Assembly: GCA_947477885.1 (NCBI GenBank)
Contig: CANJUD010000013.1
Coordinates: 1-64,000 of the forward strand
DNA: 64,000 nucleotides
Reading direction: 5' to 3'
DNA from: Bacteroidota bacterium
GTDB lineage: Bacteria > Bacteroidota > Bacteroidia > UKL13-3
Shown: piece after piece, positions 1-64,000 of the stretch
How positions within the stretch are numbered: position 1 is the stretch's first letter
How the letters are laid out: every line of letters begins with the position of its first letter
Program-made: the position numbers and the translations under genes
The notes under the pieces: generated by a model
What the model was told of the DNA's origin: nothing
Databases searched by the model: none
The model's input: only the letters and a program-made list of their open reading frames with translations

Positions 1-3000
1 CTTGCTCCTATATATTTGGAAGAATCATAGAAATTAGTTGTGGCCCCCGAGCAAACAGTTGTCGCACTGAAATTGGCTTTTGGTCTGCTCTTTATTATAA
101 TAGTTTTGCTAACCGTATCAGAACACCCATCAGCAGTTGTTGTCTTCAATATAAATGTGAAGCTGCTGTCACTGCCCGTCTGGTTATCGGGGAAATTAAA
201 AGTTGGGTTCTGGGCACTCGAGGTTCTTGTCAGTGTTGCACCACAATATATTTTCCAGCTCCACTGTGTGATGGCAGGGCTTGCAGCAGTTGTGTTGCTG
301 GGGCTGATACTCGCTGGTGCACAGGCACTGGCGGATATCGAGAATGCGGGCTTGGGTTGCGGGTGCACTATGATAGTCTTTGATATACTGTCCTTGCAAC
401 CACTGCCACCTGAAGCTACTAGTTTAATATTCCAAGATGTATCGTTTGCACTACTATTTGTAAAAGTATAATATATAGAATCTACAGTGGAACTAGTACT
501 ATTTCCAAAAGTCCACAGGTGACTTAATCCAGCAGGGGTTGAAACATTTCTAAATAATACTTTAAGCGGCATACAACCCGCAGAATCACTCATAGTAAAA
601 CCAGGTTTTGGATTTGATATGGTTTTAAACCATATTTTTTGAGTGTCATTTTTACAGCTATTTTTACTATAAGCTACTAGGCTTATTAATATAGAATCAT
701 TTGAATTTCCTAAAGTATAACCAGGGAATTTTAGTGATGCGCCATTTTGTAAACTACCCAATAAAGTATCTCCTACAAACCACTTATAGTTACTATTTGC
801 ATTTGCATAATGCGTTCCTTTGATATTAATAGAATCTATAAGAAAAGGAGCACAGCCAGAATTATTAGTATATGTGTATAATGCTTTAGCATCAGGTCTT
901 ACAGTTACTTGTCTAATTGTATCATCGAAACAACCTTTTGACGTTGTTGCTATAAGTTTAATATTAAAAGTAGTATCATTTACCCCGTTTGAGAGGTATG
1001 TAATATTTGTATCTTTGATAGTAGAAGTTTTTCCATTCCCAAAATCCCAGTTAAATGTATTACCAGACGGAGTTGATGTATTGGTGAAATATATTTTTAA
1101 TGGCCCACAACCATCGGTACTTGTCATACTAAACATTGCAATCGGTTCAAAATATACAATAATATTTTTTTGGAAAGAATCTAAACATCCAAAACTTGTT
1201 GAAGATATAAGTTTGATGGTATATGTAATATTTGAACTTGTAGTATTTCTTGCTAAAGTAATTGTAGGATTTGTAGTTGTTGTATTGCTAAAACTTGCTG
1301 TAGGTGTTGAACTCCACAGATAATTTGTAGCATACTGACTGCTATTTGTCGTATTAAATACTATAGGCCCACAACTGTCATTCGCTAAAGTAAAATTACT
1401 TTTAGGCCTAGTTTTGATAGTAACTGTATTTGTGACAGATTCTATACAACCATTAGTAGTAGTTGCAATAAGTTTAATACTGTAAGTTGTATCTGTTCCA
1501 CTATGATTGTCAGGAAACGTGAAGGTGGGCTGCTTGGCAGTATCATTTGAAATAGTAACACTTGTATTACCCTGTATACTCCATTTCCATGCAGTAATAA
1601 ATGGTGAAGCGGCAGTGGTATTGCTCACCGCAGATGTATAAGGAGCACAAAAACTACTAGCACCAAATGTAAAGCTAGGTACAGGCATGGCATATACTAT
1701 AACTTGTTTTGTTATACTATCTGTACACCCCTTGTCTGTTATAATAAGCAGTGTAACATTGTATACGCCGCTACTAGTATAATTTACAGCGGATGGGTTT
1801 TTGACAGTGTCAGTTGCTCCATTTCCAAAATTCCATTTATAAGTTATTATACTTCCAGTTGAAACGCTTGATGTATTTGTATAGGAAAAGCTATTGCCAG
1901 TTTTGCATTGATCAGTATCATTTATGGTAAAAGATACTGTAGGTTTTGGGTAAACATAAACAATTTTTGAAATACTATCACGACACCCATGATTACTAGT
2001 TGCCCTTAGCTTTACTGTGTAGGTATTTTTTGCAGCATAGGTGTATGTTGGACTAGTTGTTGTCGAGGTTCCTCCATCTCCATAAAACCAATTATAGGTT
2101 GAAGACCCCGAGCTTATAGTTGTTGTATTTGTAAATGTAAAACTATTACCATTCAGACATTGGTCCGTATCATTTATTGTAAAGTTAGGAGCGGGTTTTG
2201 GCCACACGTTTACATTATAGCTAATACTATCTATGCATCCAACACTATTTGTAATAACCAACTTTACAGTATAAGTCCCTGCCGCTGCATATGTATGGCT
2301 AGGGTTTGTAGTTGTTGAGGTTCCTCCATCTCCAAAATACCATTTCCTACTTGCAATGGTAGAGCCAGAAGTTGTTGAGGAATCAATAAATTGAATTGAA
2401 GTATCGATACACCTATCATTATATACAAATTTCACTGTGGGCTTATCTACCACTTTAATATTTTTTGTCGCTGAGTCAATACAACCTGTTGTATCGGTAT
2501 ATATATATTTCAAAGTAAATAAACCCACGCCTGAAGTGCTCGGATTGAACACACCGCCCGACGTTACTGCGGTTCCGCTCCAGGTACCACCCGATGGACT
2601 ATAGCCGCTGAGTGTCAAATTCCCATTATTTAAACAGATTGTATCTACACTTTTTCCCGCATTCACCGTAGGTGGATTATATACTGTAAAACTTCGCGTG
2701 GCAGAATCGGTTCCACATTCGTTAGTAGCTTTTGCAATAACAGTATAATTACCTCCTGTATTATAATTAATTGTACCTGGATTTTGTGTAGTAGATGATG
2801 AAGGACTACCACCCGTGAACGACCAATTATATGAAGTGATTGTAGAGTTATTACTATTATATGTTGCAGATGGAGAAATACTATAAGGCTTACAACCGTT
2901 GCTAATAGCGGGCAGCGTAACCGATGGTATAGATTTTACTTTAACAGTATCATAAGCATATATAGTAGTACATGCATTGGTAACTGCCAGTTGAACTATA

Positions 3001-4964
3001 TAAGTTCCGGCTGCAGTAAATTTATATATAGCATTGGTTGAAGTGCTTGAAGTCCCTCCAGTAAAAGCGTAACCGCTTGCTGGTGATAGTATCGACCACG
3101 AATATGATAATCCGGTTCCAGTGCTTTGGTTGATCATGGTGTCAGTTAATGTAATACATCCGCTATCGGGCGATGCATGGAAGGCTGCAATAGGTGGATT
3201 GATAACTACTATTGATTTTTCCATCGAGTCACTACCACATGTACTAAATTCATTTGCAACATGTAGCTTTATTTTGTAAACACCAGTATCTTTAAATTTT
3301 ACATACAATGGCGATGATCCTTCAACACCACTTGGGTCATCCCAACTTGCTGGGTCACCAAGCGTAGTAGATGAAAGCGTATCCCAATTGCTTTGTGGAT
3401 TAATGTTCCAAAACCTATAATGGGTAGATACGCATGTACTTCCTGAAGAAGAAGATAATAGAGACCCATCTGTAGAATTATCAGTAAAAGTAACGTTTGT
3501 GTTTTTACAAACTGTATCAGAAGGTGTAAAACTGAAATTAGCGATTGGAGGTTTCGAAAACGTGATGTTTCCTACCGCACCTGGGGTGGTATTACATGGA
3601 TTTGATGCAGTAATTTTTACATGAAATGAATTAGAATTTGAAAATAAGTCTGAATATCCACAACTTGATTTAGAAAAATTCCAAGTAATTGTATCAGGGG
3701 GTGGATGTGTATATACTTGATTAGAAGATCCATCATTACTACTAATCGTATATATAGTTCCAGGAGGATTTGATGAATATGAGGTGATAACAAATCTCAA
3801 ATTGTATGGGGCACATAAATTTGTTGTTGAACCCAGGCTAGAAATCCCGATAGCAGGGTTACTGCCATTAAATACCTGATAGGTCTTTGTATATGAACAG
3901 CCATTCTTACCGACAGTATATACTGAAAGGGTGAAGTATCCTTTACTTGTATATTTATGTGGCTTTAAAGTAAATCCCGAATAAAAAGTATCTATATTAC
4001 CGTCTCCCCATGAAATAACTTTGAAAGTATCAGTTGAAGAAGTGGTTGAAGAATCACTAATCTTTATAGTATTAATAAGAACATTACAGTTCACATAATT
4101 CGTCCAATTGCTTTTTATACTCCCTTCAGGCCTTTCCTTTATTTTTATATTTTTTGAAATAGAATCCGAACAACCAAAACTTGTAGACGCAATCAAATAA
4201 GTTGTAAAAGAAGAGAAGCTATTTCCAGTAGCACTATATGTATGTGATGGATTATTAGCAATAGATGTTTTTCCATCACCAAACTTCCATAAATAAGTTG
4301 ATGCTCCTGAACCTCCTTTGGTAAAAGTTATATTAGATTCAGAACAACTACTATCAGGAGAAAATGTAAAAGCCACTGAAGGTAATGGCATAATTATAAT
4401 AGTTTTTGTGAGTGAATCAGAACAACCATTGCTATTTGTCACCACCAGTTTTACAGTCATATTCGCTGGGCTGGCACCCGCATTGGTAAAGCTTTGCGTC
4501 ACATTTTGTCCGCTGCTTGTTGCCCCATTGCCATATTTCCAGTTATAGGAAGTGAGGCCAGAAGTGGTTGCTTTAAATGTATCAACCTGCCCGCTGCACA
4601 CCGTGTCTTGGTACATGGTGAATGCGGTATTGGGCTTTGCACTTATTTGTATACTATCCAACACAGAATCTTTGCAGGCACCAATGGTTCGAACCAGCTT
4701 TACATAGAATTTTCCGCTTGCCCCATAGGTATGATCAATACTCCCTGAAACGGAAACGATACTTTCATTACCATCACCAAAAATAAGGCGATAGGAATTC
4801 ACGGAAACGGTATCGCTGAAAGAAAACGTGACTTTACTATTTATGCACCCAGAAGCAGGTACCGTAAAGGTTGTAGTGCCGCCACACGCAGCAGTTGCAG
4901 CATGATTATTGAGTGCGAACACTACGATTAAACATAGTAATTGTATGTGTCGTTTGATAAGCAA
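1..4964 (-). CDS. Giant secreted PKD/Ig-like repeat protein (partial, runs off left edge)
   Basis: An uninterrupted reading frame of about 1654 codons runs from a TTG at 4964 past position 1; I checked the frame for stops and found none. No ATG fits the N-terminus and an in-frame TAA lies just upstream, so TTG is the likely start. It gives a convincing signal peptide (MLIKRHIQLLCLIVVFALNN, then HAATA). The mature part is a string of roughly 18 modules of 75-115 residues, each with a Gly-Cys-x-Asp-Ser type junction and many with the PKD signature FGDGxTS followed by a HTY-type strand. Such proteins in Bacteroidota are secreted surface adhesins or gliding-associated proteins, often exported by the type IX system through a C-terminal domain; that end lies outside this window. 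Modules near 1970-2400 are very similar in DNA, suggesting recent duplication. The function is inferred from architecture only. Confidence 0.88.
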   Translation of the reverse strand, partial: MLIKRHIQLLCLIVVFALNNHAATAACGGTTTFTVPASGCINSKVTFSFSDTVSVNSYRLIFGDGNESIVSVSGSIDHTYGASGKFYVKLVRTIGACKDSVLDSIQISAKPNTAFTMYQDTVCSGQVDTFKATTSGLTSYNWKYGNGATSSGQNVTQSFTNAGASPANMTVKLVVTNSNGCSDSLTKTIIIMPLPSVAFTFSPDSSCSESNITFTKGGSGASTYLWKFGDGKTSIANNPSHTYSATGNSFSSFTTYLIASTSFGCSDSISKNIKIKERPEGSIKSNWTNYVNCNVLINTIKISDSSTTSSTDTFKVISWGDGNIDTFYSGFTLKPHKYTSKGYFTLSVYTVGKNGCSYTKTYQVFNGSNPAIGISSLGSTTNLCAPYNLRFVITSYSSNPPGTIYTISSNDGSSNQVYTHPPPDTITWNFSKSSCGYSDLFSNSNSFHVKITASNPCNTTPGAVGNITFSKPPIANFSFTPSDTVCKNTNVTFTDNSTDGSLLSSSSGSTCVSTHYRFWNINPQSNWDTLSSTTLGDPASWDDPSGVEGSSPLYVKFKDTGVYKIKLHVANEFSTCGSDSMEKSIVVINPPIAAFHASPDSGCITLTDTMINQSTGTGLSYSWSILSPASGYAFTGGTSSTSTNAIYKFTAAGTYIVQLAVTNACTTIYAYDTVKVKSIPSVTLPAISNGCKPYSISPSATYNSNNSTITSYNWSFTGGSPSSSTTQNPGTINYNTGGNYTVIAKATNECGTDSATRSFTVYNPPTVNAGKSVDTICLNNGNLTLSGYSPSGGTWSGTAVTSGGVFNPSTSGVGLFTLKYIYTDTTGCIDSATKNIKVVDKPTVKFVYNDRCIDTSIQFIDSSTTSGSTIASRKWYFGDGGTSTTTNPSHTYAAAGTYTVKLVITNSVGCIDSISYNVNVWPKPAPNFTINDTDQCLNGNSFTFTNTTTISSGSSTYNWFYGDGGTSTTTSPTYTYAAKNTYTVKLRATSNHGCRDSISKIVYVYPKPTVSFTINDTDQCKTGNSFSYTNTSSVSTGSIITYKWNFGNGATDTVKNPSAVNYTSSGVYNVTLLIITDKGCTDSITKQVIVYAMPVPSFTFGASSFCAPYTSAVSNTTAASPFITAWKWSIQGNTSVTISNDTAKQPTFTFPDNHSGTDTTYSIKLIATTTNGCIESVTNTVTIKTRPKSNFTLANDSCGPIVFNTTNSSQYATNYLWSSTPTASFSNTTTTNPTITLARNTTSSNITYTIKLISSTSFGCLDSFQKNIIVYFEPIAMFSMTSTDGCGPLKIYFTNTSTPSGNTFNWDFGNGKTSTIKDTNITYLSNGVNDTTFNIKLIATTSKGCFDDTIRQVTVRPDAKALYTYTNNSGCAPFLIDSINIKGTHYANANSNYKWFVGDTLLGSLQNGASLKFPGYTLGNSNDSILISLVAYSKNSCKNDTQKIWFKTISNPKPGFTMSDSAGCMPLKVLFRNVSTPAGLSHLWTFGNSTSSTVDSIYYTFTNSSANDTSWNIKLVASGGSGCKDSISKTIIVHPQPKPAFSISASACAPASISPSNTTAASPAITQWSWKIYCGATLTRTSSAQNPTFNFPDNQTGSDSSFTFILKTTTADGCSDTVSKTIIIKSRPKANFSATTVCSGATTNFYDSSKYIGA

Positions 4965-5237
4965 AAAAGGATTAATTTATAGAAATGGAAGCAAAATAAG
5001 GGAATAAATCCCAATAAAAAAATACCCTTTTCCGTGGTATGGTTTAAAGGGAATCAGGATTCTGGGCCATACGGGCTGCGTGTGTTCCGTGCGAATATGT
5101 CGGGATTAGAAGCAACTAATATATTATTATTTTGATACGAAGTCTCGGACTAAAACTTGTTCGTTATTATAAAACGGTGTGCTTATAATTGCCTTTATAT
5201 TATATAGTACAAGAAAATATACTAGGCGTACGCAACC
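4965..5237. other. Intergenic region with upstream sequence of the PKD gene and a short dispersed repeat
   Basis: No gene is visible. The part next to 4964 is AT-rich and should hold the promoter of the PKD-protein gene. Around 5052-5063 there is the word GAATCAGGATTC, which belongs to the same repeat family that reappears at 5265-5317 and about 8080-8098. The segment 5070-5115 is richer in GC than its surroundings. The 3' end of the GH3-family gene abuts it on the right. Confidence 0.5.
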
Positions 5238-6821
5238 CTATTCGCCACGGCGAACTGAATCCCGATTCCCAAATTGGCGTCCCCCCCCCGAATCCTGATT
5301 CCTGATTCCTGATTCCACCGTCTGCAAAACTTCTTCTATAATACTCCTATCATTACACAAACGTGGCACCTTGTGTTGCCCGCCAAGCTTGCCTTTCCTC
5401 TTGAGCCATGCGTGGAAAGTACCATTGGCAAGCATCTGAACTTTGGGCATTTGCATCGCCATATTCTTATATCTTTTTGCTTCGTAATCGCTGTTCAATG
5501 ATTGTAAATTTTCATCAAGTAATTGACAAAACTTATGATAATCATTCGGCTCTTTTTCAAACTCAATTAACCACTGATGTGTGGGTTTTTCTGTTCCTTC
5601 AAAATATATAGGAGCAGCAGTATAGTCTCTCACAGCTGCTTCTGTATGAAGTGATGCAAAAGCTATAGCTCGGTCGGCATTGCCTATCATCAGTTCTTCG
5701 CCAAATGCATTTATATAATGTTGGGTTCTTCCTGTTATGGTAAACTTGTATGGTTTTGTAGAAGTAAATCTAATCGTATCTCCCACCAAATATCTCCACA
5801 AACCTGAGTTGGTTGATATAATAAGTGCATATTCTTTATTCAGCTCAACCTCATGCAGCAGATGGGTTTTCGGATGATCGGTACCATAAAACTCCATGGG
5901 CATAAATTCATACAATATACCATAGTCGGTCATTAATAATAAGTCGTTTTTCTTGAGGTCGTTTTGCAGTCCAAAAAATCCTTCACTGGCATTATATGTT
6001 TCCATAAAGTTGATAGGTTTTTTGGCAGTGAGTTCTTTAAACCTATTTCTATACGGCGTAAAACTAACGCCACCGTGAACATATAGTTCCAAATTAGGCC
6101 ACACATCAGTAAGGTCACTTTTGCCAGTAAGTTCAAATATTTTTTCTGCCAGCACCAAGGTCCATGTAGGTACACCAGAGATATTGGTTACATCATCTTT
6201 AATAGTTGCCCTCGCCATTTTCTCAATCTTGTCTTCCCAATCAGAAAGCAAAGCAACTGACAAATCGGGTGTGCGGATAAAGTGTACCCAAAAAGGTAAG
6301 TTCATCATCAGCACAGCACTCAAATCTCCGTAAAAAGAATTATCACCCATATTATTTACCTGATGGCTGCCACCCATAACCAGTCCTTTGCCTGAAAACA
6401 CTTTGGTATCGGGCACTTGCGAACAATATATAGAAAGCAAATCACGGGCTGCCTTCAGATGACAGTCTTCTACAGATTCATAACTCACGGGTATATATTT
6501 GCTCTTATCATTCGTAGTTCCGCTCGATTTGGCGAACCATTTAATTTCGCCGGGCCACAATATATTTTGTTCGCCCTTCATCATACGTTCTATCCAAGGA
6601 GAAATTTTCTCGTAGTTGCTAATCGGAACTCGGCTTTTAAATTGTTCAATATTTTGAATAGAGCGATAGCCGTGCAGCTGGCCCCAATCGGTATTCTTGG
6701 CCTCATCCACCAAATGGTGGAACAGTGCATGTTGCCCCGGATGCGGGTCTTCCATCATGGCAGCCACTTGGTCACTCCGCTTACGCAGGTACCAGCTATA
6801 GAAAGTATTGAATACGGACAC
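5238..6821 (-). CDS. GH3 auxin-responsive-promoter family acyl-adenylating enzyme
   Basis: The 527-residue product belongs to the GH3 branch of adenylate-forming (ANL-related) enzymes, which activate a carboxylate with ATP and in plants conjugate it to an amino acid. Bacterial members are common in Bacteroidota but their substrate is unknown. Visible motifs are the nucleotide-binding loop SSGTT (residues 99-103), the YNASEGFFG segment near residue 280, and GRTQHYINAFGEELM in the C-terminal third. The start is a GTG placed 7 bases after the box TAGTTTTG. The conserved C-terminus seems to end at about EEVLQTV. The last 20 or so residues are encoded by the CCTGATT tandem repeat and a run of nine G, so they look like an accidental extension. 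Family assignment is firm; the physiological role is unknown. Confidence 0.9.
   Translation of the reverse strand: MSVFNTFYSWYLRKRSDQVAAMMEDPHPGQHALFHHLVDEAKNTDWGQLHGYRSIQNIEQFKSRVPISNYEKISPWIERMMKGEQNILWPGEIKWFAKSSGTTNDKSKYIPVSYESVEDCHLKAARDLLSIYCSQVPDTKVFSGKGLVMGGSHQVNNMGDNSFYGDLSAVLMMNLPFWVHFIRTPDLSVALLSDWEDKIEKMARATIKDDVTNISGVPTWTLVLAEKIFELTGKSDLTDVWPNLELYVHGGVSFTPYRNRFKELTAKKPINFMETYNASEGFFGLQNDLKKNDLLLMTDYGILYEFMPMEFYGTDHPKTHLLHEVELNKEYALIISTNSGLWRYLVGDTIRFTSTKPYKFTITGRTQHYINAFGEELMIGNADRAIAFASLHTEAAVRDYTAAPIYFEGTEKPTHQWLIEFEKEPNDYHKFCQLLDENLQSLNSDYEAKRYKNMAMQMPKVQMLANGTFHAWLKRKGKLGGQHKVPRLCNDRSIIEEVLQTVESGIRNQDSGGGRQFGNRDSVRRGE
5265..5317. repeat. CCTGATT tandem repeat plus C9 run inside the 3' end of the GH3-family gene
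   Basis: Three perfect tandem copies of CCTGATT occupy 5294-5314, preceded by a run of nine C (5281-5289) and by another GAATC/GATTC pair at 5267-5277. The same GAATC-GATTC words occur outside genes at 5052 and about 8080-8098, so this is a dispersed repeat that has entered the reading frame. The homopolymer is prone to indels, whether by slippage or by assembly error. Confidence 0.7.
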
Positions 6822-6828
6822 GGTGCTA

Positions 6829-6836
6829 CAAAACTA
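6829..6836 (-). promoter_or_regulatory. -7 box (TAGTTTTG) of the GH3-family gene
   Basis: TAGTTTTG matches the Bacteroidota TAnnTTTG box. A TTG triplet lies about 19 bases further upstream, the usual -33 position. Only 7 bases separate the box from the GTG start, so the transcript is probably leaderless or nearly so. Confidence 0.65.
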
Positions 6837-6917
6837 TGATAGATGCGGCGTTAATACAACTATTATATTTTAACCGCATAGCACACATTGAAAAAAGCTA
6901 TTTGTCGCATGTGGTTT

Positions 6918-7150
6918 TTATTTCACCGGCAACTCAATAATAAAACTACAATCTTTCCCCAGGTCACCTTCCACTATAATATTTCCACCATTAGATTTTA
7001 TTAAATCAAATGTGAGTGAGAGCACTAGTCCCTAGCCTTCATTGGCGGGTTTAGTGGTATAGAAAGGTTCGAATATATGTTTGAGTTCTGATGGTTTTAT
7101 ACCATAGCCATTGTCTTTAATACTAATATATATATAGTATTATTTTTTGC
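6918..7150 (-). pseudogene. Remnant of a sensor histidine kinase ATPase domain
   Basis: Reading the minus strand gives a recognisable HATPase_c tail: the G1-box segment KDNGYGIKPSELKHIFEPFY, then TTKPANEG, an in-frame TAG at 7034-7032, then GLVLSLTFDLIKSNGGNI and the terminal FIIELPVK before a TAA at 6920-6918. In intact kinases the region after NEG reads GTGLGLSLxxDIVKxHGG, so the stop replaces part of the G2 box. Upstream, another in-frame stop appears and the sequence is AT-rich with no HisKA domain. This is a decayed fragment, not a functional gene. It lies between the GH3-family gene and fabG, and nothing else is seen in that gap. Confidence 0.8.
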
Positions 7151-7247
7151 ATATAAATATAATATAATTTAGGGTGGCAAGTTATCGCAAAACAATTAAA
7201 TATGAAAGGTATTATACCAATTGCTATCACCCAAAACGCATTCGCCT

Positions 7248-7255
7248 TATATTTG
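7248..7255 (+). promoter_or_regulatory. -7 box (TATATTTG) of fabG
   Basis: TATATTTG ends 4 bases before the ATG at 7260. This decides the start: the earlier in-frame TTG at 7221 would lie upstream of the promoter box and so outside the mRNA. The spacing implies a leaderless transcript. Confidence 0.7.
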
Positions 7256-7259
7256 CTGC

Positions 7260-8006
7260 ATGAAATTACTCGAAGGAAAAACAGCCCTTATTACGGGCGG
7301 CAGCCGTGGCATAGGGAAAGGCCTGGCTGAAGCATTTGCACAACAAGGTGCAGCAGTAGCTTTTACTTTTTTGAGCTCCGTAGAAAAAGCCCAAGCATTT
7401 GAAGCAGAATTATTGGCAATGGGAATTAAAGCCAAAGGGTACCAAAGCGATGCAGCTAAATTTGACCAAGCAGAAAAATTGGTGGAAGCAGTGATGGCCG
7501 ATTTTGGCTCACTCGATATTTTGATTAACAATGCAGGTATCACGCGAGACACGCTGCTGATGCGTATGACCGAGCAGCAATGGGACGAGGTGATGGAGAC
7601 CAATCTCAAATCTACTTTCAATCTCACCAAAGCTGCTACCAAATATATGATGAAAGCACGCAGCGGAAGTATTATAAACATGACCTCGATAGTTGGTGTT
7701 ACTGGCAATGCAGGGCAATCGAATTATGCAGCATCCAAAGCAGGTATGATAGGTTTTACCAAGTCTATTGCCAAAGAATTGGGCTCACGCAATATTCGCT
7801 GCAATGCAGTAGCACCAGGTTTTATTGAAACAGAAATGACAGGCCATTTAAGTGATGAAGTAAAAGCACAATGGCTGCAAACTATACCCTTGAAACGTGG
7901 CGGTTTGCCTAAAGATGTGGCTAATGCCTGTATATTTTTAGCATCAGATATGTCATCATATATAACCGGACAAACTATTAATGTGTGTGGCGGGATGGCA
8001 ATGTAA
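7260..8006 (+). CDS. fabG: 3-oxoacyl-[acyl-carrier-protein] reductase
   Basis: FabG reduces 3-oxoacyl-ACP to 3-hydroxyacyl-ACP with NADPH in the cytosolic type II fatty acid elongation cycle. The 248-residue product is the standard length of this classical short-chain dehydrogenase. It carries the cofactor motif TGGSRGIG (residues 12-19), NNAG (90-93), the active-site Asn115 (in METN), Ser143, and the Tyr156/Lys160 pair in YAASK. It ends in GGMAM, typical of FabG. The ATG at 7260 is chosen because it gives the family N-terminus and follows the promoter box by 4 bases. The gene stands alone, with repeat-bearing spacers on both sides. Paralogous SDR reductases of other pathways cannot be fully excluded, but length and motifs favour FabG. 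Confidence 0.9.
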   Translation: MKLLEGKTALITGGSRGIGKGLAEAFAQQGAAVAFTFLSSVEKAQAFEAELLAMGIKAKGYQSDAAKFDQAEKLVEAVMADFGSLDILINNAGITRDTLLMRMTEQQWDEVMETNLKSTFNLTKAATKYMMKARSGSIINMTSIVGVTGNAGQSNYAASKAGMIGFTKSIAKELGSRNIRCNAVAPGFIETEMTGHLSDEVKAQWLQTIPLKRGGLPKDVANACIFLASDMSSYITGQTINVCGGMAM

Positions 8007-8038
8007 AAGGGATACGATATCAGATGTACGATTTTGTC

Positions 8039-8060
8039 ATGTTGAGCGTAGTCGAAACAT
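8039..8060. repeat. Dispersed hairpin repeat with GAGCGTAGTCGA core
   Basis: The arms ATGTT (8039-8043) and AACAT (8056-8060) enclose the 12-base core GAGCGTAGTCGA. A second copy of the core, with different but still complementary arms, lies at 18756-18781. The copy sits in the 132-base spacer after fabG, next to GAATCC-type words at about 8080-8098 that also occur near 5290. Confidence 0.7.
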
Positions 8061-8138
8061 ACGATTTTTACCGCCCCTGAATCCTGCCTCCCGAATCCAT
8101 TTAACAAAAATCTTTTATTATCGTAGTATAAATAACCT

Positions 8139-10232
8139 GTGAACATCTCCACCCCATATCCCGTTTGGTATCTGCTATTGTGCATCGTTGCTGGTGCTGC
8201 CGCTTCGTGGTGGCTGTACCGCAAAAATAAAATACCTTTCGAAGATTCTCAGAAATGGCAATTATATATATTATCTGGATTTAGATTTTTAGCGGTAAGT
8301 ATTATATGTTTGCTATTGTTCAATCCGTTATTAAATACAGAAAATAGTCATAAAGAAAAACCATTAATTGTTGTTGCGGTCGACAATTCGCAGAGTGTCA
8401 TGGCTAATAAAGATTCCGCATTTTACAGAACAACGTTTGCCGATAATATCAAAAAAATAGAAGAGCAATTGGGAGATAATTTCGAAGTGAAATATCTTAC
8501 CTATGGCGAAAAAATAACGGATGGAAACAATATAACATTTGCTGAAAAACAAAGCGATTATAGCACACTAATTTCTGGAATTTATTCCCGTTATGAAAAT
8601 AATAATATCGGTGCTTTAATTTTGGCAGGCGATGGTTTATATAATAAAGGTGTAAATCCTGTTTATGAAGCTAAATCATTCAAATTCCCTGTATTTACTG
8701 TTGCCTTGGGCGATACCAACCACCAACGCGATATACGAATTAAAAAAGTTAAGCATAATGAAATTGCGTATTTGGGAAATACATTTCCAGTAAATATTGC
8801 CATGGTGGGTGATGGTTGCAACGGAGAGCAAGCAAAAGTTTCAATTATATATAAGGGCAACGAAATTTTTAATAAAAACATTATCATAGATGGGCAGAAT
8901 TTTGCGGCGGATATCCCCGCAGTTTTAGATGCCAAAGAATCGGGTCTGCAGCATTATACTATCAATGTAACACGACTCAGTAATGAAATAAGTTATATAA
9001 ATAATACGTATCAATTTGCAGTAGAAGTGCTGGATGGCAAACAGAAAATTCTATTGGCTGCACTCTCTCCACATCCCGATTTGGGGGCTTTGAAAAAATC
9101 TATTGAGAGCAATAAAAATTATGAAGCCAAAATAGTTTTCGTGAACGAGCTTGCAAAAATTACCGATTTAAAACAATATAATTTGGTAGTGATGCACCAA
9201 TTACCCGGCACTACGAATTCGGTACAAAATATATTAAACAACCTGCGTCAGATGCAGATTCCCACACTATTTATCGGGGGCACACAAAGCAATTGGCAAG
9301 TTTTGTCATCATACTTATCTGGATTAAGAATTAGCAGTTCGCCAGCAAATGAGAATGATGCAATTCCTATTGTTAATGGAAGTTTTAGTTTATTTTCATT
9401 AAGTGAAAATTTAAAAAGCACGCTCGCAAATTTCCCACCATTAAAATCACCTTTTGGAAATTATAACAATACAGGTTTTGAAGTTTTAGCAAACCAGCAA
9501 GTAGGATATGTAAAAACAAATAATCCATTAATAGCATTGAGCAAAGGCAATACCTGGCGTGTAGGAGTAATCTGCGGAGAAGGCATATGGCGTTGGCGTT
9601 TGGCCGATTTTAGCCAGAACAAAAACTATGATGTTTTTGATGAAATCATAAATAAAACAGTACAATATTTAGGTGTAAAAAGTGACCTCAGAAGATTCCG
9701 TTTGGTGAATTTTAAACCTTCGTATTTAGAAAATGAGCCACTACAATTGGATGCAGAAGTATATAATCCCAGTTACGAATTAGATAATAAAAATGATGTA
9801 GAATTTACCATCAATACCACCGATGAAAAACTATATAAATATACTTTTTCTAAAACCGCAAACGCATATACTTTAAATGCAGGAATTCTTGCTCCAGGAA
9901 TATATACTTATATCGCCAAAACCATGGTAGACGGTAAACAAGAGACAATCAATGGAACATTGTCTATACTACCACTACAAAACGAACTAGGTGAAACTGT
10001 AGCCGACCACAACCTTCTGGGTCAGCTTTCGCAGAACACTGGAGGCAATATGTTTTATCCCAAAGAACTCGACAAACTAGTAAAGCAACTCAAAGCATGC
10101 GAGGTAATAAAACCTATTATATATACTGAACGCGAAACCACCGATTTAATAAATTTGAAATGGTTGTTTATTATCATACTTCTGTTTATGTTGGTAGAGT
10201 GGCTTGTGAGGAAGATGAATGGGGTTGTGTAG
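8139..10232 (+). CDS. VWA-like membrane protein with large periplasmic region
   Basis: The 697-residue protein begins at a GTG. It has two N-terminal membrane segments (about residues 8-26 and 43-63), a large soluble part, and a C-terminal membrane segment (about 672-690) followed by a basic end. Directly after the second helix, IVVAVDNSQSVMA (about residues 78-89) contains a DxSxS metal-site motif like that of von Willebrand factor A domains. This layout, with membrane anchors and an exposed VWA-like domain, is a recurrent Bacteroidota type sometimes annotated as VWA or glutamine-amidotransferase-like protein. The partner and function are unknown. It is isolated: fabG is upstream across a repeat, and a large inverted repeat follows. 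Confidence 0.75.
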   Translation: MNISTPYPVWYLLLCIVAGAAASWWLYRKNKIPFEDSQKWQLYILSGFRFLAVSIICLLLFNPLLNTENSHKEKPLIVVAVDNSQSVMANKDSAFYRTTFADNIKKIEEQLGDNFEVKYLTYGEKITDGNNITFAEKQSDYSTLISGIYSRYENNNIGALILAGDGLYNKGVNPVYEAKSFKFPVFTVALGDTNHQRDIRIKKVKHNEIAYLGNTFPVNIAMVGDGCNGEQAKVSIIYKGNEIFNKNIIIDGQNFAADIPAVLDAKESGLQHYTINVTRLSNEISYINNTYQFAVEVLDGKQKILLAALSPHPDLGALKKSIESNKNYEAKIVFVNELAKITDLKQYNLVVMHQLPGTTNSVQNILNNLRQMQIPTLFIGGTQSNWQVLSSYLSGLRISSSPANENDAIPIVNGSFSLFSLSENLKSTLANFPPLKSPFGNYNNTGFEVLANQQVGYVKTNNPLIALSKGNTWRVGVICGEGIWRWRLADFSQNKNYDVFDEIINKTVQYLGVKSDLRRFRLVNFKPSYLENEPLQLDAEVYNPSYELDNKNDVEFTINTTDEKLYKYTFSKTANAYTLNAGILAPGIYTYIAKTMVDGKQETINGTLSILPLQNELGETVADHNLLGQLSQNTGGNMFYPKELDKLVKQLKACEVIKPIIYTERETTDLINLKWLFIIILLFMLVEWLVRKMNGVV

Positions 10233-10235
10233 TAA

Positions 10236-10397
10236 TCAGTGGTCAGTAAACAGTAGTCAGTATTGCTGTCGCCGAATTAGTCTGAATCACGGATTAGGCG
10301 AATTACACAGTTTTCACAGATTTTCTTGCAGATACACAATGGCATTATTGACCACCGCCGTATGGTAGTGATTACTGTCTACTGACCACTGTCTACT
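10236..10397. repeat. Inverted repeat between convergent genes (imperfect arms about 19-25 bp)
   Basis: The left arm near 10238-10258 reads CAGTGGTCAGTAAACAGTA. The right arm near 10370-10395, read on the minus strand, gives CAGTGGTCAGTAGACAGTA, a match of 18 in 19. Between them is a segment with GATTAGGCGAATTACACAG followed by TTTTCACAG, which resembles non-coding repeat material. The whole block fills the gap between the convergent VWA-like gene and the 1463-residue gene. It could be a small non-autonomous mobile element or a bidirectional termination structure; no transposase is present. Confidence 0.65.
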
Positions 10398-10400
10398 ATA

Positions 10401-13400
10401 TTACCACCCCGGAAAATCCCTCAAGAAATTGTTCTTTTGTTTCTCGGTCGATTCTCTGATACGAATATCTGGAGACTTTACTTTGGGTCCTTCTTTAATA
10501 ATAACTTCATTGAATTTAGCCTCACTGCTCAAGCCTCCTAATGAACCTTTACTATAATACAAATAATACCAAGTGCCTTTATTGGTGAGCAAATACATAT
10601 TCATAATATCGCCCTGTTTTTTCTTTTCAATCGATATTTTTATTTTCACAAATTTGTTGAGTAGTTTTTTATTGATTGCTGTTAATCCAGCTTCTCCATC
10701 ATATACATATCTTTTGCTTTTGCTATGCCAGTCCAATTTAAGATTACCAAAAACCAATGCTTTCTCAAATTCATTTGCAATTAAAAACTTCCCGTCTTCA
10801 GTATTTTTTTTCTGCCATTTCTCTAAGGTCTTATCATCTAAAAATTCAGCAGCACACTTCTTGGCAAAATCGTTGGAATACCGAACTGTCTTGGCCCTTT
10901 CGTTGTCTGCTTCAAAATTATCGAACATATTATTTAGTGCTGACTTTGGGAATGGAAAATCCATCAATAACATGGTCTCAAAATTTACGCTAGCAGAATC
11001 ACCCATCGCCACATTACAATTTCCTGCAGCTTCAATTTTAATATCGCTCATCTTAAAGTTAAACTTAAATCTTCCCTCTGCATAGGCTTCGTTGCTGTTT
11101 TCTTTAATTAAGAAATAAGGGCCGCGAAGTGACTTCTTTTGGTAACGTGCAGAGTCGGCAATTACAAACTGACGATTCTCTTCATCATAAAACAATACGC
11201 CATGTGCACGCATTATTTCTACATCGCCAAAATATCTTTTCCTGCACGAGAAACCTGCATATACATGGGGCGAATCTGCATTGTAAGCAATACCTGTATA
11301 TAAGTCGGCTTTATATTGATTTTTGGGTGTGCTGAATGACAATATAACGGAATCGGGATTAATGCGTTTGGTGAACTGGTATGGCTCTGTTCTAAGTGCC
11401 CACAGCTCATGTATAGGTCTTATAAATCCATCAAACTCTAAGAACAATGCATTCGATAACAAGTTAATATTTCCTTTGAATCCAAACTTGGGTCCCACCA
11501 AAAAGCTATCCCTGTCATTAATAGGACAAGTACCTATAATACGACCCCGCTGGTTGTCGGTAATTTTTTCGAAATGTATTACTTGTTTATGCCCTTTCGA
11601 ATCTACATAATCATAAAAACCTCCGCCTTCCATTTTGTATTTACCGCGGATTTGTATTTCGCAATCATATAGTTTATGATATTCGCTCACACTATCGCAC
11701 GTAAGTTTTGAGTTATCCAAACGACGCATATATGCTTCCGATTCTATGATAACATTTTGTTTGTCGGGATATACTTTACCATCGCATACATTGATAAAAG
11801 GAACTTCCTTTATATCTAATATATTATCCTTCATTGTATATGTTGCTTTGCCGGCGGTGAACTTGAGAGAATCTTGCCCGTTTTTTGTAGATATAAAATG
11901 CGGGTCAACAGTGCCGGGAGGTTTTACAAGCGTAATTCTACGTGGGTCGATTTCCCATTTAAAATCATTCAAGTTTGTACGATATTCATTAATAGGGAAA
12001 AAAGTATTTGCTCCCTCATTGTTCGATTTGAAATCACCGTAGCGTTTATCAAAATCAACAAACGAATTTACATTGTTCGAGAAAAATGCAATCTTGGTTG
12101 TATCATCACCTTTTATTTTAAAGTCAGATACTACTGCATTCACTGTAATAGGATGGAAGTCGAATACATCGGATGCGAGTATTGCCTTGTCAAATTCTAG
12201 TCGCCCACGTCCTTCTAAAGTAACCGGGGTTAAAGTAATAGTGCCATACATGTTTGCTTTACCCTTGAAAATATTTAACGGGGTTTCACGATTGCTCACA
12301 TCCATTTGGTCTTCTTTTGCTTTCCAGTGCATATATACATCGGTGCCTTTCACATCGGGCACACTGGAAGTACGTGCAATATTATACTCTTCGAACATGC
12401 CGTTGGTGGAATCGAGGAACATAAAATACCTAGCCGAGTATCCTACAGATGAAAGATATTCTACCTTGCCTGTGCCTATAAATCCTTCATTGCTTAATGC
12501 CACTTGTCCAAAGTTTTTACCCTTGCCTCCATACATCGAGAAACCTTCTGGCGGGTTTTGACGAATAAACCCCAGTGAATAATCTTTTTGCACGGTGAGG
12601 GTGTCATTAAAGTCAGGCACAATTCCTCCTGATGCAAACAGCCCGGAAAGTTTAATATCTTCCAACTTAAAATTATCCAAACTTCTGATAGTAAAAGGAT
12701 CTGTTTTAAAATAAAATTCTTCTCTATTATATACTCCGCCAAAAATTTCTGGTTTATCATAATATACCATGGCACCGCGGTCGCTCACAAACATTGGGTA
12801 TTCAGGATAATCTTTAAGTCCTGATTTGTTGTTTTCTTTATCTATATATAAAGTACCATATATATTTTGTAGCACCGTTTTTACCAATACATATTTTTCT
12901 GGATTTTCACGCGAGGGACATACAAATCGCATAGAATCCACATTGTCCAGTTTAATTAAAAAGTTATTATAATCGAAGTAAAAGTTTTTGCCATAAAAAT
13001 CAAATCGCCCGGCGTGCATCCTGCCACCAAAAGCCATGTTTCTGTTTTTTCGTACTGTAAATTGTTGAGAATTGGGAACCACATATACACTTTGCGAATC
13101 GGAGAATTGCAATCCTTTTACACCTTCTAATACCAAGTCGTTGTTCAGCAAGTTTATCATACCGTTTGGCTTGCTCGAAATTAAAGATTGCATACCTATT
13201 ACATCAAAATCAGCCAGTTTTTCATGCGCCAAAAAATACTCAGAGGTTTTGGGCAATACGGTTACTAGGTCTTTGTCCTTGTCATATAATATAAACCCTT
13301 TATCATTCATCAAAATAAGCAAACCTATAACATATTCCGTTTTGTTATTCATATATTGGGCAAACTCGGCAGGAGTGAATATTTGGGGGCTTGCATATCC

Positions 13401-14792
13401 GTCTTTCTTTCTTTTTAATACAAAAGTTCGCATCCGTTCAATAGGATTATATTCTAAAATCCCTTGTAAAGCATCGTAGCGTTGGTCTCTAAAATAATTG
13501 CCCGATTCAAACTTGGCAGTACCAGAGGGGTTAATCATACTAAAAGCATAAAAAGGCAAATCGATGGTCCAAAAAATCGCGTCGCAAGTAATTTCCATGC
13601 GGTGATATGAATCTTTGAAAGGAGTAAGCCCAAATCCTTTATCACTGCGCGTGACCGACAACTCCCGCGTTTTTTCGCTAAAGTTACATCCCGCTGAAAG
13701 GTGAAAAACAGAATCCATTTTATCGGTAACTGAATCACGCATATATAAACTTATCATTGCATTATCAGTAATAATTCCTGCTGGTTTTATTACAAATTCT
13801 TTTTTGGCAAATGCACGACCGGTTAATTTGTTTTTATAATATATATCTATATGTGCCCTTACCGAATCATTGCCATTGGCTTGTATGCCCTGCCCTTGAT
13901 GTAAAAAACCTCCTGATAAATCGATATTGGGAAATATGTTTTTTATAAACAATGTTTTTTCATACGAATTAAATTTAGGGAAAAAAGTTCCTGCACCGCG
14001 GGTTACATTTCCTTTGTCTTCAAAATTTCCATATAATGTTTGTGCAAAGAAATAGGTGTTTTTATAACTTACTGAATCTGCTTTAAAATCGGAACGCACG
14101 GTGTTGATAGTATAGTTGTTTAGTTGTACAAAAACCTTGGTGGTGTCCAAGCCCGTCCTACGCCAGTCTACACGGCCCTTTTTGCCAGTCCATTCATTTT
14201 TATACGGCAAGTAAGTGCCCGATGTTTTTCTAATAAATATGGTATCGGCATCGGTAACGGAGCAGGTGATATCTACACTTTTTAATTTTAAAATAGGGAA
14301 ACGTTTAAATTGTAAATCATAACTTTCAGCATTGGTACTCCACTCATGTTTGTCATCGGCAAACAACGTTCTTTTGGTAAAAAAGTTGAGGGAGAAGTTT
14401 AAAAAATTGGGGAGCTTGTCGGGGTCATTTTCCAAAGTTTGTATATAATATCCCTGCCATTTGTCGAGCCCCGTTTCTTCAGCCGGCGTAATTAAAAAGT
14501 AATTAATAATTTTTATATAAGGCCAGAAAAAATCTTCCTGTGTTTTGCCTGACATGATCATGGTGTTACATGTTTTAACCAATAGTCGTTTTTGCAGGGT
14601 GGTGATTATGTTCTTTTTCCAGCTTTTAATAAACTTTTCTGCATCATTATTCAATTTGCTATTGGCGGCTTCGCCAATATACTTTTCAAAATCATCAATA
14701 AATTTTACGGTATCTACATTGAAGAAAGTGATTTGAGAAAAACCACGGAATCCCAATAAAATAAAGGCAATAAGCCAAATGTATTTTTTCAT
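10401..14792 (-). CDS. Very large secreted protein of unknown function (1463 aa)
   Basis: The protein starts with a clear signal peptide (MKKYIWLIAFILLGFRGFSQ) with likely cleavage after about residue 19. No transmembrane segment or lipobox follows, so it is probably periplasmic or on the surface. I do not recognise a catalytic domain. The body has many short beta-strand-like segments, several GGG- and DYNNF-type turns, and recurrent phrases about 80-120 residues apart (for example GAGTFFPKFNSYEKT and GANTFFPINEYRT), which suggests degenerate internal repeats. No T9SS-type tail is evident; the C-terminus ends in RESTEKQKNNFLRDFPGW. It is probably in one transcription unit with prmA, 53 bases upstream on the same strand. 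The gene is real (long, open, normal composition) but its role is unknown. Confidence 0.85.
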   Translation of the reverse strand: MKKYIWLIAFILLGFRGFSQITFFNVDTVKFIDDFEKYIGEAANSKLNNDAEKFIKSWKKNIITTLQKRLLVKTCNTMIMSGKTQEDFFWPYIKIINYFLITPAEETGLDKWQGYYIQTLENDPDKLPNFLNFSLNFFTKRTLFADDKHEWSTNAESYDLQFKRFPILKLKSVDITCSVTDADTIFIRKTSGTYLPYKNEWTGKKGRVDWRRTGLDTTKVFVQLNNYTINTVRSDFKADSVSYKNTYFFAQTLYGNFEDKGNVTRGAGTFFPKFNSYEKTLFIKNIFPNIDLSGGFLHQGQGIQANGNDSVRAHIDIYYKNKLTGRAFAKKEFVIKPAGIITDNAMISLYMRDSVTDKMDSVFHLSAGCNFSEKTRELSVTRSDKGFGLTPFKDSYHRMEITCDAIFWTIDLPFYAFSMINPSGTAKFESGNYFRDQRYDALQGILEYNPIERMRTFVLKRKKDGYASPQIFTPAEFAQYMNNKTEYVIGLLILMNDKGFILYDKDKDLVTVLPKTSEYFLAHEKLADFDVIGMQSLISSKPNGMINLLNNDLVLEGVKGLQFSDSQSVYVVPNSQQFTVRKNRNMAFGGRMHAGRFDFYGKNFYFDYNNFLIKLDNVDSMRFVCPSRENPEKYVLVKTVLQNIYGTLYIDKENNKSGLKDYPEYPMFVSDRGAMVYYDKPEIFGGVYNREEFYFKTDPFTIRSLDNFKLEDIKLSGLFASGGIVPDFNDTLTVQKDYSLGFIRQNPPEGFSMYGGKGKNFGQVALSNEGFIGTGKVEYLSSVGYSARYFMFLDSTNGMFEEYNIARTSSVPDVKGTDVYMHWKAKEDQMDVSNRETPLNIFKGKANMYGTITLTPVTLEGRGRLEFDKAILASDVFDFHPITVNAVVSDFKIKGDDTTKIAFFSNNVNSFVDFDKRYGDFKSNNEGANTFFPINEYRTNLNDFKWEIDPRRITLVKPPGTVDPHFISTKNGQDSLKFTAGKATYTMKDNILDIKEVPFINVCDGKVYPDKQNVIIESEAYMRRLDNSKLTCDSVSEYHKLYDCEIQIRGKYKMEGGGFYDYVDSKGHKQVIHFEKITDNQRGRIIGTCPINDRDSFLVGPKFGFKGNINLLSNALFLEFDGFIRPIHELWALRTEPYQFTKRINPDSVILSFSTPKNQYKADLYTGIAYNADSPHVYAGFSCRKRYFGDVEIMRAHGVLFYDEENRQFVIADSARYQKKSLRGPYFLIKENSNEAYAEGRFKFNFKMSDIKIEAAGNCNVAMGDSASVNFETMLLMDFPFPKSALNNMFDNFEADNERAKTVRYSNDFAKKCAAEFLDDKTLEKWQKKNTEDGKFLIANEFEKALVFGNLKLDWHSKSKRYVYDGEAGLTAINKKLLNKFVKIKISIEKKKQGDIMNMYLLTNKGTWYYLYYSKGSLGGLSSEAKFNEVIIKEGPKVKSPDIRIRESTEKQKNNFLRDFPGW

Positions 14793-14845
14793 TTAAAAGT
14801 ATAAAAAGTGATATCTTATATAATAACGTAAAACCTAAATTTTTA

Positions 14846-15682
14846 TTATAGTTTGTTTTTTACCAGCACCATCGCGGTCCATTCGTTCTCCGTTATTTTT
14901 TGCTTCAAAGTTAGGCCATGTGCCAAGGCAGCGTTCAACAAATCGTCCACATCCTTTTCGTAAAAACCACTCATAAATAATAAGCCATTCAACTCAATCA
15001 ATTCGGCCATTTCAGCCATTGTTGCTGTTAATATATTCTTATTGATATTAGCCAAAACAAAACTAAAAATATTCCCTGTTGCTTTGCTGATATCACCTTG
15101 CTCAAAAACTATATTTTTTATTTTATTCAGTTCTGCATTTTCATATAAATTTTCAGCAGCCCAATCGTCAATATCTACGGCGAATACTTCTCGTGCACCT
15201 AGCATAGAGGCCATCACAGAGAGCACCCCGGTACCACAACCGTAATCAAATATATATTTGCTTGTGAAATTTTCGGTCAGCATTAATTGCAATATCAGCC
15301 GTGTAGTTTCATGGTGCCCGGTGCCAAAACTCATCTTAGGCTGGATGGTCAACTGATGCATAAACTCGAGCCTTTCAGGATGAAAAGGAGTTCTTATATA
15401 AATATCTTGGTTGATGCAAATAGGTTCGTATGATGCTTCCCATTCGGCATTCCAGTTGCGTTGTGCGATGGTTTTCTCGCTCACATTTTTTAATGATATT
15501 TCGTAGGCATGAAGTAGGTCTTCAAACTTTACCCGTTCAAATGTTTTTTCTGGAATAAAGGCAGAGAAACTATCATCATGCTCCACAAATCCTTCAAACC
15601 CATCGGCAGCCAACTCAGATATCAGCATATCCTTGGTATCGCCCACAGCTGGAATATTAAACTCTAAATAATGTTCGTTCAT
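14846..15682 (-). CDS. prmA: Ribosomal protein L11 methyltransferase
   Basis: PrmA trimethylates ribosomal protein L11 using S-adenosylmethionine in the cytosol. The 278-residue product has the PrmA-specific segment FGTGHHETTRLIL, SAM motif I DYGCGTGVLSVMASMLGA, an acidic VDIDDWA motif II, and the substrate-loop LANINKNIL. The chosen start is the ATG at 15682, giving MNEHYLEF. A TTG nine bases earlier at 15691 lies within the TTTGCCC stretch that looks like the promoter, so it is unlikely to be translated. The gene is divergent from the neighbouring glycosyltransferase pair and upstream of the 1463-residue secreted protein. Confidence 0.9.
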   Translation of the reverse strand: MNEHYLEFNIPAVGDTKDMLISELAADGFEGFVEHDDSFSAFIPEKTFERVKFEDLLHAYEISLKNVSEKTIAQRNWNAEWEASYEPICINQDIYIRTPFHPERLEFMHQLTIQPKMSFGTGHHETTRLILQLMLTENFTSKYIFDYGCGTGVLSVMASMLGAREVFAVDIDDWAAENLYENAELNKIKNIVFEQGDISKATGNIFSFVLANINKNILTATMAEMAELIELNGLLFMSGFYEKDVDDLLNAALAHGLTLKQKITENEWTAMVLVKNKL

Positions 15683-15771
15683 CAAGGGCAAATTTGGTTA
15701 AAAAAGTTGGTTATAGCAAGAGCTTTATAAATCATTACCCTTTTACCCAAAATATACTGTTAATTTGCACC

Positions 15772-16899
15772 GTGCCTATCGTACTCGAATTATTTCACCA
15801 CTACCTAGATAACAGTTCCAATTGGTTATATCATTTGCTGCAACCCATGCAACAAGTGGCTTTAAAAGTAGCTGCTCCCGTTTATATAAATCCAAATTTT
15901 AATTTGAAGGGTGAAAAAATCCCTATGCGAAATAATCTGATTGCCAACCCATCAGGACTTTTGGGAAATATAAAGTACAAGCAAAATATAAAACATATAA
16001 AAAAGTGGATGGTTGAAAATGCAAGCGAATTTGATATCGTTCATGCACATTTTTCGATGGTGGGTTGGGAGTATATGGATGTGTGCAAACAGCTCAATAA
16101 AAAACTAATGGTATCATTTTATGGTTTCGATTATGAATACCTCCCACATGTAGAACCTATATGGCAAATCCGCTACCAGCATATGTTTGCCAAAGCTGAT
16201 GTGTTTATATGCGAAGGGCCGCATGGCAAAGAAACTTTGCTCAAAAAGGGTTGCCCTGCAGAAAAAATATATATTATACCTTTGGGTGTGGACGTGCCTA
16301 GTACCAAACCCGAAAAACATAAACTTGTGAATGAACTGAACTTAATTCAGATAGCAAACTTTAAAGAGAAAAAGGGACAAATAGATACCTTGGTTGCATT
16401 CGCCGCCGCACTGGATACTTGCCCCAATATGCACCTCACGATGGTGGGCGATGGAGCGAAAATAAATGAATGTCGCGAATTTGCAGAGTTCGACAATATA
16501 CAAGAAGAAGTTACTTTTATTCCACACTTACCTTTTGAAAAATTACCCGAATTATTATATAACAATCAAGTACTGATACAACCCAGCAAACATACTAGCG
16601 ACTACGACTGCGAGGGCGGTGCACCCGTTGTACTGCTGGATGCAATGGCCAATGGATTGCCTATTATATCAACCAAACATTGTGATATTCCGCACTTGGT
16701 AAAAGATGGGGAAACAGGATTGCTGTCATCAGAAAATGATGTATTAAATCTACAAAAACATATAGAACAGTTTTATAATATGGACAGCGAGTATTATAAT
16801 ACTTTTTCACAGAATTGTTATTCGCATACCAAACAAAATTTCGACCATATAATCTGCTCTCAAAAATTGGAGCATTTATATATAGAACTATGCAAATAA
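15772..16899 (+). CDS. Glycosyltransferase family 4 (GT-B) protein
   Basis: This is a retaining GT-B glycosyltransferase that would transfer a sugar from a nucleotide donor in cell-surface polysaccharide or glycolipid synthesis. The C-terminal donor-binding half is clear: IPLGVDVPS, the LIQIANFKEKKGQID segment, MVGDGAKINECREF, and the EGGAPVVLLDAMANGLPII motif with the conserved Glu near GAPVVLLDAMA. I place the start at GTG 15772 (about 375 residues) because TTAATTTGC, a promoter-like box, lies right upstream; an earlier in-frame start at 15694 would overlap the promoter region of divergent prmA. The next glycosyltransferase overlaps its stop by 10 bases, so the two are co-translated. The exact substrate is unknown. 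Confidence 0.85.
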   Translation: MPIVLELFHHYLDNSSNWLYHLLQPMQQVALKVAAPVYINPNFNLKGEKIPMRNNLIANPSGLLGNIKYKQNIKHIKKWMVENASEFDIVHAHFSMVGWEYMDVCKQLNKKLMVSFYGFDYEYLPHVEPIWQIRYQHMFAKADVFICEGPHGKETLLKKGCPAEKIYIIPLGVDVPSTKPEKHKLVNELNLIQIANFKEKKGQIDTLVAFAAALDTCPNMHLTMVGDGAKINECREFAEFDNIQEEVTFIPHLPFEKLPELLYNNQVLIQPSKHTSDYDCEGGAPVVLLDAMANGLPIISTKHCDIPHLVKDGETGLLSSENDVLNLQKHIEQFYNMDSEYYNTFSQNCYSHTKQNFDHIICSQKLEHLYIELCK

Positions 16900-17978
16900 T
16901 TGTTGCAGCATATAACCGACCACAGGCATTATACACTATGCTGCAATCCTTGGCCAAGGCTACAAAGCAAGGAAACATAACACTCACCATTAGTATTGAT
17001 TTTTCAGAGAAGCAGGCAGAAGTATATACTGTTGCAAATAATTTTGAATGGGAATTTGGAACTAAAAGTATTATACAACAAGATAACAGTTTAGGATTAA
17101 AAAAGCATATACTAAATCTCATTTCGCAAATTGAAATAAATGATACCCCGGCTTTAATACTAGAAGATGATTTATATATAACTGATAACTATCATCTGTA
17201 CGCAACAGAAGCCTATCATTATTATCATAGCGACAAAAATATTTGCGGTTTATCATTATATCATCAACCCTACCAACAACTTACGGAACTCCCTTTCTGG
17301 CCTGTGTTTGACGGAAGTGATGTATACTTTATGCAGTATCCATCTTCTTCAGGTTTTGTATTGTTTCCATGGGCTGCAAAAGAATTTTTAAACCGGACAG
17401 AAAATAAAACCGACGATTATTTATATACTTTACCCATACCAGAAAAGATTGCAGCATGGCCACAAAATTCATGGAAAAAATGGTTGTGTGCTTGGATGGT
17501 AGAACAACAAAAATATATGGTTTATCCTAGAGCTTCCTTTACTACCAACACAGGTATTGCAGGCGAGCACCACCGCAAAAACAGCAACCAGTTCCAATCA
17601 AATTTATGGACAGGTTTTGAAGGCAATGCACGGTTTAAAAACCTTACAGGAAGTATTGCAGTATATGATAGTTATATGGAACATATACCCATAGAAAATA
17701 CAAGTTTTGATATATACGGACAAAAAATCCCCAAACATGTTTTCACCGAAAAAGTACTCACTTCCCAAAATATTCCGCATCCCGAAAAAACCTACGCTCT
17801 AGATTTCAAACCCCCAGAGCTCAACTATATCAATGGTGTGCAAGGAACAGGATTAAATTTGGTAAAGGCAGCTAACAAAAATATATATAATATAGTTCCG
17901 CAGCATTTGGTCAATTATTTTATACCGCAGAGTTCGCCCGGGTTGTGGTTACGAAATTGGGTGAAAAATAAATTTTAA
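16890..17978 (+). CDS. GT2/GNT-I-like glycosyltransferase
   Basis: The 362-residue product begins MQIIVAAYNRPQALYTMLQ, the nucleotide-binding strand typical of GT-A glycosyltransferases. Its acidic metal-binding motif appears as ALILEDDLYITDNYH, similar to the EDD motif of GNT-I-like enzymes. It has no signal peptide or membrane helices. The ATG at 16890 lies inside the last codons of the upstream GT4 gene (10-base overlap), which argues for this start over the in-frame codon at 16815. Together the two enzymes probably add successive sugars to one surface glycan. The 3' end overlaps the convergent AlkD-like gene by 4 bases. The sugar specificity cannot be read from the sequence. Confidence 0.8.
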   Translation: MQIIVAAYNRPQALYTMLQSLAKATKQGNITLTISIDFSEKQAEVYTVANNFEWEFGTKSIIQQDNSLGLKKHILNLISQIEINDTPALILEDDLYITDNYHLYATEAYHYYHSDKNICGLSLYHQPYQQLTELPFWPVFDGSDVYFMQYPSSSGFVLFPWAAKEFLNRTENKTDDYLYTLPIPEKIAAWPQNSWKKWLCAWMVEQQKYMVYPRASFTTNTGIAGEHHRKNSNQFQSNLWTGFEGNARFKNLTGSIAVYDSYMEHIPIENTSFDIYGQKIPKHVFTEKVLTSQNIPHPEKTYALDFKPPELNYINGVQGTGLNLVKAANKNIYNIVPQHLVNYFIPQSSPGLWLRNWVKNKF

Positions 17979-18682
17979 CACCTCGCCTCCTTCTTCTTCC
18001 TCCCAATCTTCCCTGCAGCTTTTACTTTATTTATATAATCTTTGGCAAAGGGAACTTTGCATGCAGTGCCGCCCACATCCACTGTTACAGACCCTATCTT
18101 CTCCGCGGTGGCAATGGCTTTGTCGGTGAGAGAACTTATGTAAGAACCGCAGGCAATCACAAATCCATTCATGGTATAACACACACGGTTGGGGGCTTTA
18201 TGTATTTCTTTGGCAACGCGATTTAATATTTTATCTAGCAATTGTATATTTAGTTCTGCATCGGGTTTGATAGCTACCACACTTGATAACGTGGCCCATC
18301 CAGATGATGCAATTTTGGGATCGGGAGAATCAACCCATTCCATTCCTAGCATCCATCCATAAAAACTTTCGGCAGCAATCCAGGCAACAGTATATTCGCT
18401 AATCATGGACCAATTCGCCTTTTCTACCCAATGTTGTAAATCTTCTTTGGTTATTTTTTTCTCATCGGCAATTAGTCCAGCAAAATACATGGCGTCGGCA
18501 TTGCCAGAATTATATAATTGTATAGAAAGCTCGTAGTCTTTTTTTATTTTCTTTTGTATGGGTTTCATATCCCCAATCTTTACCCCGAAGAAGGGTTCTT
18601 GAGCACCATGGTTGGCCCATGTCTTCTTCGTTTGGGCATTACCGAGTTTTTCCAATTCTCTCATTACTTCTTTATAGGTCAT
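17975..18682 (-). CDS. DNA alkylation repair (AlkD-like HEAT-repeat) protein
   Basis: The 235-residue protein matches the AlkD/AlkC superfamily of HEAT-repeat proteins, some of which excise alkylated bases. Supporting segments are GAQEPFFGVKIGDMKPIQKK near the N-terminus, NADAMYFAGLIADEKKIT, and WSMISEYTVAWIAAESFYGW, where Trp and acidic residues line the DNA groove in characterised members. The C-terminus is lysine-rich (KAAGKIGRKKKEARC). Many Bacteroidota members of this subgroup are uncharacterised and may lack glycosylase activity. The gene has no cotranscribed partner; the following spacer carries a dispersed hairpin and the trxA terminator. Confidence 0.8.
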   Translation of the reverse strand: MTYKEVMRELEKLGNAQTKKTWANHGAQEPFFGVKIGDMKPIQKKIKKDYELSIQLYNSGNADAMYFAGLIADEKKITKEDLQHWVEKANWSMISEYTVAWIAAESFYGWMLGMEWVDSPDPKIASSGWATLSSVVAIKPDAELNIQLLDKILNRVAKEIHKAPNRVCYTMNGFVIACGSYISSLTDKAIATAEKIGSVTVDVGGTACKVPFAKDYINKVKAAGKIGRKKKEARC

Positions 18683-18755
18683 ATATTATATATATATATT
18701 TGTGCAAATTAAAAGAATATTTTTTAAGAAATCATCATATTGTTACTGCCCATGG

Positions 18756-18781
18756 TTGTGGTGAGCGAAGTCGAACCACAA
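18756..18781. repeat. Dispersed hairpin repeat with GAGCGAAGTCGA core
   Basis: The arms TTGTGGT (18756-18762) and ACCACAA (18775-18781) are perfectly complementary and enclose GAGCGAAGTCGA. The core differs by one base from the copy at 8039-8060, while the arms are unrelated in sequence but again complementary. This fits a structured, dispersed repeat. Confidence 0.75.
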
Positions 18782-18801
18782 ACTATAAGGACGAGCACAA
18801 A

Positions 18802-18829
18802 AAAACCCGCAACGCTCGTTACGGGTTTT
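18802..18829 (-). terminator. Rho-independent terminator of trxA
   Basis: AAAACCCGCAAC and GTTACGGGTTTT form a 12-position stem with one mismatch and a 4-base loop. On the minus strand the stem is followed by a run of six T, as expected 20 bases past the trxA stop. Confidence 0.8.
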
Positions 18830-18849
18830 CAAATATCTAAATAAATAAG

Positions 18850-19170
18850 TTAAGCCAATTGGCTATCCAATTTGCCCGCCAAAATATTTTTAGGCACAGC
18901 ACCTACTTGTTTGTCGACCAATTGCCCACCTTTAAAAATAAGTAATGTAGGGATACTACGGATACCATATTCTTGCGATACGCCAGGATTGAAGTCCACA
19001 TTCATTTTTCCTATTACGGCCTTGCCTTCATATTCTTTTGAAAGTTCTTCTACTATTGGGCCCACCATGCGGCAGGGGCCACACCATTCTGCCCAAAAAT
19101 CGACCAATACTGGTTTGTCTGATTTCATTACAACTTCTTGCCAGTTGCTGTCTGTTATTTCTATTGCCAT
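18850..19170 (-). CDS. trxA: Thioredoxin
   Basis: TrxA is the general cytosolic disulfide reductase, recycled by thioredoxin reductase. The 106-residue protein has the standard length and the active site WCGPC (Cys30 and Cys33) preceded by LVDFWAEW, plus the cis-proline in RSIPTL and the GAVPK segment. A -7 box TACATTTG lies at 19196-19203, 25 bases ahead of the ATG, and a strong terminator follows, so the gene is monocistronic. Confidence 0.95.
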   Translation of the reverse strand: MAIEITDSNWQEVVMKSDKPVLVDFWAEWCGPCRMVGPIVEELSKEYEGKAVIGKMNVDFNPGVSQEYGIRSIPTLLIFKGGQLVDKQVGAVPKNILAGKLDSQLA

Positions 19171-19195
19171 TGTTTTATATAATTTTATTCGGTTA

Positions 19196-19203
19196 CAAAT
19201 GTA
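19196..19203 (-). promoter_or_regulatory. -7 box (TACATTTG) of trxA
   Basis: TACATTTG on the minus strand matches TAnnTTTG. It leaves a 25-base gap to the ATG, so here a short untranslated leader is expected, unlike several other genes in the window. Confidence 0.6.
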
Positions 19204-19335
19204 TATTCAAATTAACGTTTTAGCTGCTGATAAATTTTGAAGCAAGCACACGGGGCACCTTAAAGTATACATCAGCGTGACTTTAGTCAAATGTCAACAA
19301 CTTATACCAACAACAGACTCGCGGGATTGTTTTTA

Positions 19336-19343
19336 TACTTTTG
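19336..19343 (+). promoter_or_regulatory. -7 box (TACTTTTG) of the interrupted small gene
   Basis: TACTTTTG followed by GC matches the promoter box seen upstream of real genes in this window. It lies 15 bases before the ATG at 19359, which supports that this small reading frame is or was an expressed gene. Confidence 0.55.
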
Positions 19344-19358
19344 CAGAAACCAAAAATT

Positions 19359-19565
19359 ATGATTCAAGTAAACGAAACTTTGATACATCTTCTTTCTAAT
19401 ACCTAGGAGCAAGTAAACATTTTTGCCAAAGGATTAGGTTTACCAAGGCCTGGTTTGCTGGTAGCTCGCTTTTTAGTGAAACACATAAATTACCAAAAAG
19501 GCAGGGTAGCAATTGAACCCAATATAGTTGAAGTGTGCACTGATGAATTAACTACTGCGGGCTAA
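19359..19565 (+). pseudogene. Small interrupted gene (68 codons with an in-frame TAG)
   Basis: An ATG at 19359 opens a frame MIQVNETLIHLLSNT that meets a TAG at 19404-19406 and then continues open for 52 codons (including GLGLPRPGLLVARFLVKH) to a TAA at 19563-19565. A promoter box sits upstream. Two small hairpins follow directly: TAAGCAA/TTGCTTA at 19563-19578 and AACCG/CGGTT at 19578-19591. So a transcription unit seems present but the reading frame is broken at codon 16. I do not recognise the product. It could be a recent pseudogene, a sequence error, or a transcript used for something other than its protein. Confidence 0.45.
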
Positions 19566-19605
19566 GCAATGTTGCTTAACCGTAAGCGGTTTGTTTAATC
19601 TTAAA

Positions 19606-19752
19606 TTAAGGTTTTGTCCATTCGCTGGTGGGTTTCTTGTTCAAGAAAGCTGCAACATCAATCATTCGAGGTTTCAATATTCGGTCGTTTTTGGTCGCAT
19701 AATCTACAATATGTGATACAATAGGAAAGGTACAGCAGCTAATAGTAGAGCC
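19606..19752 (-). pseudogene. Open 48-codon extension after the YfhO-family stop codon
   Basis: After the TAG stop of the YfhO-family gene, the same frame stays open for 48 codons to a TAA. It reads GSTISCCTFPIVSHIVDY, then ATKNDRILKPRMIDVAAFLN and KKPTSEWTKP. The residue mix looks protein-like, not like translated spacer. I cannot name a family. It may be the tail of a lost gene that once followed, or a former extension of the upstream protein. Confidence 0.35.
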
Positions 19753-22464
19753 CTATTCTTTCTTTTTCCTAAACATCATACCCACCGCAGCCAACAAACC
19801 AGCAAGCAAAGAGAACGAAGAAATCATAGCTATTTGCTCGCCAGTATTCCAAGTTTTGGGGTCGAACACAAATTCGATTTTATGCTTTCCGCCACCAGGA
19901 ATTTTCAATCCTCTCAATATATAATTTGCTCTAAAAATTGGGGCATCCTTTCCATCAATGGTTGCTTTCCATCCCTCACTATAATATACTTCTGAAAATA
20001 TAGCCAATTGTTCCGTTGCATTGTTGCTTTCATAGATCAATTTATCGGGTTCGTATGAAACTAATTTAATGTTGTTTGATGAATCTGAAACAGGAGTAAT
20101 AGTGCCCAAAGCATCTTTGAAATGTTCATCAACAACAGCAGTGGTTTTGGGGTCAAAATTATATATAAGTTTAAGATGTGCTGTGGGTTTTCCGGTAGAA
20201 TCATCATATATAATTCCGCTGCGAGGAGACGTTGGTTGCCCGTCTTGCCCGATTCCAGATTTTGATACCAGTTTCAAATCAAATTCGGTTTTTCCTTTGG
20301 GTGTGGTAAATGGAGAGAAGTGAGCTGAGCCAAAAGTAACATCGTCTGTACTATATAGTTTATTCCCTTCTAATGGTTTTCCATTTACCCTTATAGCCGA
20401 GTCTTTATTAAGTATTGTTATTTCAAATACGCGGCCTACTTTATTAAGTTCGTCGTCTGCATTTTTTGCCCATTCGGTTTTGTTTACAAACCAAGCATTG
20501 CCTAAAGCAAATTTATTATATACAGGCTGTGGGTTTTGTGTAATTAAATACTGGCAGTTAAGCATATTTAATGTTGTATTTACTTCAAATGCATCGTCTG
20601 GATCGGGAACACTATTAAACACATCCCATTGGTTGTTCATTGAATAGTCTTTAAGTTCTTGGTAACGGCGAAGCTTGGCACCATGGTAACCGCCAATATT
20701 ATGATGATAAAAAGATGATTTTGCATCATTAAATGGCGACTCCCTAAAGTCAAGAACTCTAAAATATTTGCCTGCTAATCTTTCCTTAATTAAATATTCA
20801 TCGGCTTGAGATTTTACAAAGTCATCAGCACTTTCTTTTTTCTTAGGAACAAACTCTTTGTAGTTCATATAACGCCAGTCCACCATGAACAAATCAATAA
20901 AAAATACACCTGCTAATACAAATGGTACAATTTGTTTTTTTAATGTGCCTTTCATAAATAACCAAAGGGCTCCAAAAGCCAAACCTATAAACACCAACGA
21001 ACGAAACGCATCTGCTCGAACCAGTGATTCGCGGTCATCCATTATAGCTGATAGGAACTTGGGGTCATTGTTGAAGTTTTGTTTGTCGCCAGCTGCTGAG
21101 AAATCTAAAAACAAGCCTGGCATTATAATAAATATTGCACAAATTCCGCCAATTATTGAAACACTATATATTAATGCTTTTCTCAATTTCGCTTTATCTA
21201 TTTTCCCTTCCAACACTTCTTTCAGAGCCAGCATTGCCAGAATAGGGAAAGCCATCTGAGCTATTACCATGGTCATAGTTACGGCCCTAAATTTATTATA
21301 TAATGGAAAATAATCGAACATAAATTCTGTTAAACCCATTAAGTTTTTACCCATGCTCAGCAAGAATGCAAATATAGACACCCCAAACAATGCCCACTTT
21401 ACTGGCGACTTTACTACGAACATTCCCAAGGTGAAAAGAAACACGATGGCTGCACCAAAATATATTGGTCCGCTGGTCATGGGTTGTGGACCAAAATAAG
21501 CTGGCATTTTTTGGGTTTTGTCGCCGGTAAGTTTATATATTTCTGAACCTTTGCTTAATACTCTGCTGCTGCCACCTCCATACACATCCGATATTAAAAC
21601 CGTCATGGGTTCAAGTTTTCCATTGCTCCACTGTGTTGCATAATCTATATCCAATCCATCAGTGGCCACGCCGCCTACATTTTTGGTAAGCTCCGATTTG
21701 CCTCGGATGGTTTCCTTTCCATATTCATTCGTTACCATCAAATTGGTAATATTCATTCCTACTGCAACTGCGGCACCCATGCCACACCACATCAATCCTT
21801 TGAATAAAGTTGGTATGCGTTTTTCTTTAAATGCAACAATAAGTTCAGCCACACCCCAAAACAAAATAAGGATACCTGTATAATAAGTTATCTGTACGTG
21901 ATTGGCAAACAGTTCGCCCGCAAGCCCCAATGCTGTAAGCACAGCGGCCCACAAATATTTCCCGCGGAAACCAAGATTAATCCCTGCTAGCAAAAATGGA
22001 GCAAAGGCAACCGCCAAAACTTTGGTGCCATGCCCCGCTTGTATATTAATAAAGTTATAACTAGAAAAAGCATAAGCTATGGCCCCCGCAAAAGCCAGCC
22101 AGCTGCTCATCCCAAAAGTGAGCATGAGTATATAAAAACCTACAAACATGAGGAACAATTCACCCGCTGGATGAGGCATGCCCAACCGGAGTATTTTATT
22201 AATATATGCACTATAATTATTTTCGCTCTGTGCCCCAATTTGATAGGTAGGCATTCCTGAGAACATTGAATTAGTCCACAAAGGTTGATGGCCTGTTTTC
22301 TGTATGGTCTCTAAAGTTTCCTCATAGCTACCACGCCATTGCATGGTATCATGCTGGTTCAACGCCTTGCCCTGAAACTCAGGCCAGAAATACACAACAG
22401 TAACTAACAAGAAGATGCCAAGCGCAATAAGGTGTGGCGTAATTTTTTTCCAATCTAATTTCAT
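19753..22464 (-). CDS. YfhO family integral membrane protein
   Basis: The 903-residue protein has about twelve to thirteen hydrophobic helices in its first 540 residues and a soluble C-terminal region ending in one more helix before KKKE. The N-terminal pattern (ITPHLIALGIFLLVTVVYFW, then LNQHDTMQW and MPTYQIG) is that of YfhO-like GT-C glycosyltransferase-fold proteins, which are thought to move sugars from polyprenyl carriers onto surface polymers in some bacteria. The acidic pair in the first external loop (NQHD) fits the GT-C catalytic position. It is typical of Bacteroidota and usually stands alone, as here. A promoter box TAATTTTG lies at 22487-22494. The substrate is unknown. Confidence 0.85.
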   Translation of the reverse strand: MKLDWKKITPHLIALGIFLLVTVVYFWPEFQGKALNQHDTMQWRGSYEETLETIQKTGHQPLWTNSMFSGMPTYQIGAQSENNYSAYINKILRLGMPHPAGELFLMFVGFYILMLTFGMSSWLAFAGAIAYAFSSYNFINIQAGHGTKVLAVAFAPFLLAGINLGFRGKYLWAAVLTALGLAGELFANHVQITYYTGILILFWGVAELIVAFKEKRIPTLFKGLMWCGMGAAVAVGMNITNLMVTNEYGKETIRGKSELTKNVGGVATDGLDIDYATQWSNGKLEPMTVLISDVYGGGSSRVLSKGSEIYKLTGDKTQKMPAYFGPQPMTSGPIYFGAAIVFLFTLGMFVVKSPVKWALFGVSIFAFLLSMGKNLMGLTEFMFDYFPLYNKFRAVTMTMVIAQMAFPILAMLALKEVLEGKIDKAKLRKALIYSVSIIGGICAIFIIMPGLFLDFSAAGDKQNFNNDPKFLSAIMDDRESLVRADAFRSLVFIGLAFGALWLFMKGTLKKQIVPFVLAGVFFIDLFMVDWRYMNYKEFVPKKKESADDFVKSQADEYLIKERLAGKYFRVLDFRESPFNDAKSSFYHHNIGGYHGAKLRRYQELKDYSMNNQWDVFNSVPDPDDAFEVNTTLNMLNCQYLITQNPQPVYNKFALGNAWFVNKTEWAKNADDELNKVGRVFEITILNKDSAIRVNGKPLEGNKLYSTDDVTFGSAHFSPFTTPKGKTEFDLKLVSKSGIGQDGQPTSPRSGIIYDDSTGKPTAHLKLIYNFDPKTTAVVDEHFKDALGTITPVSDSSNNIKLVSYEPDKLIYESNNATEQLAIFSEVYYSEGWKATIDGKDAPIFRANYILRGLKIPGGGKHKIEFVFDPKTWNTGEQIAMISSFSLLAGLLAAVGMMFRKKKE

Positions 22465-22486
22465 ATATCGTTTTGTTTGAAGCCGT

Positions 22487-22494
22487 CAAAATTA
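22487..22494 (-). promoter_or_regulatory. -7 box (TAATTTTG) of the YfhO-family gene
   Basis: TAATTTTG on the minus strand, 22 bases ahead of the ATG, matches the TAnnTTTG box. It lies about 70 bases from the divergent promoter of the secreted esterase gene. Confidence 0.6.
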
Positions 22495-22566
22495 AGGGTT
22501 ATGAGGGAAATTTTTATGGGGTTGCTAAAATTAACGCACCCCTTTTCATCCCCTATAATTTATAAT

Positions 22567-22574
22567 TAGCTTTG
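22567..22574 (+). promoter_or_regulatory. -7 box (TAGCTTTG) of the secreted esterase gene
   Basis: TAGCTTTG is followed by only CCGC before the ATG at 22579, implying a leaderless mRNA. Confidence 0.65.
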
Positions 22575-22578
22575 CCGC

Positions 22579-23997
22579 ATGAATTTTAAAACCATAGTAT
22601 ATATAATTTTCTTCATTATATTTTTTCAAATACATTTCTGCGCCAGTGCCCAGTTTTCGTACACTGCATCAAAATACAGTTATGCAGTAAATAAAGACCA
22701 AAGCTATGGCACCGCCATTGACTATGCGGGCAAACTTGACACCCTAGAGTATGACATATATAAACCCATAGGCGATGGAAATGCACACAGGCCCGTGCTT
22801 ATTGTGGTGCATGGTGGTGCTTGGATAGGCGGAACAAAAAACGACGCAAGCATAGAAAGTATATGCAAAGAAATGGTGGCTCGTGGTTATGTGGTGGCCG
22901 CAATTAATTACAGATTGGGTATGCACTTGTCATCATCGGGCGGAGCAGCTACCAGCTGCCCAGTACCAATTGACAACAGAATATATATAGCAGATACAAT
23001 GGAAGTGGTGAGAGCTATATATCGGGGAATGCAAGACGTAAAAGGTGCCATTCGTTTTTTTAAAGCACGACATCAAATTGACTCGACTTGTGCAGAAAAT
23101 ATATATATATGTGGCGAAAGTGCGGGAAGTTTTTTGGCATATAATACTGTATTGATGAACGATGCTACCAAGAAACCCATGCATTGTGAAAACATTACTG
23201 ATGCCCCTGCTCCGCATAGCAGCTTGGTTGGGTATTTGCCTAGTGGATATTCTCTTAAAAGACCTGACCTTGGAAGTGTTGGTGGCAACTTAAATATAAA
23301 TGGATATAATACAAAAGTAAAAGGTATTGCTTGTTTTTATGGTGGCGTATTGGATATGGATTTATTCAAAAATATAGATACGCCTTCTATATATTTATTT
23401 CACCAAACTAGTGATGTGGTGGTAGATTGCGGGCGTGCTAGCTTGCTATCGATCATGAGCTATAATTGCTTGGATCCTTTTGGTTTTATGGGTTGCAAAC
23501 ATATATGGAATATGCCGCTCTCATACGGCAGCTGTGCTTTAATCGACTCCCTAAAAAAAGCAAAATATGATACCGCAAAATATGTGGATGATATTGTACA
23601 AAACACAGGACCAAACTGTTTGCAAAGCCCTCCGGGGCATTCGATAGACAATATAGCATTACGCTCAAAAAACATAGCTAATTTATTTGCCAAAGAAATA
23701 TATAATACGGAAAAAAACAGCAACTGCCATCCCAATATAGCGGTACCTGATATTGACCCTTTAAGCAATATTATATGTTATCCAAACCCTTTTAACAATG
23801 AAATCAATATCGTAAATCCCAATATATATAATAGTAATTGTAGTATTGATATTATAGATATGCAAGGAAAAATATTATATACAAAAAATATAACTATGCC
23901 GTTGCAAACTATATCGACCCAACATTTGAATGGTGGTATGTATTTTATTCGGGTACAAAGTGGTGGATATTCCTATATTACAAAAATGGTGAAGTAA
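22579..23997 (+). CDS. Secreted alpha/beta hydrolase (esterase) with T9SS type A sorting domain
   Basis: The 472-residue protein has a signal peptide ending near CASA (residue 24), then a carboxylesterase/BD-FAE-like alpha/beta hydrolase domain with the oxyanion motif HGGAW (78-82) and the nucleophile elbow GESAG (Ser181). A candidate catalytic His is in PGHSID in the last third. The final 80 residues form a type A C-terminal secretion domain: YPNPFNNEINI, then DIIDMQGKILYT, LNGGMYFIRV and a terminal KMVK. So it is exported to the periplasm, passed through the type IX system, and released or anchored outside. It probably cleaves esters in polysaccharides or lipids; the substrate is not evident. 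Confidence 0.88.
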   Translation: MNFKTIVYIIFFIIFFQIHFCASAQFSYTASKYSYAVNKDQSYGTAIDYAGKLDTLEYDIYKPIGDGNAHRPVLIVVHGGAWIGGTKNDASIESICKEMVARGYVVAAINYRLGMHLSSSGGAATSCPVPIDNRIYIADTMEVVRAIYRGMQDVKGAIRFFKARHQIDSTCAENIYICGESAGSFLAYNTVLMNDATKKPMHCENITDAPAPHSSLVGYLPSGYSLKRPDLGSVGGNLNINGYNTKVKGIACFYGGVLDMDLFKNIDTPSIYLFHQTSDVVVDCGRASLLSIMSYNCLDPFGFMGCKHIWNMPLSYGSCALIDSLKKAKYDTAKYVDDIVQNTGPNCLQSPPGHSIDNIALRSKNIANLFAKEIYNTEKNSNCHPNIAVPDIDPLSNIICYPNPFNNEINIVNPNIYNSNCSIDIIDMQGKILYTKNITMPLQTISTQHLNGGMYFIRVQSGGYSYITKMVK

Positions 23998-24002
23998 ATT
24001 AT

Positions 24003-24078
24003 GCAGCGTAAGCCGCATGAGGGATGGAAGTCGCCACGCAGTAAGGCATAAGGCTCGACGCCGCTTCGTCGGCATGCC
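24003..24078. repeat. GC-rich hairpin-bearing repeat after the esterase gene
   Basis: This block is clearly more GC-rich than the surrounding DNA. It contains the perfect hairpin CGACG-CCGCTT-CGTCG (24056-24071) and the palindrome GGCATGCC (24071-24078), with GCCGCATGAGGGATGG at its left. It resembles REP-type extragenic elements and sits between two same-strand genes, where it may also stop transcription. No second copy is visible here. Confidence 0.5.
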
Positions 24079-24125
24079 CAAGTATTATAACACTCTATAA
24101 CAATCACTGCCTACTTTTTTTTCCC

Positions 24126-24133
24126 TACCTTTG
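24126..24133 (+). promoter_or_regulatory. -7 box (TACCTTTG) of glyS
   Basis: TACCTTTG ends 9 bases before the ATG at 24143. An in-frame TTG at 24131 overlaps the box, so it cannot be the translation start. Confidence 0.65.
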
Positions 24134-24142
24134 CCCTCGATT

Positions 24143-25603
24143 ATGAGTGAAGAAATATTTAAAAAAGTAGTATCACATAGCAAAGAATATGGCTTTGTGT
24201 TCCCCAGTAGCGAAATATATGATGGACTTGGGGCTGTATATGATTACGGACAAAATGGGGTTGAACTAAAAAACAATATTCGCCAATATTGGTGGCGAAG
24301 TATGGTGCAATTGCACGAGAATATTGTGGGCTTGGATTCTGCTATTTTTATGCATCCCAAAATATGGAAAGCCAGTGGACATATTGATGGTTTCAGCGAC
24401 CCCATGGTTGACAATAAAGATAGTAAAAAACGCTACCGTGCTGATAATTTATTGGAAGACCAAATTGATAAATATATAAAGAACGGCAAAACACAAAAAG
24501 CAGAAGAGTTGCAAAACGCTCTCGATAATGCGATAACAAATAATAACCTTGAGGCACTCAAATATTTGATAATCGCCCACGAAATTGCTTGCCCTGTAAG
24601 CGGTACACGAAATTGGACCGATGTTCGCCAATTCAATTTAATGTATAAAACACAAATGGGTGCATTGGCCGAAGATGCAGAAGATGTGTACCTGCGTCCA
24701 GAAACTGCACAGGGAATATTTGTGAATTTTCTGAATGTGCAAAAAACAGGAAGGATGAAAATTCCTTTCGGTATTGCACAAACTGGAAAGGCTTTTAGAA
24801 ACGAAGTAGTAGCTCGTGGTTTTATTATGCGAATGCGTGAATTTGAACAAATGGAAATGCAGTTTTTTGTGAGACCGGGAACAGAAATGGAATGGTTTAA
24901 TAAATGGAAGGAAAGTCGCCTGCAATGGCACCTTGCGTTAGGCACCAATCCTGACAATTACCGTTTTCACGAACATGTAAAACTTGCCCACTATGCTAAT
25001 GCCGCCGTTGATATAGAATATAAGTTTCCAATAGGTTTTAAAGAAGTAGAAGGTATACATAGTCGTACCGATTTTGATTTAAGTCAGCACCAAGAATTCA
25101 GTGGCAAAAAACTACAATATTTCGATCCTGAAATTAACCAAAACTATGTGCCCTATGTAATAGAAACTTCTATTGGTTTAGATAGAATGTTTTTGGTGCA
25201 AATGTGCAATGCTTTTAAAGAGGAACAAGTACAAAATGGTGAGCAAACAGAAACTAGAACATTACTTGCTTTGCCACCTGCACTTGCCCCAATTAAACTA
25301 GCTGTTTTACCTCTCGTAAAAAAAGATGGGTTACCAGAACTTGCCCGCAAGATTATGGCAGATTTTAAGTTTGAATTTAACTGTCACTACGAAGAAAAAG
25401 ACAGCATAGGCAAGCGTTATCGCAGGCACGATGCCCTTGGTACTCCGCTATGTATCACAGTTGATCATGACTCATTAAATGATGAATCGGTTACTATTCG
25501 CCACCGTGATACCATGCAGCAGGAACGCGTAAAAATTACTGCACTAAAAGATATTATAATGCCGCAGATAAGTATGAATGAATTGCTGCGGAAATTAAAC
25601 TAA
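24143..25603 (+). CDS. glyS: Glycine--tRNA ligase (alpha2 type)
   Basis: GlyRS attaches glycine to tRNA-Gly. At 486 residues it is the eukaryote-like homodimeric form typical of Bacteroidota, not the alpha2beta2 form. Class II motifs are visible: the motif 2 region RPETAQGIFVNF followed by QTGKAFRNEVVARGFIMRMR with the conserved REFEQMEMQFF, and motif 3 ETSIGLDRMFL. The C-terminal anticodon-binding domain includes APIKLAVLPLV and the segment IGKRYRRHDALGTPLCITVD. The start MSEEIFKKVV is set by the promoter box just upstream. The stop overlaps the convergent glycosyltransferase by 4 bases. Confidence 0.95.
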   Translation: MSEEIFKKVVSHSKEYGFVFPSSEIYDGLGAVYDYGQNGVELKNNIRQYWWRSMVQLHENIVGLDSAIFMHPKIWKASGHIDGFSDPMVDNKDSKKRYRADNLLEDQIDKYIKNGKTQKAEELQNALDNAITNNNLEALKYLIIAHEIACPVSGTRNWTDVRQFNLMYKTQMGALAEDAEDVYLRPETAQGIFVNFLNVQKTGRMKIPFGIAQTGKAFRNEVVARGFIMRMREFEQMEMQFFVRPGTEMEWFNKWKESRLQWHLALGTNPDNYRFHEHVKLAHYANAAVDIEYKFPIGFKEVEGIHSRTDFDLSQHQEFSGKKLQYFDPEINQNYVPYVIETSIGLDRMFLVQMCNAFKEEQVQNGEQTETRTLLALPPALAPIKLAVLPLVKKDGLPELARKIMADFKFEFNCHYEEKDSIGKRYRRHDALGTPLCITVDHDSLNDESVTIRHRDTMQQERVKITALKDIIMPQISMNELLRKLN

Positions 25604-26331
25604 GCCTTCCTCGGAAATTTCCTAAACCAACTATTTACTTTCATATCAAGCACACCGAAAAATGCTTCTTTAAAAATTCCAGAACTCATTTTAGATTGAC
25701 CCAAAGTTCTATCATAAAATATAATAGATACTTCTTCCAAATTAAAGCCAATTTTCCATGCGGTAAATTTCATTTCTATTTGGAAAGCATAGCCCTTAAA
25801 TTTGATTTTGTCAAGCTCTATCGTTTTTAATACTTCTGCTGTATAACATACAAAGCCCGCAGTTGTGTCTCGTACTTTCAATCCTGTAATCCAACGCACA
25901 TAAGCAGAAGCATAATAGCTCATCAGCACGCGTCCGATTGGCCAGTTCACCACATTAATTCCTGTTTTATAGCGAGAACCCACAGCAATGTCTGCCCCAT
26001 TTAAACAAGCTTCATGCAGGCGTATCAAGTCTTCTGGATTGTGACTAAAGTCGCAGTCCATCTCAAATATATATTGATAACCCTTTTCCAACGCCCATTT
26101 AAAACCTGCGATATAAGCTGTACCTAAACCCTGCTTTCCTTTGCGTTGCATAATATGCAATAGGCCCTCGTATTCTTCTTGCAGTTCGATGACCTTATCG
26201 GCTGTGCCATCCGCACCACCATCATCTACAATCAAAATATGGAAATCCCTGGGCAAAGAAAACACCTTGCGAATCATGGTTTCCACATTTTCTATTTCGT
26301 TATAGGTCGGTATAATAACTAACTTGTCCAA
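25600..26331 (-). CDS. Polyprenol-phosphate (DPM1-like) glycosyltransferase family 2
   Basis: The 243-residue protein is a soluble GT2 enzyme of the dolichyl-phosphate mannose synthase type, which loads a sugar from a nucleotide donor onto a polyprenyl phosphate at the inner membrane. Motifs are LVIIPTYNEIENV, the VDDGGADGTADKV segment (usually DDGSPDGT), the metal-binding EMDCDFSHNPEDL and GSRYKTG, with RWITGLKVRDTTAGFVCY further on. It has no C-terminal membrane helices. No ATG fits; TTG at 26331 (or 26334) gives the family N-terminus MDKLVIIPTYNE and follows a TATATTTG box. Upstream in-frame codons extend across the divergent phosphatase start and are unlikely to be used. Confidence 0.88.
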   Translation of the reverse strand: MDKLVIIPTYNEIENVETMIRKVFSLPRDFHILIVDDGGADGTADKVIELQEEYEGLLHIMQRKGKQGLGTAYIAGFKWALEKGYQYIFEMDCDFSHNPEDLIRLHEACLNGADIAVGSRYKTGINVVNWPIGRVLMSYYASAYVRWITGLKVRDTTAGFVCYTAEVLKTIELDKIKFKGYAFQIEMKFTAWKIGFNLEEVSIIFYDRTLGQSKMSSGIFKEAFFGVLDMKVNSWFRKFPRKA

Positions 26332-26339
26332 CAATGTTG

Positions 26340-26359
26340 TAAATTTGGCGGCAAATATA
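26340..26359. promoter_or_regulatory. Face-to-face promoter boxes of the divergent GT2 and phosphatase genes
   Basis: On the plus strand TAAATTTG (26340-26347) serves the phosphatase start at 26373. On the minus strand TATATTTG (the complement of 26352-26359) serves the glycosyltransferase start near 26331. The boxes are only 4 bases apart and each transcript begins by crossing the other box, so the two polymerases should exclude each other. Confidence 0.55.
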
Positions 26360-26372
26360 ACACCAACATCTC

Positions 26373-26870
26373 TTGAAAAAGGCTTTGTTTTTAGACCGCG
26401 ATGGAATAATAAACCGCGAACTCGGCGATTATGTTGCACATCCCGACCAATTTATACTGAATCCTGGTATTGCCAAGGCTATTAAATACGCCAATGATAA
26501 TGGGTGTATGGTAATTGTAATTACAAACCAAGGCGGTATTGCCAAAGGACTATATACTGAAGATATATTAGAAGATATTCATGAGAAAATGAAAACTCTT
26601 TTGCAGAACGAAGGAGCGAAAATTGATGCTATATATTATTGCCCCCACCACCCAGATATTTCAGGTCAATGCCTCTGCCGCAAACCCCGAAGTTTGCTAA
26701 TTCAAAAAGCCATCAAACATTATAATATAAATCCTGCAGAAAGTATCATGGTGGGCGACCGCGACCGCGATCTTGAAGCGTCAGCTGGATGCGGAATCAA
26801 AGGCATTTTGGTTCGTGATAATGATACTTTGAATTTGTTAGAATTATTACAAACTAATGGGTTTCTATAA
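26373..26870 (+). CDS. HAD-superfamily phosphatase, D,D-heptose 1,7-bisphosphate phosphatase (GmhB)-like
   Basis: The 165-residue protein shows the HAD nucleophile motif LFLDRDG (Asp8 and Asp10), motif II VITNQGGIAKG, and the zinc-binding loop with CPHHPDISGQCLCRKP that marks the GmhB/histidinol-phosphatase branch. Motif IV appears as MVGDRDRDLEAS. GmhB removes the C7 phosphate of heptose 1,7-bisphosphate in ADP-heptose synthesis for lipopolysaccharide core; HisB-N-type activity is the alternative. The start is a TTG giving MKKALFLDRDG. It diverges from the GT2 gene across an 8-base-box promoter pair. Confidence 0.8.
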   Translation: MKKALFLDRDGIINRELGDYVAHPDQFILNPGIAKAIKYANDNGCMVIVITNQGGIAKGLYTEDILEDIHEKMKTLLQNEGAKIDAIYYCPHHPDISGQCLCRKPRSLLIQKAIKHYNINPAESIMVGDRDRDLEASAGCGIKGILVRDNDTLNLLELLQTNGFL

Positions 26871-26926
26871 TATATAATAAATAATAAAATCACACCTCAT
26901 CAAATCATTAAATCATTAAATAACTA

Positions 26927-26934
26927 TACTTTTG
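26927..26934 (+). promoter_or_regulatory. -7 box (TACTTTTG) of the M28 peptidase gene
   Basis: TACTTTTG ends 4 bases before the ATG at 26939, so the message should start at or very near the AUG. Confidence 0.65.
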
Positions 26935-26938
26935 TATC

Positions 26939-28315
26939 ATGATAAAAAATCTTTCTATCCTAATTTTCTTTTCGTTAAATTATATAATATGTTTTTCTCA
27001 AAACAACGATTCTACAACCATTGCACGTATATATCATACCGCCCTCACCAAAGGGCTATGCTATGAAAACTTGGGACAACTTTGTAGTAAAGTAGGCGGC
27101 AGACTAAGTGGCTCCCCTCAAGCAAATAAAGCAGTGGAATTAATGGAACATCTCATGAAAGAACAAAAAGGATTCGATTCCGTATGGTTGCAACCCGTAA
27201 TGGTGCCTCACTGGGTCCGGGGCAAAAAAGAATCTGCTTCTGTTTTTCATCCTCATTTAGGCTATATGAAACTAAATATTATAGCATTAGGTGGAAGTGT
27301 GGCAACGCCTGAAGGTGGCATCAAAGCAGAACTCATAATGGTAGATAGCGTAGCTGATTTAGCGAAACTAGGTGAAGAAAAAATCAAAGGAAAAATAGTT
27401 TTTTTTAACCGCCCGATGGATCCCGCAAAAATATTTACTTTCGAAGCTTATGGTGGGGCTGTCGACCAACGTTGGGCCGGACCATCTACAGCTGCAAAGT
27501 ATGGAGCGGTTGGAACTATCTGTCGCAGCATGGAAGTGGGCTTGAGCGACCACCCGCATACTGGTTCTATGCGTTATGATACATTATACAATAAAATTCC
27601 CTGTGCAGCAATTAGTACCAACGATGCAGAAAAACTGAGTAAATGGTTGCAGAATACTCCAAATATACAATTGCAAATGCAAATGCACTGCGAAACTTTG
27701 CCCGACGTATTAAGCTATAACGTGGTTGGAGAAATTAAAGGGTCAGAAAAACCTCAAGAGATTATAATAGTTGGCGGGCACTTAGATAGCTGGGACAATG
27801 GCGATGGTGCCCAAGATGATGGAGCTGGTTGTGTACAAAGTATGGAAGTGGCAAATATATATAAACATTTAAACTTGAAACCAAAACGTACCATCCGCGT
27901 GGTGTTATTTATGAATGAAGAAAACGGCCTACGTGGCGGTAAAAAATATGCCGAGCTTGCAAAAGCAAATAAAGAAAAACATATAGCAGCAATCGAAACC
28001 GATGAAGGCGGATTTACACCACGTGGTTTTAATGCTACTTGTGATAGTGCCCAGTGGAAAGTATTATATAGTTGGGCTCACCTTTTCAAACCTTATTGGG
28101 TAAATGAATGGCAAACAGGTGGCGGCGGTGCAGACATTGGCCCACTGCGAGATCAAGGTGTTGCACTCATCGGTTTTATCCCCGACCCTCAGCGATATTT
28201 CGATTTTCACCATACCGATATTGACCAGTTTAAATATGTAAACAAACGCGAACTGGAACTAGGCTCTGCTACTATAAGTTCCTTGATTTGGTTGTTAAGC
28301 GAATATGGTTTTTAA
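26939..28315 (+). CDS. Secreted M28-family zinc metallopeptidase
   Basis: The 458-residue protein has a signal peptide (MIKNLSILIFFSLNYIICFS, then QNN). A protease-associated-like insert lies around residues 100-200. The M28 aminopeptidase/carboxypeptidase domain follows, with metal ligands in GGHLDSWDNGDGAQDDGAG (His and Asp), the catalytic/ligand Glu pair in FMNEENGLRGG, an Asp in ETDEGGF, and the final His in DFHHTDID. Such enzymes trim peptides in the periplasm or outside the cell. No T9SS tail is present, so it is likely periplasmic. The next gene starts 15 bases after the stop and may be co-transcribed. Confidence 0.88.
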   Translation: MIKNLSILIFFSLNYIICFSQNNDSTTIARIYHTALTKGLCYENLGQLCSKVGGRLSGSPQANKAVELMEHLMKEQKGFDSVWLQPVMVPHWVRGKKESASVFHPHLGYMKLNIIALGGSVATPEGGIKAELIMVDSVADLAKLGEEKIKGKIVFFNRPMDPAKIFTFEAYGGAVDQRWAGPSTAAKYGAVGTICRSMEVGLSDHPHTGSMRYDTLYNKIPCAAISTNDAEKLSKWLQNTPNIQLQMQMHCETLPDVLSYNVVGEIKGSEKPQEIIIVGGHLDSWDNGDGAQDDGAGCVQSMEVANIYKHLNLKPKRTIRVVLFMNEENGLRGGKKYAELAKANKEKHIAAIETDEGGFTPRGFNATCDSAQWKVLYSWAHLFKPYWVNEWQTGGGGADIGPLRDQGVALIGFIPDPQRYFDFHHTDIDQFKYVNKRELELGSATISSLIWLLSEYGF

Positions 28316-28330
28316 TTATAATATATAATA

Positions 28331-28696
28331 GTGTCGCCTAAAGAAGATTCTCATCCAAAAATCTACTCTGTTCGTTGGTTTGAAAACGGGCATATTGTAT
28401 TGTGGTTGTTCAAAGATTTGTGCTGGGTTACTACTTTTAAAATTGGTGGTATTATAATGATGGTTCCTACTTTATTGTTGGGAATATATATAACTTTTCT
28501 AAGCAAAAAAAATATATCTGAATTATATCACAATCTGGCCGTCTGCTTTTGGATAGCAGCCAACTCCATTTGGATGTGTTCTGAGTTTTTTGAGTTTGAG
28601 CCTATTGGAAAACCTATTGCTACTGGGCTATTTGGATGTGGTATTATAATACTTGCTGTATATTATTTTTTTATTCGTAGGAATAAAAAGCTGTAA
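28331..28696 (+). CDS. Small integral membrane protein of unknown function
   Basis: The 121-residue product starts at GTG and shows three to four hydrophobic helices, around residues 36-57, 68-82 and 95-113. The soluble N-terminus contains YSVRWFENGHIVLWLFKDLCW, a pattern seen in uncharacterised Bacteroidota membrane proteins; it ends in RRNKKL. The 15-base gap to the M28 peptidase gene suggests one operon. No enzymatic motif is seen. Confidence 0.7.
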   Translation: MSPKEDSHPKIYSVRWFENGHIVLWLFKDLCWVTTFKIGGIIMMVPTLLLGIYITFLSKKNISELYHNLAVCFWIAANSIWMCSEFFEFEPIGKPIATGLFGCGIIILAVYYFFIRRNKKL

Positions 28697-28852
28697 TATA
28701 GGTGACTTAGAATCCTTGTTTATAGTTTCGTTTTAGTAATAAGTAACAAATTATTTGTTTTTATTCCGTTGATATATACATGTTTATATAAATAATAAAT
28801 AATAAATAATAAGCATTAGTGTTGCATTTTTAATTTATGTAAAATAAATAAT

Positions 28853-29275
28853 ATGAAAAAAATAATCTCCTTAAAATTATCAGTGTTAACATTAGTGGTA
28901 TTATTCTCCACTTCGGTTTCCACATCTGCTTATTACATAATAAGCAAAGACCAAAAGCGTGCCGGCTATCTCAAGCTTACTGAAACGCATGACAATATTA
29001 ACAGCGTGCATAAGTTGATATGCGAGACACCAGGACAAACTAAATGCGATTGGGTTATACTCCCTCCTGCTGGTGAATCACAGGGTAATGGCATAATTAT
29101 TCCGTATCCAGATATTGAAGTACTGGTAATTAGTCGCATAGACTCTGGTGTGCTATCAGGCTCTTTTAGTTGTTCTAGCGAGCAATTTGTAGTATATACT
29201 TCAAATCTAACCGGCGGTTTCGAAATAATCGTTTATAGCACACTGGAGGCTACTCAATTAGGTCTAATTCATTAA
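28853..29275 (+). CDS. Small exported two-cysteine protein A (novel family candidate)
   Basis: The 140-residue protein begins with a signal peptide (MKKIISLKLSVLTLVVLFST) with probable cleavage near STSA. The mature part has the pattern LICETPGQTKCDWVI, with two cysteines 8 residues apart, then VISRIDSGVLSGSF and an ending EIIVYSTLEATQLGLIH. The neighbouring gene product shares this pattern and was probably produced by duplication. It has an extra cysteine in SFSCSS. No known family was recognised. The upstream spacer has AATAAATAAT-type repeats and no perfect TAnnTTTG box. It is the first gene of a four-gene string that ends with a thioredoxin-like protein. Confidence 0.75.
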   Translation: MKKIISLKLSVLTLVVLFSTSVSTSAYYIISKDQKRAGYLKLTETHDNINSVHKLICETPGQTKCDWVILPPAGESQGNGIIIPYPDIEVLVISRIDSGVLSGSFSCSSEQFVVYTSNLTGGFEIIVYSTLEATQLGLIH

Positions 29276-29288
29276 TTTTAAAAATACT

Positions 29289-29696
29289 ATGAAAAATTTT
29301 AAAAAAGTGATTTTGCTTTCAATGTTGGTAAGCATTTTAAGCCCTTCTTTTGGCTACATTATAATTAACCGCTTCAATGGTGGAAAAAATGGTTTTGCAA
29401 CAGTCACAGAAAAACAAACCACTGATCCAGTATCAGGATTAGTCCTATATAGACTTGAATGTTTAGACGAAGGTTCTAATATCTGTCGTTTTGTTATATA
29501 CACACCGTCGATTGCCTTTACTTCCCAACGTATTTCTGAACTTGAACAAATAGTCGCGAACAATATTCAATCAGGTCTGTTATCAGGCACTATTATTTTG
29601 CCTGATGCGGTAGTAACATTTGTTACAAATGGTCTCAGCACTGAAATCAAGATTTATACATTGGCAGAAGCTCAAACAGCGGGTCTTATTCCTTAA
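29289..29696 (+). CDS. Small exported two-cysteine protein B (paralogue of A)
   Basis: The 135-residue product has a signal peptide (MKNFKKVILLSMLVSILSPS, then FG). It shares with protein A the start of the mature chain (YIII/YYII), the cysteine pair in LECLDEGSNICRFVI, the block IQSGLLSGT, and the C-terminus EIKIYTLAEAQTAGLIP. Overall identity outside these blocks is low. The gap after gene A is 13 bases, and the stop overlaps the ATG of the next gene by one base (TAATG), so translation is probably coupled. The conserved C-terminal EAxxxGLI tail could be a recognition signal for a partner; this is inference. Confidence 0.75.
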   Translation: MKNFKKVILLSMLVSILSPSFGYIIINRFNGGKNGFATVTEKQTTDPVSGLVLYRLECLDEGSNICRFVIYTPSIAFTSQRISELEQIVANNIQSGLLSGTIILPDAVVTFVTNGLSTEIKIYTLAEAQTAGLIP

Positions 29697-30919
29697 TGGC
29701 AAACCACTTCAGCTTAATAAGGTTTGCCTTAGTTGGTTTATTTTTAGCCTTTTTTGGGCTTCGTGCTTTTTGTCAAAGTGGTACATATAATTCAGAAACA
29801 AGATTTAACCTAAACATTAAATATTCTCAAGGGTCTGCTGCAAATTCCGTATCTTGTTTTAATTCAAAGTACTTTCTTTTCTATTATGACAGCGTAATGG
29901 AAGAAGATCAATCATTTAAGAATCTAAATCTAAAAAAAGTATATCCAAATTCGGGTTCAGTCACTGATGTTCAACTAGTTTATCCTGACAGTATAAGCCT
30001 ACAAAGTAAAAGTTTTGGCCGCATAAATGCACTTTTTATTTCACGAAATGGCAAATACTTAATTGTTTCTCATTTTCGAGTTCAGGTTTTATTTATTAGC
30101 AGAAATAACAAATATGTATTCAAGAAAGTATTGTCTGTTGGTCATTATGTAGAAAGCATGGAAGAGTTAAACAATTCTACTGCAGTACTTTACACTTGCT
30201 ACAACTACCATCCTCTCGACCAAATGCATACCACAAGTATAAGCACACTGGATTTGCGAAGCGGGGTAATAACAAACACTATTCATCCCCAAATAAGTGG
30301 AATTGAATTTAGTCATTTAATTCACCATTGGATAACTATTACAAAAGACAATATAGCTTTTTGCGATCCTCTAAAATTTCAAGTCAATTTTTATAATTCT
30401 AAATTATCTAACTTTAAGTCATATAATATAGAGCCGCCGAAATGGCAGAATAGTAATCTTGATACTTTATTAAGTACATTCAGTATCTTAAGTGCTAAAA
30501 GCTCTATTTCCAAAATTCTAAGTAAAGATGATAGTATTTGTAGGGTTGAGAAGATTTACTGGGTGAACAAACATAAATTACTTATCTCATATAAGCTATT
30601 TGCTGAAAAGCAAACTACACGACATATTTTAATATACGACTTCAATAGGAATAAAGCAATAAAGGACAGCAAAATTAATATTAGAGATTTCTTTTATATG
30701 AGGGACTCCTTGCTGAACGGACAAAGGCCATTTCCTGAAATTACATATTCTTCAAGTTTATATTTTAAGAAAAATGCGGTATTTATGTTTAGCCAATATT
30801 ATCTCCCTGTAAAATTAGAATATATTTCTGGAAAGCCAGGGATGGAAGCACGCAAAAAATATCTAAAAACAAATGGAATGCAATGGACTTTGATAAAATT
30901 AAGACTTTCTTTTTTATAA
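29696..30919 (+). CDS. Secreted beta-propeller-like protein in the two-cysteine peptide locus
   Basis: The 407-residue protein starts at the ATG that shares a base with the upstream stop. It has a signal peptide (LIRFALVGLFLAFFGLRAFC) with Gln after the Cys; whether this is a lipobox is doubtful. The body is rich in short beta strands and recurrent phrases such as ALFISRNGKYLIVSHF and VLFISRNNKYVFKKV, which suggests a propeller-type fold similar in style to the 6-bladed proteins found beside small peptides in other Bacteroidota. No catalytic motif is seen. The last 37 bases overlap the following thioredoxin-like gene. The fold assignment is tentative. Confidence 0.65.
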   Translation: MANHFSLIRFALVGLFLAFFGLRAFCQSGTYNSETRFNLNIKYSQGSAANSVSCFNSKYFLFYYDSVMEEDQSFKNLNLKKVYPNSGSVTDVQLVYPDSISLQSKSFGRINALFISRNGKYLIVSHFRVQVLFISRNNKYVFKKVLSVGHYVESMEELNNSTAVLYTCYNYHPLDQMHTTSISTLDLRSGVITNTIHPQISGIEFSHLIHHWITITKDNIAFCDPLKFQVNFYNSKLSNFKSYNIEPPKWQNSNLDTLLSTFSILSAKSSISKILSKDDSICRVEKIYWVNKHKLLISYKLFAEKQTTRHILIYDFNRNKAIKDSKINIRDFFYMRDSLLNGQRPFPEITYSSSLYFKKNAVFMFSQYYLPVKLEYISGKPGMEARKKYLKTNGMQWTLIKLRLSFL

Positions 30920-31374
30920 TACCAATTTGCCTAATATCAGCTAATATTACAAGTGGGCAAGGATACCTATATAACGATGATTTGGAGTTGTTTGAGTTGA
31001 GCGAATTTGGAAACAATTCTGCTGTTATGATAGTAAACAATACCAACTGTTTGCAGTGTGTTGTGCAATTGCGTGATGCTTTAATGGACTTAAAAAAAGG
31101 GATAAAACAACTTAAAGTATTTTTAATCATTCAAACTGATACAGGAGATACATTTATCCCATTTTGGGCTTTCAATAAAGGCTATGACAAAGTATTATTT
31201 TTATATCAAAAAAAATGGGATTTAACTTTATTAGGAAATATCAATAGAGAACTATCTATTAATATGCAAGACCACACACCTGTCTTACTTTACAGAAAAT
31301 CCACTAACTGTCAGCTTTGGGACTATGAAATGCTTTACAACCTCGGTTTTAAACCTTCTTTTCGCTTAGATTAA
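30883..31374 (+). CDS. Exported thioredoxin-like protein with NCLQC motif
   Basis: The 163-residue protein overlaps the end of the preceding gene by 37 bases. It begins MDFDKIKTFFFIIPICLISA, a signal peptide with likely cleavage near ITSG. After a beta strand (SAVMIVNNTNCLQCVVQLRD) it has a CxxC motif in the position of a thioredoxin active site, followed by a long helix and a strand LKVFLIIQT. The Gln and Leu between the cysteines are unusual for a reductase. Later segments (HTPVLLYR) fit the cis-proline strand of the fold. It may reduce or form the disulfide of the two small proteins in this locus; this is inference from context. The 3' end overlaps the convergent Rieske-like gene by 4 bases. 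Confidence 0.65.
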   Translation: MDFDKIKTFFFIIPICLISANITSGQGYLYNDDLELFELSEFGNNSAVMIVNNTNCLQCVVQLRDALMDLKKGIKQLKVFLIIQTDTGDTFIPFWAFNKGYDKVLFLYQKKWDLTLLGNINRELSINMQDHTPVLLYRKSTNCQLWDYEMLYNLGFKPSFRLD

Positions 31375-31817
31375 TTGCTATATATATGCAACAGATTACC
31401 CGTAAGTGCCGCATTATATTCCCTTAACTGTCTTGTTGCCGGACTCTTCAAAGGAAGCCCATCGGTGCCAAACTGCGAACCACAAAAAGGGGTCCATATG
31501 CCGCCAACATATTTACCGCATTTCATAAAAAATCCAGAAGAATCTACAACCAGTTTTGAAGAACTGTCTAATGGGTGATAACTACAATTCAAATCAAAAG
31601 CTTTATACTCTCCTGCTATATTTTTAAAAACTGCAATTCCTCTAACTCCTACATTGTCTAATACTACCCAACCCCCAGGATTTTGTAATTTGATATACTG
31701 CCCTATCGTTATATTAATATAAGTGTCAACTACCACATAAGGAATCGCATCGTCTTTTGTGCTTTTACTACATGCAAATACCAGTACAAAAAAAGATATA
31801 TATAATAGTTTTTGCAT
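31371..31817 (-). CDS. Degenerate Rieske-like lipoprotein
   Basis: The 148-residue protein has a lipoprotein signal (LLYISFFVLVFACS) with the acylated Cys at residue 16. The rest follows the Rieske [2Fe-2S] layout seen in Bacteroidota lipoproteins: FDLNCSYHPLD, then FMKCGKYVGGIWTPFCGSQF, then DGLPLKSPATRQLREY. Canonical proteins bind the cluster through CxH and CxxH. Here the first motif is CSYH and the second keeps Cys but has Gly-Ser where CHGS is expected, so a normal cluster may not form. The gene is followed at 1 base upstream by the WG-repeat gene on the same strand, giving a two-gene operon. Confidence 0.7.
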   Translation of the reverse strand: MQKLLYISFFVLVFACSKSTKDDAIPYVVVDTYINITIGQYIKLQNPGGWVVLDNVGVRGIAVFKNIAGEYKAFDLNCSYHPLDSSSKLVVDSSGFFMKCGKYVGGIWTPFCGSQFGTDGLPLKSPATRQLREYNAALTGNLLHIYSN

Positions 31818-31818
31818 C

Positions 31819-32625
31819 TTATTGTTCTTTCCAATATTCTCTTCCCCGCATATCTATATAGCCTATCTGCTCATTGGGCAGGGTAACTATAGCCAAGCCT
31901 TTTACGAAAGGCTTGCATCCTGCATATTTGAAACCAGTAATTGCCCTACCTCGAGCATTTACATATCCCCAATAATCTCCTTTGCGAGCTATAAGGATTT
32001 TACCATCAAAATCTTTAATTCCGTCATAGGTAAAAGGAACTGTTACTCTTCCTGTAATATCTAAAATACCATAGGCACTGTCATTTTTTGCCAAAAAATG
32101 GTTGGCATCCAATACGAGCATATCACTATATTTAAACGGTACCAATATTTTATTCTTCTTATCTATAACACCCCACAAACCATTTTTCATCAGGGCAAAC
32201 CTGTTTTCAATGGAACTTGGTTTAAAGTTTTCGTACACATAGGGAATATTGTATGATACGCTATCTGCACGCCCATAATTCCCACCTACGTTTTCTAAAC
32301 CTGTTATATCTTCTTCTACATGTCCAAAATCTTCATATTCTTCACAATCAGGTTCGCCGCCAAACATTTTATCGTGAACCTCTCCCTTTTGGTCAATCCA
32401 TTTACATATTCCATTTTCTCGTACCATGCCATAGAGCCCGTCAAAAGGAAATACTTCTGTAAACCTAGGCATGATTAATACTTTCCCCGCCGTATCACTG
32501 TAACCCCAAAGGTTACCGATTCGATAGGGCACATAAATTTTTGAGGATTGCTGGGCAAAAGCCTGCATGCCGAAGCAAATCAGTATAATAGTTCCCAGAA
32601 ACCTTGTTTTAAATTTATTGTGCAT
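31819..32625 (-). CDS. Secreted WG-repeat protein
   Basis: The protein of about 268 residues begins MHNKFKTRFLGTIILICFGM with signal cleavage near QAFAQ; an ATG-like start 6 codons earlier (32643) is possible. It consists of repeated beta-hairpin units of the WG type: IGNLWGYSDTAGKVLIMPRF, then GICKWIDQKGEV, LWGVIDKKNKILVPFKY, AYGILDITGRVTVPFTY and DYWGYVNARGRAITGFKY. WG repeats are thought to mediate protein interactions on the cell surface or in the periplasm. It precedes the Rieske-like lipoprotein by one base, so the two are probably co-transcribed. The specific role is unknown. Confidence 0.8.
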   Translation of the reverse strand: MHNKFKTRFLGTIILICFGMQAFAQQSSKIYVPYRIGNLWGYSDTAGKVLIMPRFTEVFPFDGLYGMVRENGICKWIDQKGEVHDKMFGGEPDCEEYEDFGHVEEDITGLENVGGNYGRADSVSYNIPYVYENFKPSSIENRFALMKNGLWGVIDKKNKILVPFKYSDMLVLDANHFLAKNDSAYGILDITGRVTVPFTYDGIKDFDGKILIARKGDYWGYVNARGRAITGFKYAGCKPFVKGLAIVTLPNEQIGYIDMRGREYWKEQ

Positions 32626-32843
32626 CAATTTGTTTTTCAGCATGTTGTTTTAAAAAACGTTCCTTTTTCCATCACGAAATTATAAACACTTTTGCCACAA
32701 AACAAATTTATGGCCAAAATCTTACCCTCTCTTCCCTCAATTATAGGCAACTCAGAAATTTTATTGCCGTTTTTAACAAATAATTGCAGAAATTTGCAAA
32801 CAATATTTCAATTCGAAACGTATACATCTCAAAGAAAAACTGA

Positions 32844-34760
32844 ATGAGTTACGAAATAGAACCCGGCAAATACCTTTCAAAAATTCAAACCCCGCAAGAT
32901 TTGAAGCAGTTCAAAGAGAAAGAACTGGTAAAAGTTTGCAGCGATTTGAGACAGTTTATTATCGACAATGTTTCCATTAACGGAGGTCATTTTGGTGCTA
33001 GTTTGGGCGTGGTTGAATTAACTGTTGCCCTGCATTATATTTTTGATACGCCCTACGACCAATTGGTTTGGGATGTGGGTCATCAAGCTTACGGACATAA
33101 AATACTTACTGGCCGACGTGATGAGTTCCACACTAACCGTATTTACAAAGGACTTAGCGGTTTCCCCAAACGCAGCGAAAGCGAATATGATACTTTCGGT
33201 GTGGGCCACTCTTCTACTTCCATCTCTGCGGCCTTGGGCATGGCTGTGGCTTCCAAACTAAAAGGCGAACACGACCGCCAGCATATTGCAGTGATAGGCG
33301 ATGGTGCTATGACAGCAGGCATGGCTTTCGAAGGACTGAACCATGCCGGTGTTGAAAATGCAAATCTACTGGTGGTGCTCAATGATAATTGTATGAGTAT
33401 TGACCCTAACGTTGGTGCTTTAAAAGATTATCTTACTGATATTACAGCAAGCGGAACTTATAATAAAGTAAAGGATGAACTGTGGAATTTGGCTGGGCAT
33501 ATTGATAAGCTCGGACCCAATGCCCAAAAATTTGCAAGCAAATTACGCAAAAGTGTAAAAGCTCTTCTGCTTAAGCACAGCAATCTTTTTGAGAGTCTTA
33601 ATTTCCGTTACTTTGGTCCTGTGGATGGCCACGATGTGCATCATTTGGTAGAAGTAATGCGTGACTTGAAAAAAATTCCAGGTCCAAAATTATTGCATGT
33701 GCTAACTGTAAAAGGAAAAGGATTTCCACTAGCAGAAAAAGACCAAACCAAATGGCATGCCCCTGGTTTATTCGATAAAATATCAGGCGAAATATATAAG
33801 AAAACCTATGATGCTCCGCAGCCTCCCAAATATCAAGACGTATTTGGACACACTTTGGTGGAGCTTGCTGAAATGAATGATAAAATTGTAGGGATTACAC
33901 CCGCTATGCCCAGTGGCAGCTCCATGAATATAATGATGAAAGCCATGCCTGATCGAGCTTTTGATGTGGGTATTGCTGAACAGCATGCAGTTACTTTTTC
34001 AGCAGGATTAGCAACGCAAGGGATGCTGCCTTTTTGTAATATATATAGTTCGTTTATGCAGCGTGCCTACGACCAAGTGGTGCATGATGTGGCTATACAA
34101 AAACTCAATGTGGTTTTCTGCCTCGACCGCGCAGGCATTGCTGGTGCAGATGGGCCCACACATCATGGAGCATTAGATATTGCATATATGCGATGCGTGC
34201 CCAATATGATTGTGTCCTCACCAATGAATGAAGAAGAGTTGCGAAACTTAATGTATACTGCTCAACTAGGAAAATTTGAAGGGCCCTTTACCATTCGTTA
34301 TCCTAGGGGGAATGGGGTGATGGCCGATTGGCGTAAACCATTTACTGAAATTGAAATTGGCAAAGGTCGCAAATTAAAAGACGGAACCGATGCTGCTATT
34401 ATATCATTGGGACATATAGGAAACTATGCCACAAAAGCTATAGAAAAATTGGAAGAAAATGGACATTCGGTTGCCCACTATGATATACGTTTTGTAAAAC
34501 CACTTGATGAAGAATTGCTGCATGAAATATTTGCAAAACACGATAAAGTAATTACAGTGGAAGATGGCACAATTAAAGGTGGTATGGGGAGTGCGATACT
34601 AGAATTCATGGCCGAACATAACTATCATGCACAAGTCCACATTATGGGTATGCCAGACAAGGTGATAGAGCATGGAGAACAAGATGAATTATATAATGAA
34701 TGCGGTTATGATACCGATGCTATAATAAGTGCTGTGATGCGTGTAGTAGTTAACGCATAG
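32844..34760 (+). CDS. dxs: 1-deoxy-D-xylulose-5-phosphate synthase
   Basis: DXS condenses pyruvate and glyceraldehyde 3-phosphate with thiamine diphosphate, the first step of the MEP isoprenoid pathway, in the cytosol. The 638-residue protein has the standard length. Motifs are HQAYGHKILTGR, VGHSSTSISAALGMA, the ThDP-binding GDGAMTAGMAFEGLNHAG to NDN segment, the catalytic Glu in IAEQHAVTFSAGLA, and the C-terminal transketolase domain RFVKPLDEELL and EDGTIKGGMGSAI. The ATG at 32844 fits the family N-terminus. No operon partner is seen; a decayed gene follows. Confidence 0.95.
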   Translation: MSYEIEPGKYLSKIQTPQDLKQFKEKELVKVCSDLRQFIIDNVSINGGHFGASLGVVELTVALHYIFDTPYDQLVWDVGHQAYGHKILTGRRDEFHTNRIYKGLSGFPKRSESEYDTFGVGHSSTSISAALGMAVASKLKGEHDRQHIAVIGDGAMTAGMAFEGLNHAGVENANLLVVLNDNCMSIDPNVGALKDYLTDITASGTYNKVKDELWNLAGHIDKLGPNAQKFASKLRKSVKALLLKHSNLFESLNFRYFGPVDGHDVHHLVEVMRDLKKIPGPKLLHVLTVKGKGFPLAEKDQTKWHAPGLFDKISGEIYKKTYDAPQPPKYQDVFGHTLVELAEMNDKIVGITPAMPSGSSMNIMMKAMPDRAFDVGIAEQHAVTFSAGLATQGMLPFCNIYSSFMQRAYDQVVHDVAIQKLNVVFCLDRAGIAGADGPTHHGALDIAYMRCVPNMIVSSPMNEEELRNLMYTAQLGKFEGPFTIRYPRGNGVMADWRKPFTEIEIGKGRKLKDGTDAAIISLGHIGNYATKAIEKLEENGHSVAHYDIRFVKPLDEELLHEIFAKHDKVITVEDGTIKGGMGSAILEFMAEHNYHAQVHIMGMPDKVIEHGEQDELYNECGYDTDAIISAVMRVVVNA

Positions 34761-34790
34761 TCTATTGATTTTATATAATACTTTGTTTAA

Positions 34791-35420
34791 ATGAAAAAAT
34801 TTTGTTTTTTCATATTATATATGTTTTTTTAAAATACATTTGCACAAGATACGGGTATATATAAATTTCGGATTCTAAAAAAGAATTGGTTTATAAATGG
34901 CTACAATTACAGTGGATGGCTTTGCAACCTGAAGTTATTAAACCAAACATAACTTCTGAAGATTTGATGAATATATTGCATAACACTAACTTTTCTGGAA
35001 CAGATGTACCGCTGCAAAACATTCAGAAAACCAATATTGACACAGAATACAATTATGTTCCAATGCAACAGCGCAAAGCTGTTACACTTTCTGCTGTTTT
35101 CAAAAGAAATACAAATACTTTTTCTTGCTCAATCAAGAATTGCGACTTGGAATAAGGTTCAATTCATATACAATTCCTGCTGTTGTTATAAAAGAAAAAT
35201 GCATAGCTATTATCACCGGTTTCACCCTATTGGTAAAGATCTAAATTTAGATTGTGAATTCAACTTGTTTGCTGAACTCAATATGGGCTATAATTACAGA
35301 AATATATAGATATCAAACTAATCGAATCTGTTTATATAGGAACTTCATCAGGTATCCGATACAAAATTAACAAAGAAAAAGTAATCCTTTTGGGTTATAT
35401 TTTTTTGTTTTTAAAAATAG
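34791..35420 (+). pseudogene. Decayed exported protein, possibly an outer-membrane protein
   Basis: An ATG at 34791 starts a signal-peptide-like sequence MKKFCFFILYMFF, then a TAA, then NTFAQDTGIYKF in the same frame. Further on, coherent stretches appear in different frames: KNWFINGYNYSGW, NILHNTNFSGTDVPLQ, KTNIDTEYNYVPMQQRKAV, NQELRLGIRFNSYTIPAVV and DIKLIESVYIGTSSGIRYK. Alternating polar and hydrophobic residues suggest a beta-barrel type protein. At least one stop and two frameshifts make it non-functional. No intact copy is present in this window. Confidence 0.65.
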
Positions 35421-35432
35421 ATATATTATAGT

Positions 35433-35816
35433 TTATACATCTTCTTTTTGCTTCGTATCCAGTATTTTATCCCTTCGCAACACCGATTCTATTATAGAAG
35501 TTATTACCGAGACTATCACACTAAACAAGAAAGCCCACCACAGACTTTCTACTTTAAAGTTCTCATATAAATAAGATGCTATATATATAATAAATGCATT
35601 CAGAAAGAGTAGAAATATACCCATAGTGAGTAAAGTAATGGGTAGCGTTAGCAATATCAATAAGGGTTTTAAAACCGCATTTAAAAAGCCCAAAACACAG
35701 GCTAACAATAAAGCTTCTTCAAACCCTCCCTTTAATTTTACATGCGGATCCAAAAAGTACACTGCAAATATTACAGCTACCGCTGAAACCAATAATCTAA
35801 TAAAAAAATTCTTCAT
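35433..35816 (-). CDS. Phage holin superfamily IV-like membrane protein
   Basis: The 127-residue protein has four membrane helices (about residues 5-21, 35-55, 62-80 and 90-110) and the conserved loop GFLNAVLKPLLILLTLPITL that defines the family PF04020. Despite the family name it is a chromosomal membrane protein widespread in bacteria with no proven lytic function. It starts one base after the rpiB stop, so both genes probably form one operon. The C-terminus is charged (RRDKILDTKQKEDV). Confidence 0.85.
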   Translation of the reverse strand: MKNFFIRLLVSAVAVIFAVYFLDPHVKLKGGFEEALLLACVLGFLNAVLKPLLILLTLPITLLTMGIFLLFLNAFIIYIASYLYENFKVESLWWAFLFSVIVSVITSIIESVLRRDKILDTKQKEDV

Positions 35817-35817
35817 A

Positions 35818-36246
35818 TTATAGATTGATTTTGGTCACCCTGTTCTGGTGCCTGCCTCCTTCAAAAGGTGTATCAATAAATTTTTGAATCATCTGTTTTG
35901 TTTTATCAATATCTACAAATCTTGACGGGATTCCTATAATATTCGCATCATTATGTTGGCGTGAAAGGCTAGCCAATTCTACCTCCCAGCACAATGCTGC
36001 TCTTATATCAGCATGTTTATTTGCTGTAATACATACACCATTTCCACTTCCACAAATAAGAATACCCATATTAAACGTTTTGTTAGCCACTGCTGCTGCC
36101 AAAGGGTGAGCAAAATCTGGATAATCACATGAGTCGTTGGAAAATGGACCAAAGTCTTTTATTTCATGCCCTTTTTCTTTAAGCCAAGCAGTTAATGTTT
36201 CTTTGTATTCAAATCCTGCATGATCTCCTCCAATAGCTATATTCAT
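35818..36246 (-). CDS. rpiB: Ribose-5-phosphate isomerase B
   Basis: RpiB interconverts ribose 5-phosphate and ribulose 5-phosphate in the pentose phosphate pathway. The 142-residue protein has the standard length and motifs: IGGDHAGFEYK at the N-terminus, the YPDFAHPLA segment, ICGSGNGVCITANK with the catalytic Cys, and RAALCWEVELASLSRQHNDA, followed by NIIGI. A promoter-like TATTTTTGC lies upstream. It is the first gene of a pair with the holin-like membrane protein. Confidence 0.92.
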   Translation of the reverse strand: MNIAIGGDHAGFEYKETLTAWLKEKGHEIKDFGPFSNDSCDYPDFAHPLAAAVANKTFNMGILICGSGNGVCITANKHADIRAALCWEVELASLSRQHNDANIIGIPSRFVDIDKTKQMIQKFIDTPFEGGRHQNRVTKINL

Positions 36247-36321
36247 TATTTTATATAATTACTTTATACGCCTGCAAAAATAAAACATAATATCATAAAA
36301 TGGTTAATTTCTTAATTTGCC

Positions 36322-37275
36322 TCACACCCTCGATGAAAACATTGTTCCGAATACATCGTATACGTTTTTCAAGGTGATTTCTTTTTCAATTTGCGGATTT
36401 ATTTCTGCTATTTCAAAACCGCAGAGCTTGGATGTATTCCACAAATTATATAATATTTCTCCAGCTTGTTCTTTAGTTAAACCATTAGCAACAGGGGTTC
36501 CCGTGCCTGGCACCAATTCGCTTTCCAAACTATCTACATCAAACGAAACATATAATAAATCATAATCATTAAAATATAGCAATATCTCATTATATAGTTG
36601 CTCAATATTTGCCTTCTTTATATCGTCCGGACTATAATATTTTATTTTTTCTTTGTGTATATAGTCCCATTCCTCGTTTTCCAAATCTCTGATTCCTACA
36701 AAAACAATGTCTCGTGGTGAAATAGAATTGGTTTCTAACCCATTCTGCGTTTTAAGCTTTTCCCACCATGCAACTTCTATATCGCTTGGCTTGTTTTTAT
36801 CATATATATTATTGTCAATACCCAAACTAATTGCAACAGGCATTCCATGCATATTGCCACTAGGCGTAGTATAGGGCGTATGTAAATCGGCATGGGCATC
36901 TATCCATATCACACCCAGTTTTTTATCTGGGTTTTGGTTTCTAATTGCTGCAATACAGGTTGCTGCATTGCTATGATCGCCACTGAGTATAAAGGGGAAA
37001 TTCCCCGTTTTAATAATCTCTGAAATTCTTGCTCTGGCTTCTAGTTGGTGTTTTCCTATTATATCAACATACTTAGCATAATTGTATAATGTACCGGGGC
37101 GGGAATAAGTTTCTGCCACCTCTATTTTAGTAATAGGCAGGGAACTGAAAAAGTTTTGGTGATGCCTATCATAATTTAGCAGTGCAACAGGGCCTATTGC
37201 TGCCCCCTGCTTGGCTGGATTGGCACCCAAATCGCTCAAGAGTTGAACTATATAAATCGGTCTTCGGCTTTTCAT
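36322..37275 (-). CDS. Arginase/agmatinase/formimidoylglutamase family enzyme
   Basis: The 317-residue protein belongs to the ureohydrolase family, with dinuclear Mn ligands in LSGDHSNA (His), WIDAHADLHTPY (Asp-His-Asp) and VSFDVDSLE (Asp-x-Asp). The ligand set is complete. The insert GTGTPVANGLTKEQAGE resembles arginases (GTGTPVPGGL), so L-arginine hydrolysis to ornithine and urea is the best guess; agmatinase is the alternative. The ATG at 37275 lies 9 bases past the box TATATTTG, while an earlier TTG at 37287 overlaps the box. It stands alone. Confidence 0.88.
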   Translation of the reverse strand: MKSRRPIYIVQLLSDLGANPAKQGAAIGPVALLNYDRHHQNFFSSLPITKIEVAETYSRPGTLYNYAKYVDIIGKHQLEARARISEIIKTGNFPFILSGDHSNAATCIAAIRNQNPDKKLGVIWIDAHADLHTPYTTPSGNMHGMPVAISLGIDNNIYDKNKPSDIEVAWWEKLKTQNGLETNSISPRDIVFVGIRDLENEEWDYIHKEKIKYYSPDDIKKANIEQLYNEILLYFNDYDLLYVSFDVDSLESELVPGTGTPVANGLTKEQAGEILYNLWNTSKLCGFEIAEINPQIEKEITLKNVYDVFGTMFSSRV

Positions 37276-37284
37276 GTATGCGTG

Positions 37285-37292
37285 CAAATATA
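37285..37292 (-). promoter_or_regulatory. -7 box (TATATTTG) of the arginase-family gene
   Basis: TATATTTG on the minus strand ends 9 bases before the ATG at 37275. It rules out the upstream TTG at 37287 as start. Confidence 0.65.
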
Positions 37293-37337
37293 GGGGAGCA
37301 AAAATTAAAGTTTTTATAGCGTTGATTTACTGCTATT

Positions 37338-37440
37338 TATATTTGTAGAACCGTGCTTTTAGTAAAACGATACAACCTAATTCCTGGTTTTGAGGTTTAA
37401 GTTGTTGGATATAAAAAACAAAGTCTTATATTTGTAGAAC
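37338..37440 (+). promoter_or_regulatory. Duplicated promoter element upstream of the PD40 lipoprotein gene
   Basis: The 14-base sequence TATATTTGTAGAAC occurs at 37338-37351 and again at 37427-37440. The second copy has a TTG about 15-19 bases upstream and lies 17 bases before the ATG at 37458, so it is a plausible promoter. The first may be a duplicated promoter or a remnant of a lost gene. Confidence 0.5.
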
Positions 37441-37457
37441 AAAAATCCAAATCGCCA

Positions 37458-38465
37458 ATGTATAAGGGCATTTATTTGTTACTCTGGGTTGCGTGCCTTG
37501 TGGGTTGCCGCAAAGCCAAACCCGATTTGGACAATCCAGATGAGGTGGAGGTTTGTGTTGATTTGCCGGTGTCATACAACACCGTGCCCGCGCAGTTTAA
37601 CAGAGAACAGGCCAAATTTGATCCTTACTATCCTGAAATATTATATTATACAAAAACTTCATATTTTTCTGGTTTAGACATGGCTCGCCATGCACCGATT
37701 GGGCAGCCATTCAAACAATTAATATCATATAATCTTAGAACAAATGAGTTTTCTGTAGTTTTGTACAGCTATAGCAAACCTCTCGCTGACTCTCTTTCTA
37801 AAGGCACCAAGGCTGATTTTGGGTTTCATGCATTTGTGCCAGGCCCCAATGACTGGATTCTTTTTGTAGACAATAGAAGAAATATTTGCAAGATAAAAAA
37901 AGACGGTACCGTGATGCGGAAAATAAGAGAAATGGCAAGTGGTCCATCCTGGAGCAAAGACGGAACACAGATTTTATTTTACGACCAAACCACTCAAAAA
38001 AACACAATTATGGATTTGGATGGCAGTACCAAGTCAGTATTAAATGTAGGCAATGGCAATCTTTCTTTTACAGGTGTTGATGGTGTGCTAGCGGGGCTTA
38101 ACAAGAGCAATAACCAAATATTCCAATACAATGCCGATTATCAAAAAAAGACAAATACTTCTTCGGCAGACCCTACTTCTGAGTTTAGTGATATAGGCCT
38201 ATTGCCTATTGGATATGAAGCTATCATGTCAACCAAAGATTGGATTCTAAAAATAAATTTGACCGATTCTACCGTAAAAGAATATCTTCGTCCCAACTGC
38301 GTAAGCGGTTCCTACGAAATGCCCAATGTGTCACCCGACGGAAACCGCGTAGTGTTTACCAAAAAAACTAGAACCCCGCTGGATGGTAGTTGGGTGCAAC
38401 AGAAACATGATATATACATCATGGATATTCGTTGTTGGCATGCAAAAAAACTGGAACTCCCCTAG
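37458..38465 (+). CDS. PD40/TolB-like beta-propeller lipoprotein
   Basis: The 335-residue protein has a lipoprotein signal MYKGIYLLLWVACLVGCRKA with the acylated Cys at residue 17. The body carries TolB-like propeller (PD40) strands: ILFVDNRRNICKIKKDGT, GPSWSKDGTQILFYD, then SPDGNRVVFTKKTR and DIYIMDIR. In such repeats WSPDG-type turns connect blades. It is probably anchored in a membrane facing the periplasm; partner and role are unknown. It may be followed in the same direction by the membrane protein at 38541, which has its own promoter. Confidence 0.8.
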   Translation: MYKGIYLLLWVACLVGCRKAKPDLDNPDEVEVCVDLPVSYNTVPAQFNREQAKFDPYYPEILYYTKTSYFSGLDMARHAPIGQPFKQLISYNLRTNEFSVVLYSYSKPLADSLSKGTKADFGFHAFVPGPNDWILFVDNRRNICKIKKDGTVMRKIREMASGPSWSKDGTQILFYDQTTQKNTIMDLDGSTKSVLNVGNGNLSFTGVDGVLAGLNKSNNQIFQYNADYQKKTNTSSADPTSEFSDIGLLPIGYEAIMSTKDWILKINLTDSTVKEYLRPNCVSGSYEMPNVSPDGNRVVFTKKTRTPLDGSWVQQKHDIYIMDIRCWHAKKLELP

Positions 38466-38527
38466 CCCACTCCCAAAATTCCTCCGCCCTTTTTCTAATT
38501 CCTAATCCCCAACACCCATTTCCCCAT

Positions 38528-38535
38528 TAACTTTG
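38528..38535 (+). promoter_or_regulatory. -7 box (TAACTTTG) of the 38541 gene
   Basis: TAACTTTG is followed by five C and then the ATG, so the mRNA should lack a leader. Confidence 0.65.
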
Positions 38536-38540
38536 CCCCC

Positions 38541-39284
38541 ATGTTCAAAAAGGCGGGTTATTTAAGGTCTCCATTATTTTATGTGGCCTTCTTTTTAATT
38601 TTCTTTGCTCTCACCGAGGCTGTCGTTTTGTTTTTCGACAAACAAAATTTTGAGGGTATTAAGCGTGTTTTTTCCATTGTTGGGTTGCTCGTTATTATTG
38701 TTTTCGATTATTGGCTACGTGAAGTAAAGCTTGCAAGCACCACCCGTTTGTTTATGCAAATAGTGATAACCATACCGCTCGCCGTAAAGTTTTTGTATCC
38801 TTATAGCACCGAATTTTATGATAAAATTATATTGGACAAAACATTTTACGAATCAACTATTATTATAAGCCAGGCCAAATCAAAACCTGAATATCTCGTA
38901 TTTGTGTGGGATTGTAAAGCCTGCAGAAGCCTACCCACAAAAGCATTAAACAGCCGCTTAACCAAAGTTGATTTTGCTTTTAACACTGCAAATATTTTAA
39001 CGTTTAAAGAAAGTTTTAAACCTGATTATTTTGAAAAACTAAAATATAAATACACCATAAAAGACTCCTCCCTTTTGTCTGGCGAAATCGAGATTAATAA
39101 CAACCCTGAGCTTGCTACGGCTCCGTATTTAATTGGTAAAACAAAATATAATTATCACGTGTTTAAAATTATATACGACAGCAATAACGAGCCTTATTTA
39201 TTGCAGGCTATCAATTTTGAAACCGATAAAGTTACAATGCGTAAGGCCATAGAGCAACTAAGCACTGATTTACAAAAGAATTAA
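38541..39284 (+). CDS. Membrane protein with C-terminal soluble domain, unknown function
   Basis: The 247-residue protein has three membrane segments (about residues 10-32, 42-62 and 72-90) and a soluble C-terminal domain of about 150 residues. The soluble part begins FYESTIIISQAKSKPEYLVF and includes WDCKACRSL with two cysteines three apart, and PYLIGKTKYNYHVFKIIYD. I do not recognise a family. The promoter box 5 bases before the ATG supports the start. The ferredoxin gene follows in the same direction with its own TATTTTTG-like box. Confidence 0.65.
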   Translation: MFKKAGYLRSPLFYVAFFLIFFALTEAVVLFFDKQNFEGIKRVFSIVGLLVIIVFDYWLREVKLASTTRLFMQIVITIPLAVKFLYPYSTEFYDKIILDKTFYESTIIISQAKSKPEYLVFVWDCKACRSLPTKALNSRLTKVDFAFNTANILTFKESFKPDYFEKLKYKYTIKDSSLLSGEIEINNNPELATAPYLIGKTKYNYHVFKIIYDSNNEPYLLQAINFETDKVTMRKAIEQLSTDLQKN

Positions 39285-39322
39285 ACTCTTCACCTTTTTA
39301 TATATATTTTTGCACCCAATCA

Positions 39323-39652
39323 ATGAACCAATATAACATTACTTTTTTATTCGCCGACAAAACGTTGCAGCCACTAACCTTATTAGCAGATAAGGGAGAA
39401 AACATCTTGGATGTTACAATGGAACACAATGTAAAATTGCAACACAATTGCGGTGGCGTTTGCGGTTGCACCACCTGCCATGTATATATCAAATCGGGAA
39501 TGGAGAACCTGAGCGAGATGGAAGAAAACGAAGAGGACAGAATTGACATGGCTGAGAATTTAACTCTTGAAAGTAGATTGGCTTGTCAATGCGAAATACA
39601 TGGCGACATTACCCTGCTTGTCCCCGACCAAACTAGTTTTGTGGGACACTAA
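39323..39652 (+). CDS. fdx: 2Fe-2S ferredoxin (adrenodoxin type)
   Basis: The 109-residue protein carries an electron-transfer [2Fe-2S] cluster. Ligands are visible in HNCGGVCGCTTCHVYI (Cys-x5-Cys-x2-Cys, counting the first, third and fourth cysteines) and the distant Cys in SRLACQCEI. An acidic helix MENLSEMEENEEDRID is the usual partner-binding site. With IscX immediately downstream, a role in Fe-S cluster assembly is likely, as for Fdx of the isc operon. An inverted repeat separates it from iscX. Confidence 0.9.
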   Translation: MNQYNITFLFADKTLQPLTLLADKGENILDVTMEHNVKLQHNCGGVCGCTTCHVYIKSGMENLSEMEENEEDRIDMAENLTLESRLACQCEIHGDITLLVPDQTSFVGH

Positions 39653-39665
39653 TAAATAAACTAAA

Positions 39666-39712
39666 AGTGAAAAACTAAAAATGAAAAGTGACATCACTTT
39701 TAGTTTTTCACT
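39666..39712. repeat. 15-bp perfect inverted repeat between fdx and iscX
   Basis: AGTGAAAAACTAAAA (39666-39680) is the exact reverse complement of TTTTAGTTTTTCACT (39698-39712). An inner 6-bp hairpin AAAGTG-ACAT-CACTTT lies at 39685-39700 and shares bases with the right arm, so two exclusive folds exist. The repeat could attenuate or process a ferredoxin-iscX transcript, or be a dispersed element. Confidence 0.65.
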
Positions 39713-39735
39713 GTCCACTTTTAACTTAAAAAAAA

Positions 39736-39972
39736 ATGAGCTTTCAACTACCAATATATTGGAACGACTATGAGGATATTGCCATGGCACTCTGTGAAAA
39801 ATTTGGCGATGATTTTGGAGAGTCAAAAATATACCGTATCCGTTTCACGGAACTAATGGAATGGGTATTAGAAATTCCAAATTTTAAAGGCACTAAAGAA
39901 GAATGTACCGAGGGGCACCTAGAAATGATTCAGAGCACCTGGGTGTATGAATGGCGTGACAATCAAAAATAA
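39736..39972 (+). CDS. iscX: IscX-like Fe-S assembly protein
   Basis: The 78-residue acidic protein matches IscX, a small regulator/iron donor that binds the cysteine desulfurase IscS. Family traits are the N-terminal YWNDYEDIAMALCEKF with a helix, the RIRFTELMEWVLEIPNF segment, and the C-terminal LEMIQSTWVYEW. The preceding ferredoxin supports a Fe-S role. No iscS or iscU lies in this window. Length is slightly above the 66 residues of the E. coli protein. Confidence 0.85.
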   Translation: MSFQLPIYWNDYEDIAMALCEKFGDDFGESKIYRIRFTELMEWVLEIPNFKGTKEECTEGHLEMIQSTWVYEWRDNQK

Positions 39973-39998
39973 TTTTACCTGTAATATTATTATATATA

Positions 39999-40463
39999 AT
40001 GCCCATGAATAAAATAGCAGTATTTCCCGGCAGCTTCGACCCCGTTACCTTGGGACATTATAATATTGTGAAAAGAGCTGCCGTTTTATTTGACAAAATA
40101 ATTGTTGCTATTGGCACTAATCCAGATAAAAAACACCTTTTCACTATTGAGCAACGATTATTGTTTTTGCAACAATCATTTGCAGAAATAGACAATGTTA
40201 TGGTAGATACTTATGACGGGCTTACTATAGATTACTGCAAAAAAGTGGATGCAAAATATATATTACGTGGCTTAAGAAATAATTCTGATTTTGATTTTGA
40301 AAAAAGTATTGCTCAGATGAACCAAGATATTGAGCCTGAAATTGAAACTGTTTTTTTAGTTTGTCCCCCACATTTAACCGCAATCAGCTCAAGCATTGTA
40401 CGTGATATTTATAAAAACGGTGGCCACATCCAACAATTTATACCTCCTTTCGTAAATATATAG
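39999..40463 (+). CDS. coaD: Pantetheine-phosphate adenylyltransferase
   Basis: CoaD transfers AMP to 4'-phosphopantetheine, the penultimate step of coenzyme A synthesis. The 154-residue product has the standard length. The nucleotidyltransferase motif is AVFPGSFDPVTLGHYNI (T/HxGH), with the conserved RGLRNNSDFDFE loop and the ISSSIVRDI motif. The start ATG at 39999 or two codons later gives MNKIAVFPGSFDP. It lies 26 bases after iscX and 18 bases before the LETM1-like gene, so the four genes may be one operon. Confidence 0.94.
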   Translation: MPMNKIAVFPGSFDPVTLGHYNIVKRAAVLFDKIIVAIGTNPDKKHLFTIEQRLLFLQQSFAEIDNVMVDTYDGLTIDYCKKVDAKYILRGLRNNSDFDFEKSIAQMNQDIEPEIETVFLVCPPHLTAISSSIVRDIYKNGGHIQQFIPPFVNI

Positions 40464-40481
40464 TCCTCTACTAGCATCAAG

Positions 40482-40838
40482 ATGGAACAAATAAAAGAAA
40501 ATCTTTCTGATTTATGTGATAAGATCGAGCATCTTAAAGAAAAAATGCGTAACACGTTTAACCGCGATAAAGAAATTGCGCTAGAATTGAAAAATAATTC
40601 TTGCAAGGCTTTAGAAGATTTACAAAGCGGTAAAGTGTTCGAAGATGACATGGCAGCCGAAAATCTTCGCGACTCGCTTGAAGACATTTTGAAAGTTTTA
40701 GGGATGGCGGCTTTATTTATTTTGCCCGGAGGAAGCATTGGCTTAATAGCTATACGCAAATTATTACAAACCGACCTTGCTGCAAAAGCACATGTAGAGA
40801 AGCTGCTCACACTTTCGGTTGAAGAGCCTCCTATCTAA
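40482..40838 (+). CDS. Small LETM1-like domain protein
   Basis: The 118-residue protein has a helical, charged N-terminal half with likely coiled-coil (LCDKIEHLKEKMRN) and a C-terminal hydrophobic segment with the motif ILPGGSIGLIAIRKLL. The LPGG motif before a basic residue is typical of LETM1-like domains, which in mitochondria bind the ribosome and ion exchangers; bacterial small versions are uncharacterised. It follows coaD closely and its 3' end overlaps the convergent pabA by 8 bases. Confidence 0.65.
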   Translation: MEQIKENLSDLCDKIEHLKEKMRNTFNRDKEIALELKNNSCKALEDLQSGKVFEDDMAAENLRDSLEDILKVLGMAALFILPGGSIGLIAIRKLLQTDLAAKAHVEKLLTLSVEEPPI

Positions 40839-41412
40839 ATAAATCACACCAGTTTTTTATCATCTGGATACCGTGCTCTGTCATACAACTTTCTGGATGA
40901 AACTGTAAGCCCCACACTGGTAAATGCCTGTGCGATATAGCCATTGCTTCTCCTTCTGCTGATTTTGCAGTCATATCAAAACCCGATTCTTCAATGTTTT
41001 TTAATACCAATGAATGGTAACGCCCAGCCAAAAACCGTGTTGGAATATTTGAAAACATGCGATGGCCTGTGTGTGTTATTGGGGTTTGTTTTCCATGAAA
41101 TGGCTTGCTTGCGTGCTCTAACATTAACCCGTAGTGCTCTCCTATCGCTTGCATGCCTAAACATATTCCAAGTATGGGAACTTTTTCAATTACCAAAGCC
41201 AACAGTTGCATCAAGTTTCCCGATTGTAATGGGGTTCCAGGCCCTGGAGAGATTACTATGCCTTGATAATTGATAAAGAATAAATTTGACGGAGCAATAT
41301 CGTTTCGAACCACTGTCACTTCGCAACCTTGTGCCTCAAAGTAATCCAGCAAAATATAAGTAAATGAATCGAAATTGTCAATCAACAATAGTTGCGGTTT
41401 GTTGCCGCTCAT
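40831..41412 (-). CDS. pabA: Class I glutamine amidotransferase, aminodeoxychorismate/anthranilate synthase component II
   Basis: The 193-residue subunit hydrolyses glutamine to supply ammonia to a PabB or TrpE partner, for folate or tryptophan synthesis. Motifs are LLIDNFDSFTYILLDYF, the VRNDIAP segment, ISPGPGTP, the nucleophile loop ILGICLGMQAIGEH (catalytic Cys), and LQFHPESCMTEHG with His and Glu of the triad. The single-gene context (no trp genes around) favours PabA or a shared subunit. It overlaps the upstream TlpA-like gene by 4 bases (ATGA), suggesting coupled translation. Confidence 0.9.
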   Translation of the reverse strand: MSGNKPQLLLIDNFDSFTYILLDYFEAQGCEVTVVRNDIAPSNLFFINYQGIVISPGPGTPLQSGNLMQLLALVIEKVPILGICLGMQAIGEHYGLMLEHASKPFHGKQTPITHTGHRMFSNIPTRFLAGRYHSLVLKNIEESGFDMTAKSAEGEAMAISHRHLPVWGLQFHPESCMTEHGIQMIKNWCDLFR

Positions 41413-41960
41413 TGCTCAATAGCTTTCATAATTTCGTCTCTCAATTGATTCAAAAGTTTAACTCGTTTTACTTCCCCTGTTCTGTATATAATAAAACATT
41501 GCGGCAGTGCGGTAATGTTTCCAAAATTCCTTACAAATCTCTTATCGAAGCTCATGCCCGTAGCAAATATTTGTTCCCATCCAGCCCCATTCTCTTCCAA
41601 AAACTTGGTCCACTTCTTTTTCTTTTTATCCATTGAAAGTGATATCAAACGCACATTGCTAGCCTTGAACTGTTGGTCTAGCTGCGAAAACGTTTTATGA
41701 GTTCGTGTACAGTTCATACACCATGTAGCCCAAAAATAACATACCCATATTTCATTTTTAGGCTTGTTATAGTTTTTTAGGAAATAGTCTATTTCCATCA
41801 TGGTATATTTTCTCTTGGAGCTAGAATCTTCTAAATTTGGGGAAGAATCTGTTTTGGGAGAAATTATTTGTTTTGTAGGAGAGGGTGTGAAGTGCAATGC
41901 TGCAAAAACAAATGCAAAAACTCCTAAAACCAATGATAATGTGTGTATATTTCTTTTCAT
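41409..41960 (-). CDS. TlpA-like thioredoxin-fold protein, membrane-anchored or exported
   Basis: The 183-residue protein has an N-terminal hydrophobic segment (residues 6-25) with no obvious signal-cleavage site, so it is likely a membrane-anchored periplasmic protein. After a charged linker it has a thioredoxin-like domain with WVCYFWATWCMNC (CxxC active site) and the cis-proline strand ITALPQCFIIY. Related proteins reduce disulfides in the periplasm. The CMNC dipeptide is unusual for TlpA (CPPC). It shares an ATGA overlap with pabA, although the two functions are unrelated. Confidence 0.8.
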   Translation of the reverse strand: MKRNIHTLSLVLGVFAFVFAALHFTPSPTKQIISPKTDSSPNLEDSSSKRKYTMMEIDYFLKNYNKPKNEIWVCYFWATWCMNCTRTHKTFSQLDQQFKASNVRLISLSMDKKKKKWTKFLEENGAGWEQIFATGMSFDKRFVRNFGNITALPQCFIIYRTGEVKRVKLLNQLRDEIMKAIEQ

Positions 41961-42053
41961 TATATTTAAGCAGACAAAATTAACCTTTAATTGGTTTCAA
42001 TAAAATTGATTTTTTTGCAAAATTAACATTCCTAAAATAAACTCCGCTCCCAT

Positions 42054-42061
42054 TATCTTTG
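42054..42061 (+). promoter_or_regulatory. -7 box (TATCTTTG) of the 42084 membrane gene
   Basis: TATCTTTG followed by CCC lies 22 bases before the TTG start at 42084, leaving a short leader. Confidence 0.55.
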
Positions 42062-42083
42062 CCCGATATTAAATTTTTATAAT

Positions 42084-42530
42084 TTGCAAAACTTACTACT
42101 CTACTCTCATAGTTGGCTCAGATGGATTTACCTCGTTGTAGCCTTGGTTGTGTTAATGCGTTCCGTTCTTGGTTGGCGTATGGCAAAACCTTTCACTTCG
42201 TTGGATAATAGGTTCAGCTTGTTCTATATGATTACGGCAGACCTGATGTTTTTATTAGGGATGCTGCAGTATTGGGTCTATTTTTACCCCAATATAATGA
42301 AGGGAAACTCCATGGGTGATATTATGAAAAACGCTGGCATTCGCGTAATTGGCATCGAGCATATTACATTAATGACGCTAGCTTGGATTTTTGTTCATGT
42401 GGCCCGCAGCAAAAGCAAAAAAGCAAAAACAGACAACTTAAAGCACAAGCAATTATTTATATGGTCTACCGCAGCCCTACTTTTTGTTTTAGCAGCAATA
42501 CCTTGGGCTAGACCTTTATTCAGATTTTAA
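42084..42530 (+). CDS. Four-helix membrane protein with conserved histidines, unknown function
   Basis: The 148-residue product starts at a TTG (MQNLLLYSHSWLRWIYLVV). Four helices lie at about residues 12-28, 46-66, 88-108 and 123-141. Histidines occur in or near helices (SHSWLRW, IEHITLM, IFVHVAR), a layout that could bind heme; Bacteroidota databases often label the family cytochrome-b-like. The following DUF2723 gene starts 50 bases later. No catalytic function is demonstrated. Confidence 0.7.
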   Translation: MQNLLLYSHSWLRWIYLVVALVVLMRSVLGWRMAKPFTSLDNRFSLFYMITADLMFLLGMLQYWVYFYPNIMKGNSMGDIMKNAGIRVIGIEHITLMTLAWIFVHVARSKSKKAKTDNLKHKQLFIWSTAALLFVLAAIPWARPLFRF

Positions 42531-42580
42531 TATTTCCACTCATCGCTTTCATCAATTAAAATTATCTTTTCTAATTCATT

Positions 42581-45574
42581 ATGGATCAATTTAAAAAACT
42601 AAACAACATAATTGGATGGGTGGCATTTGCCATTTCTCTCGCAGTATACATGCTCACACTTGAGTCCACCGCCAGTTTTTGGGACTGCGGAGAGTTTCTT
42701 TCAGCTGCCGACAAACAACAGGTAGTCCATCCTCCTGGAGCCCCTATGTTCTTGCTGTTAGGAAAGTTTTTCTCGCTTTTTGCTTTAGGTGATCAATCTC
42801 ATGTGGCATATTGCACCAATGTGCTTTCTGCCTTTACAAGTGCCTTGACCGTTTTATTCATTTTTTGGACTATCACCCACTTGGCAAAAAAAATATATAC
42901 TGCTGGCAAACAAGAATTGACGCAAGATAAAACCTATGCAATTATGGCTGCAGGTTTTGTGGGAGCACTCACTTGTACTTTCCTTGACACCTTTTGGTTT
43001 TCTGCTGTGGAAAGTGAGGTGTATGCCGCAAGTTGCTTTTTCTCAGCCATCGCTTTCTGGAGTATTCTTAAGTGGGAGAACTCTATGGACACCGACCCCA
43101 AACACGCAGACAAGTGGTTAGTAATGATAGCTTTCTTAGTGGGTGTTTCAGTAGGTATTCACTTGCTTAACTTATTGGTTATACCTGCTGTCGTGTTCGT
43201 TTATTTCTTCAAAAAATATCATATTGATACCAAGAAATTTATTGTTGCTATCATCGTTGCATTATCTGCAATTATTGTTGTTCAAAATATTATTATACCT
43301 GGTTACCCTTGGCTTATTTTACAAATAGAAATTCTGTTTGTAAATGTATTCCACATGCCGTTCAATATGGGTTATTTTGGTTTCCTTGTATTAATGGCGG
43401 GTATTTTTACTTTCTTACTAATTTATACAAAACGCAAAGGCAAAACAATTTGGAATATGATAACACTTTGTGCTTTATATATTTCAATTGGATATGGTTC
43501 CTATGCTATGCTTGTTATCCGTTCATTGGCCGATGTTCCTTTGGACCATCAAAATGTAGAAGACCCAAACAACCTGCTTTCATATTTAAACAGAGAACAA
43601 TATGGTAATTGGCCGCTGCTTTATGGACAAAATTTTGATGCAAAACCCATTGACGTAGTTAAAGGTCGCAAACTATATGTTCGTAATGAAAAAACTGGTC
43701 GTTATGATGCTACTGGAAATAAGCTCGATTACAAATGGGATCCTAAATCTTGCACTTTATTCCCTCGTATGTGGAACATGGAAGAAAATAAAAAGCAAGG
43801 TTATAGAAGCTGGACAGGTTTAGGTCAGGGCGATAAAGTTAAGTTTAAACATAATTTAGAATTCATGTTCAAGTACCAACTTGGGTTTATGTATTGGCGT
43901 TATTTTATGTGGAATTTTATAGGTCGATCAAATGATAAACAAGCAACCGAGTGGGATCCAATTAATGGAACAGTTTCTACCGGAATAAGTTTCATTGACC
44001 AGATTTGGCAGGGAGACCGCAACGATTTGCCTGACAGTGAGAAGAACAATAAAGGACACAATACTTTTTTCTTCCTGCCGCTTATTCTAGGGATTTTAGG
44101 AATGTATTGGCAATATAAAAGAGACAGCAAAGACTTTTTTGTAATCATGGCTTTATTCCTACTTACAGGTTTGCTCATTGTGGTATATTTAAATACCCCT
44201 CCTTACCAACCCCGGGAAAGAGACTATGCTTTTGTTGGCTCATTCCAATACTTTTGTGTGTGGATCGGATTGGGCGTGTTGGCTATGATAGACTTCCTTT
44301 CTAAACGTATGAATGCTCGAACAGCTACTGGTGTAGCTTTCGGAGTTTGTTTGTTGGCTTCTCCTATATTAATGGCTACCCAAAACTGGGATGACCACGA
44401 TCGCAGCAAACGCACTATGGCTATTTCTTGTGCAATTGATTACTTGGAATCGTGCGATAAAGATGCGGTTTTATTTACAAATGGAGATAACGATACATAT
44501 CCGCTTTGGTATGCACAAAGCGTTGAAGGAATTCGCACAGATGTGAGGGTTATAAACCTTTCTTTGCTTAATACAGATTGGTATATAGATGTGATGAAAC
44601 GCCAAGCATTTGAATCTAAACCTATAACCATGAGCCTTAGACACGAAGTGTATGCGGGTGAAAAAATGAACCAGTGCGAAGTTATACCTACACCGGGTCT
44701 TTCAAGGTTTGGTATTCCCGATACAGGCTTTGCACCCTTAAAAGCAGTAATGGATTTTGTAGGAAGCGACGATTGCCCCAAATTAAACAATGGTGCCGGA
44801 CGCAGCAATGATGGTGGTCCATTTTTTCCTACAAACAAGTTTTTAATAGCTGTGAATAAACAAGAGTTGGTAGCAAATCATATGGTAGATATAAAAGATA
44901 CTTCAATGATGGAGGATTATATATATATGGATTTCAGTGACCACAAATCTTTTAATAAAAGTGAAATTGCGGTGCTTGACTATATAGCAAACAATTTTGG
45001 AAAACGCCCAGTATGCTTTACTACAACATCTGGTGCTAGTGACTTTAAGGCTCTTCAACATTATTTTCAAGTTGATGGCTTGTGTTATAAGTTAGCTCCT
45101 GGCCTTAAGCAAGGTCCAAATTCAGATATGGGGTATATAAATACCGATAAATCGCTGAAGTTAATTAAAACAAAATTTAGGTTTGGTGGTGCTGATATTG
45201 ATAATGTGTATATCGACGAAACTTCGATGCGTCAATGTGTTACCTTAAGGCACTATGTATTTATTACCGTAGCAAATGCACTCTCTTTTGAAAACCGTAA
45301 AAAAGAAGCAGTGGAATTGTTAGATATGGGAATGAAAGTACTTCCCGAAATTAATGTTCCGTTGGAAAGAAGCGGTGTGTCATTGGCAGAAGCCTATTAT
45401 AGAGCAGGCAACAAAGAAAAAGGCTTATTATATATAAACAAAACAAAAGCTTACTACGCCGCTATGCTTGCACATTATGAAAAACTAGGCAATTCTCCAA
45501 ACAATGAAAACGAAAAAGGGCAATACCGTTATTTCATTCAGCAAATTGATACCATTGCCGCCCATAACAGATAA
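42581..45574 (+). CDS. DUF2723 (TMEM260-like) protein O-mannosyltransferase family
   Basis: The 997-residue protein has about ten to thirteen membrane helices in the first 600 residues and a soluble C-terminal half. The N-terminal external loop FWDCGEFLSAADKQQVVHPP with the acidic Asp-Cys-Gly-Glu is the hallmark of DUF2723, whose human relative TMEM260 adds O-mannose. So it likely transfers sugars from a polyprenyl carrier to exported proteins; Bacteroidota glycosylate many secreted proteins. The C-terminus has helical repeats of TPR type (KKEAVELLDMGMKVLP, EAYYRAGNKEKGLLYI). A terminator follows. Confidence 0.88.
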   Translation: MDQFKKLNNIIGWVAFAISLAVYMLTLESTASFWDCGEFLSAADKQQVVHPPGAPMFLLLGKFFSLFALGDQSHVAYCTNVLSAFTSALTVLFIFWTITHLAKKIYTAGKQELTQDKTYAIMAAGFVGALTCTFLDTFWFSAVESEVYAASCFFSAIAFWSILKWENSMDTDPKHADKWLVMIAFLVGVSVGIHLLNLLVIPAVVFVYFFKKYHIDTKKFIVAIIVALSAIIVVQNIIIPGYPWLILQIEILFVNVFHMPFNMGYFGFLVLMAGIFTFLLIYTKRKGKTIWNMITLCALYISIGYGSYAMLVIRSLADVPLDHQNVEDPNNLLSYLNREQYGNWPLLYGQNFDAKPIDVVKGRKLYVRNEKTGRYDATGNKLDYKWDPKSCTLFPRMWNMEENKKQGYRSWTGLGQGDKVKFKHNLEFMFKYQLGFMYWRYFMWNFIGRSNDKQATEWDPINGTVSTGISFIDQIWQGDRNDLPDSEKNNKGHNTFFFLPLILGILGMYWQYKRDSKDFFVIMALFLLTGLLIVVYLNTPPYQPRERDYAFVGSFQYFCVWIGLGVLAMIDFLSKRMNARTATGVAFGVCLLASPILMATQNWDDHDRSKRTMAISCAIDYLESCDKDAVLFTNGDNDTYPLWYAQSVEGIRTDVRVINLSLLNTDWYIDVMKRQAFESKPITMSLRHEVYAGEKMNQCEVIPTPGLSRFGIPDTGFAPLKAVMDFVGSDDCPKLNNGAGRSNDGGPFFPTNKFLIAVNKQELVANHMVDIKDTSMMEDYIYMDFSDHKSFNKSEIAVLDYIANNFGKRPVCFTTTSGASDFKALQHYFQVDGLCYKLAPGLKQGPNSDMGYINTDKSLKLIKTKFRFGGADIDNVYIDETSMRQCVTLRHYVFITVANALSFENRKKEAVELLDMGMKVLPEINVPLERSGVSLAEAYYRAGNKEKGLLYINKTKAYYAAMLAHYEKLGNSPNNENEKGQYRYFIQQIDTIAAHNR

Positions 45575-45593
45575 TATAAAACTTATATAATAT

Positions 45594-45622
45594 AAGGGGA
45601 GGCCAAAAGCTTCCCTTTTTTT
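45594..45622 (+). terminator. Rho-independent terminator after the DUF2723 gene
   Basis: AAGGGGAGGC and GCTTCCCTT form a stem with a CAAAA loop and one G-U pair, followed by a T7 run. It lies 20 bases past the stop and 7 bases before the next GTG start. Confidence 0.75.
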
Positions 45623-45628
45623 ATTAAC

Positions 45629-46798
45629 GTGAAATTCATTACCAAAAATATATTGTTGCTATCGTTGGTAAGTTTATTTACCGATATAAGCAGTGAAATG
45701 TTGTTTCCTGTTTTGCCTGTTTATTTAGAACAAATTGGATTTACGGGCACTGCTATTGGACTTTTAGAGGGCTTTGCCGAAATGCTCGCTTCTTACGGCA
45801 AAGGTTTCTTTGGCTCTTGGAGCGATAAATTGGGCAAAAGAAAACCTTTTGTGTTTACTGGATACGCCCTTTCAGCTTTGTCGAAACTTTTAATGGGTGT
45901 TTCCATATTCGTTCCACTCATCTTTTCTGCCCGATTATTGGACCGCACAGGCAAAGGCATCCGTACTTCAGCTAGAGATGCGATGCTATCGAGTGAAACA
46001 ACCAATAAAAACAAAGGTAAGGTGTTTGGGTTTCACCGAGCAATGGATACGCTAGGTGCAGCAATAGGCCCCATCTGTGCATTGCTGCTTTTACGCGAGG
46101 GGATTGAAATGCAATCTCTCTTTTCCTATGCTTTTATTCCTGCTGCTTTGTCATTATTATATATATTTTTCATAAAAGAAAAAAAAACCGTAAAAAAAGC
46201 AAGTTCTACAATAAACCCCTTCCTCTTTTTTTCTTATTGGAAACAATCCCCAAAGGAATTTAAACAGCTAATGAAGGTTTTGCTGATGTTTGCCTTGTTC
46301 AATTCTTCAGATGTTTTTTTAATTCTCTGGGTAAAACATCTAACAAATTTTCAAACTGCTATTGAAGCATATATTATATATAATTTGGTATATGCTTTGG
46401 CTTCTTTTCCAGCAGGACTCTTAGTGGACAAATGGGGTAATAAAAAGGTTTTGATTGCTGGGTTTTTCTTCTTTATCGTAACATATGTATTTTTACCTTT
46501 TTCAATTGATAGCACTTCTGTATTTGTGTTGTTTGGAATATATGGTTTTTATGCTGCCTGCGTAGAAGGCAATACCAAAGCCTGGGTTACGAATATTTGC
46601 AATAGCGGCGAAGCATCCACTGCTCTTGGTTTTTATGGAGCCGCTTCTGGTTTATTGCAAATAGTTTCGGGGCTTACAGCTGGATTAATTTGGGATATAT
46701 ACACCGGAAAGGTGATGTTCCTTGTTTCAGCAACGGGTGTTGCAGTATGTATGATTATGTTTATGTTTGTACCTTCAAATAAAAAATCACATTCATGA
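45629..46798 (+). CDS. MFS transporter
   Basis: The 389-residue protein has twelve membrane helices in the two-times-six arrangement. The conserved loop 2-3 motif appears as GSWSDKLGKRKP, and the central loop includes DRTGKGIRTSARDAML, a segment characteristic of a Bacteroidota MFS subgroup of unknown substrate. The start is a GTG just after a terminator. The stop overlaps the next ATG by 4 bases (ATGA), coupling it to a small lipoprotein. Exporter versus importer cannot be decided. Confidence 0.88.
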   Translation: MKFITKNILLLSLVSLFTDISSEMLFPVLPVYLEQIGFTGTAIGLLEGFAEMLASYGKGFFGSWSDKLGKRKPFVFTGYALSALSKLLMGVSIFVPLIFSARLLDRTGKGIRTSARDAMLSSETTNKNKGKVFGFHRAMDTLGAAIGPICALLLLREGIEMQSLFSYAFIPAALSLLYIFFIKEKKTVKKASSTINPFLFFSYWKQSPKEFKQLMKVLLMFALFNSSDVFLILWVKHLTNFQTAIEAYIIYNLVYALASFPAGLLVDKWGNKKVLIAGFFFFIVTYVFLPFSIDSTSVFVLFGIYGFYAACVEGNTKAWVTNICNSGEASTALGFYGAASGLLQIVSGLTAGLIWDIYTGKVMFLVSATGVAVCMIMFMFVPSNKKSHS

Positions 46799-47226
46799 AA
46801 TATATATATATAATTTTTTGTTTTTTTCTGTTTTTTGCGGGTTGTAAAACGGCTAAGCTTGATGGGCCAGAAAGGTTTATTGCTTTTGGTTCAGGAGGCG
46901 GAATTACAGGAAAAGTAAACGTGTACCGTGTTTCTTCGTTTGGTAAATTATATAATGACATTGCTGGCAGCTCTTCTTCCGAAGTAAAAACCCACCTAAC
47001 AAATAAAACCTTAAAAAACATTTTTGCTCTAGCCGACTCTTTACAAAAAAGCACAGCCCCTTTTAGTAATCCAGGAAATATATATTATTTTATCTCTTTG
47101 AAAAATAATATTGAAAACCCAGACTATACCTGGGGGCAAATAGCCTTTATAGTCCCAGAACCAATAACTCGGTTATATCATCTGCTAGAAAAAATTCAAA
47201 TTGCTACAAAAACAGCGAAGAATTAA
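46795..47226 (+). CDS. Small lipoprotein coupled to the MFS transporter
   Basis: The 143-residue protein begins MKYIYIIFCFFLFFAGCKTA, a lipoprotein signal with the acylated Cys at residue 17. The mature part contains FIAFGSGGGITGKVNVYRVSS and later YYFISLKNNIENPDYTWG, which looks like a small beta-rich domain. No family was recognised. Its ATG overlaps the transporter stop (ATGA), so the two are co-translated. Confidence 0.75.
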   Translation: MKYIYIIFCFFLFFAGCKTAKLDGPERFIAFGSGGGITGKVNVYRVSSFGKLYNDIAGSSSSEVKTHLTNKTLKNIFALADSLQKSTAPFSNPGNIYYFISLKNNIENPDYTWGQIAFIVPEPITRLYHLLEKIQIATKTAKN

Positions 47227-47276
47227 TTCTTTAAAAAACAATCCACTAATGCTATTGTTATATAAAAAATCACTTA

Positions 47277-47284
47277 TACATTTG
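47277..47284 (+). promoter_or_regulatory. Promoter of sodA (TTG, 19-base spacer, TACATTTG)
   Basis: TACATTTG at 47277-47284 has a TTG triplet at 47255-47257, exactly 19 bases upstream, which is the full Bacteroidota -33/-7 arrangement. The ATG is 26 bases downstream. Confidence 0.7.
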
Positions 47285-47310
47285 CCTCACAATAAAACAA
47301 TATAATAATT

Positions 47311-47919
47311 ATGGCTTTCAAATTACCCGATCTTGCTTATGCCTTCAATGCACTAGAACCTCACATTGACGCACATACCATGGAAATACACCATGACAAG
47401 CATCACAACGCTTATGTTACCAATCTTAATAATGCTATAGCTGGCACCGATGCTGAACATATGAGCATTGAAGATATATGTAAAAATATATCTAAACTAC
47501 CTGCTCCTGTCCGCAACAATGGTGGCGGGCACTATAACCACAGTTTGTTTTGGAGTATTTTAGGGCCTAATGCCGGAGGAAATCCTTCTGGGAAATTAGC
47601 TGATGCTATTAATGCTGCTTTCACTTCTTTCGATAAAATGAAAGAAGAATTTAATAAGGCTGCTACCACACGTTTTGGAAGTGGGTGGGCTTGGCTTTTA
47701 GTTCACGATGGAAAACTTACTATCAGCTCCACTCCAAATCAAGACAATCCTTTAATGGATATTGCCGAAGTAAAAGGCACACCAATTATGGGGCTAGATG
47801 TATGGGAACATGCCTATTATTTGCATTATCAAAACCGTCGCCCCGACTATATAAATGCCTGGTGGAACGTAGTAAATTGGACTGCGGTGGCTGCAAGATA
47901 TGAGGAGGCCACAAAATAA
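47311..47919 (+). CDS. sodA: Superoxide dismutase (Mn type)
   Basis: SOD converts superoxide to oxygen and hydrogen peroxide in the cytosol. The 202-residue protein has all metal ligands: His27 (in EIHHDKHH), His77 (YNHSLFW), Asp163 and His167 ([10 protein letters not shown]). Gln144 in [10 protein letters not shown], with GSGWAWLLV, points to the Mn-using subtype; cambialistic use of Fe is possible. The gene is monocistronic, with its own promoter and a strong terminator. Confidence 0.95.
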
Positions 47920-47941
47920 AATTTATTACTTAAATAACTAT

Positions 47942-47972
47942 AAAACCCAACTTAATCGTTGGGTTTTTTTTG
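47942..47972 (+). terminator. Rho-independent terminator of sodA
   Basis: AAAACCCAAC and GTTGGGTTTT form a perfect 10-bp stem with a 6-base loop, followed by a run of T. It lies 23 bases after the sodA stop. Confidence 0.85.
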
Positions 47973-48179
47973 TGTAAGAGGATTCGAAAAAACATTTTCT
48001 AACTATTATTGTGATATAACTTTATCAAAGATAAATCCTGACAAACACTATTTGTCTTAGCTATATTTTCGCTTAAGAAAGGGGTTTGATTAGTCTTTAT
48101 TAAAAAAAATAAACTAAACCAAAAAACACTGTTTCTTTTTTAACAATATGTAAAAGGGGCTGGGTAAGAAAAATTAAAA

Positions 48180-48918
48180 GTGGATAAAATAAATTCAACT
48201 TACAAAAACGATGATGGGCTGAATGGTTTAGAAAAAAAGATTGCGTAATTGAGCCCGCTTAAACTTTCTCACGATAAATTTCTTTCTTTGCTTGCCCACG
48301 ATTTGCGAGGCCCGGTGAGTAACATAATACAACTACCTTTATTAATGAATGATCAAACTATGCGCAATAATGATGTTGTGAAAACGCTTCAGGTTTCCGC
48401 TGATAAAACATTGAGTTTGGTAGATGGTTTGTGGGGCTGGGTAAATAGCAAACAAGGAATATAAAAACCTAATATTTCTTCTTTTGTTTTTAAGCAACTC
48501 CTTGATGAAGAGCTTGCACATATAGAATATTTTTCCTCGATAAAAAAATAGATATCATATGCCATTCTTCTGCTCACTTGCTTTTAAATGCAGATAAAAA
48601 TATGATAGGTGCTGTATTGAGAAATTTATTGGGAAATTCCATTAAATACTCTCAAAAAAATAGTGTCGTCGAGATTTTATATAATAGCAACGACCTCATA
48701 ATAAGAATTAAAGACTTTGGAGTGTGTTTTAACGATACCGTAGGCCGCGTTTTACTTACTAAACATATGCCGACCACTACTGGCACAACTGGCGAAATAG
48801 TCACTATTTCGGGGCTTCTATTGTGCAAAGATTTTATAGAATTACACAAAGGAAAATTTGGTTTGAAAGCAAGCCTGCGATAGGAAGCACTTTTTCTTTC
48901 TCGATTCCAAAAACTTAG
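48180..48918 (+). pseudogene. Decayed sensor histidine kinase
   Basis: The region reads as a HisKA/HATPase protein with several lesions. A GTG at 48180 opens VDKINSTYKNDDGLNGLEKK, ends in TAA, and the frame resumes at LSPLKLSHDKFLSLLAHDLR, the H-box (His in AHDLRGP). After ...GWVNSKQGI comes another TAA, then remnants in the same frame and a shift to MIGAVLRNLLGNSIKYS (N-box) and a worn G-box region TGTTGEIVTISGLLLCKDF. A last frameshift restores the normal C-terminus KIWFESKPAIGSTFSFSIPK followed by T and TAG. With two stops and two shifts it cannot make a full kinase. The space 47973-48179 before it holds no gene. Confidence 0.85.
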
Positions 48919-50420
48919 CTGCCTGAAAAAACTGCACTCTCTTTTCTTAATGGCGTTATATATAATTTCCAAATAAATATCATATATATAATCAACAATA
49001 TGGTGTTTAGAATAAGTTTAGGCCACATATCAATTATATAAAAGTACAAAACCAAAAAATCGCTAATATTCGTAATCAATATTGCCGATAAAACTAACAA
49101 CGTAAATCTTAAAACATTATAGGGAACCTTATAGTATTTTTGGCCAACAAAATAGCTAAATAACGACATTGCTAAATAGCTTATTAAAGTGGCCCATGCT
49201 GCTCCAATATATCCCATTTGTGGTATCCAAATAATATTTAGCAATATGGTGAAAAATGCTCCACACAAGGCGATAAGGAGCCCCCAAAAGGTTTTGTCGG
49301 TAACCTTATACCAAATGCTTAAGTTTGTGTGTATACCCATAAATAAATTGGCAAATAGTAAAATAGGGACAATTGTTAATCCCTCCCAAAATTTTTGATC
49401 TAATAGGTGTTTTGCCACATCAATATATAATATTAATAAGGTGATAACTAATACACAAACCAGCACAAACCAATCCATTACCAAAGCATATATTTTAGGG
49501 GCGTTGCTATCGGTTGCCTTTGAAAAGAAAAAAGGTTCAGCTGCAAACTTAAACGCTTGCACAAACACTGTGAGGAAAATACTAATCTTATAACATTGAG
49601 AATATATCCCGTTTTGAACCAGCCCTTCTTGCCCATCTATTAATTTGGGAATAAGAATTCTGTCAAGTGTTTCGCTGGTCATGCCTAGCAATCCGGCTAT
49701 TAATAAAGGCCAAGAAAATCGTATCATTTGCTTCCACAACTGTTTATCAAAACCATATTTAAATCCGAAAATTTGGGGTGACAACAATATAAAACTAAGT
49801 AAACTGGAAAATATATTTGCTAAAAATATATAATCTAAACTATTCTGCGGGTTGTAAAAACTTTTAATCCATTCTAGGGCAAAACCACAAAATTCCCCTT
49901 TAGAAACAGCTGGACAAAACCACAAGAAAAAAAGGTTGAGTAATAAGAATACAAGCATCCCTGCTATTTTTATTACCGCAAATTTGATTGGTTTATTCTG
50001 CTGTCTAAGCCCTGCATATGGTATGGCGGCCAATGTGTCGACCAATAATATAGCTGCTAAGTATAATAAATATTTAGGTTGTGATGCAAACCCGGTAAAT
50101 TCTGCCAAGGTTGGCCACACTGCCCATCCCAAAAGAATCAGCAAAACACTGCTTCCTATTAAAGATATATAAGCTGTTCCAAAAACAGTTTTTGGGTCTT
50201 GTGTTTTATTGGCAAACCTAAAAAATGCCGTCTCGATGCCGTAAGTAAAAAGAATATTAAAAAAAGATATGTATGCATAAAAGTTTCCTTGCACACCGCT
50301 CTCAACTTGGCTCAAAACCGTGGAGTGCAGTTTGGCCAATATCAAAAAGTTAATCAGCCTCGACACATTGGTCAAGCCATAAAGAGCAGTTTGGGAAGCT
50401 AGTTTTTTTACGAAACTCAA
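48915..50420 (-). CDS. Polysaccharide flippase (Wzx/MATE-like)
   Basis: The 501-residue protein has about fourteen membrane helices and begins MSFVKKLASQTALYGLTNVS, typical of oligosaccharide/lipid-II-like flippases of the MOP superfamily. Such proteins move undecaprenyl-linked oligosaccharides to the periplasmic face for capsule, O-antigen or exopolysaccharide. The start is TTG, 29 bases past a TATATTTG box at about 50450-50457. Its stop lies in the end of the decayed kinase (4-base overlap). No polymerase or ligase is nearby. Confidence 0.88.
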   Translation of the reverse strand: MSFVKKLASQTALYGLTNVSRLINFLILAKLHSTVLSQVESGVQGNFYAYISFFNILFTYGIETAFFRFANKTQDPKTVFGTAYISLIGSSVLLILLGWAVWPTLAEFTGFASQPKYLLYLAAILLVDTLAAIPYAGLRQQNKPIKFAVIKIAGMLVFLLLNLFFLWFCPAVSKGEFCGFALEWIKSFYNPQNSLDYIFLANIFSSLLSFILLSPQIFGFKYGFDKQLWKQMIRFSWPLLIAGLLGMTSETLDRILIPKLIDGQEGLVQNGIYSQCYKISIFLTVFVQAFKFAAEPFFFSKATDSNAPKIYALVMDWFVLVCVLVITLLILYIDVAKHLLDQKFWEGLTIVPILLFANLFMGIHTNLSIWYKVTDKTFWGLLIALCGAFFTILLNIIWIPQMGYIGAAWATLISYLAMSLFSYFVGQKYYKVPYNVLRFTLLVLSAILITNISDFLVLYFYIIDMWPKLILNTILLIIYMIFIWKLYITPLRKESAVFSGS

Positions 50421-50460
50421 ATGTGTTTTATTATATTATCACCGGCAAATATAGTCAGAA

Positions 50461-51030
50461 TTATTTGCCCCAGTCTTTTGCAATGGCATCCAGTTCGTCC
50501 CACCATTCTTGTCCATATTTGCGAACGAGGGGTTCTTCTAGAAATTTATATACGGGCACTTTCAACTGTTTACCTAGTTCACACGCAGGCGAGCATACCT
50601 GCCACTCGTGATAACTCAATGCATCCATTTGCTTAAAGTTAGAAACCCTTATAGGATATAGGTGACAGGAAATGGGTTTTGGATAATCAAACTCTTGTTC
50701 TGCATTTGCTTTCTGGATAGCACAAGCTAAATTTAAATTCTCGTCATATACTACAAAAACACATTCTCCTGCCGGTAAACAAGTAGTTACGGTATCGCCA
50801 TCAGTATCAACTTCATAAAAACCCCTGTCAGCAAGTAGTTTTTTTCCTTGTTCAGACATGTAGGGTTTTATATGCATGAGGTGCTCTGTTATTTTTTCTA
50901 TGTCTTCACTAGCAAGCGGTGCTCCTTGGTCTCCTTCAATACAGCAAGCCCCTTTACATTTCTCTATATTACACACAAAGTTTTGTTCGATGATAGCATC
51001 GCTCACAATTGTGTTTCCTATAATAAACAT
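50461..51030 (-). CDS. DUF3109 family Cys-rich protein
   Basis: The protein of 189 residues belongs to DUF3109. It begins MFIIGNTIVSDAIIEQNFVC and continues IEKCKGACCIEGDQGAPL, a cysteine cluster that could bind a Fe-S centre or zinc, with more cysteines in TCLPAGECVFV, LNLACAIQKA and PISCHLYPIR. The function is unknown. An in-frame GTG at 51072 preceded by GGGAGAG could give 14 more residues, but the family starts at MFIIGNTIV. A minus-strand TAATTTTG box lies near 51098-51106. Confidence 0.85.
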   Translation of the reverse strand: MFIIGNTIVSDAIIEQNFVCNIEKCKGACCIEGDQGAPLASEDIEKITEHLMHIKPYMSEQGKKLLADRGFYEVDTDGDTVTTCLPAGECVFVVYDENLNLACAIQKANAEQEFDYPKPISCHLYPIRVSNFKQMDALSYHEWQVCSPACELGKQLKVPVYKFLEEPLVRKYGQEWWDELDAIAKDWGK

Positions 51031-51145
51031 TGGGCTGTAATTTTGTTGCCCTTCATCTTCTGTTTTTTGCACGATTTTCTCTCCCTGTTTAAGTTTGCAA
51101 AATTAACCCACATACAAACAAGAAAAATTATAATATATATTAATT

Positions 51146-51595
51146 ATGAGTATCTCAAATCAAATCAATAGTGACATTAAACAAGCAATGTTGGCCCGCC
51201 AAGAAGCAAGACTACGTGCGTTGCGTGCAATAAAAGCTGCTTTGCTTTTAGCCGCAACCGAAAAAGGGGCAACCGAAGAAGTGAGTGACGAAAAAGCCAC
51301 ACAGATATTACAGAAACTCGTGAAACAACGTAAAGATAGTTTGGAGATTTTTACCCAAAACAATCGGCCAGAGCTTGCCTTAAAAGAACAAGAAGAGCTT
51401 GATGTAATTAGTACCTATCTGCCTGCTCAAATGGACGAAACTGAGCTGCGTTCTGTTTTGGAAAAAATAATCACTGAAGTGGGTGCCACATCTTCTTCCG
51501 ATACTGGAAAAATAATGCCTTTGGCCATGAAACAACTTGCGGGAAAAGCCGATGGTAAAACTATTGGGGCTATGGTGAAACAAATATTAGGCTAA
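51146..51595 (+). CDS. GatB/YqeY domain protein
   Basis: The 149-residue helical protein matches the YqeY family, related to the tRNA-binding tail of GatB in the amidotransferase complex. Features are MLARQEARLRALRAIKAALL, the EVSDEKATQILQKLVKQRKD segment, YLPAQMDETEL and the C-terminal GKADGKTIGAMVKQIL. It probably helps tRNA-related processes; no enzyme activity is established. Its 3' end overlaps the convergent bshA by 9 bases. Confidence 0.9.
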   Translation: MSISNQINSDIKQAMLARQEARLRALRAIKAALLLAATEKGATEEVSDEKATQILQKLVKQRKDSLEIFTQNNRPELALKEQEELDVISTYLPAQMDETELRSVLEKIITEVGATSSSDTGKIMPLAMKQLAGKADGKTIGAMVKQILG

Positions 51596-52723
51596 CTTAG
51601 CAGTACAAAGACTTTCATATATTTCTTCGTACATAGGCAGTACGTTGCCTATTTCAAACTTTTTTGATTGAAGGAATGCTTGCTGTTTAAACTTTTTCAA
51701 CGTTTCCTGATTCGACAATATTTCCAACGACCTGCTCGTCATTGCTGCCGTATCTCCCACGGCACAGGTAAAACCACTAAAGCCATCGAGGTTCATCTCC
51801 CCTATTCCTCCTGCATTGCTCGACACGACTGGAACTTCGCAAGCCATTGCTTCCAATGCCGCTAATCCAAAACTCTCCTGTTCCGATGGCAATAAAAACA
51901 AATCGCTCACCGATAATATCTCATCTATGGCTTCTTGTTTGCCCAAAAAAGAAACACTCTCGCTTAAACCAAGCTCTCTAGTTAACTGCTCAATATTTGC
52001 ACGTTCTGGGCCGTCTCCAATAAGCAAAAGCTTGGCTGGAACTTCTTGGATGATACCTGCAAATATCTTCACAACGTCATCCACTCTTTTTACTTTTCTA
52101 AAATTTGACGTATGCACAACTAAATGCTCTCCATTGGGTGCTATAAGTTTTTTAAAGTGTTCCACTTTTAGTTTGCTAAACTTGCTAAAATCTATAAAAT
52201 TGGGTATAACCTTAATCTCCTTATCTTCAATGTGAAAATGTTTGTAGGTGTCAATTCGCAGACTTTCTGAAACCGCTGTCACCACATCGCTTTGTTTTAT
52301 AGAATAGCTTACTACCGGCTCATACAGAGGGTCTCTGCCCACCAAGGTAATATCGGTACCGTGAAGTGTAGTTACTACTGGAATATAGATCCCTTCGGCG
52401 GCCAAAATCTGTTTGGCGAAAATAGCTGCAGATGCATGAGGTATGGCATAGTGAACATGCAATACATCCAGTTTTTCGTTCTTCACAATATTAACCATTT
52501 GGCTAGCCAAGGACGTTTCATAAGGAGGATAATCAAATAAAGGGTAGGTGCTCACATTCACCTCGTGATAAAACAAGTTGTTGTTAAATATGTCTATCCT
52601 TGCTGGTAAATTGTAGGAAATAAAATGAATTTGATGTCCTCTTGCAGCTAAAGCTTTGCCTAGTTCTGTAGCAACCACGCCACTGCCCCCAAATGTGGGA
52701 AAACATACCATTCCTACTTTCAT
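51587..52723 (-). CDS. bshA: N-acetyl-alpha-D-glucosaminyl L-malate synthase
   Basis: BshA couples UDP-GlcNAc to L-malate, the first step of bacillithiol synthesis, a low-molecular-weight thiol used by Bacteroidota and Firmicutes. The 378-residue GT4 protein has the family N-terminus MKVGMVCFPTFGGSGVVATE, the VTTLHGTDITLVG segment, NFIDFSKF, LLIGDGPERANIEQL, and the donor-binding LLPSEQESFGLAALEAMACE with conserved Glu residues. The other bacillithiol genes (bshB, bshC) are not in this window. Confidence 0.93.
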   Translation of the reverse strand: MKVGMVCFPTFGGSGVVATELGKALAARGHQIHFISYNLPARIDIFNNNLFYHEVNVSTYPLFDYPPYETSLASQMVNIVKNEKLDVLHVHYAIPHASAAIFAKQILAAEGIYIPVVTTLHGTDITLVGRDPLYEPVVSYSIKQSDVVTAVSESLRIDTYKHFHIEDKEIKVIPNFIDFSKFSKLKVEHFKKLIAPNGEHLVVHTSNFRKVKRVDDVVKIFAGIIQEVPAKLLLIGDGPERANIEQLTRELGLSESVSFLGKQEAIDEILSVSDLFLLPSEQESFGLAALEAMACEVPVVSSNAGGIGEMNLDGFSGFTCAVGDTAAMTSRSLEILSNQETLKKFKQQAFLQSKKFEIGNVLPMYEEIYESLCTAKLA

Positions 52724-52820
52724 CTATACATAACAACAGATAGGAGCAGTTTTGTTTTGGCTAAAAGAAAATTTTGCGCAAAATTTGTTAGAAATCTGTT
52801 TTAGAATTTTCCTGAAAAGC

Positions 52821-53138
52821 TTAATATTTCAAAATACACCTCGTTTTTTCTGATTTTGTTTTAATTATTATAGCATAGTAAAGCTTTTCATTGTGCGTTT
52901 TTAATTTTTGCGAAATAAAAGTATAGCCCGGGTAATTATTGCTTGGCGATTTATATTCTGCTTGTGCTCCTTTGATTTCTGTTTTTTCATTAATTACTAT
53001 GGCACTTTCATAATTCGACCCGCATGCGACTTAGCTTGCACCTGGTATATTTGTCTTGACTACTTTATCCTGTTCAGAACAGGATAAAAAACAAAAAGCT
53101 ATATAGACTATAAATAAAAGAACGACATATTTACGCAT
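52821..53138 (-). pseudogene. Small lipoprotein gene with an in-frame stop
   Basis: An ATG at 53138 opens MRKYVVLLFIVYIAFCFLSC, a lipoprotein signal with Cys at residue 20, continuing SEQDKVVKTNIPGAS. A TAA at 53033-53031 stops it at codon 36. The frame then stays open for 69 codons (VACGSNYESAIVINEKTEIK to KTRCILKY) and ends at 52821. Both halves look protein-like, so it is a single gene with one nonsense mutation. The product family was not recognised. Nothing else is visible between bshA and gldH. Confidence 0.65.
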
Positions 53139-53223
53139 AATTATTAACCTGTTTTATTCTATTACAAAATAGAAAATCTTTTTATTGCAATACCGTATCA
53201 AAAAAAATTGGTGATTTGCTTCT

Positions 53224-53231
53224 TACTTTTG
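53224..53231 (+). promoter_or_regulatory. -7 box (TACTTTTG) of the gldH-like gene
   Basis: TACTTTTG ends 7 bases before the TTG at 53239, again implying a nearly leaderless message. Confidence 0.6.
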
Positions 53232-53238
53232 CACGCAA

Positions 53239-53736
53239 TTGAAATCTTTAAAAAACTATATTTCCCTAATTCTGTTCACGGCAATCTGCTTGGTTTTGTT
53301 CATTGCTTCCGCTTTTGAGAATGATCGCGTGTTCGAGAAGAACATATATATTGACGACGGTTCTTGGGCTAAGACTGTAAAAATTCCTTTTGAGTTTGAA
53401 GTAACTGACACCACAGGGGTTTATGATTTCCACACCAATTTAAGAATTGGAGCTACCTATCCCTACAGTAATATTTTTTTATTGGTGTATGCATATAATC
53501 CTGACGGAAGACTAACCAAAGAGCTCGTGGAGTTTAAGCTTGCAGAAGACAACGGTAAATGGTTGGGCCATGGACTGGGCGATATATATGATTACCGCAT
53601 GATTGACGATAAGTTTAAAGAAATAGAGCTTAAAAAAGCGGGTAGATATCGTTTTGAGTTCCGTCAAATGATGCGTACTGAAACCTTAAATGGAGTAAAA
53701 GGAATTGGGTTAAGGGTAACCCACAAAAAATTATAG
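53239..53736 (+). CDS. gldH: GldH-like gliding motility protein lacking the lipobox cysteine
   Basis: The 165-residue protein matches GldH, a lipoprotein needed for gliding and linked to type IX secretion in Bacteroidota. Conserved blocks are ENDRVFEKN, IPFEFEVTDTTGVYDFHTNL, YPYSNIFLLVYAYNPDG, DNGKWLGHGLGDIYDYR and FEFRQMMRTETLNGVKGIGL. In typical GldH the sequence just before DKNRVF has the acylated Cys (LVSC). Here the same place reads IASAFENDRVF, so the Cys is missing and the N-terminal helix may instead anchor the protein or be cleaved. The start is a TTG. The 3' end is 1 base from convergent trmB. Confidence 0.78.
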   Translation: MKSLKNYISLILFTAICLVLFIASAFENDRVFEKNIYIDDGSWAKTVKIPFEFEVTDTTGVYDFHTNLRIGATYPYSNIFLLVYAYNPDGRLTKELVEFKLAEDNGKWLGHGLGDIYDYRMIDDKFKEIELKKAGRYRFEFRQMMRTETLNGVKGIGLRVTHKKL

Positions 53737-53737
53737 C

Positions 53738-54379
53738 TTAGTCTAAAGTAAAGGATATATACTTTATTGTTTCTCCTTTTGCTGTGAACATCTGCTCATA
53801 ATATGTTTTAATCGCTAGCACATCATTATATAGTTCGGCATTATATATATCTGCGTGGTGGCTTATCAGCTTTAGTTTTTGCTCGGCTATAATCTCTAAA
53901 GTATATTCGTACAATAGCGTGCTGTCGGTTTTTAAATGTATTACTCCGCCTGGTTTTAATATTTCTCTGTAGCGTGCAATAAACATGGGTCCTGTTAATC
54001 TTTTGCGGGCTTTGTCTATTTGAGGGTCAGGGTGAATAATCCATATTTCATCAACTTCGGCGGGACCAAACCAGTCCGTTAGAAAATCAATTTGAGTGCG
54101 GGCAAAAGCTGTGTTTACCAGCTTTTCTTCTTGGGTTTTTTTTGCACCAACCCACAGCCGGTTTCCCTTTTTATCTATCGCCACAAAATTCTTGTTTGGA
54201 AACAATCTCGACATTCCCACAGTGTATTCTGCCTTGCCTGCCGCCAGCTCTAGCACTATTGGGCTGTTGTTGTTAAAGACCTTAGTCTGCCAGTTACTTT
54301 TTAATCCTTCGCTCTTCTCATAAGTATTTGGGAAAGTTGAAAACTCTGCAAAGCGGGCTAGTTTTTTGTTGCGGCTCAA
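53738..54379 (-). CDS. trmB: tRNA (guanine-N7-)-methyltransferase
   Basis: TrmB methylates G46 of tRNA using SAM. I start it at TTG 54379 (213 residues, MSRNKKLARFAEFSTFPNTY), the usual length; earlier in-frame starts give a long untypical N-terminus and pass a TATTTTTG box at 54403-54410. SAM motif I reads IVLELAAGKAEYTVGMS, followed by NFVAIDKKGNRLW. The active-site segment is WIIHPDPQIDKARKRLTGP, the Bacteroidota version of PDPWPKKRHxKRRL. It is convergent with gldH. Confidence 0.9.
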   Translation of the reverse strand: MSRNKKLARFAEFSTFPNTYEKSEGLKSNWQTKVFNNNSPIVLELAAGKAEYTVGMSRLFPNKNFVAIDKKGNRLWVGAKKTQEEKLVNTAFARTQIDFLTDWFGPAEVDEIWIIHPDPQIDKARKRLTGPMFIARYREILKPGGVIHLKTDSTLLYEYTLEIIAEQKLKLISHHADIYNAELYNDVLAIKTYYEQMFTAKGETIKYISFTLD

Positions 54380-54402
54380 GTTGTGTCTGTATTTATTTTG
54401 GG

Positions 54403-54410
54403 CAAAAATA
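54403..54410 (-). promoter_or_regulatory. -7 box (TATTTTTG) of trmB
   Basis: TATTTTTG on the minus strand precedes the TTG start at 54379 by 23 bases and rules out the starts further upstream. Confidence 0.55.
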
Positions 54411-54498
54411 TGCCCAATTGTTAAAAATACCATTAAGGCGGTATTTGATATTGTATATCTTTTAGGGTTGCTTTGCAGCACAATTAAAATAAACAACC

Positions 54499-55040
54499 AT
54501 GAAAAATGTATTATCTCTATCCCTTATCTCCTTTTGTTTTGTTCCTGTTTCTATTTCGCAAACCACTACATATAAGGTTAAGAGCGATGACCAAGACCCT
54601 AAAATGGCCTCTCTTTTATTAGAACCTTTTTATATGGACAAGATCTTCCCAATTTGCAGCACAGCAAAATTTTATAGGCACGATTCATACTGGTTTCAAC
54701 TTTAATAAAATGTACGATTGGGTTTTTATGCTGCTGGTTGCGGTAGACGCCGAGCAACACTATATAGCAACTTTTATATAGATTGGATTATCACACCCTT
54801 CGTTACCTTAAAACCGGCTATGTTAAATGCTCCCGTCTCTATGAGTGTGCACTCTGATAAATTAAGCTTTGGGGCTGGAGAATGGGATGGGTTATTAGAC
54901 ACCCTAGCAATGTGTTCCTAGCGTATAAATGGAGTTTGGGAGCACGCCCGAGGTTAATACAAGTAGTTGTTCGACAGCATGTTATTTAATAAAAATGGGG
55001 ATTAATATACCTATGACCATTAAAGCCATATACAAAAAAT
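54499..55040 (+). pseudogene. Decayed exported protein
   Basis: An ATG at 54499 opens a signal peptide MKNVLSLSLISFCFVPVSIS and QTTTYKVKSDDQDPKMASLL up to about ...MDKIF, after which the plausible reading jumps frame: QQNFIGTIHTGFNFNKMYDW, then DAEQHYIATFI, later NVFLAYKWSLGA. These pieces have the alternating pattern of an outer-membrane or secreted protein, interrupted by stops and at least two shifts. It is not functional. The space to the bifunctional nuclease gene holds no other gene. Confidence 0.6.
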
Positions 55041-55049
55041 AAGTTGTAA

Positions 55050-55658
55050 TTAACCCCTTTTGTTCATCTCGTCCCTGATAAGGGCTGCCCTTTGGTAGTC
55101 CTCAATTTTAATTGCTTCATCGAGCAATATGTTTAGCTCCTCGTGGCTTAAAGCAGAGAATTCATCTAACTCTAAGCCTGGGATAAGTATTCTTTCCTGT
55201 TCTATATCTTCCTCCGGGAGGTCATAGTTTTCCTCCTCTGTTTTTTCTTCAATATTGATTTCGTGGCCCGCTGCTAACATAATTTCATCTGTGGTATAAA
55301 CAGGGCATTTAAATCGAACAGCTAGAGCTATCGCGTCGCTTGTGCGTGCATCAATATCGTGTGTTTCTGCATTTTTTACGCAAACGAGCTTGGCATAAAA
55401 AACACCTTCTTGCAATTTGTGTATCATCACTTCTTGCAATTCTATATCAAACAAATGCGACAAACTCACAAATAAATCGTGGGTCATGGGCCTGAAGGGA
55501 ACTATTTTTTCTATCTCTATTGCAATACTTTGGGCCTCAAAGCTTCCTATAATAATAGCAAGTTTTCTCCGCCCATTCTTTTCACCCAATATAAGTGTAT
55601 AAGAACCTTGTGTTTGCCCGGATGTGAGACCGATTACGCTAAGTTGTACTTTGTTCAA
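55050..55658 (-). CDS. Bifunctional nuclease family protein (DUF151) with UVR motif
   Basis: The 202-residue protein has an N-terminal DUF151/BFN domain (about residues 1-130) with the family segments LILGEKNGRRKLAIIIGSFE and ARTSDAIALAVRFKCPVY. An acidic linker (EEKTEEENYDLPEEDIEQE) follows and then a UvrB/UvrC (UVR) helical motif at about 168-200 (LLDEAIKIEDYQRAALIRDE). Homologues degrade DNA and RNA in vitro; the cellular role is unsure. The start is TTG. A box TATATTTG lies about 45 bases upstream, near 55700. It stands between a decayed gene and etfA. Confidence 0.88.
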   Translation of the reverse strand: MNKVQLSVIGLTSGQTQGSYTLILGEKNGRRKLAIIIGSFEAQSIAIEIEKIVPFRPMTHDLFVSLSHLFDIELQEVMIHKLQEGVFYAKLVCVKNAETHDIDARTSDAIALAVRFKCPVYTTDEIMLAAGHEINIEEKTEEENYDLPEEDIEQERILIPGLELDEFSALSHEELNILLDEAIKIEDYQRAALIRDEMNKRG

Positions 55659-55724
55659 GCTAAATTTCTTTTATAAAACCTCTTATTATATTATATACAA
55701 ATATACTGCAAAGCTCAATCAATT

Positions 55725-56684
55725 TCATGATGCTTTGAATTTTTTTGCTGCTGCAATTATTTGGGGCATCACCTCAAATACATCGCCCACTATTCCATAA
55801 TCAGCAGCTTTAAAAAATGGAGCTTCGGGGTCTTTGTTTATTACAACTATTACTTTCGAAGAGCTTACCCCTGCCAAGTGTTGAATAGCTCCACTAATCC
55901 CAGCTGCTATATATAAATTTGGTTTAATTGTTATTCCTGTTTGTCCCACATGTTCTTCGTGCGATCTCCAATGCATATCGCTCACAGGCTTACTGCACGC
56001 GGTTGCTCCGCCCAATATTAGTGCAAGCTCTTCTATCATTCCCCAGTTTTCTGGTCCTTTCCATCCACGACCTCCGCTTACTACTATTTCTGCTTCTGTT
56101 AAAGGTATCTTTCCTGTTGCACGTTTTATCTCCAAGCTTTGGCAAATTGGCTGTGCATCGCTTTGTATATTTTGCACTGTTGCTTCTGCTGGGCTTTCGT
56201 TCAACTGATATGAGTTTGGCGTAATTGCCAATACTTTTACTTCTGTTTCTATTGCAACATCGGCCAAGCCTTTTCCGCTAAATACTGGTTTGCGAACTAT
56301 AAAGTTTGTTCCTTCAATCTTTGGTAAACTCACCACGCCTGATACAATACCTGCTTTTAATTTAACTGCCACTCTCGGGGCTATATTTTTTCCGCAATAG
56401 CTGTTCGATATTACCAATACTTTAGCTTGCTCCTGCTGAGCTACATTTGCTATAATAGCAGCATAAGCTGCTCCGTCAAAAGTATTATATAATGCTTGCG
56501 AATCGTGAAGCACCTTATTGGCTCCATATTTTCCAAGCTCTGATAGTTTTTCAGCATCGATTTCTCCTATCACCAAGGCTGCTACCGAAGTTGTCCCTGT
56601 TATAGCCTTAGCATAAGACAATGCTTCAAAAGTCGATTTTTTGAAAGACCCATCAATATGCTCGGCAAATACTAATACGTTCAT
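55725..56684 (-). CDS. etfA: Electron transfer flavoprotein alpha subunit
   Basis: EtfA/EtfB carry electrons from acyl-CoA and other dehydrogenases to ETF:quinone oxidoreductase. The 319-residue alpha subunit has its domain I start MNVLVFAEHIDGSFKKSTFE and the C-terminal FAD-binding domain with SGGRGWKGPENWGMIEELA, GGATACSKPVSD, EHVGQTGITIKPNLYIAAGI, the SGAIQHLAGV segment and NKDPEAPFFKAADYG. These are the classic FAD motifs of EtfA. It lies 21 bases after etfB in one operon. Confidence 0.95.
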   Translation of the reverse strand: MNVLVFAEHIDGSFKKSTFEALSYAKAITGTTSVAALVIGEIDAEKLSELGKYGANKVLHDSQALYNTFDGAAYAAIIANVAQQEQAKVLVISNSYCGKNIAPRVAVKLKAGIVSGVVSLPKIEGTNFIVRKPVFSGKGLADVAIETEVKVLAITPNSYQLNESPAEATVQNIQSDAQPICQSLEIKRATGKIPLTEAEIVVSGGRGWKGPENWGMIEELALILGGATACSKPVSDMHWRSHEEHVGQTGITIKPNLYIAAGISGAIQHLAGVSSSKVIVVINKDPEAPFFKAADYGIVGDVFEVMPQIIAAAKKFKAS

Positions 56685-56705
56685 AGTTGTAATATATAAT
56701 ACTAA

Positions 56706-57443
56706 TTAAATTACTTTGGATTCGTTATGCAATAAGTCTATCAACTGTCCTGCATTTGCAGGGTCTATCATTTTACAGCTGCTCTTTGCTGGCGGCAATT
56801 CGTATACTGAAACTTTGGTGTGGGCTTGGTTTGATGTGGGCTCTAACACTTGCAATGGTTTGGTACGTGCTGCCATAATACCTCTCATGTTTGGTATACG
56901 AGGTTCTGTTAGTTCCTTTTGTGCTGATATAACACAAGGCAATGAACAACTTACTTTTTCTTTGCCGCCATCTATATCTCTTTCACAAATAGCTTTGCCG
57001 CCATCTATATCAATTTTTGTAATAACATTTATTCCGGGCCATCCTAGCATTTCTGCAAGCAAACCACATACTTGTCCGCTATTATAATCAATCGATTCGC
57101 GGCCTGTCATCACTATATCATAACCACCATTTATAGCAACTTCTGCTATTTGTTCGGCAACATAATAAGCATCCACAGGTTTTGCATTTATTCTAATAGC
57201 TTCATGTGCACCAATGGCTAGAGCTTTGCGAATATTCGCTTCCGTATCCACCAATCCCACATTAATTACCGTAACTGTTCCTCCCTGTGCTTCGGTAAGC
57301 TCCAAAGCCCTAGTCAAAGACAATTCATCGTATGGGTTTATAATATATTGTACCCCCGCATTGTTAAACCGGGTGTTTCCTTCAGTAAAGGTTACCTTGG
57401 TGGTGGTGTCGGGTACATTGCTTATGCAGACTAATATTTTCAT
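56706..57443 (-). CDS. etfB: Electron transfer flavoprotein beta subunit
   Basis: The 246-residue beta subunit starts MKILVCISNVPDTTTKVTF; the chosen ATG at 57443 gives the usual length, while an upstream in-frame start adds 10 untypical residues. Conserved regions are NPYDELSLTRALELTEA, the AMP-binding TGRESIDYNSGQVCGLLAEM, GWPGINVITKI and the C-terminal recognition part. EtfA is downstream by 21 bases. The promoter box TAACTTTG is at 57490-57497, so the etfBA operon starts here. Confidence 0.93.
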   Translation of the reverse strand: MKILVCISNVPDTTTKVTFTEGNTRFNNAGVQYIINPYDELSLTRALELTEAQGGTVTVINVGLVDTEANIRKALAIGAHEAIRINAKPVDAYYVAEQIAEVAINGGYDIVMTGRESIDYNSGQVCGLLAEMLGWPGINVITKIDIDGGKAICERDIDGGKEKVSCSLPCVISAQKELTEPRIPNMRGIMAARTKPLQVLEPTSNQAHTKVSVYELPPAKSSCKMIDPANAGQLIDLLHNESKVI

Positions 57444-57489
57444 TTTTGGGAAAGGGTGTAAAACGAATTTCAATATAGCTTTGGGGCGG

Positions 57490-57497
57490 CAAAGTTA
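57490..57497 (-). promoter_or_regulatory. -7 box (TAACTTTG) of the etfBA operon
   Basis: TAACTTTG on the minus strand lies 46 bases before the etfB ATG. It matches TAnnTTTG and leaves a real untranslated leader. Confidence 0.6.
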
Positions 57498-57686
57498 AGC
57501 CCCATAAACCGCCAAAAAAAATCGGAATGACTGTTTTATATTATGGCATAAACAAACAAAATGGCCCCTTCATTCCTTTATACTATATTACAATGCAGCG
57601 AGGTTCTTTTTTAATCTCTTTTTTTGCTTTTTCTAGCAAACTTAATTTCATCATCCCGCAATTATGCTGCAACTTGCACCTTTATT

Positions 57687-59795
57687 ATGCCTAAACCACT
57701 CAAAGAATTTATTAAAACCTGCCTCGACGCTATCAATAGCTTTGGCAACAAACCCTTCAACGCAAAACAACTTGCCTCCAAACTTTTTATTGGAAACAAG
57801 AACGATATGCAAACCCTTCAGTTGGTTCTTGACCAATTAAAACACGAAGGAGACATAGAAGAAATATCCGTTGGTCGTTACTTACAAAAGTATATCCCTC
57901 AAATAAAAGAAGGGATCCTCGACCTCAATCAAAAAGGAAACGGTTATGTAATTTGCGATGACGAAACTCCAGATGTTTTTGTTAGCCGCGACATGCTCAA
58001 CACCGCCTTGGACCGAGACAAAGTAAAAGTTCAACTTGAGCGTGGCCTGCAAAACGGGAAACCTTTTGGCCGTGTTGCAGAAATACTCAGCCGCAAGAAA
58101 ACCGATTGGGTAGGTATTATACATATCACCGGAAACTATGCTACGCTTGATCCCGATGATAAAAAAATGTATACACCCATACATATCCCTCTCAAAGATT
58201 CTATGAATGCCAAAGAAGGCGACAAGGTATTGGTAAGAATGACGGGTTGGGACAATCCAAAACTATCGCCCACAGGTAAAGTAATGGAACTACTGGGCAG
58301 ACCTGGAAATAACGATACCGAGATGCACGCCATAGTTGCCGAGTTTGGTTTTGCTACCAAGTTCCCAAAAGAAGTTGAAGATGAAGCCGATAAAATTCCT
58401 ACTACTATAAGCAAAGAAGAAGTTGCCAAACGCAAAGACTTTAGAGGTATCACTACTTTTACTATAGACCCAGCAGATGCCAAGGATTTTGACGATGCTA
58501 TATCATACGAAGACCTTGGCAGAGACCGCTACCGCGTAGGCGTTCACATTGCCGATGTATCACACTATGTAACACCCGGAAGCATATTGGACAAAGAAGC
58601 ATACAAACGTGCCACCTCGGTTTATTTGGTGGATAGAACTATACCGATGCTTCCTGAGAAACTCTCAAACGGCCTCTGCTCGCTGCGTCCCGATGAAGAC
58701 AAACTCTGCTTCTCGGCTGTGTTCGAAATGGACCTAGAAGGAAAAGTATATAATACTTGGATTGGCAGAACCGTGATACGTTCCATCAAACGTTTCTCTT
58801 ACGAAGACGCCCAAGAAGTGCTAGAAAACAAAGAAGGTCCTTATGCAACGGAGCTGCTCACCCTCAATAAAATTGCCCACGCACTTCGTGAGCAGAAATT
58901 TAATAACGGGGCCATCTCTTTCGAAAGTGCTGAAGTAAAATTCAAGCTCGACGAGAACGGAAAACCGCTATCTGTATATATAAAAGAACGCAAGGATGCC
59001 CATAAACTCATCGAAGACTTTATGCTGTTGGCCAACCGCAGTGTGGCTGAGTTTGCAGGTAAAGGCAAAGATGGCAAGCCCAACAAACAAACCTTTGTAT
59101 ACCGCGTGCACGACAAGCCCAATATGGACAAACTCGCTGCCTTCGAAAAACTTGCCCGCAAGTTTGGGCACCGTATCGAGGTGAAAAATATTGCCAAGCT
59201 ATCGCACAATCTTAATGCTCTGCTTCACAATATTGAGGGCAAACCCGAACAAAACCTATTGCAGGGCATGGCTATCCGCACCATGGCGAAGGCATTATAT
59301 ACCACAAAGGAAACATCGCACTATGGTTTGGCTTTCGATTATTATACCCACTTCACTTCGCCCATACGCCGTTATCCCGATGTAATGGTACACAGACTAG
59401 TAGAACATTATCTCGCTTCAGGCAAAAATGCTGATTCACTAAAATACGAAGAATACTGCAAACACAGCAGCCAACAAGAGATACAAGCTACCGAGGCCGA
59501 GCGTGCCAGCACCAAATACAAACAAGTAGAACTGATGCAAACCAATGTAGGCCGCGAGTTCGACGGTATTATATCAGGCGTAACCGAATGGGGCGTGTTT
59601 GTAGAAGTGGTAGAAAACAAATGCGAAGGCATGATACGCAGCAATACCATGAGCGGCGGCCCCTTCACCTTCGACGAAAGCAGCATGACCCTTAAAAACC
59701 GCAAGTACAAATTCACCTTCGGAGATCCAATTAAGATACGCGTTGCAAAAGCCAACTTGGAGAAAAGGCAATTGGATTTTGAGGTGGTGCAATAA
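57687..59795 (+). CDS. rnr: Ribonuclease R
   Basis: RNase R is a processive 3'-5' exoribonuclease that degrades structured RNA and defective ribosomal and messenger RNA. The 702-residue protein (start MPKPLKEFIKTCLDAINSF) has an N-terminal winged-helix segment, cold-shock-type domains, the RNB catalytic domain with FTIDPADAKDFDDAISYE (the Asp cluster that binds Mg) around residues 255-275, and a C-terminal S1 domain (GREFDGIISGVTEWGVFVEV). An earlier in-frame start at 57624 would add a hydrophobic, untypical stretch. It is monocistronic as far as seen. Confidence 0.94.
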   Translation: MPKPLKEFIKTCLDAINSFGNKPFNAKQLASKLFIGNKNDMQTLQLVLDQLKHEGDIEEISVGRYLQKYIPQIKEGILDLNQKGNGYVICDDETPDVFVSRDMLNTALDRDKVKVQLERGLQNGKPFGRVAEILSRKKTDWVGIIHITGNYATLDPDDKKMYTPIHIPLKDSMNAKEGDKVLVRMTGWDNPKLSPTGKVMELLGRPGNNDTEMHAIVAEFGFATKFPKEVEDEADKIPTTISKEEVAKRKDFRGITTFTIDPADAKDFDDAISYEDLGRDRYRVGVHIADVSHYVTPGSILDKEAYKRATSVYLVDRTIPMLPEKLSNGLCSLRPDEDKLCFSAVFEMDLEGKVYNTWIGRTVIRSIKRFSYEDAQEVLENKEGPYATELLTLNKIAHALREQKFNNGAISFESAEVKFKLDENGKPLSVYIKERKDAHKLIEDFMLLANRSVAEFAGKGKDGKPNKQTFVYRVHDKPNMDKLAAFEKLARKFGHRIEVKNIAKLSHNLNALLHNIEGKPEQNLLQGMAIRTMAKALYTTKETSHYGLAFDYYTHFTSPIRRYPDVMVHRLVEHYLASGKNADSLKYEEYCKHSSQQEIQATEAERASTKYKQVELMQTNVGREFDGIISGVTEWGVFVEVVENKCEGMIRSNTMSGGPFTFDESSMTLKNRKYKFTFGDPIKIRVAKANLEKRQLDFEVVQ

Positions 59796-60126
59796 GCAAC
59801 CCCCTTACGCGTCATTTGTATTGTTTTTTATTTCGGGATTAACACTTATGTTTGTTGTGTTATAATTCCTATATAAAATGCAAGGGCAACGATCTGGCAA
59901 ATTGCATGGACACTATTTTGTTTTGGTGATACCTACTCCTTTAAGTCTTCTGCAAGGAGACTTAAAGTTATGAATGAGATCTAGTGTCTTTCGACACGGT
60001 TGGTTAACACAAATGTTTTGACGGATGAAATAGCTTAGTCCCCTAAACTGTCCCCTGATTAATTAATAAAATTTCTGATTGTTTGAATTGCCTCGCTCTC
60101 ACCCCTCAAACTCACTCTGCTTAAAG
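59796..60126. other. Non-coding region with two small hairpins upstream of the tRNA cluster
   Basis: No gene is seen. Two inverted repeats are visible: CTTTAAGTCT/AGACTTAAAG (59939-59948 with 59958-59967), a perfect 10-bp stem with a 9-base loop, and GTGTC/GACAC (59984-59988 with 59993-59997). The first could end transcription of the minus-strand tRNA genes or of rnr, but it is not followed by a T run. Confidence 0.55.
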
Positions 60127-60200
60127 TACCCCCAGTAGGACTCGAACCTACGGCCTACGGTTTAGAAAACCGTTGCTCTATCCAGCTGAGCTATGGAGGC
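60127..60200 (-). tRNA. tRNA-Arg (anticodon TCT)
   Basis: The minus strand folds into a cloverleaf. The acceptor stem GCCTCCA pairs with TGGGGGT through two G-U pairs, with discriminator A. The D arm includes GCTCAGCTGGATAGAGC, the anticodon stem ACGGT/ACCGT encloses the loop TTTCTAA (anticodon TCT), and the T arm is GTAGG-TTCGAGT-CCTAC. The 3' CCA is not encoded. Confidence 0.92.
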
Positions 60201-60231
60201 ATGTGGCTCTTAAATATTATTATAAAAAATG

Positions 60232-60305
60232 TCGGGGTTGCAGGATTCGAACCTGCGGCCTCCTGCTCCCAAAGCAGGCATTCTACCGGGCTGAACTAAA
60301 CCCCG
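60232..60305 (-). tRNA. tRNA-Pro (anticodon TGG)
   Basis: The acceptor CGGGGTT pairs with AACCCCG, and the discriminator is A. The anticodon stem CCTGC/GCAGG encloses TTTGGGA (anticodon TGG), and the T arm is GCAGG-TTCGAAT-CCTGC. CCA is not encoded. It is 31 bases from tRNA-Arg. Confidence 0.93.
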
Positions 60306-60396
60306 ATCATTTTTTATTGTTATACTGGACTGCCATTATAGGCAAAATATCCAGGTTATATTTTTTGTTAAAGTATTGGTCGTCTGTTTCTTTAAG

Positions 60397-60485
<89 letters not shown>

Positions 60486-60561
60486 GTTTTTTTAAAAGGG
60501 CTGCAAAAATAACCCTTTAAACTCCAACATTCCAAATGAAAAAAACGGGAAGCCTATTATT

Positions 60562-62571
60562 TTATGAAAAGCAGTTGTTCAAGGCTTCTTCCACACTATC
60601 AACAGGAGCCAAACAAGTATTCCCTTTGCATATATAATGCTTACTCTCGTAGCCGTTTCCATGTTTGTCTACCACCAAAGGCAACTTGCTGTCGCTATTA
60701 GCATAAGCAAACACCACCCCTGGCAATATATAATCTTTTAAGTTCAAACCGGATGGCTTACCCGTATAAACCCATTGAACCAAACCTGTCTCCACCATCA
60801 ATTGCAATTGCAGCCAGTGGGCGTAACCGGTCGGGAACTTTAAAAACTGAGGATTGAGTTTCTTGAGCATTTCTTGTGGTGTATTAATCCATTCCATATT
60901 TGCATAGTAATGCCCCAACTTGAAAAGGTTAGTCGCCATTACCGCATTGGCACAAGGCATCACATCATCGGTGGTGTCAAACTTTTTAACTATTAATTGC
61001 TCTCCGTTTTTAGAAATGAAACAAAACAGTCCCGCGTCTTTATCATAAAAGTCTGCTTCTGTTTTATCCGTAAGTCTCTTTGCCAAATCTATATAATATT
61101 CGTTTCCTGTAACCTGATATAGATCTATTAACGCATCTATCATATAAGAATAATCTTCCAAAAAAGCTGAGATTTTTGATTGCCCATTTTTAATAATTCT
61201 AAACAGGTTCAAGTTTTCATCCAATGCAATCTCAATAATTTTATTGATACACTTTTCTGCTGTTATTATATATGTTTCATTCCTAAATGATTTATAGGAT
61301 TCAATAAGGCCCTTTACCATTAAGCAATTCCAAGATACTATAATCTTATCATCAAGTCCTGGTTTTATTCTTTTGTCTCGCTCGGCAAGCAATGTTTTTT
61401 TGCATTCTCTTATATAGTTTTTAAATTCTTCAATCTCTAATTTTTCGTCTTGGCAATATTGTTCTGTGGTTTTTGTTAGCAACAATATATTATAATCATG
61501 CTCCCAAAAACCTTCTTTGCCTACTCCATAATATGCTATGTAATGTTTACTGTCTTCACCCAATAATATATTAAGTTCTTCTTCGCTCCACACATAATAC
61601 TTCCCCTCTATTCCCTCGCTATCCGCATCCAGTGCTGAATAAAACAATCCATCGTTATTATATAATTCTACCATTGCAAAATCTATAATACCTTCGGCGG
61701 TTTCTTTAAACAAAGGTTCTTTGTATAATGGATATGCCCTGCTATATAAACTTAATAGCTGTGCATTATCATATAACATTTTCTCGAAGTGCGGCACCTT
61801 CCATTCCCCATCAACCGAGTATCTTGCAAAGCCCCCGCACAACTGGTCGTATATTCCACCCATCGACATTTTGGAGAGGGTTTGATATAGTTGTACTTTA
61901 GCGATTTCATCACAACTTTTACTATGATAATCCAATACAAAATTCCACACAGGCGGCATCGGAAACTTGGGCACATAGCTAAGCCCTCCATAAGTTATAT
62001 CAAATGCTTTTTGTAAAGCATTATATACTTCTGTTGTATTATATAATATCTCAGACTGTTCGTTTTTTAAATTTACTAACTCTAAATTTGCCATTCCGTT
62101 AGTTAGCCTTGTGGCATATTCATCAGCCCTTTCAGGGTTTTGTGTATAGAAATCTCTAAGTTTATTTATGCTATCAATCCAATGTGCTTTGGGAAAATAA
62201 GTGCCTGCATGTATAGGTCTTCCATCAGGCAGGCATATAACATTAAGTGGCCACCCGCCACGGCCTGTAATAAGTTGGCAGGCATCCATATATACTTGAT
62301 CCACATCGGGGCGCTCTTCTCGGTCTACTTTTATGCTTATAATAGATTCGTTCATCGCCTTGGCGGTCTCCTCGTCCTCAAACGATTCGTGCTCCATTAC
62401 ATGGCACCAATGGCAGGCTGAATAGCCAATACTTACCAAAACTAATTTGTTTTCGTCTTTGGCTTTTTGCCAAACTTCATCACCCCACTCATACCAATCT
62501 ACGGGGTTGTGGGCGTGTTGCAATAAATAGGGACTCGCCGCATGTATAAGCCTATTGGTATGGGTTTCCAA
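60562..62571 (-). CDS. DUF255 (YyaL/SSP411-like) thioredoxin-domain protein
   Basis: The 669-residue protein belongs to the YyaL/spermatogenesis-associated protein 20 family. The N-terminal thioredoxin-like domain (about residues 1-160) carries [20 protein letters not shown], with the CHWC motif in place of the usual active site, and NPVDWYEWG. The rest is an alpha-helical (alpha/alpha)6-barrel like that of glycoside hydrolases and epimerases, including [20 protein letters not shown] and [13 protein letters not shown]. Its substrate is unknown. The start is TTG at 62571, next to a TATATTTG box. It lies 12 bases after the secreted coiled-coil gene on the same strand. Confidence 0.88.
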
Positions 62572-62583
62572 ATATATACAGTT

Positions 62584-63657
62584 TTACTTGGTGCTGTACT
62601 TTACAATAGTTTCATGAGCAAAAACACAAAAATCGGCCAAGGAGCCCATAGTAACATAGGCTGTCAACTGGGCTTGGGCAACCATATTTTGCATTTGTTT
62701 TTCTTGGTTGGTTGTTGCGTTGTTTCCAAACTCATAACATTTCAAGGCCTCGTTAAGCGTTGAAAGTTGGTCGTCATATTTGTGGGTTAAACTATTATAT
62801 CGGTCTATTAATAGTTTGTGGGTTGAGCTTAATAGTTTTTGGGTTTTGGTCACTACCAGCTGGTTTATATTCGTGTTTTCTGTGGCCGTTTTTGCCTTTG
62901 CCAACTCTTTTGTTTTCCAGTCAGATATTTCTTTGAACTGCTTATCTATTGAATCTCGCAAGTTTTTAATTTCTTTGGTGATTAGGTTTTGTACCTCAGA
63001 GAATTTTCCTTGTTGCGTGCCGCTAATACTTGTCATTTCGAAAATATTCTTTTTGTTCGTTTCGAAAATCAATTTTTCATATACAAGCAATTGGTTGGTA
63101 GTTGATCTACTGATTCCCACTTTGGTATAAATGGAGTCCCTAACAACCTCTCTTTCTCTATAGTTCATGTGATAATAGGTGTTTGAGAAAACGGGCATTC
63201 TTAATCTATTTCTTAGGTCTTTTAGTGCCAATTCATATCTTGGAGTTTCATGGTAGTCTGTTCTTCCTAGTTTAACTGTGATTATATGTTCTTTCTCCAA
63301 CAATGTTTCCATCGAGTCGATACTTTTCTTTAGTACGTCTTTCCACTCCCTTTCTCTTTCGGGAGTTGCTGGTATAAGAAGCTCCATAGGACCCCCTCTG
63401 CCTGGTTCTTCCATCCTTGTGTTAATGGGCGTATTCATAGAATCCATTCTAAGTCGCAACGTAATGTCTAAGGGGTCTTTTATGCTTTTACAATTATTGG
63501 TTTTTCCGTCTTTTATGCAGAGCTTCTTGATCATTTCTGTTGATAACGGAATTTGCGGGAGGTTGTTTCTTGCAGCCATCATGTCTTCAACATAAATCCT
63601 TTGTGCTGACACTGAGCAATAGGCGATAGTAAATAAAACTAGTAAATATTTCTTCAT
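62584..63657 (-). CDS. Secreted coiled-coil protein of unknown function
   Basis: The 357-residue protein has a signal peptide MKKYLLVLFTIAYCSVSAQ. The mature chain is charged and helical, with a likely coiled coil around residues 110-140 (KDVLKKSIDSMETLLEKEH) and a second near 225-300 (NLITKEIKNLRDSIDKQF). Two cysteines in LCIKDGKTNNCKS may form a disulfide. No catalytic domain is recognised. Its ATG overlaps the stop of the upstream ANL-enzyme gene by 4 bases (ATGA), suggesting coupled translation. Confidence 0.75.
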   Translation of the reverse strand: MKKYLLVLFTIAYCSVSAQRIYVEDMMAARNNLPQIPLSTEMIKKLCIKDGKTNNCKSIKDPLDITLRLRMDSMNTPINTRMEEPGRGGPMELLIPATPEREREWKDVLKKSIDSMETLLEKEHIITVKLGRTDYHETPRYELALKDLRNRLRMPVFSNTYYHMNYREREVVRDSIYTKVGISRSTTNQLLVYEKLIFETNKKNIFEMTSISGTQQGKFSEVQNLITKEIKNLRDSIDKQFKEISDWKTKELAKAKTATENTNINQLVVTKTQKLLSSTHKLLIDRYNSLTHKYDDQLSTLNEALKCYEFGNNATTNQEKQMQNMVAQAQLTAYVTMGSLADFCVFAHETIVKYSTK

Positions 63658-64000
63658 GTTTTTTTAATTTTGAGTCGCGAAGTTAAGGCTATTTCGTTAT
63701 GTATATGAAATTTTACAGGTATTTTATGGTCAGAAAGTTTGTTTCTGCAAAAGTATATAATTTCGCTCTTTTTGATTGATTCGCCTTGATCTATGCAGAT
63801 ATCGGCGACCAGTTTTTTTCCCATAAGAATGTCGTTTTCCCCATATACTTTTACTGACAGTATGCCTTTTATTTGTATTATAATATTTTCTATTTCGGCC
63901 GGGTCAACCTTTTCTCCTCCTATATTAATTGTGTTTTCTGTGCGACCCAATATGTTTATATAACCATCGCTGTTTTGTTCTACTCTGTCGTTGGTGCATA
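63654..64000 (-). CDS. C-terminal end of an adenylate-forming (ANL) enzyme, cut by the right edge
   Basis: The frame continues from the right edge to a TGA at 63654. It shows the ANL C-terminal subdomain: the hinge NSDGYINILGRTENTINIGG, then EKVDPAEIENIIIQIKGI, which matches the GRxxxxI-x-GxKVxPxEIE signature of acyl/aryl-CoA synthetases and NRPS adenylation domains, and a tail with the RLKIKKT segment where the catalytic Lys is expected. The N-terminal part lies beyond the window, so the substrate cannot be inferred. It forms an operon with the coiled-coil protein and the DUF255 gene. Confidence 0.85.
   Translation of the reverse strand, partial: CTNDRVEQNSDGYINILGRTENTINIGGEKVDPAEIENIIIQIKGILSVKVYGENDILMGKKLVADICIDQGESIKKSEIIYFCRNKLSDHKIPVKFHIHNEIALTSRLKIKKT

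Follow-up and report, generated by a model that had tools for sequence, protein, structure and literature searches.

The window, that is, the whole 64,000-nucleotide stretch of Bacteroidota DNA analysed here, contains four consecutive genes whose products are two small exported proteins with two cysteines each (A and B), a large exported protein that is predicted to form a propeller (P) and an exported thioredoxin-like protein (T). The question that this locus raises is whether the four genes form a unit that is maintained in other genomes and, if so, whether T makes or breaks a disulfide in the small proteins, as an earlier note had proposed. The cassette is real and is kept together across many Bacteroidota; the chemistry is a proposal that is weighed below against three other explanations.

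Layout of the cassette and its three protein families

The four open reading frames listed in the earlier note are exact in their coordinates, which also reproduce its overlaps of 1 base (B and P) and 37 bases (P and T). A and B belong to one family, designated S, so that the families of the cassette are S, P and T; all leaders and lipoboxes mentioned here are calls made by eye.

28853..29275, + strand: gene A, 140 aa, exported small protein of family S with a Sec-type leader judged by eye (S profile E=3.9e-36)
29021..29047, + strand: A residues 57-65, CETPGQTKC, a C-x3-G-x3-C loop whose C, G and C are invariant in 24 aligned homologues
29289..29696, + strand: gene B, 135 aa, paralogue of A (S profile E=1.4e-36)
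29460..29486, + strand: B residues 58-66, CLDEGSNIC, the C-x3-G-x3-C loop of B, from the alignment of homologues
29696..30919, + strand: gene P, 407 aa, exported, predicted beta-propeller, from homologues and Foldseek propeller matches
30883..31374, + strand: gene T, 163 aa, exported thioredoxin-like protein, overlapping P by 37 bases
31048..31059, + strand: T residues 56-59, CLQC, the CxxC motif, both cysteines invariant in 12 homologues
31279..31281, + strand: T residue P133, in the place of the thioredoxin cis-proline (presumably cis), invariant in 12 homologues

A gap of 13 bases lies between A and B, and the overlap of B with P is one base, within TAATG; in the favoured model, the four genes are read as a single, tightly packed operon. 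None of the four proteins has a match in Pfam or NCBIfam at E<=1, searches of PDB sequences with the single proteins and the profiles returned only chance matches, and relatives were not found in viral contigs searched with P and A. On the opposite strand, the gene for a lipoprotein of 148 aa, whose match to the Rieske domain is weak (31371-31817, -; E=0.21), converges with T and overlaps it by 4 bases.

The paralogy of A and B is borne out by two comparisons: a search of A against its own genome returned A itself and B only (B at E=2.7e-4, 31% identity), and the mature parts, with the leaders removed, align with a score of 87, compared with a mean of 27.4 +/- 4.8 and a maximum of 51 in 2000 shuffles (z=12.5). 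The SG[VL]LSG and EAxxxGLI blocks described previously are present in both, and so is the cysteine motif, in the form L-x-C-x7-C-x-[WF]-V-I, although the spacing is exactly 7 in both proteins and not 7 to 8. S proteins have in common the pattern K.(N)GG..GY..VtE.H, and the C-x3-G-x3-C loop, invariant in 24/24 aligned members, is nearly universal in the family. The structure of A was modelled with low confidence (mean pLDDT 50.6); in the model C57 closes one strand and C65 opens the next, a placement that would suit a loop disulfide and proves nothing. This model of the S fold had no match in the PDB.

The model of P (mean pLDDT 54.4, pTM 0.60) is made of repeated strands, and Foldseek searches with this low-confidence model returned matches to propellers, with 542 hits in all at E<=0.001, so that P may be, with low confidence, a beta-propeller. 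The description of P as repeat-rich holds only for the predicted blades, the repeats not being visible in the sequence. Among the structural matches listed, the highest TM-scores with the P model were those of two Bacteroides propellers, DUF4221 (PF13970; PDB 3s9j; 0.48/0.53) and BF0058 (PDB 4raa; 0.46/0.51); unlike them, P lacks a Pfam match, whether to DUF4221, TolB_like or DUF5128, and is known from a low-confidence model. DUF4221 itself gave two weak matches in the order, which were uninformative.

As regards T, the NCLQC motif reported earlier is present, and C56, C59 and P133 are invariant in 12 homologues. Run against other genomes, the T profile picks up AhpC-TSA/Redoxin proteins (E 1e-4 to 1e-7), and the eight such matches that were scanned are all AhpC-TSA, Redoxin or Thioredoxin_8 proteins. 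By this profile link, the invariant CxxC and the proline, T is classed from its sequence as a probable thioredoxin-superfamily protein, in agreement with the first assignment. It resembles Redoxin, AhpC-TSA and TlpA-type oxidoreductases in these residues and in being exported, but differs from them in lacking the WCxPC signature, in the variable residues between its two cysteines and in that the window T has no direct match above the cut-off to the thioredoxin families of Pfam.

Conservation of the cassette and divergence at a fixed site

Cassettes were collected by a P search and an S profile within the order and by a wider S profile in the class; 19 S cassettes came from the order and 18 from elsewhere in the class, and 36 are resolvable. 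One genome per species was counted and related genomes were included; the associations are therefore not fully independent, because related loci were counted together. The expectation that homologues of the small proteins adjoin a protein of about 400 residues was upheld at every resolvable locus: an exported protein of 365-465 aa lies directly beside S in 36/36, mostly in the company of T. This large neighbour scores with the P profile in 31/36; the neighbours in L100, L104, L107, L112 and L113 are P-like in size, leader and position only and are not established as P. The converse linkage, of P with S, mostly holds: among the P-profile matches in the class sample (n=15), two good ones stand without S (G037:C1, at 48 kb, and G324:C2), and a weak match (G362) belongs to a different propeller-like lipoprotein, which adjoins a TlpA-like gene. 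The T profile alone led to one additional complete S-P-T cassette (L246, loop CTGQGYNPC). A further candidate S locus, L111, was discarded as a false positive, its match being confined to the leader.

T is adjacent or fused to P in 25/35 resolvable cassettes. Within the order it is a separate gene in 12/18 and fused to P in 4/18 (L025 and L061, together with L063, which is frame-broken, and L028, which is cut by the contig end); outside the order it is present in 9/17, including two cases (L097 and L098) identified from their size, position and CxxC rather than from the profile. The order of the genes is nearly always S-P-T, the exception being L110 (P-T-S). When S has the C-x3-G-x3-C loop, T is found in 25/32 cassettes, and when S lacks it, in 0/3 (the first cassette of L105, L107 and L109), a co-occurrence that is suggestive only, as all three loop-less S proteins are from one genus. 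An adjacent T is missing from 10/35 cassettes, seven of which retain the loop.

Several observations concern individual loci. The S relatives of that one genus (L105:117-530, L107:5588-6019 and L109:3632-4066), none with an adjoining T, have other cysteine patterns in place of the loop, among them CxxCP (CDICP, CEVCP, CGVCP). An S-S-P-T cassette adjoins a Cas9-like gene, called from the start of its sequence only (L103:1-3459). S cassettes also adjoin further sets, sequence-unrelated to S, of a small lipoprotein, a propeller-like lipoprotein of about 360 aa and a thioredoxin-like or small lipoprotein (L021:5873-11496, L025:901-4395). Another locus (L218:1-3240) is a further cassette of the peptide-propeller-CxxC kind: its products are two 58-aa cysteine-rich exported peptides, which end in CPDQ and CPEQ, together with a lipoprotein of 400 aa and a pair of CxxC proteins.

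The existence of S-P pairs without T in some genomes is compatible with a complex for binding or uptake at the cell surface: S and P would bind an environmental ligand, and T, a periplasmic thiol protein of general function, would maintain both; lipobox-like leaders, seen by eye in the P of L067 and the T of L101, L105 and L108, point in the same direction. Neither the fusion of T to P nor its association with the loop in two peptide families (S and the NVEALA peptides discussed below) is expected of a general housekeeping protein, and this explanation is considered unlikely.

Another way of looking at the locus is to compare its site among related species. Two congeners carry the cassette at the same site, between M28 peptidase and 121-aa membrane genes and the Rieske-like, WG-repeat and DXS genes, and among the three congeneric species identity is 27-37% for A, B and P, compared with 76-96% for the flanking proteins, while T gave no BLAST match between congeners. 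One congener has two P genes and the other at least two, and the narrow P alignment, searched against genome contigs, matched only the contig of congener G033. The GC content is 31% in P and T, compared with 39% in the flanks. The cassette changes much more rapidly than the genes that flank it, which marks the locus as being under exchange or diversification; whole-cassette exchange and fast divergence are each compatible with the pattern.

Such divergence would be explained if S were a secreted antagonist, a bacteriocin-like effector with P as its immunity protein or carrier and T as a disulfide maturation factor. The hypervariability at a fixed site, the duplicated S and P genes, the patchy distribution and the small, exported, disulfide-type products are in keeping with this idea; against it, there is no match to toxin families, the cassettes lack a dedicated exporter or protease, and P is much bigger than the usual immunity proteins, so that it is given little credence.

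Parallels with NVEALA peptides

The earlier note had compared the gene order with that of NVEALA peptides, and the organisation does agree: in Bacteroidales, genes for NVEALA peptides (PF14055), TolB_like propellers (PF15869) and CxxC/DUF1573 oxidoreductases likewise stand in tandem (L127, L128, L191), and by analogy the present locus has the NVEALA-type combination of small exported cysteine protein, predicted propeller and CxxC protein. A and B are, nevertheless, ruled out as NVEALA proteins: they have no match to PF14055 at E<=1, their 24 homologues have none at E<=0.1, there is none anywhere in the window genome, and the N[VI]EALA motif is absent, as stated before, from A and B and also from their homologues. 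S proteins are about twice as long as NVEALA peptides, P has no detectable profile relationship with the TolB_like proteins of NVEALA cassettes and T lacks the DUF1573 domain of their oxidoreductases. Homology of P to the NVEALA-linked propellers was rejected at the sensitivity of hhalign, which was negative.

What the two systems do have in common is the loop, since the T-linked subset of NVEALA peptides carries the same C-x3-G-x3-C. In Bacteroidales, a GC[TI]SCKLQ-type oxidoreductase lies <=1.5 kb from 11/15 peptides of the CxGxGxxxC type but from 3/52 of the remaining NVEALA peptides (Fisher p=3e-7, an optimistic value because many of the loci are orthologous); at some of these loci the oxidoreductase directly follows the peptide, with no propeller between. 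A T HMM run on 517 ORFs ranked the NVEALA-linked oxidoreductases at the top, an S HMM placed many CxGxGxxxC peptides near the top, and the support of hhalign for the link was weak (probability 23-40%). The common loop and redox partner may reflect either descent or convergence. A second, longer NVEALA group has C-x3-G-x3-C in the form CxxGGSxxC (L162:3384-8982, L160:6220-6456, L194:5306-5551), with no CxxCKLQ oxidoreductase nearby.

CxGxGxxxC NVEALA genes are divergent from a gene for a two-TM protein of about 330-520 aa at L127:8437-9998, L128:6737-8250, L191:3867-7280, L184:4819-7081 and L166:2253-4546. This divergent arrangement with a two-TM protein is seen for 13/15 peptides of this type and 1/53 others, the single other (L171, CAQPGCIDC) being itself C-x3-G-x3-C, and a Trans_reg_C domain lies at the C-terminus of four of the six two-TM proteins scanned, with scores under Pfam's cut-off in three. 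It is possible that the NVEALA peptide and the two-TM protein, which in several cases ends in a DNA-binding domain of the OmpR type, constitute a periplasmic peptide sensor unit. These findings lend some weight to a signalling module, in which S would be a periplasmic or secreted peptide signal, a transcription regulator would read its abundance or the redox state of its loop, and P and T would tune it; XRE, LytTR or LuxR-type regulators adjoin several S cassettes as well. The window cassette, however, has no adjoining regulator, the two-TM regulator is found with NVEALA only and S-dependent expression is not on record, which leaves signalling improbable, if worth considering. Nothing on the cassette came up when the literature was searched for NVEALA, DUF4221, propeller/TlpA cassettes and membrane regulators.

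A proposed redox-linked module

The favoured reading, held tentatively and at somewhat less than an even chance, is that of an extracytoplasmic module in which an exported disulfide-loop ligand (S) is joined by a propeller as its partner (P) and by a thiol oxidoreductase dedicated to it (T). The two cysteines of exported A and B would close the nine-residue loop C-x3-G-x3-C, and T, presumed to have the thioredoxin fold and to share their compartment, would form, reduce or shuffle its disulfide, a role suggested by their association. P would bind or carry S as a near-obligate partner, and it is proposed to dock T as well because some genomes encode P and T as a single polypeptide. That the cassette diverges while its chromosomal site stays fixed points to S and P as a possible specificity pair, a ligand with its receptor, that is being diversified or replaced. 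The disulfide state of S, its binding to P and an output in recognition or signalling are thus presumed features of the model. Its strengths are the linkage, the invariance of the loop, the P-T fusion, the divergence and the parallel link between loop and oxidoreductase in NVEALA; the missing adjacent T, the loop kept in most of those cassettes, and the low confidence of the structure models of P and S count against it.

A broader possibility, which we regard as doubtful, is that of an undescribed general class in Bacteroidota, in which redox-linked exported peptides with C-x3-G-x3-C, each with its own thioredoxin-like protein and propeller, would serve as rapidly diverging signals or as factors in recognition; its members would be different peptide families, S here and the CxGxGxxxC NVEALA peptides in Bacteroidales. 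Three families without a Pfam or NCBIfam name are in any case tied into one unit across many Bacteroidia. The action of T on the C-x3-G-x3-C loop is a concrete and cheap chemical hypothesis, and, as the common loop ties the cassette to NVEALA, an experiment on one system would bear on the other.
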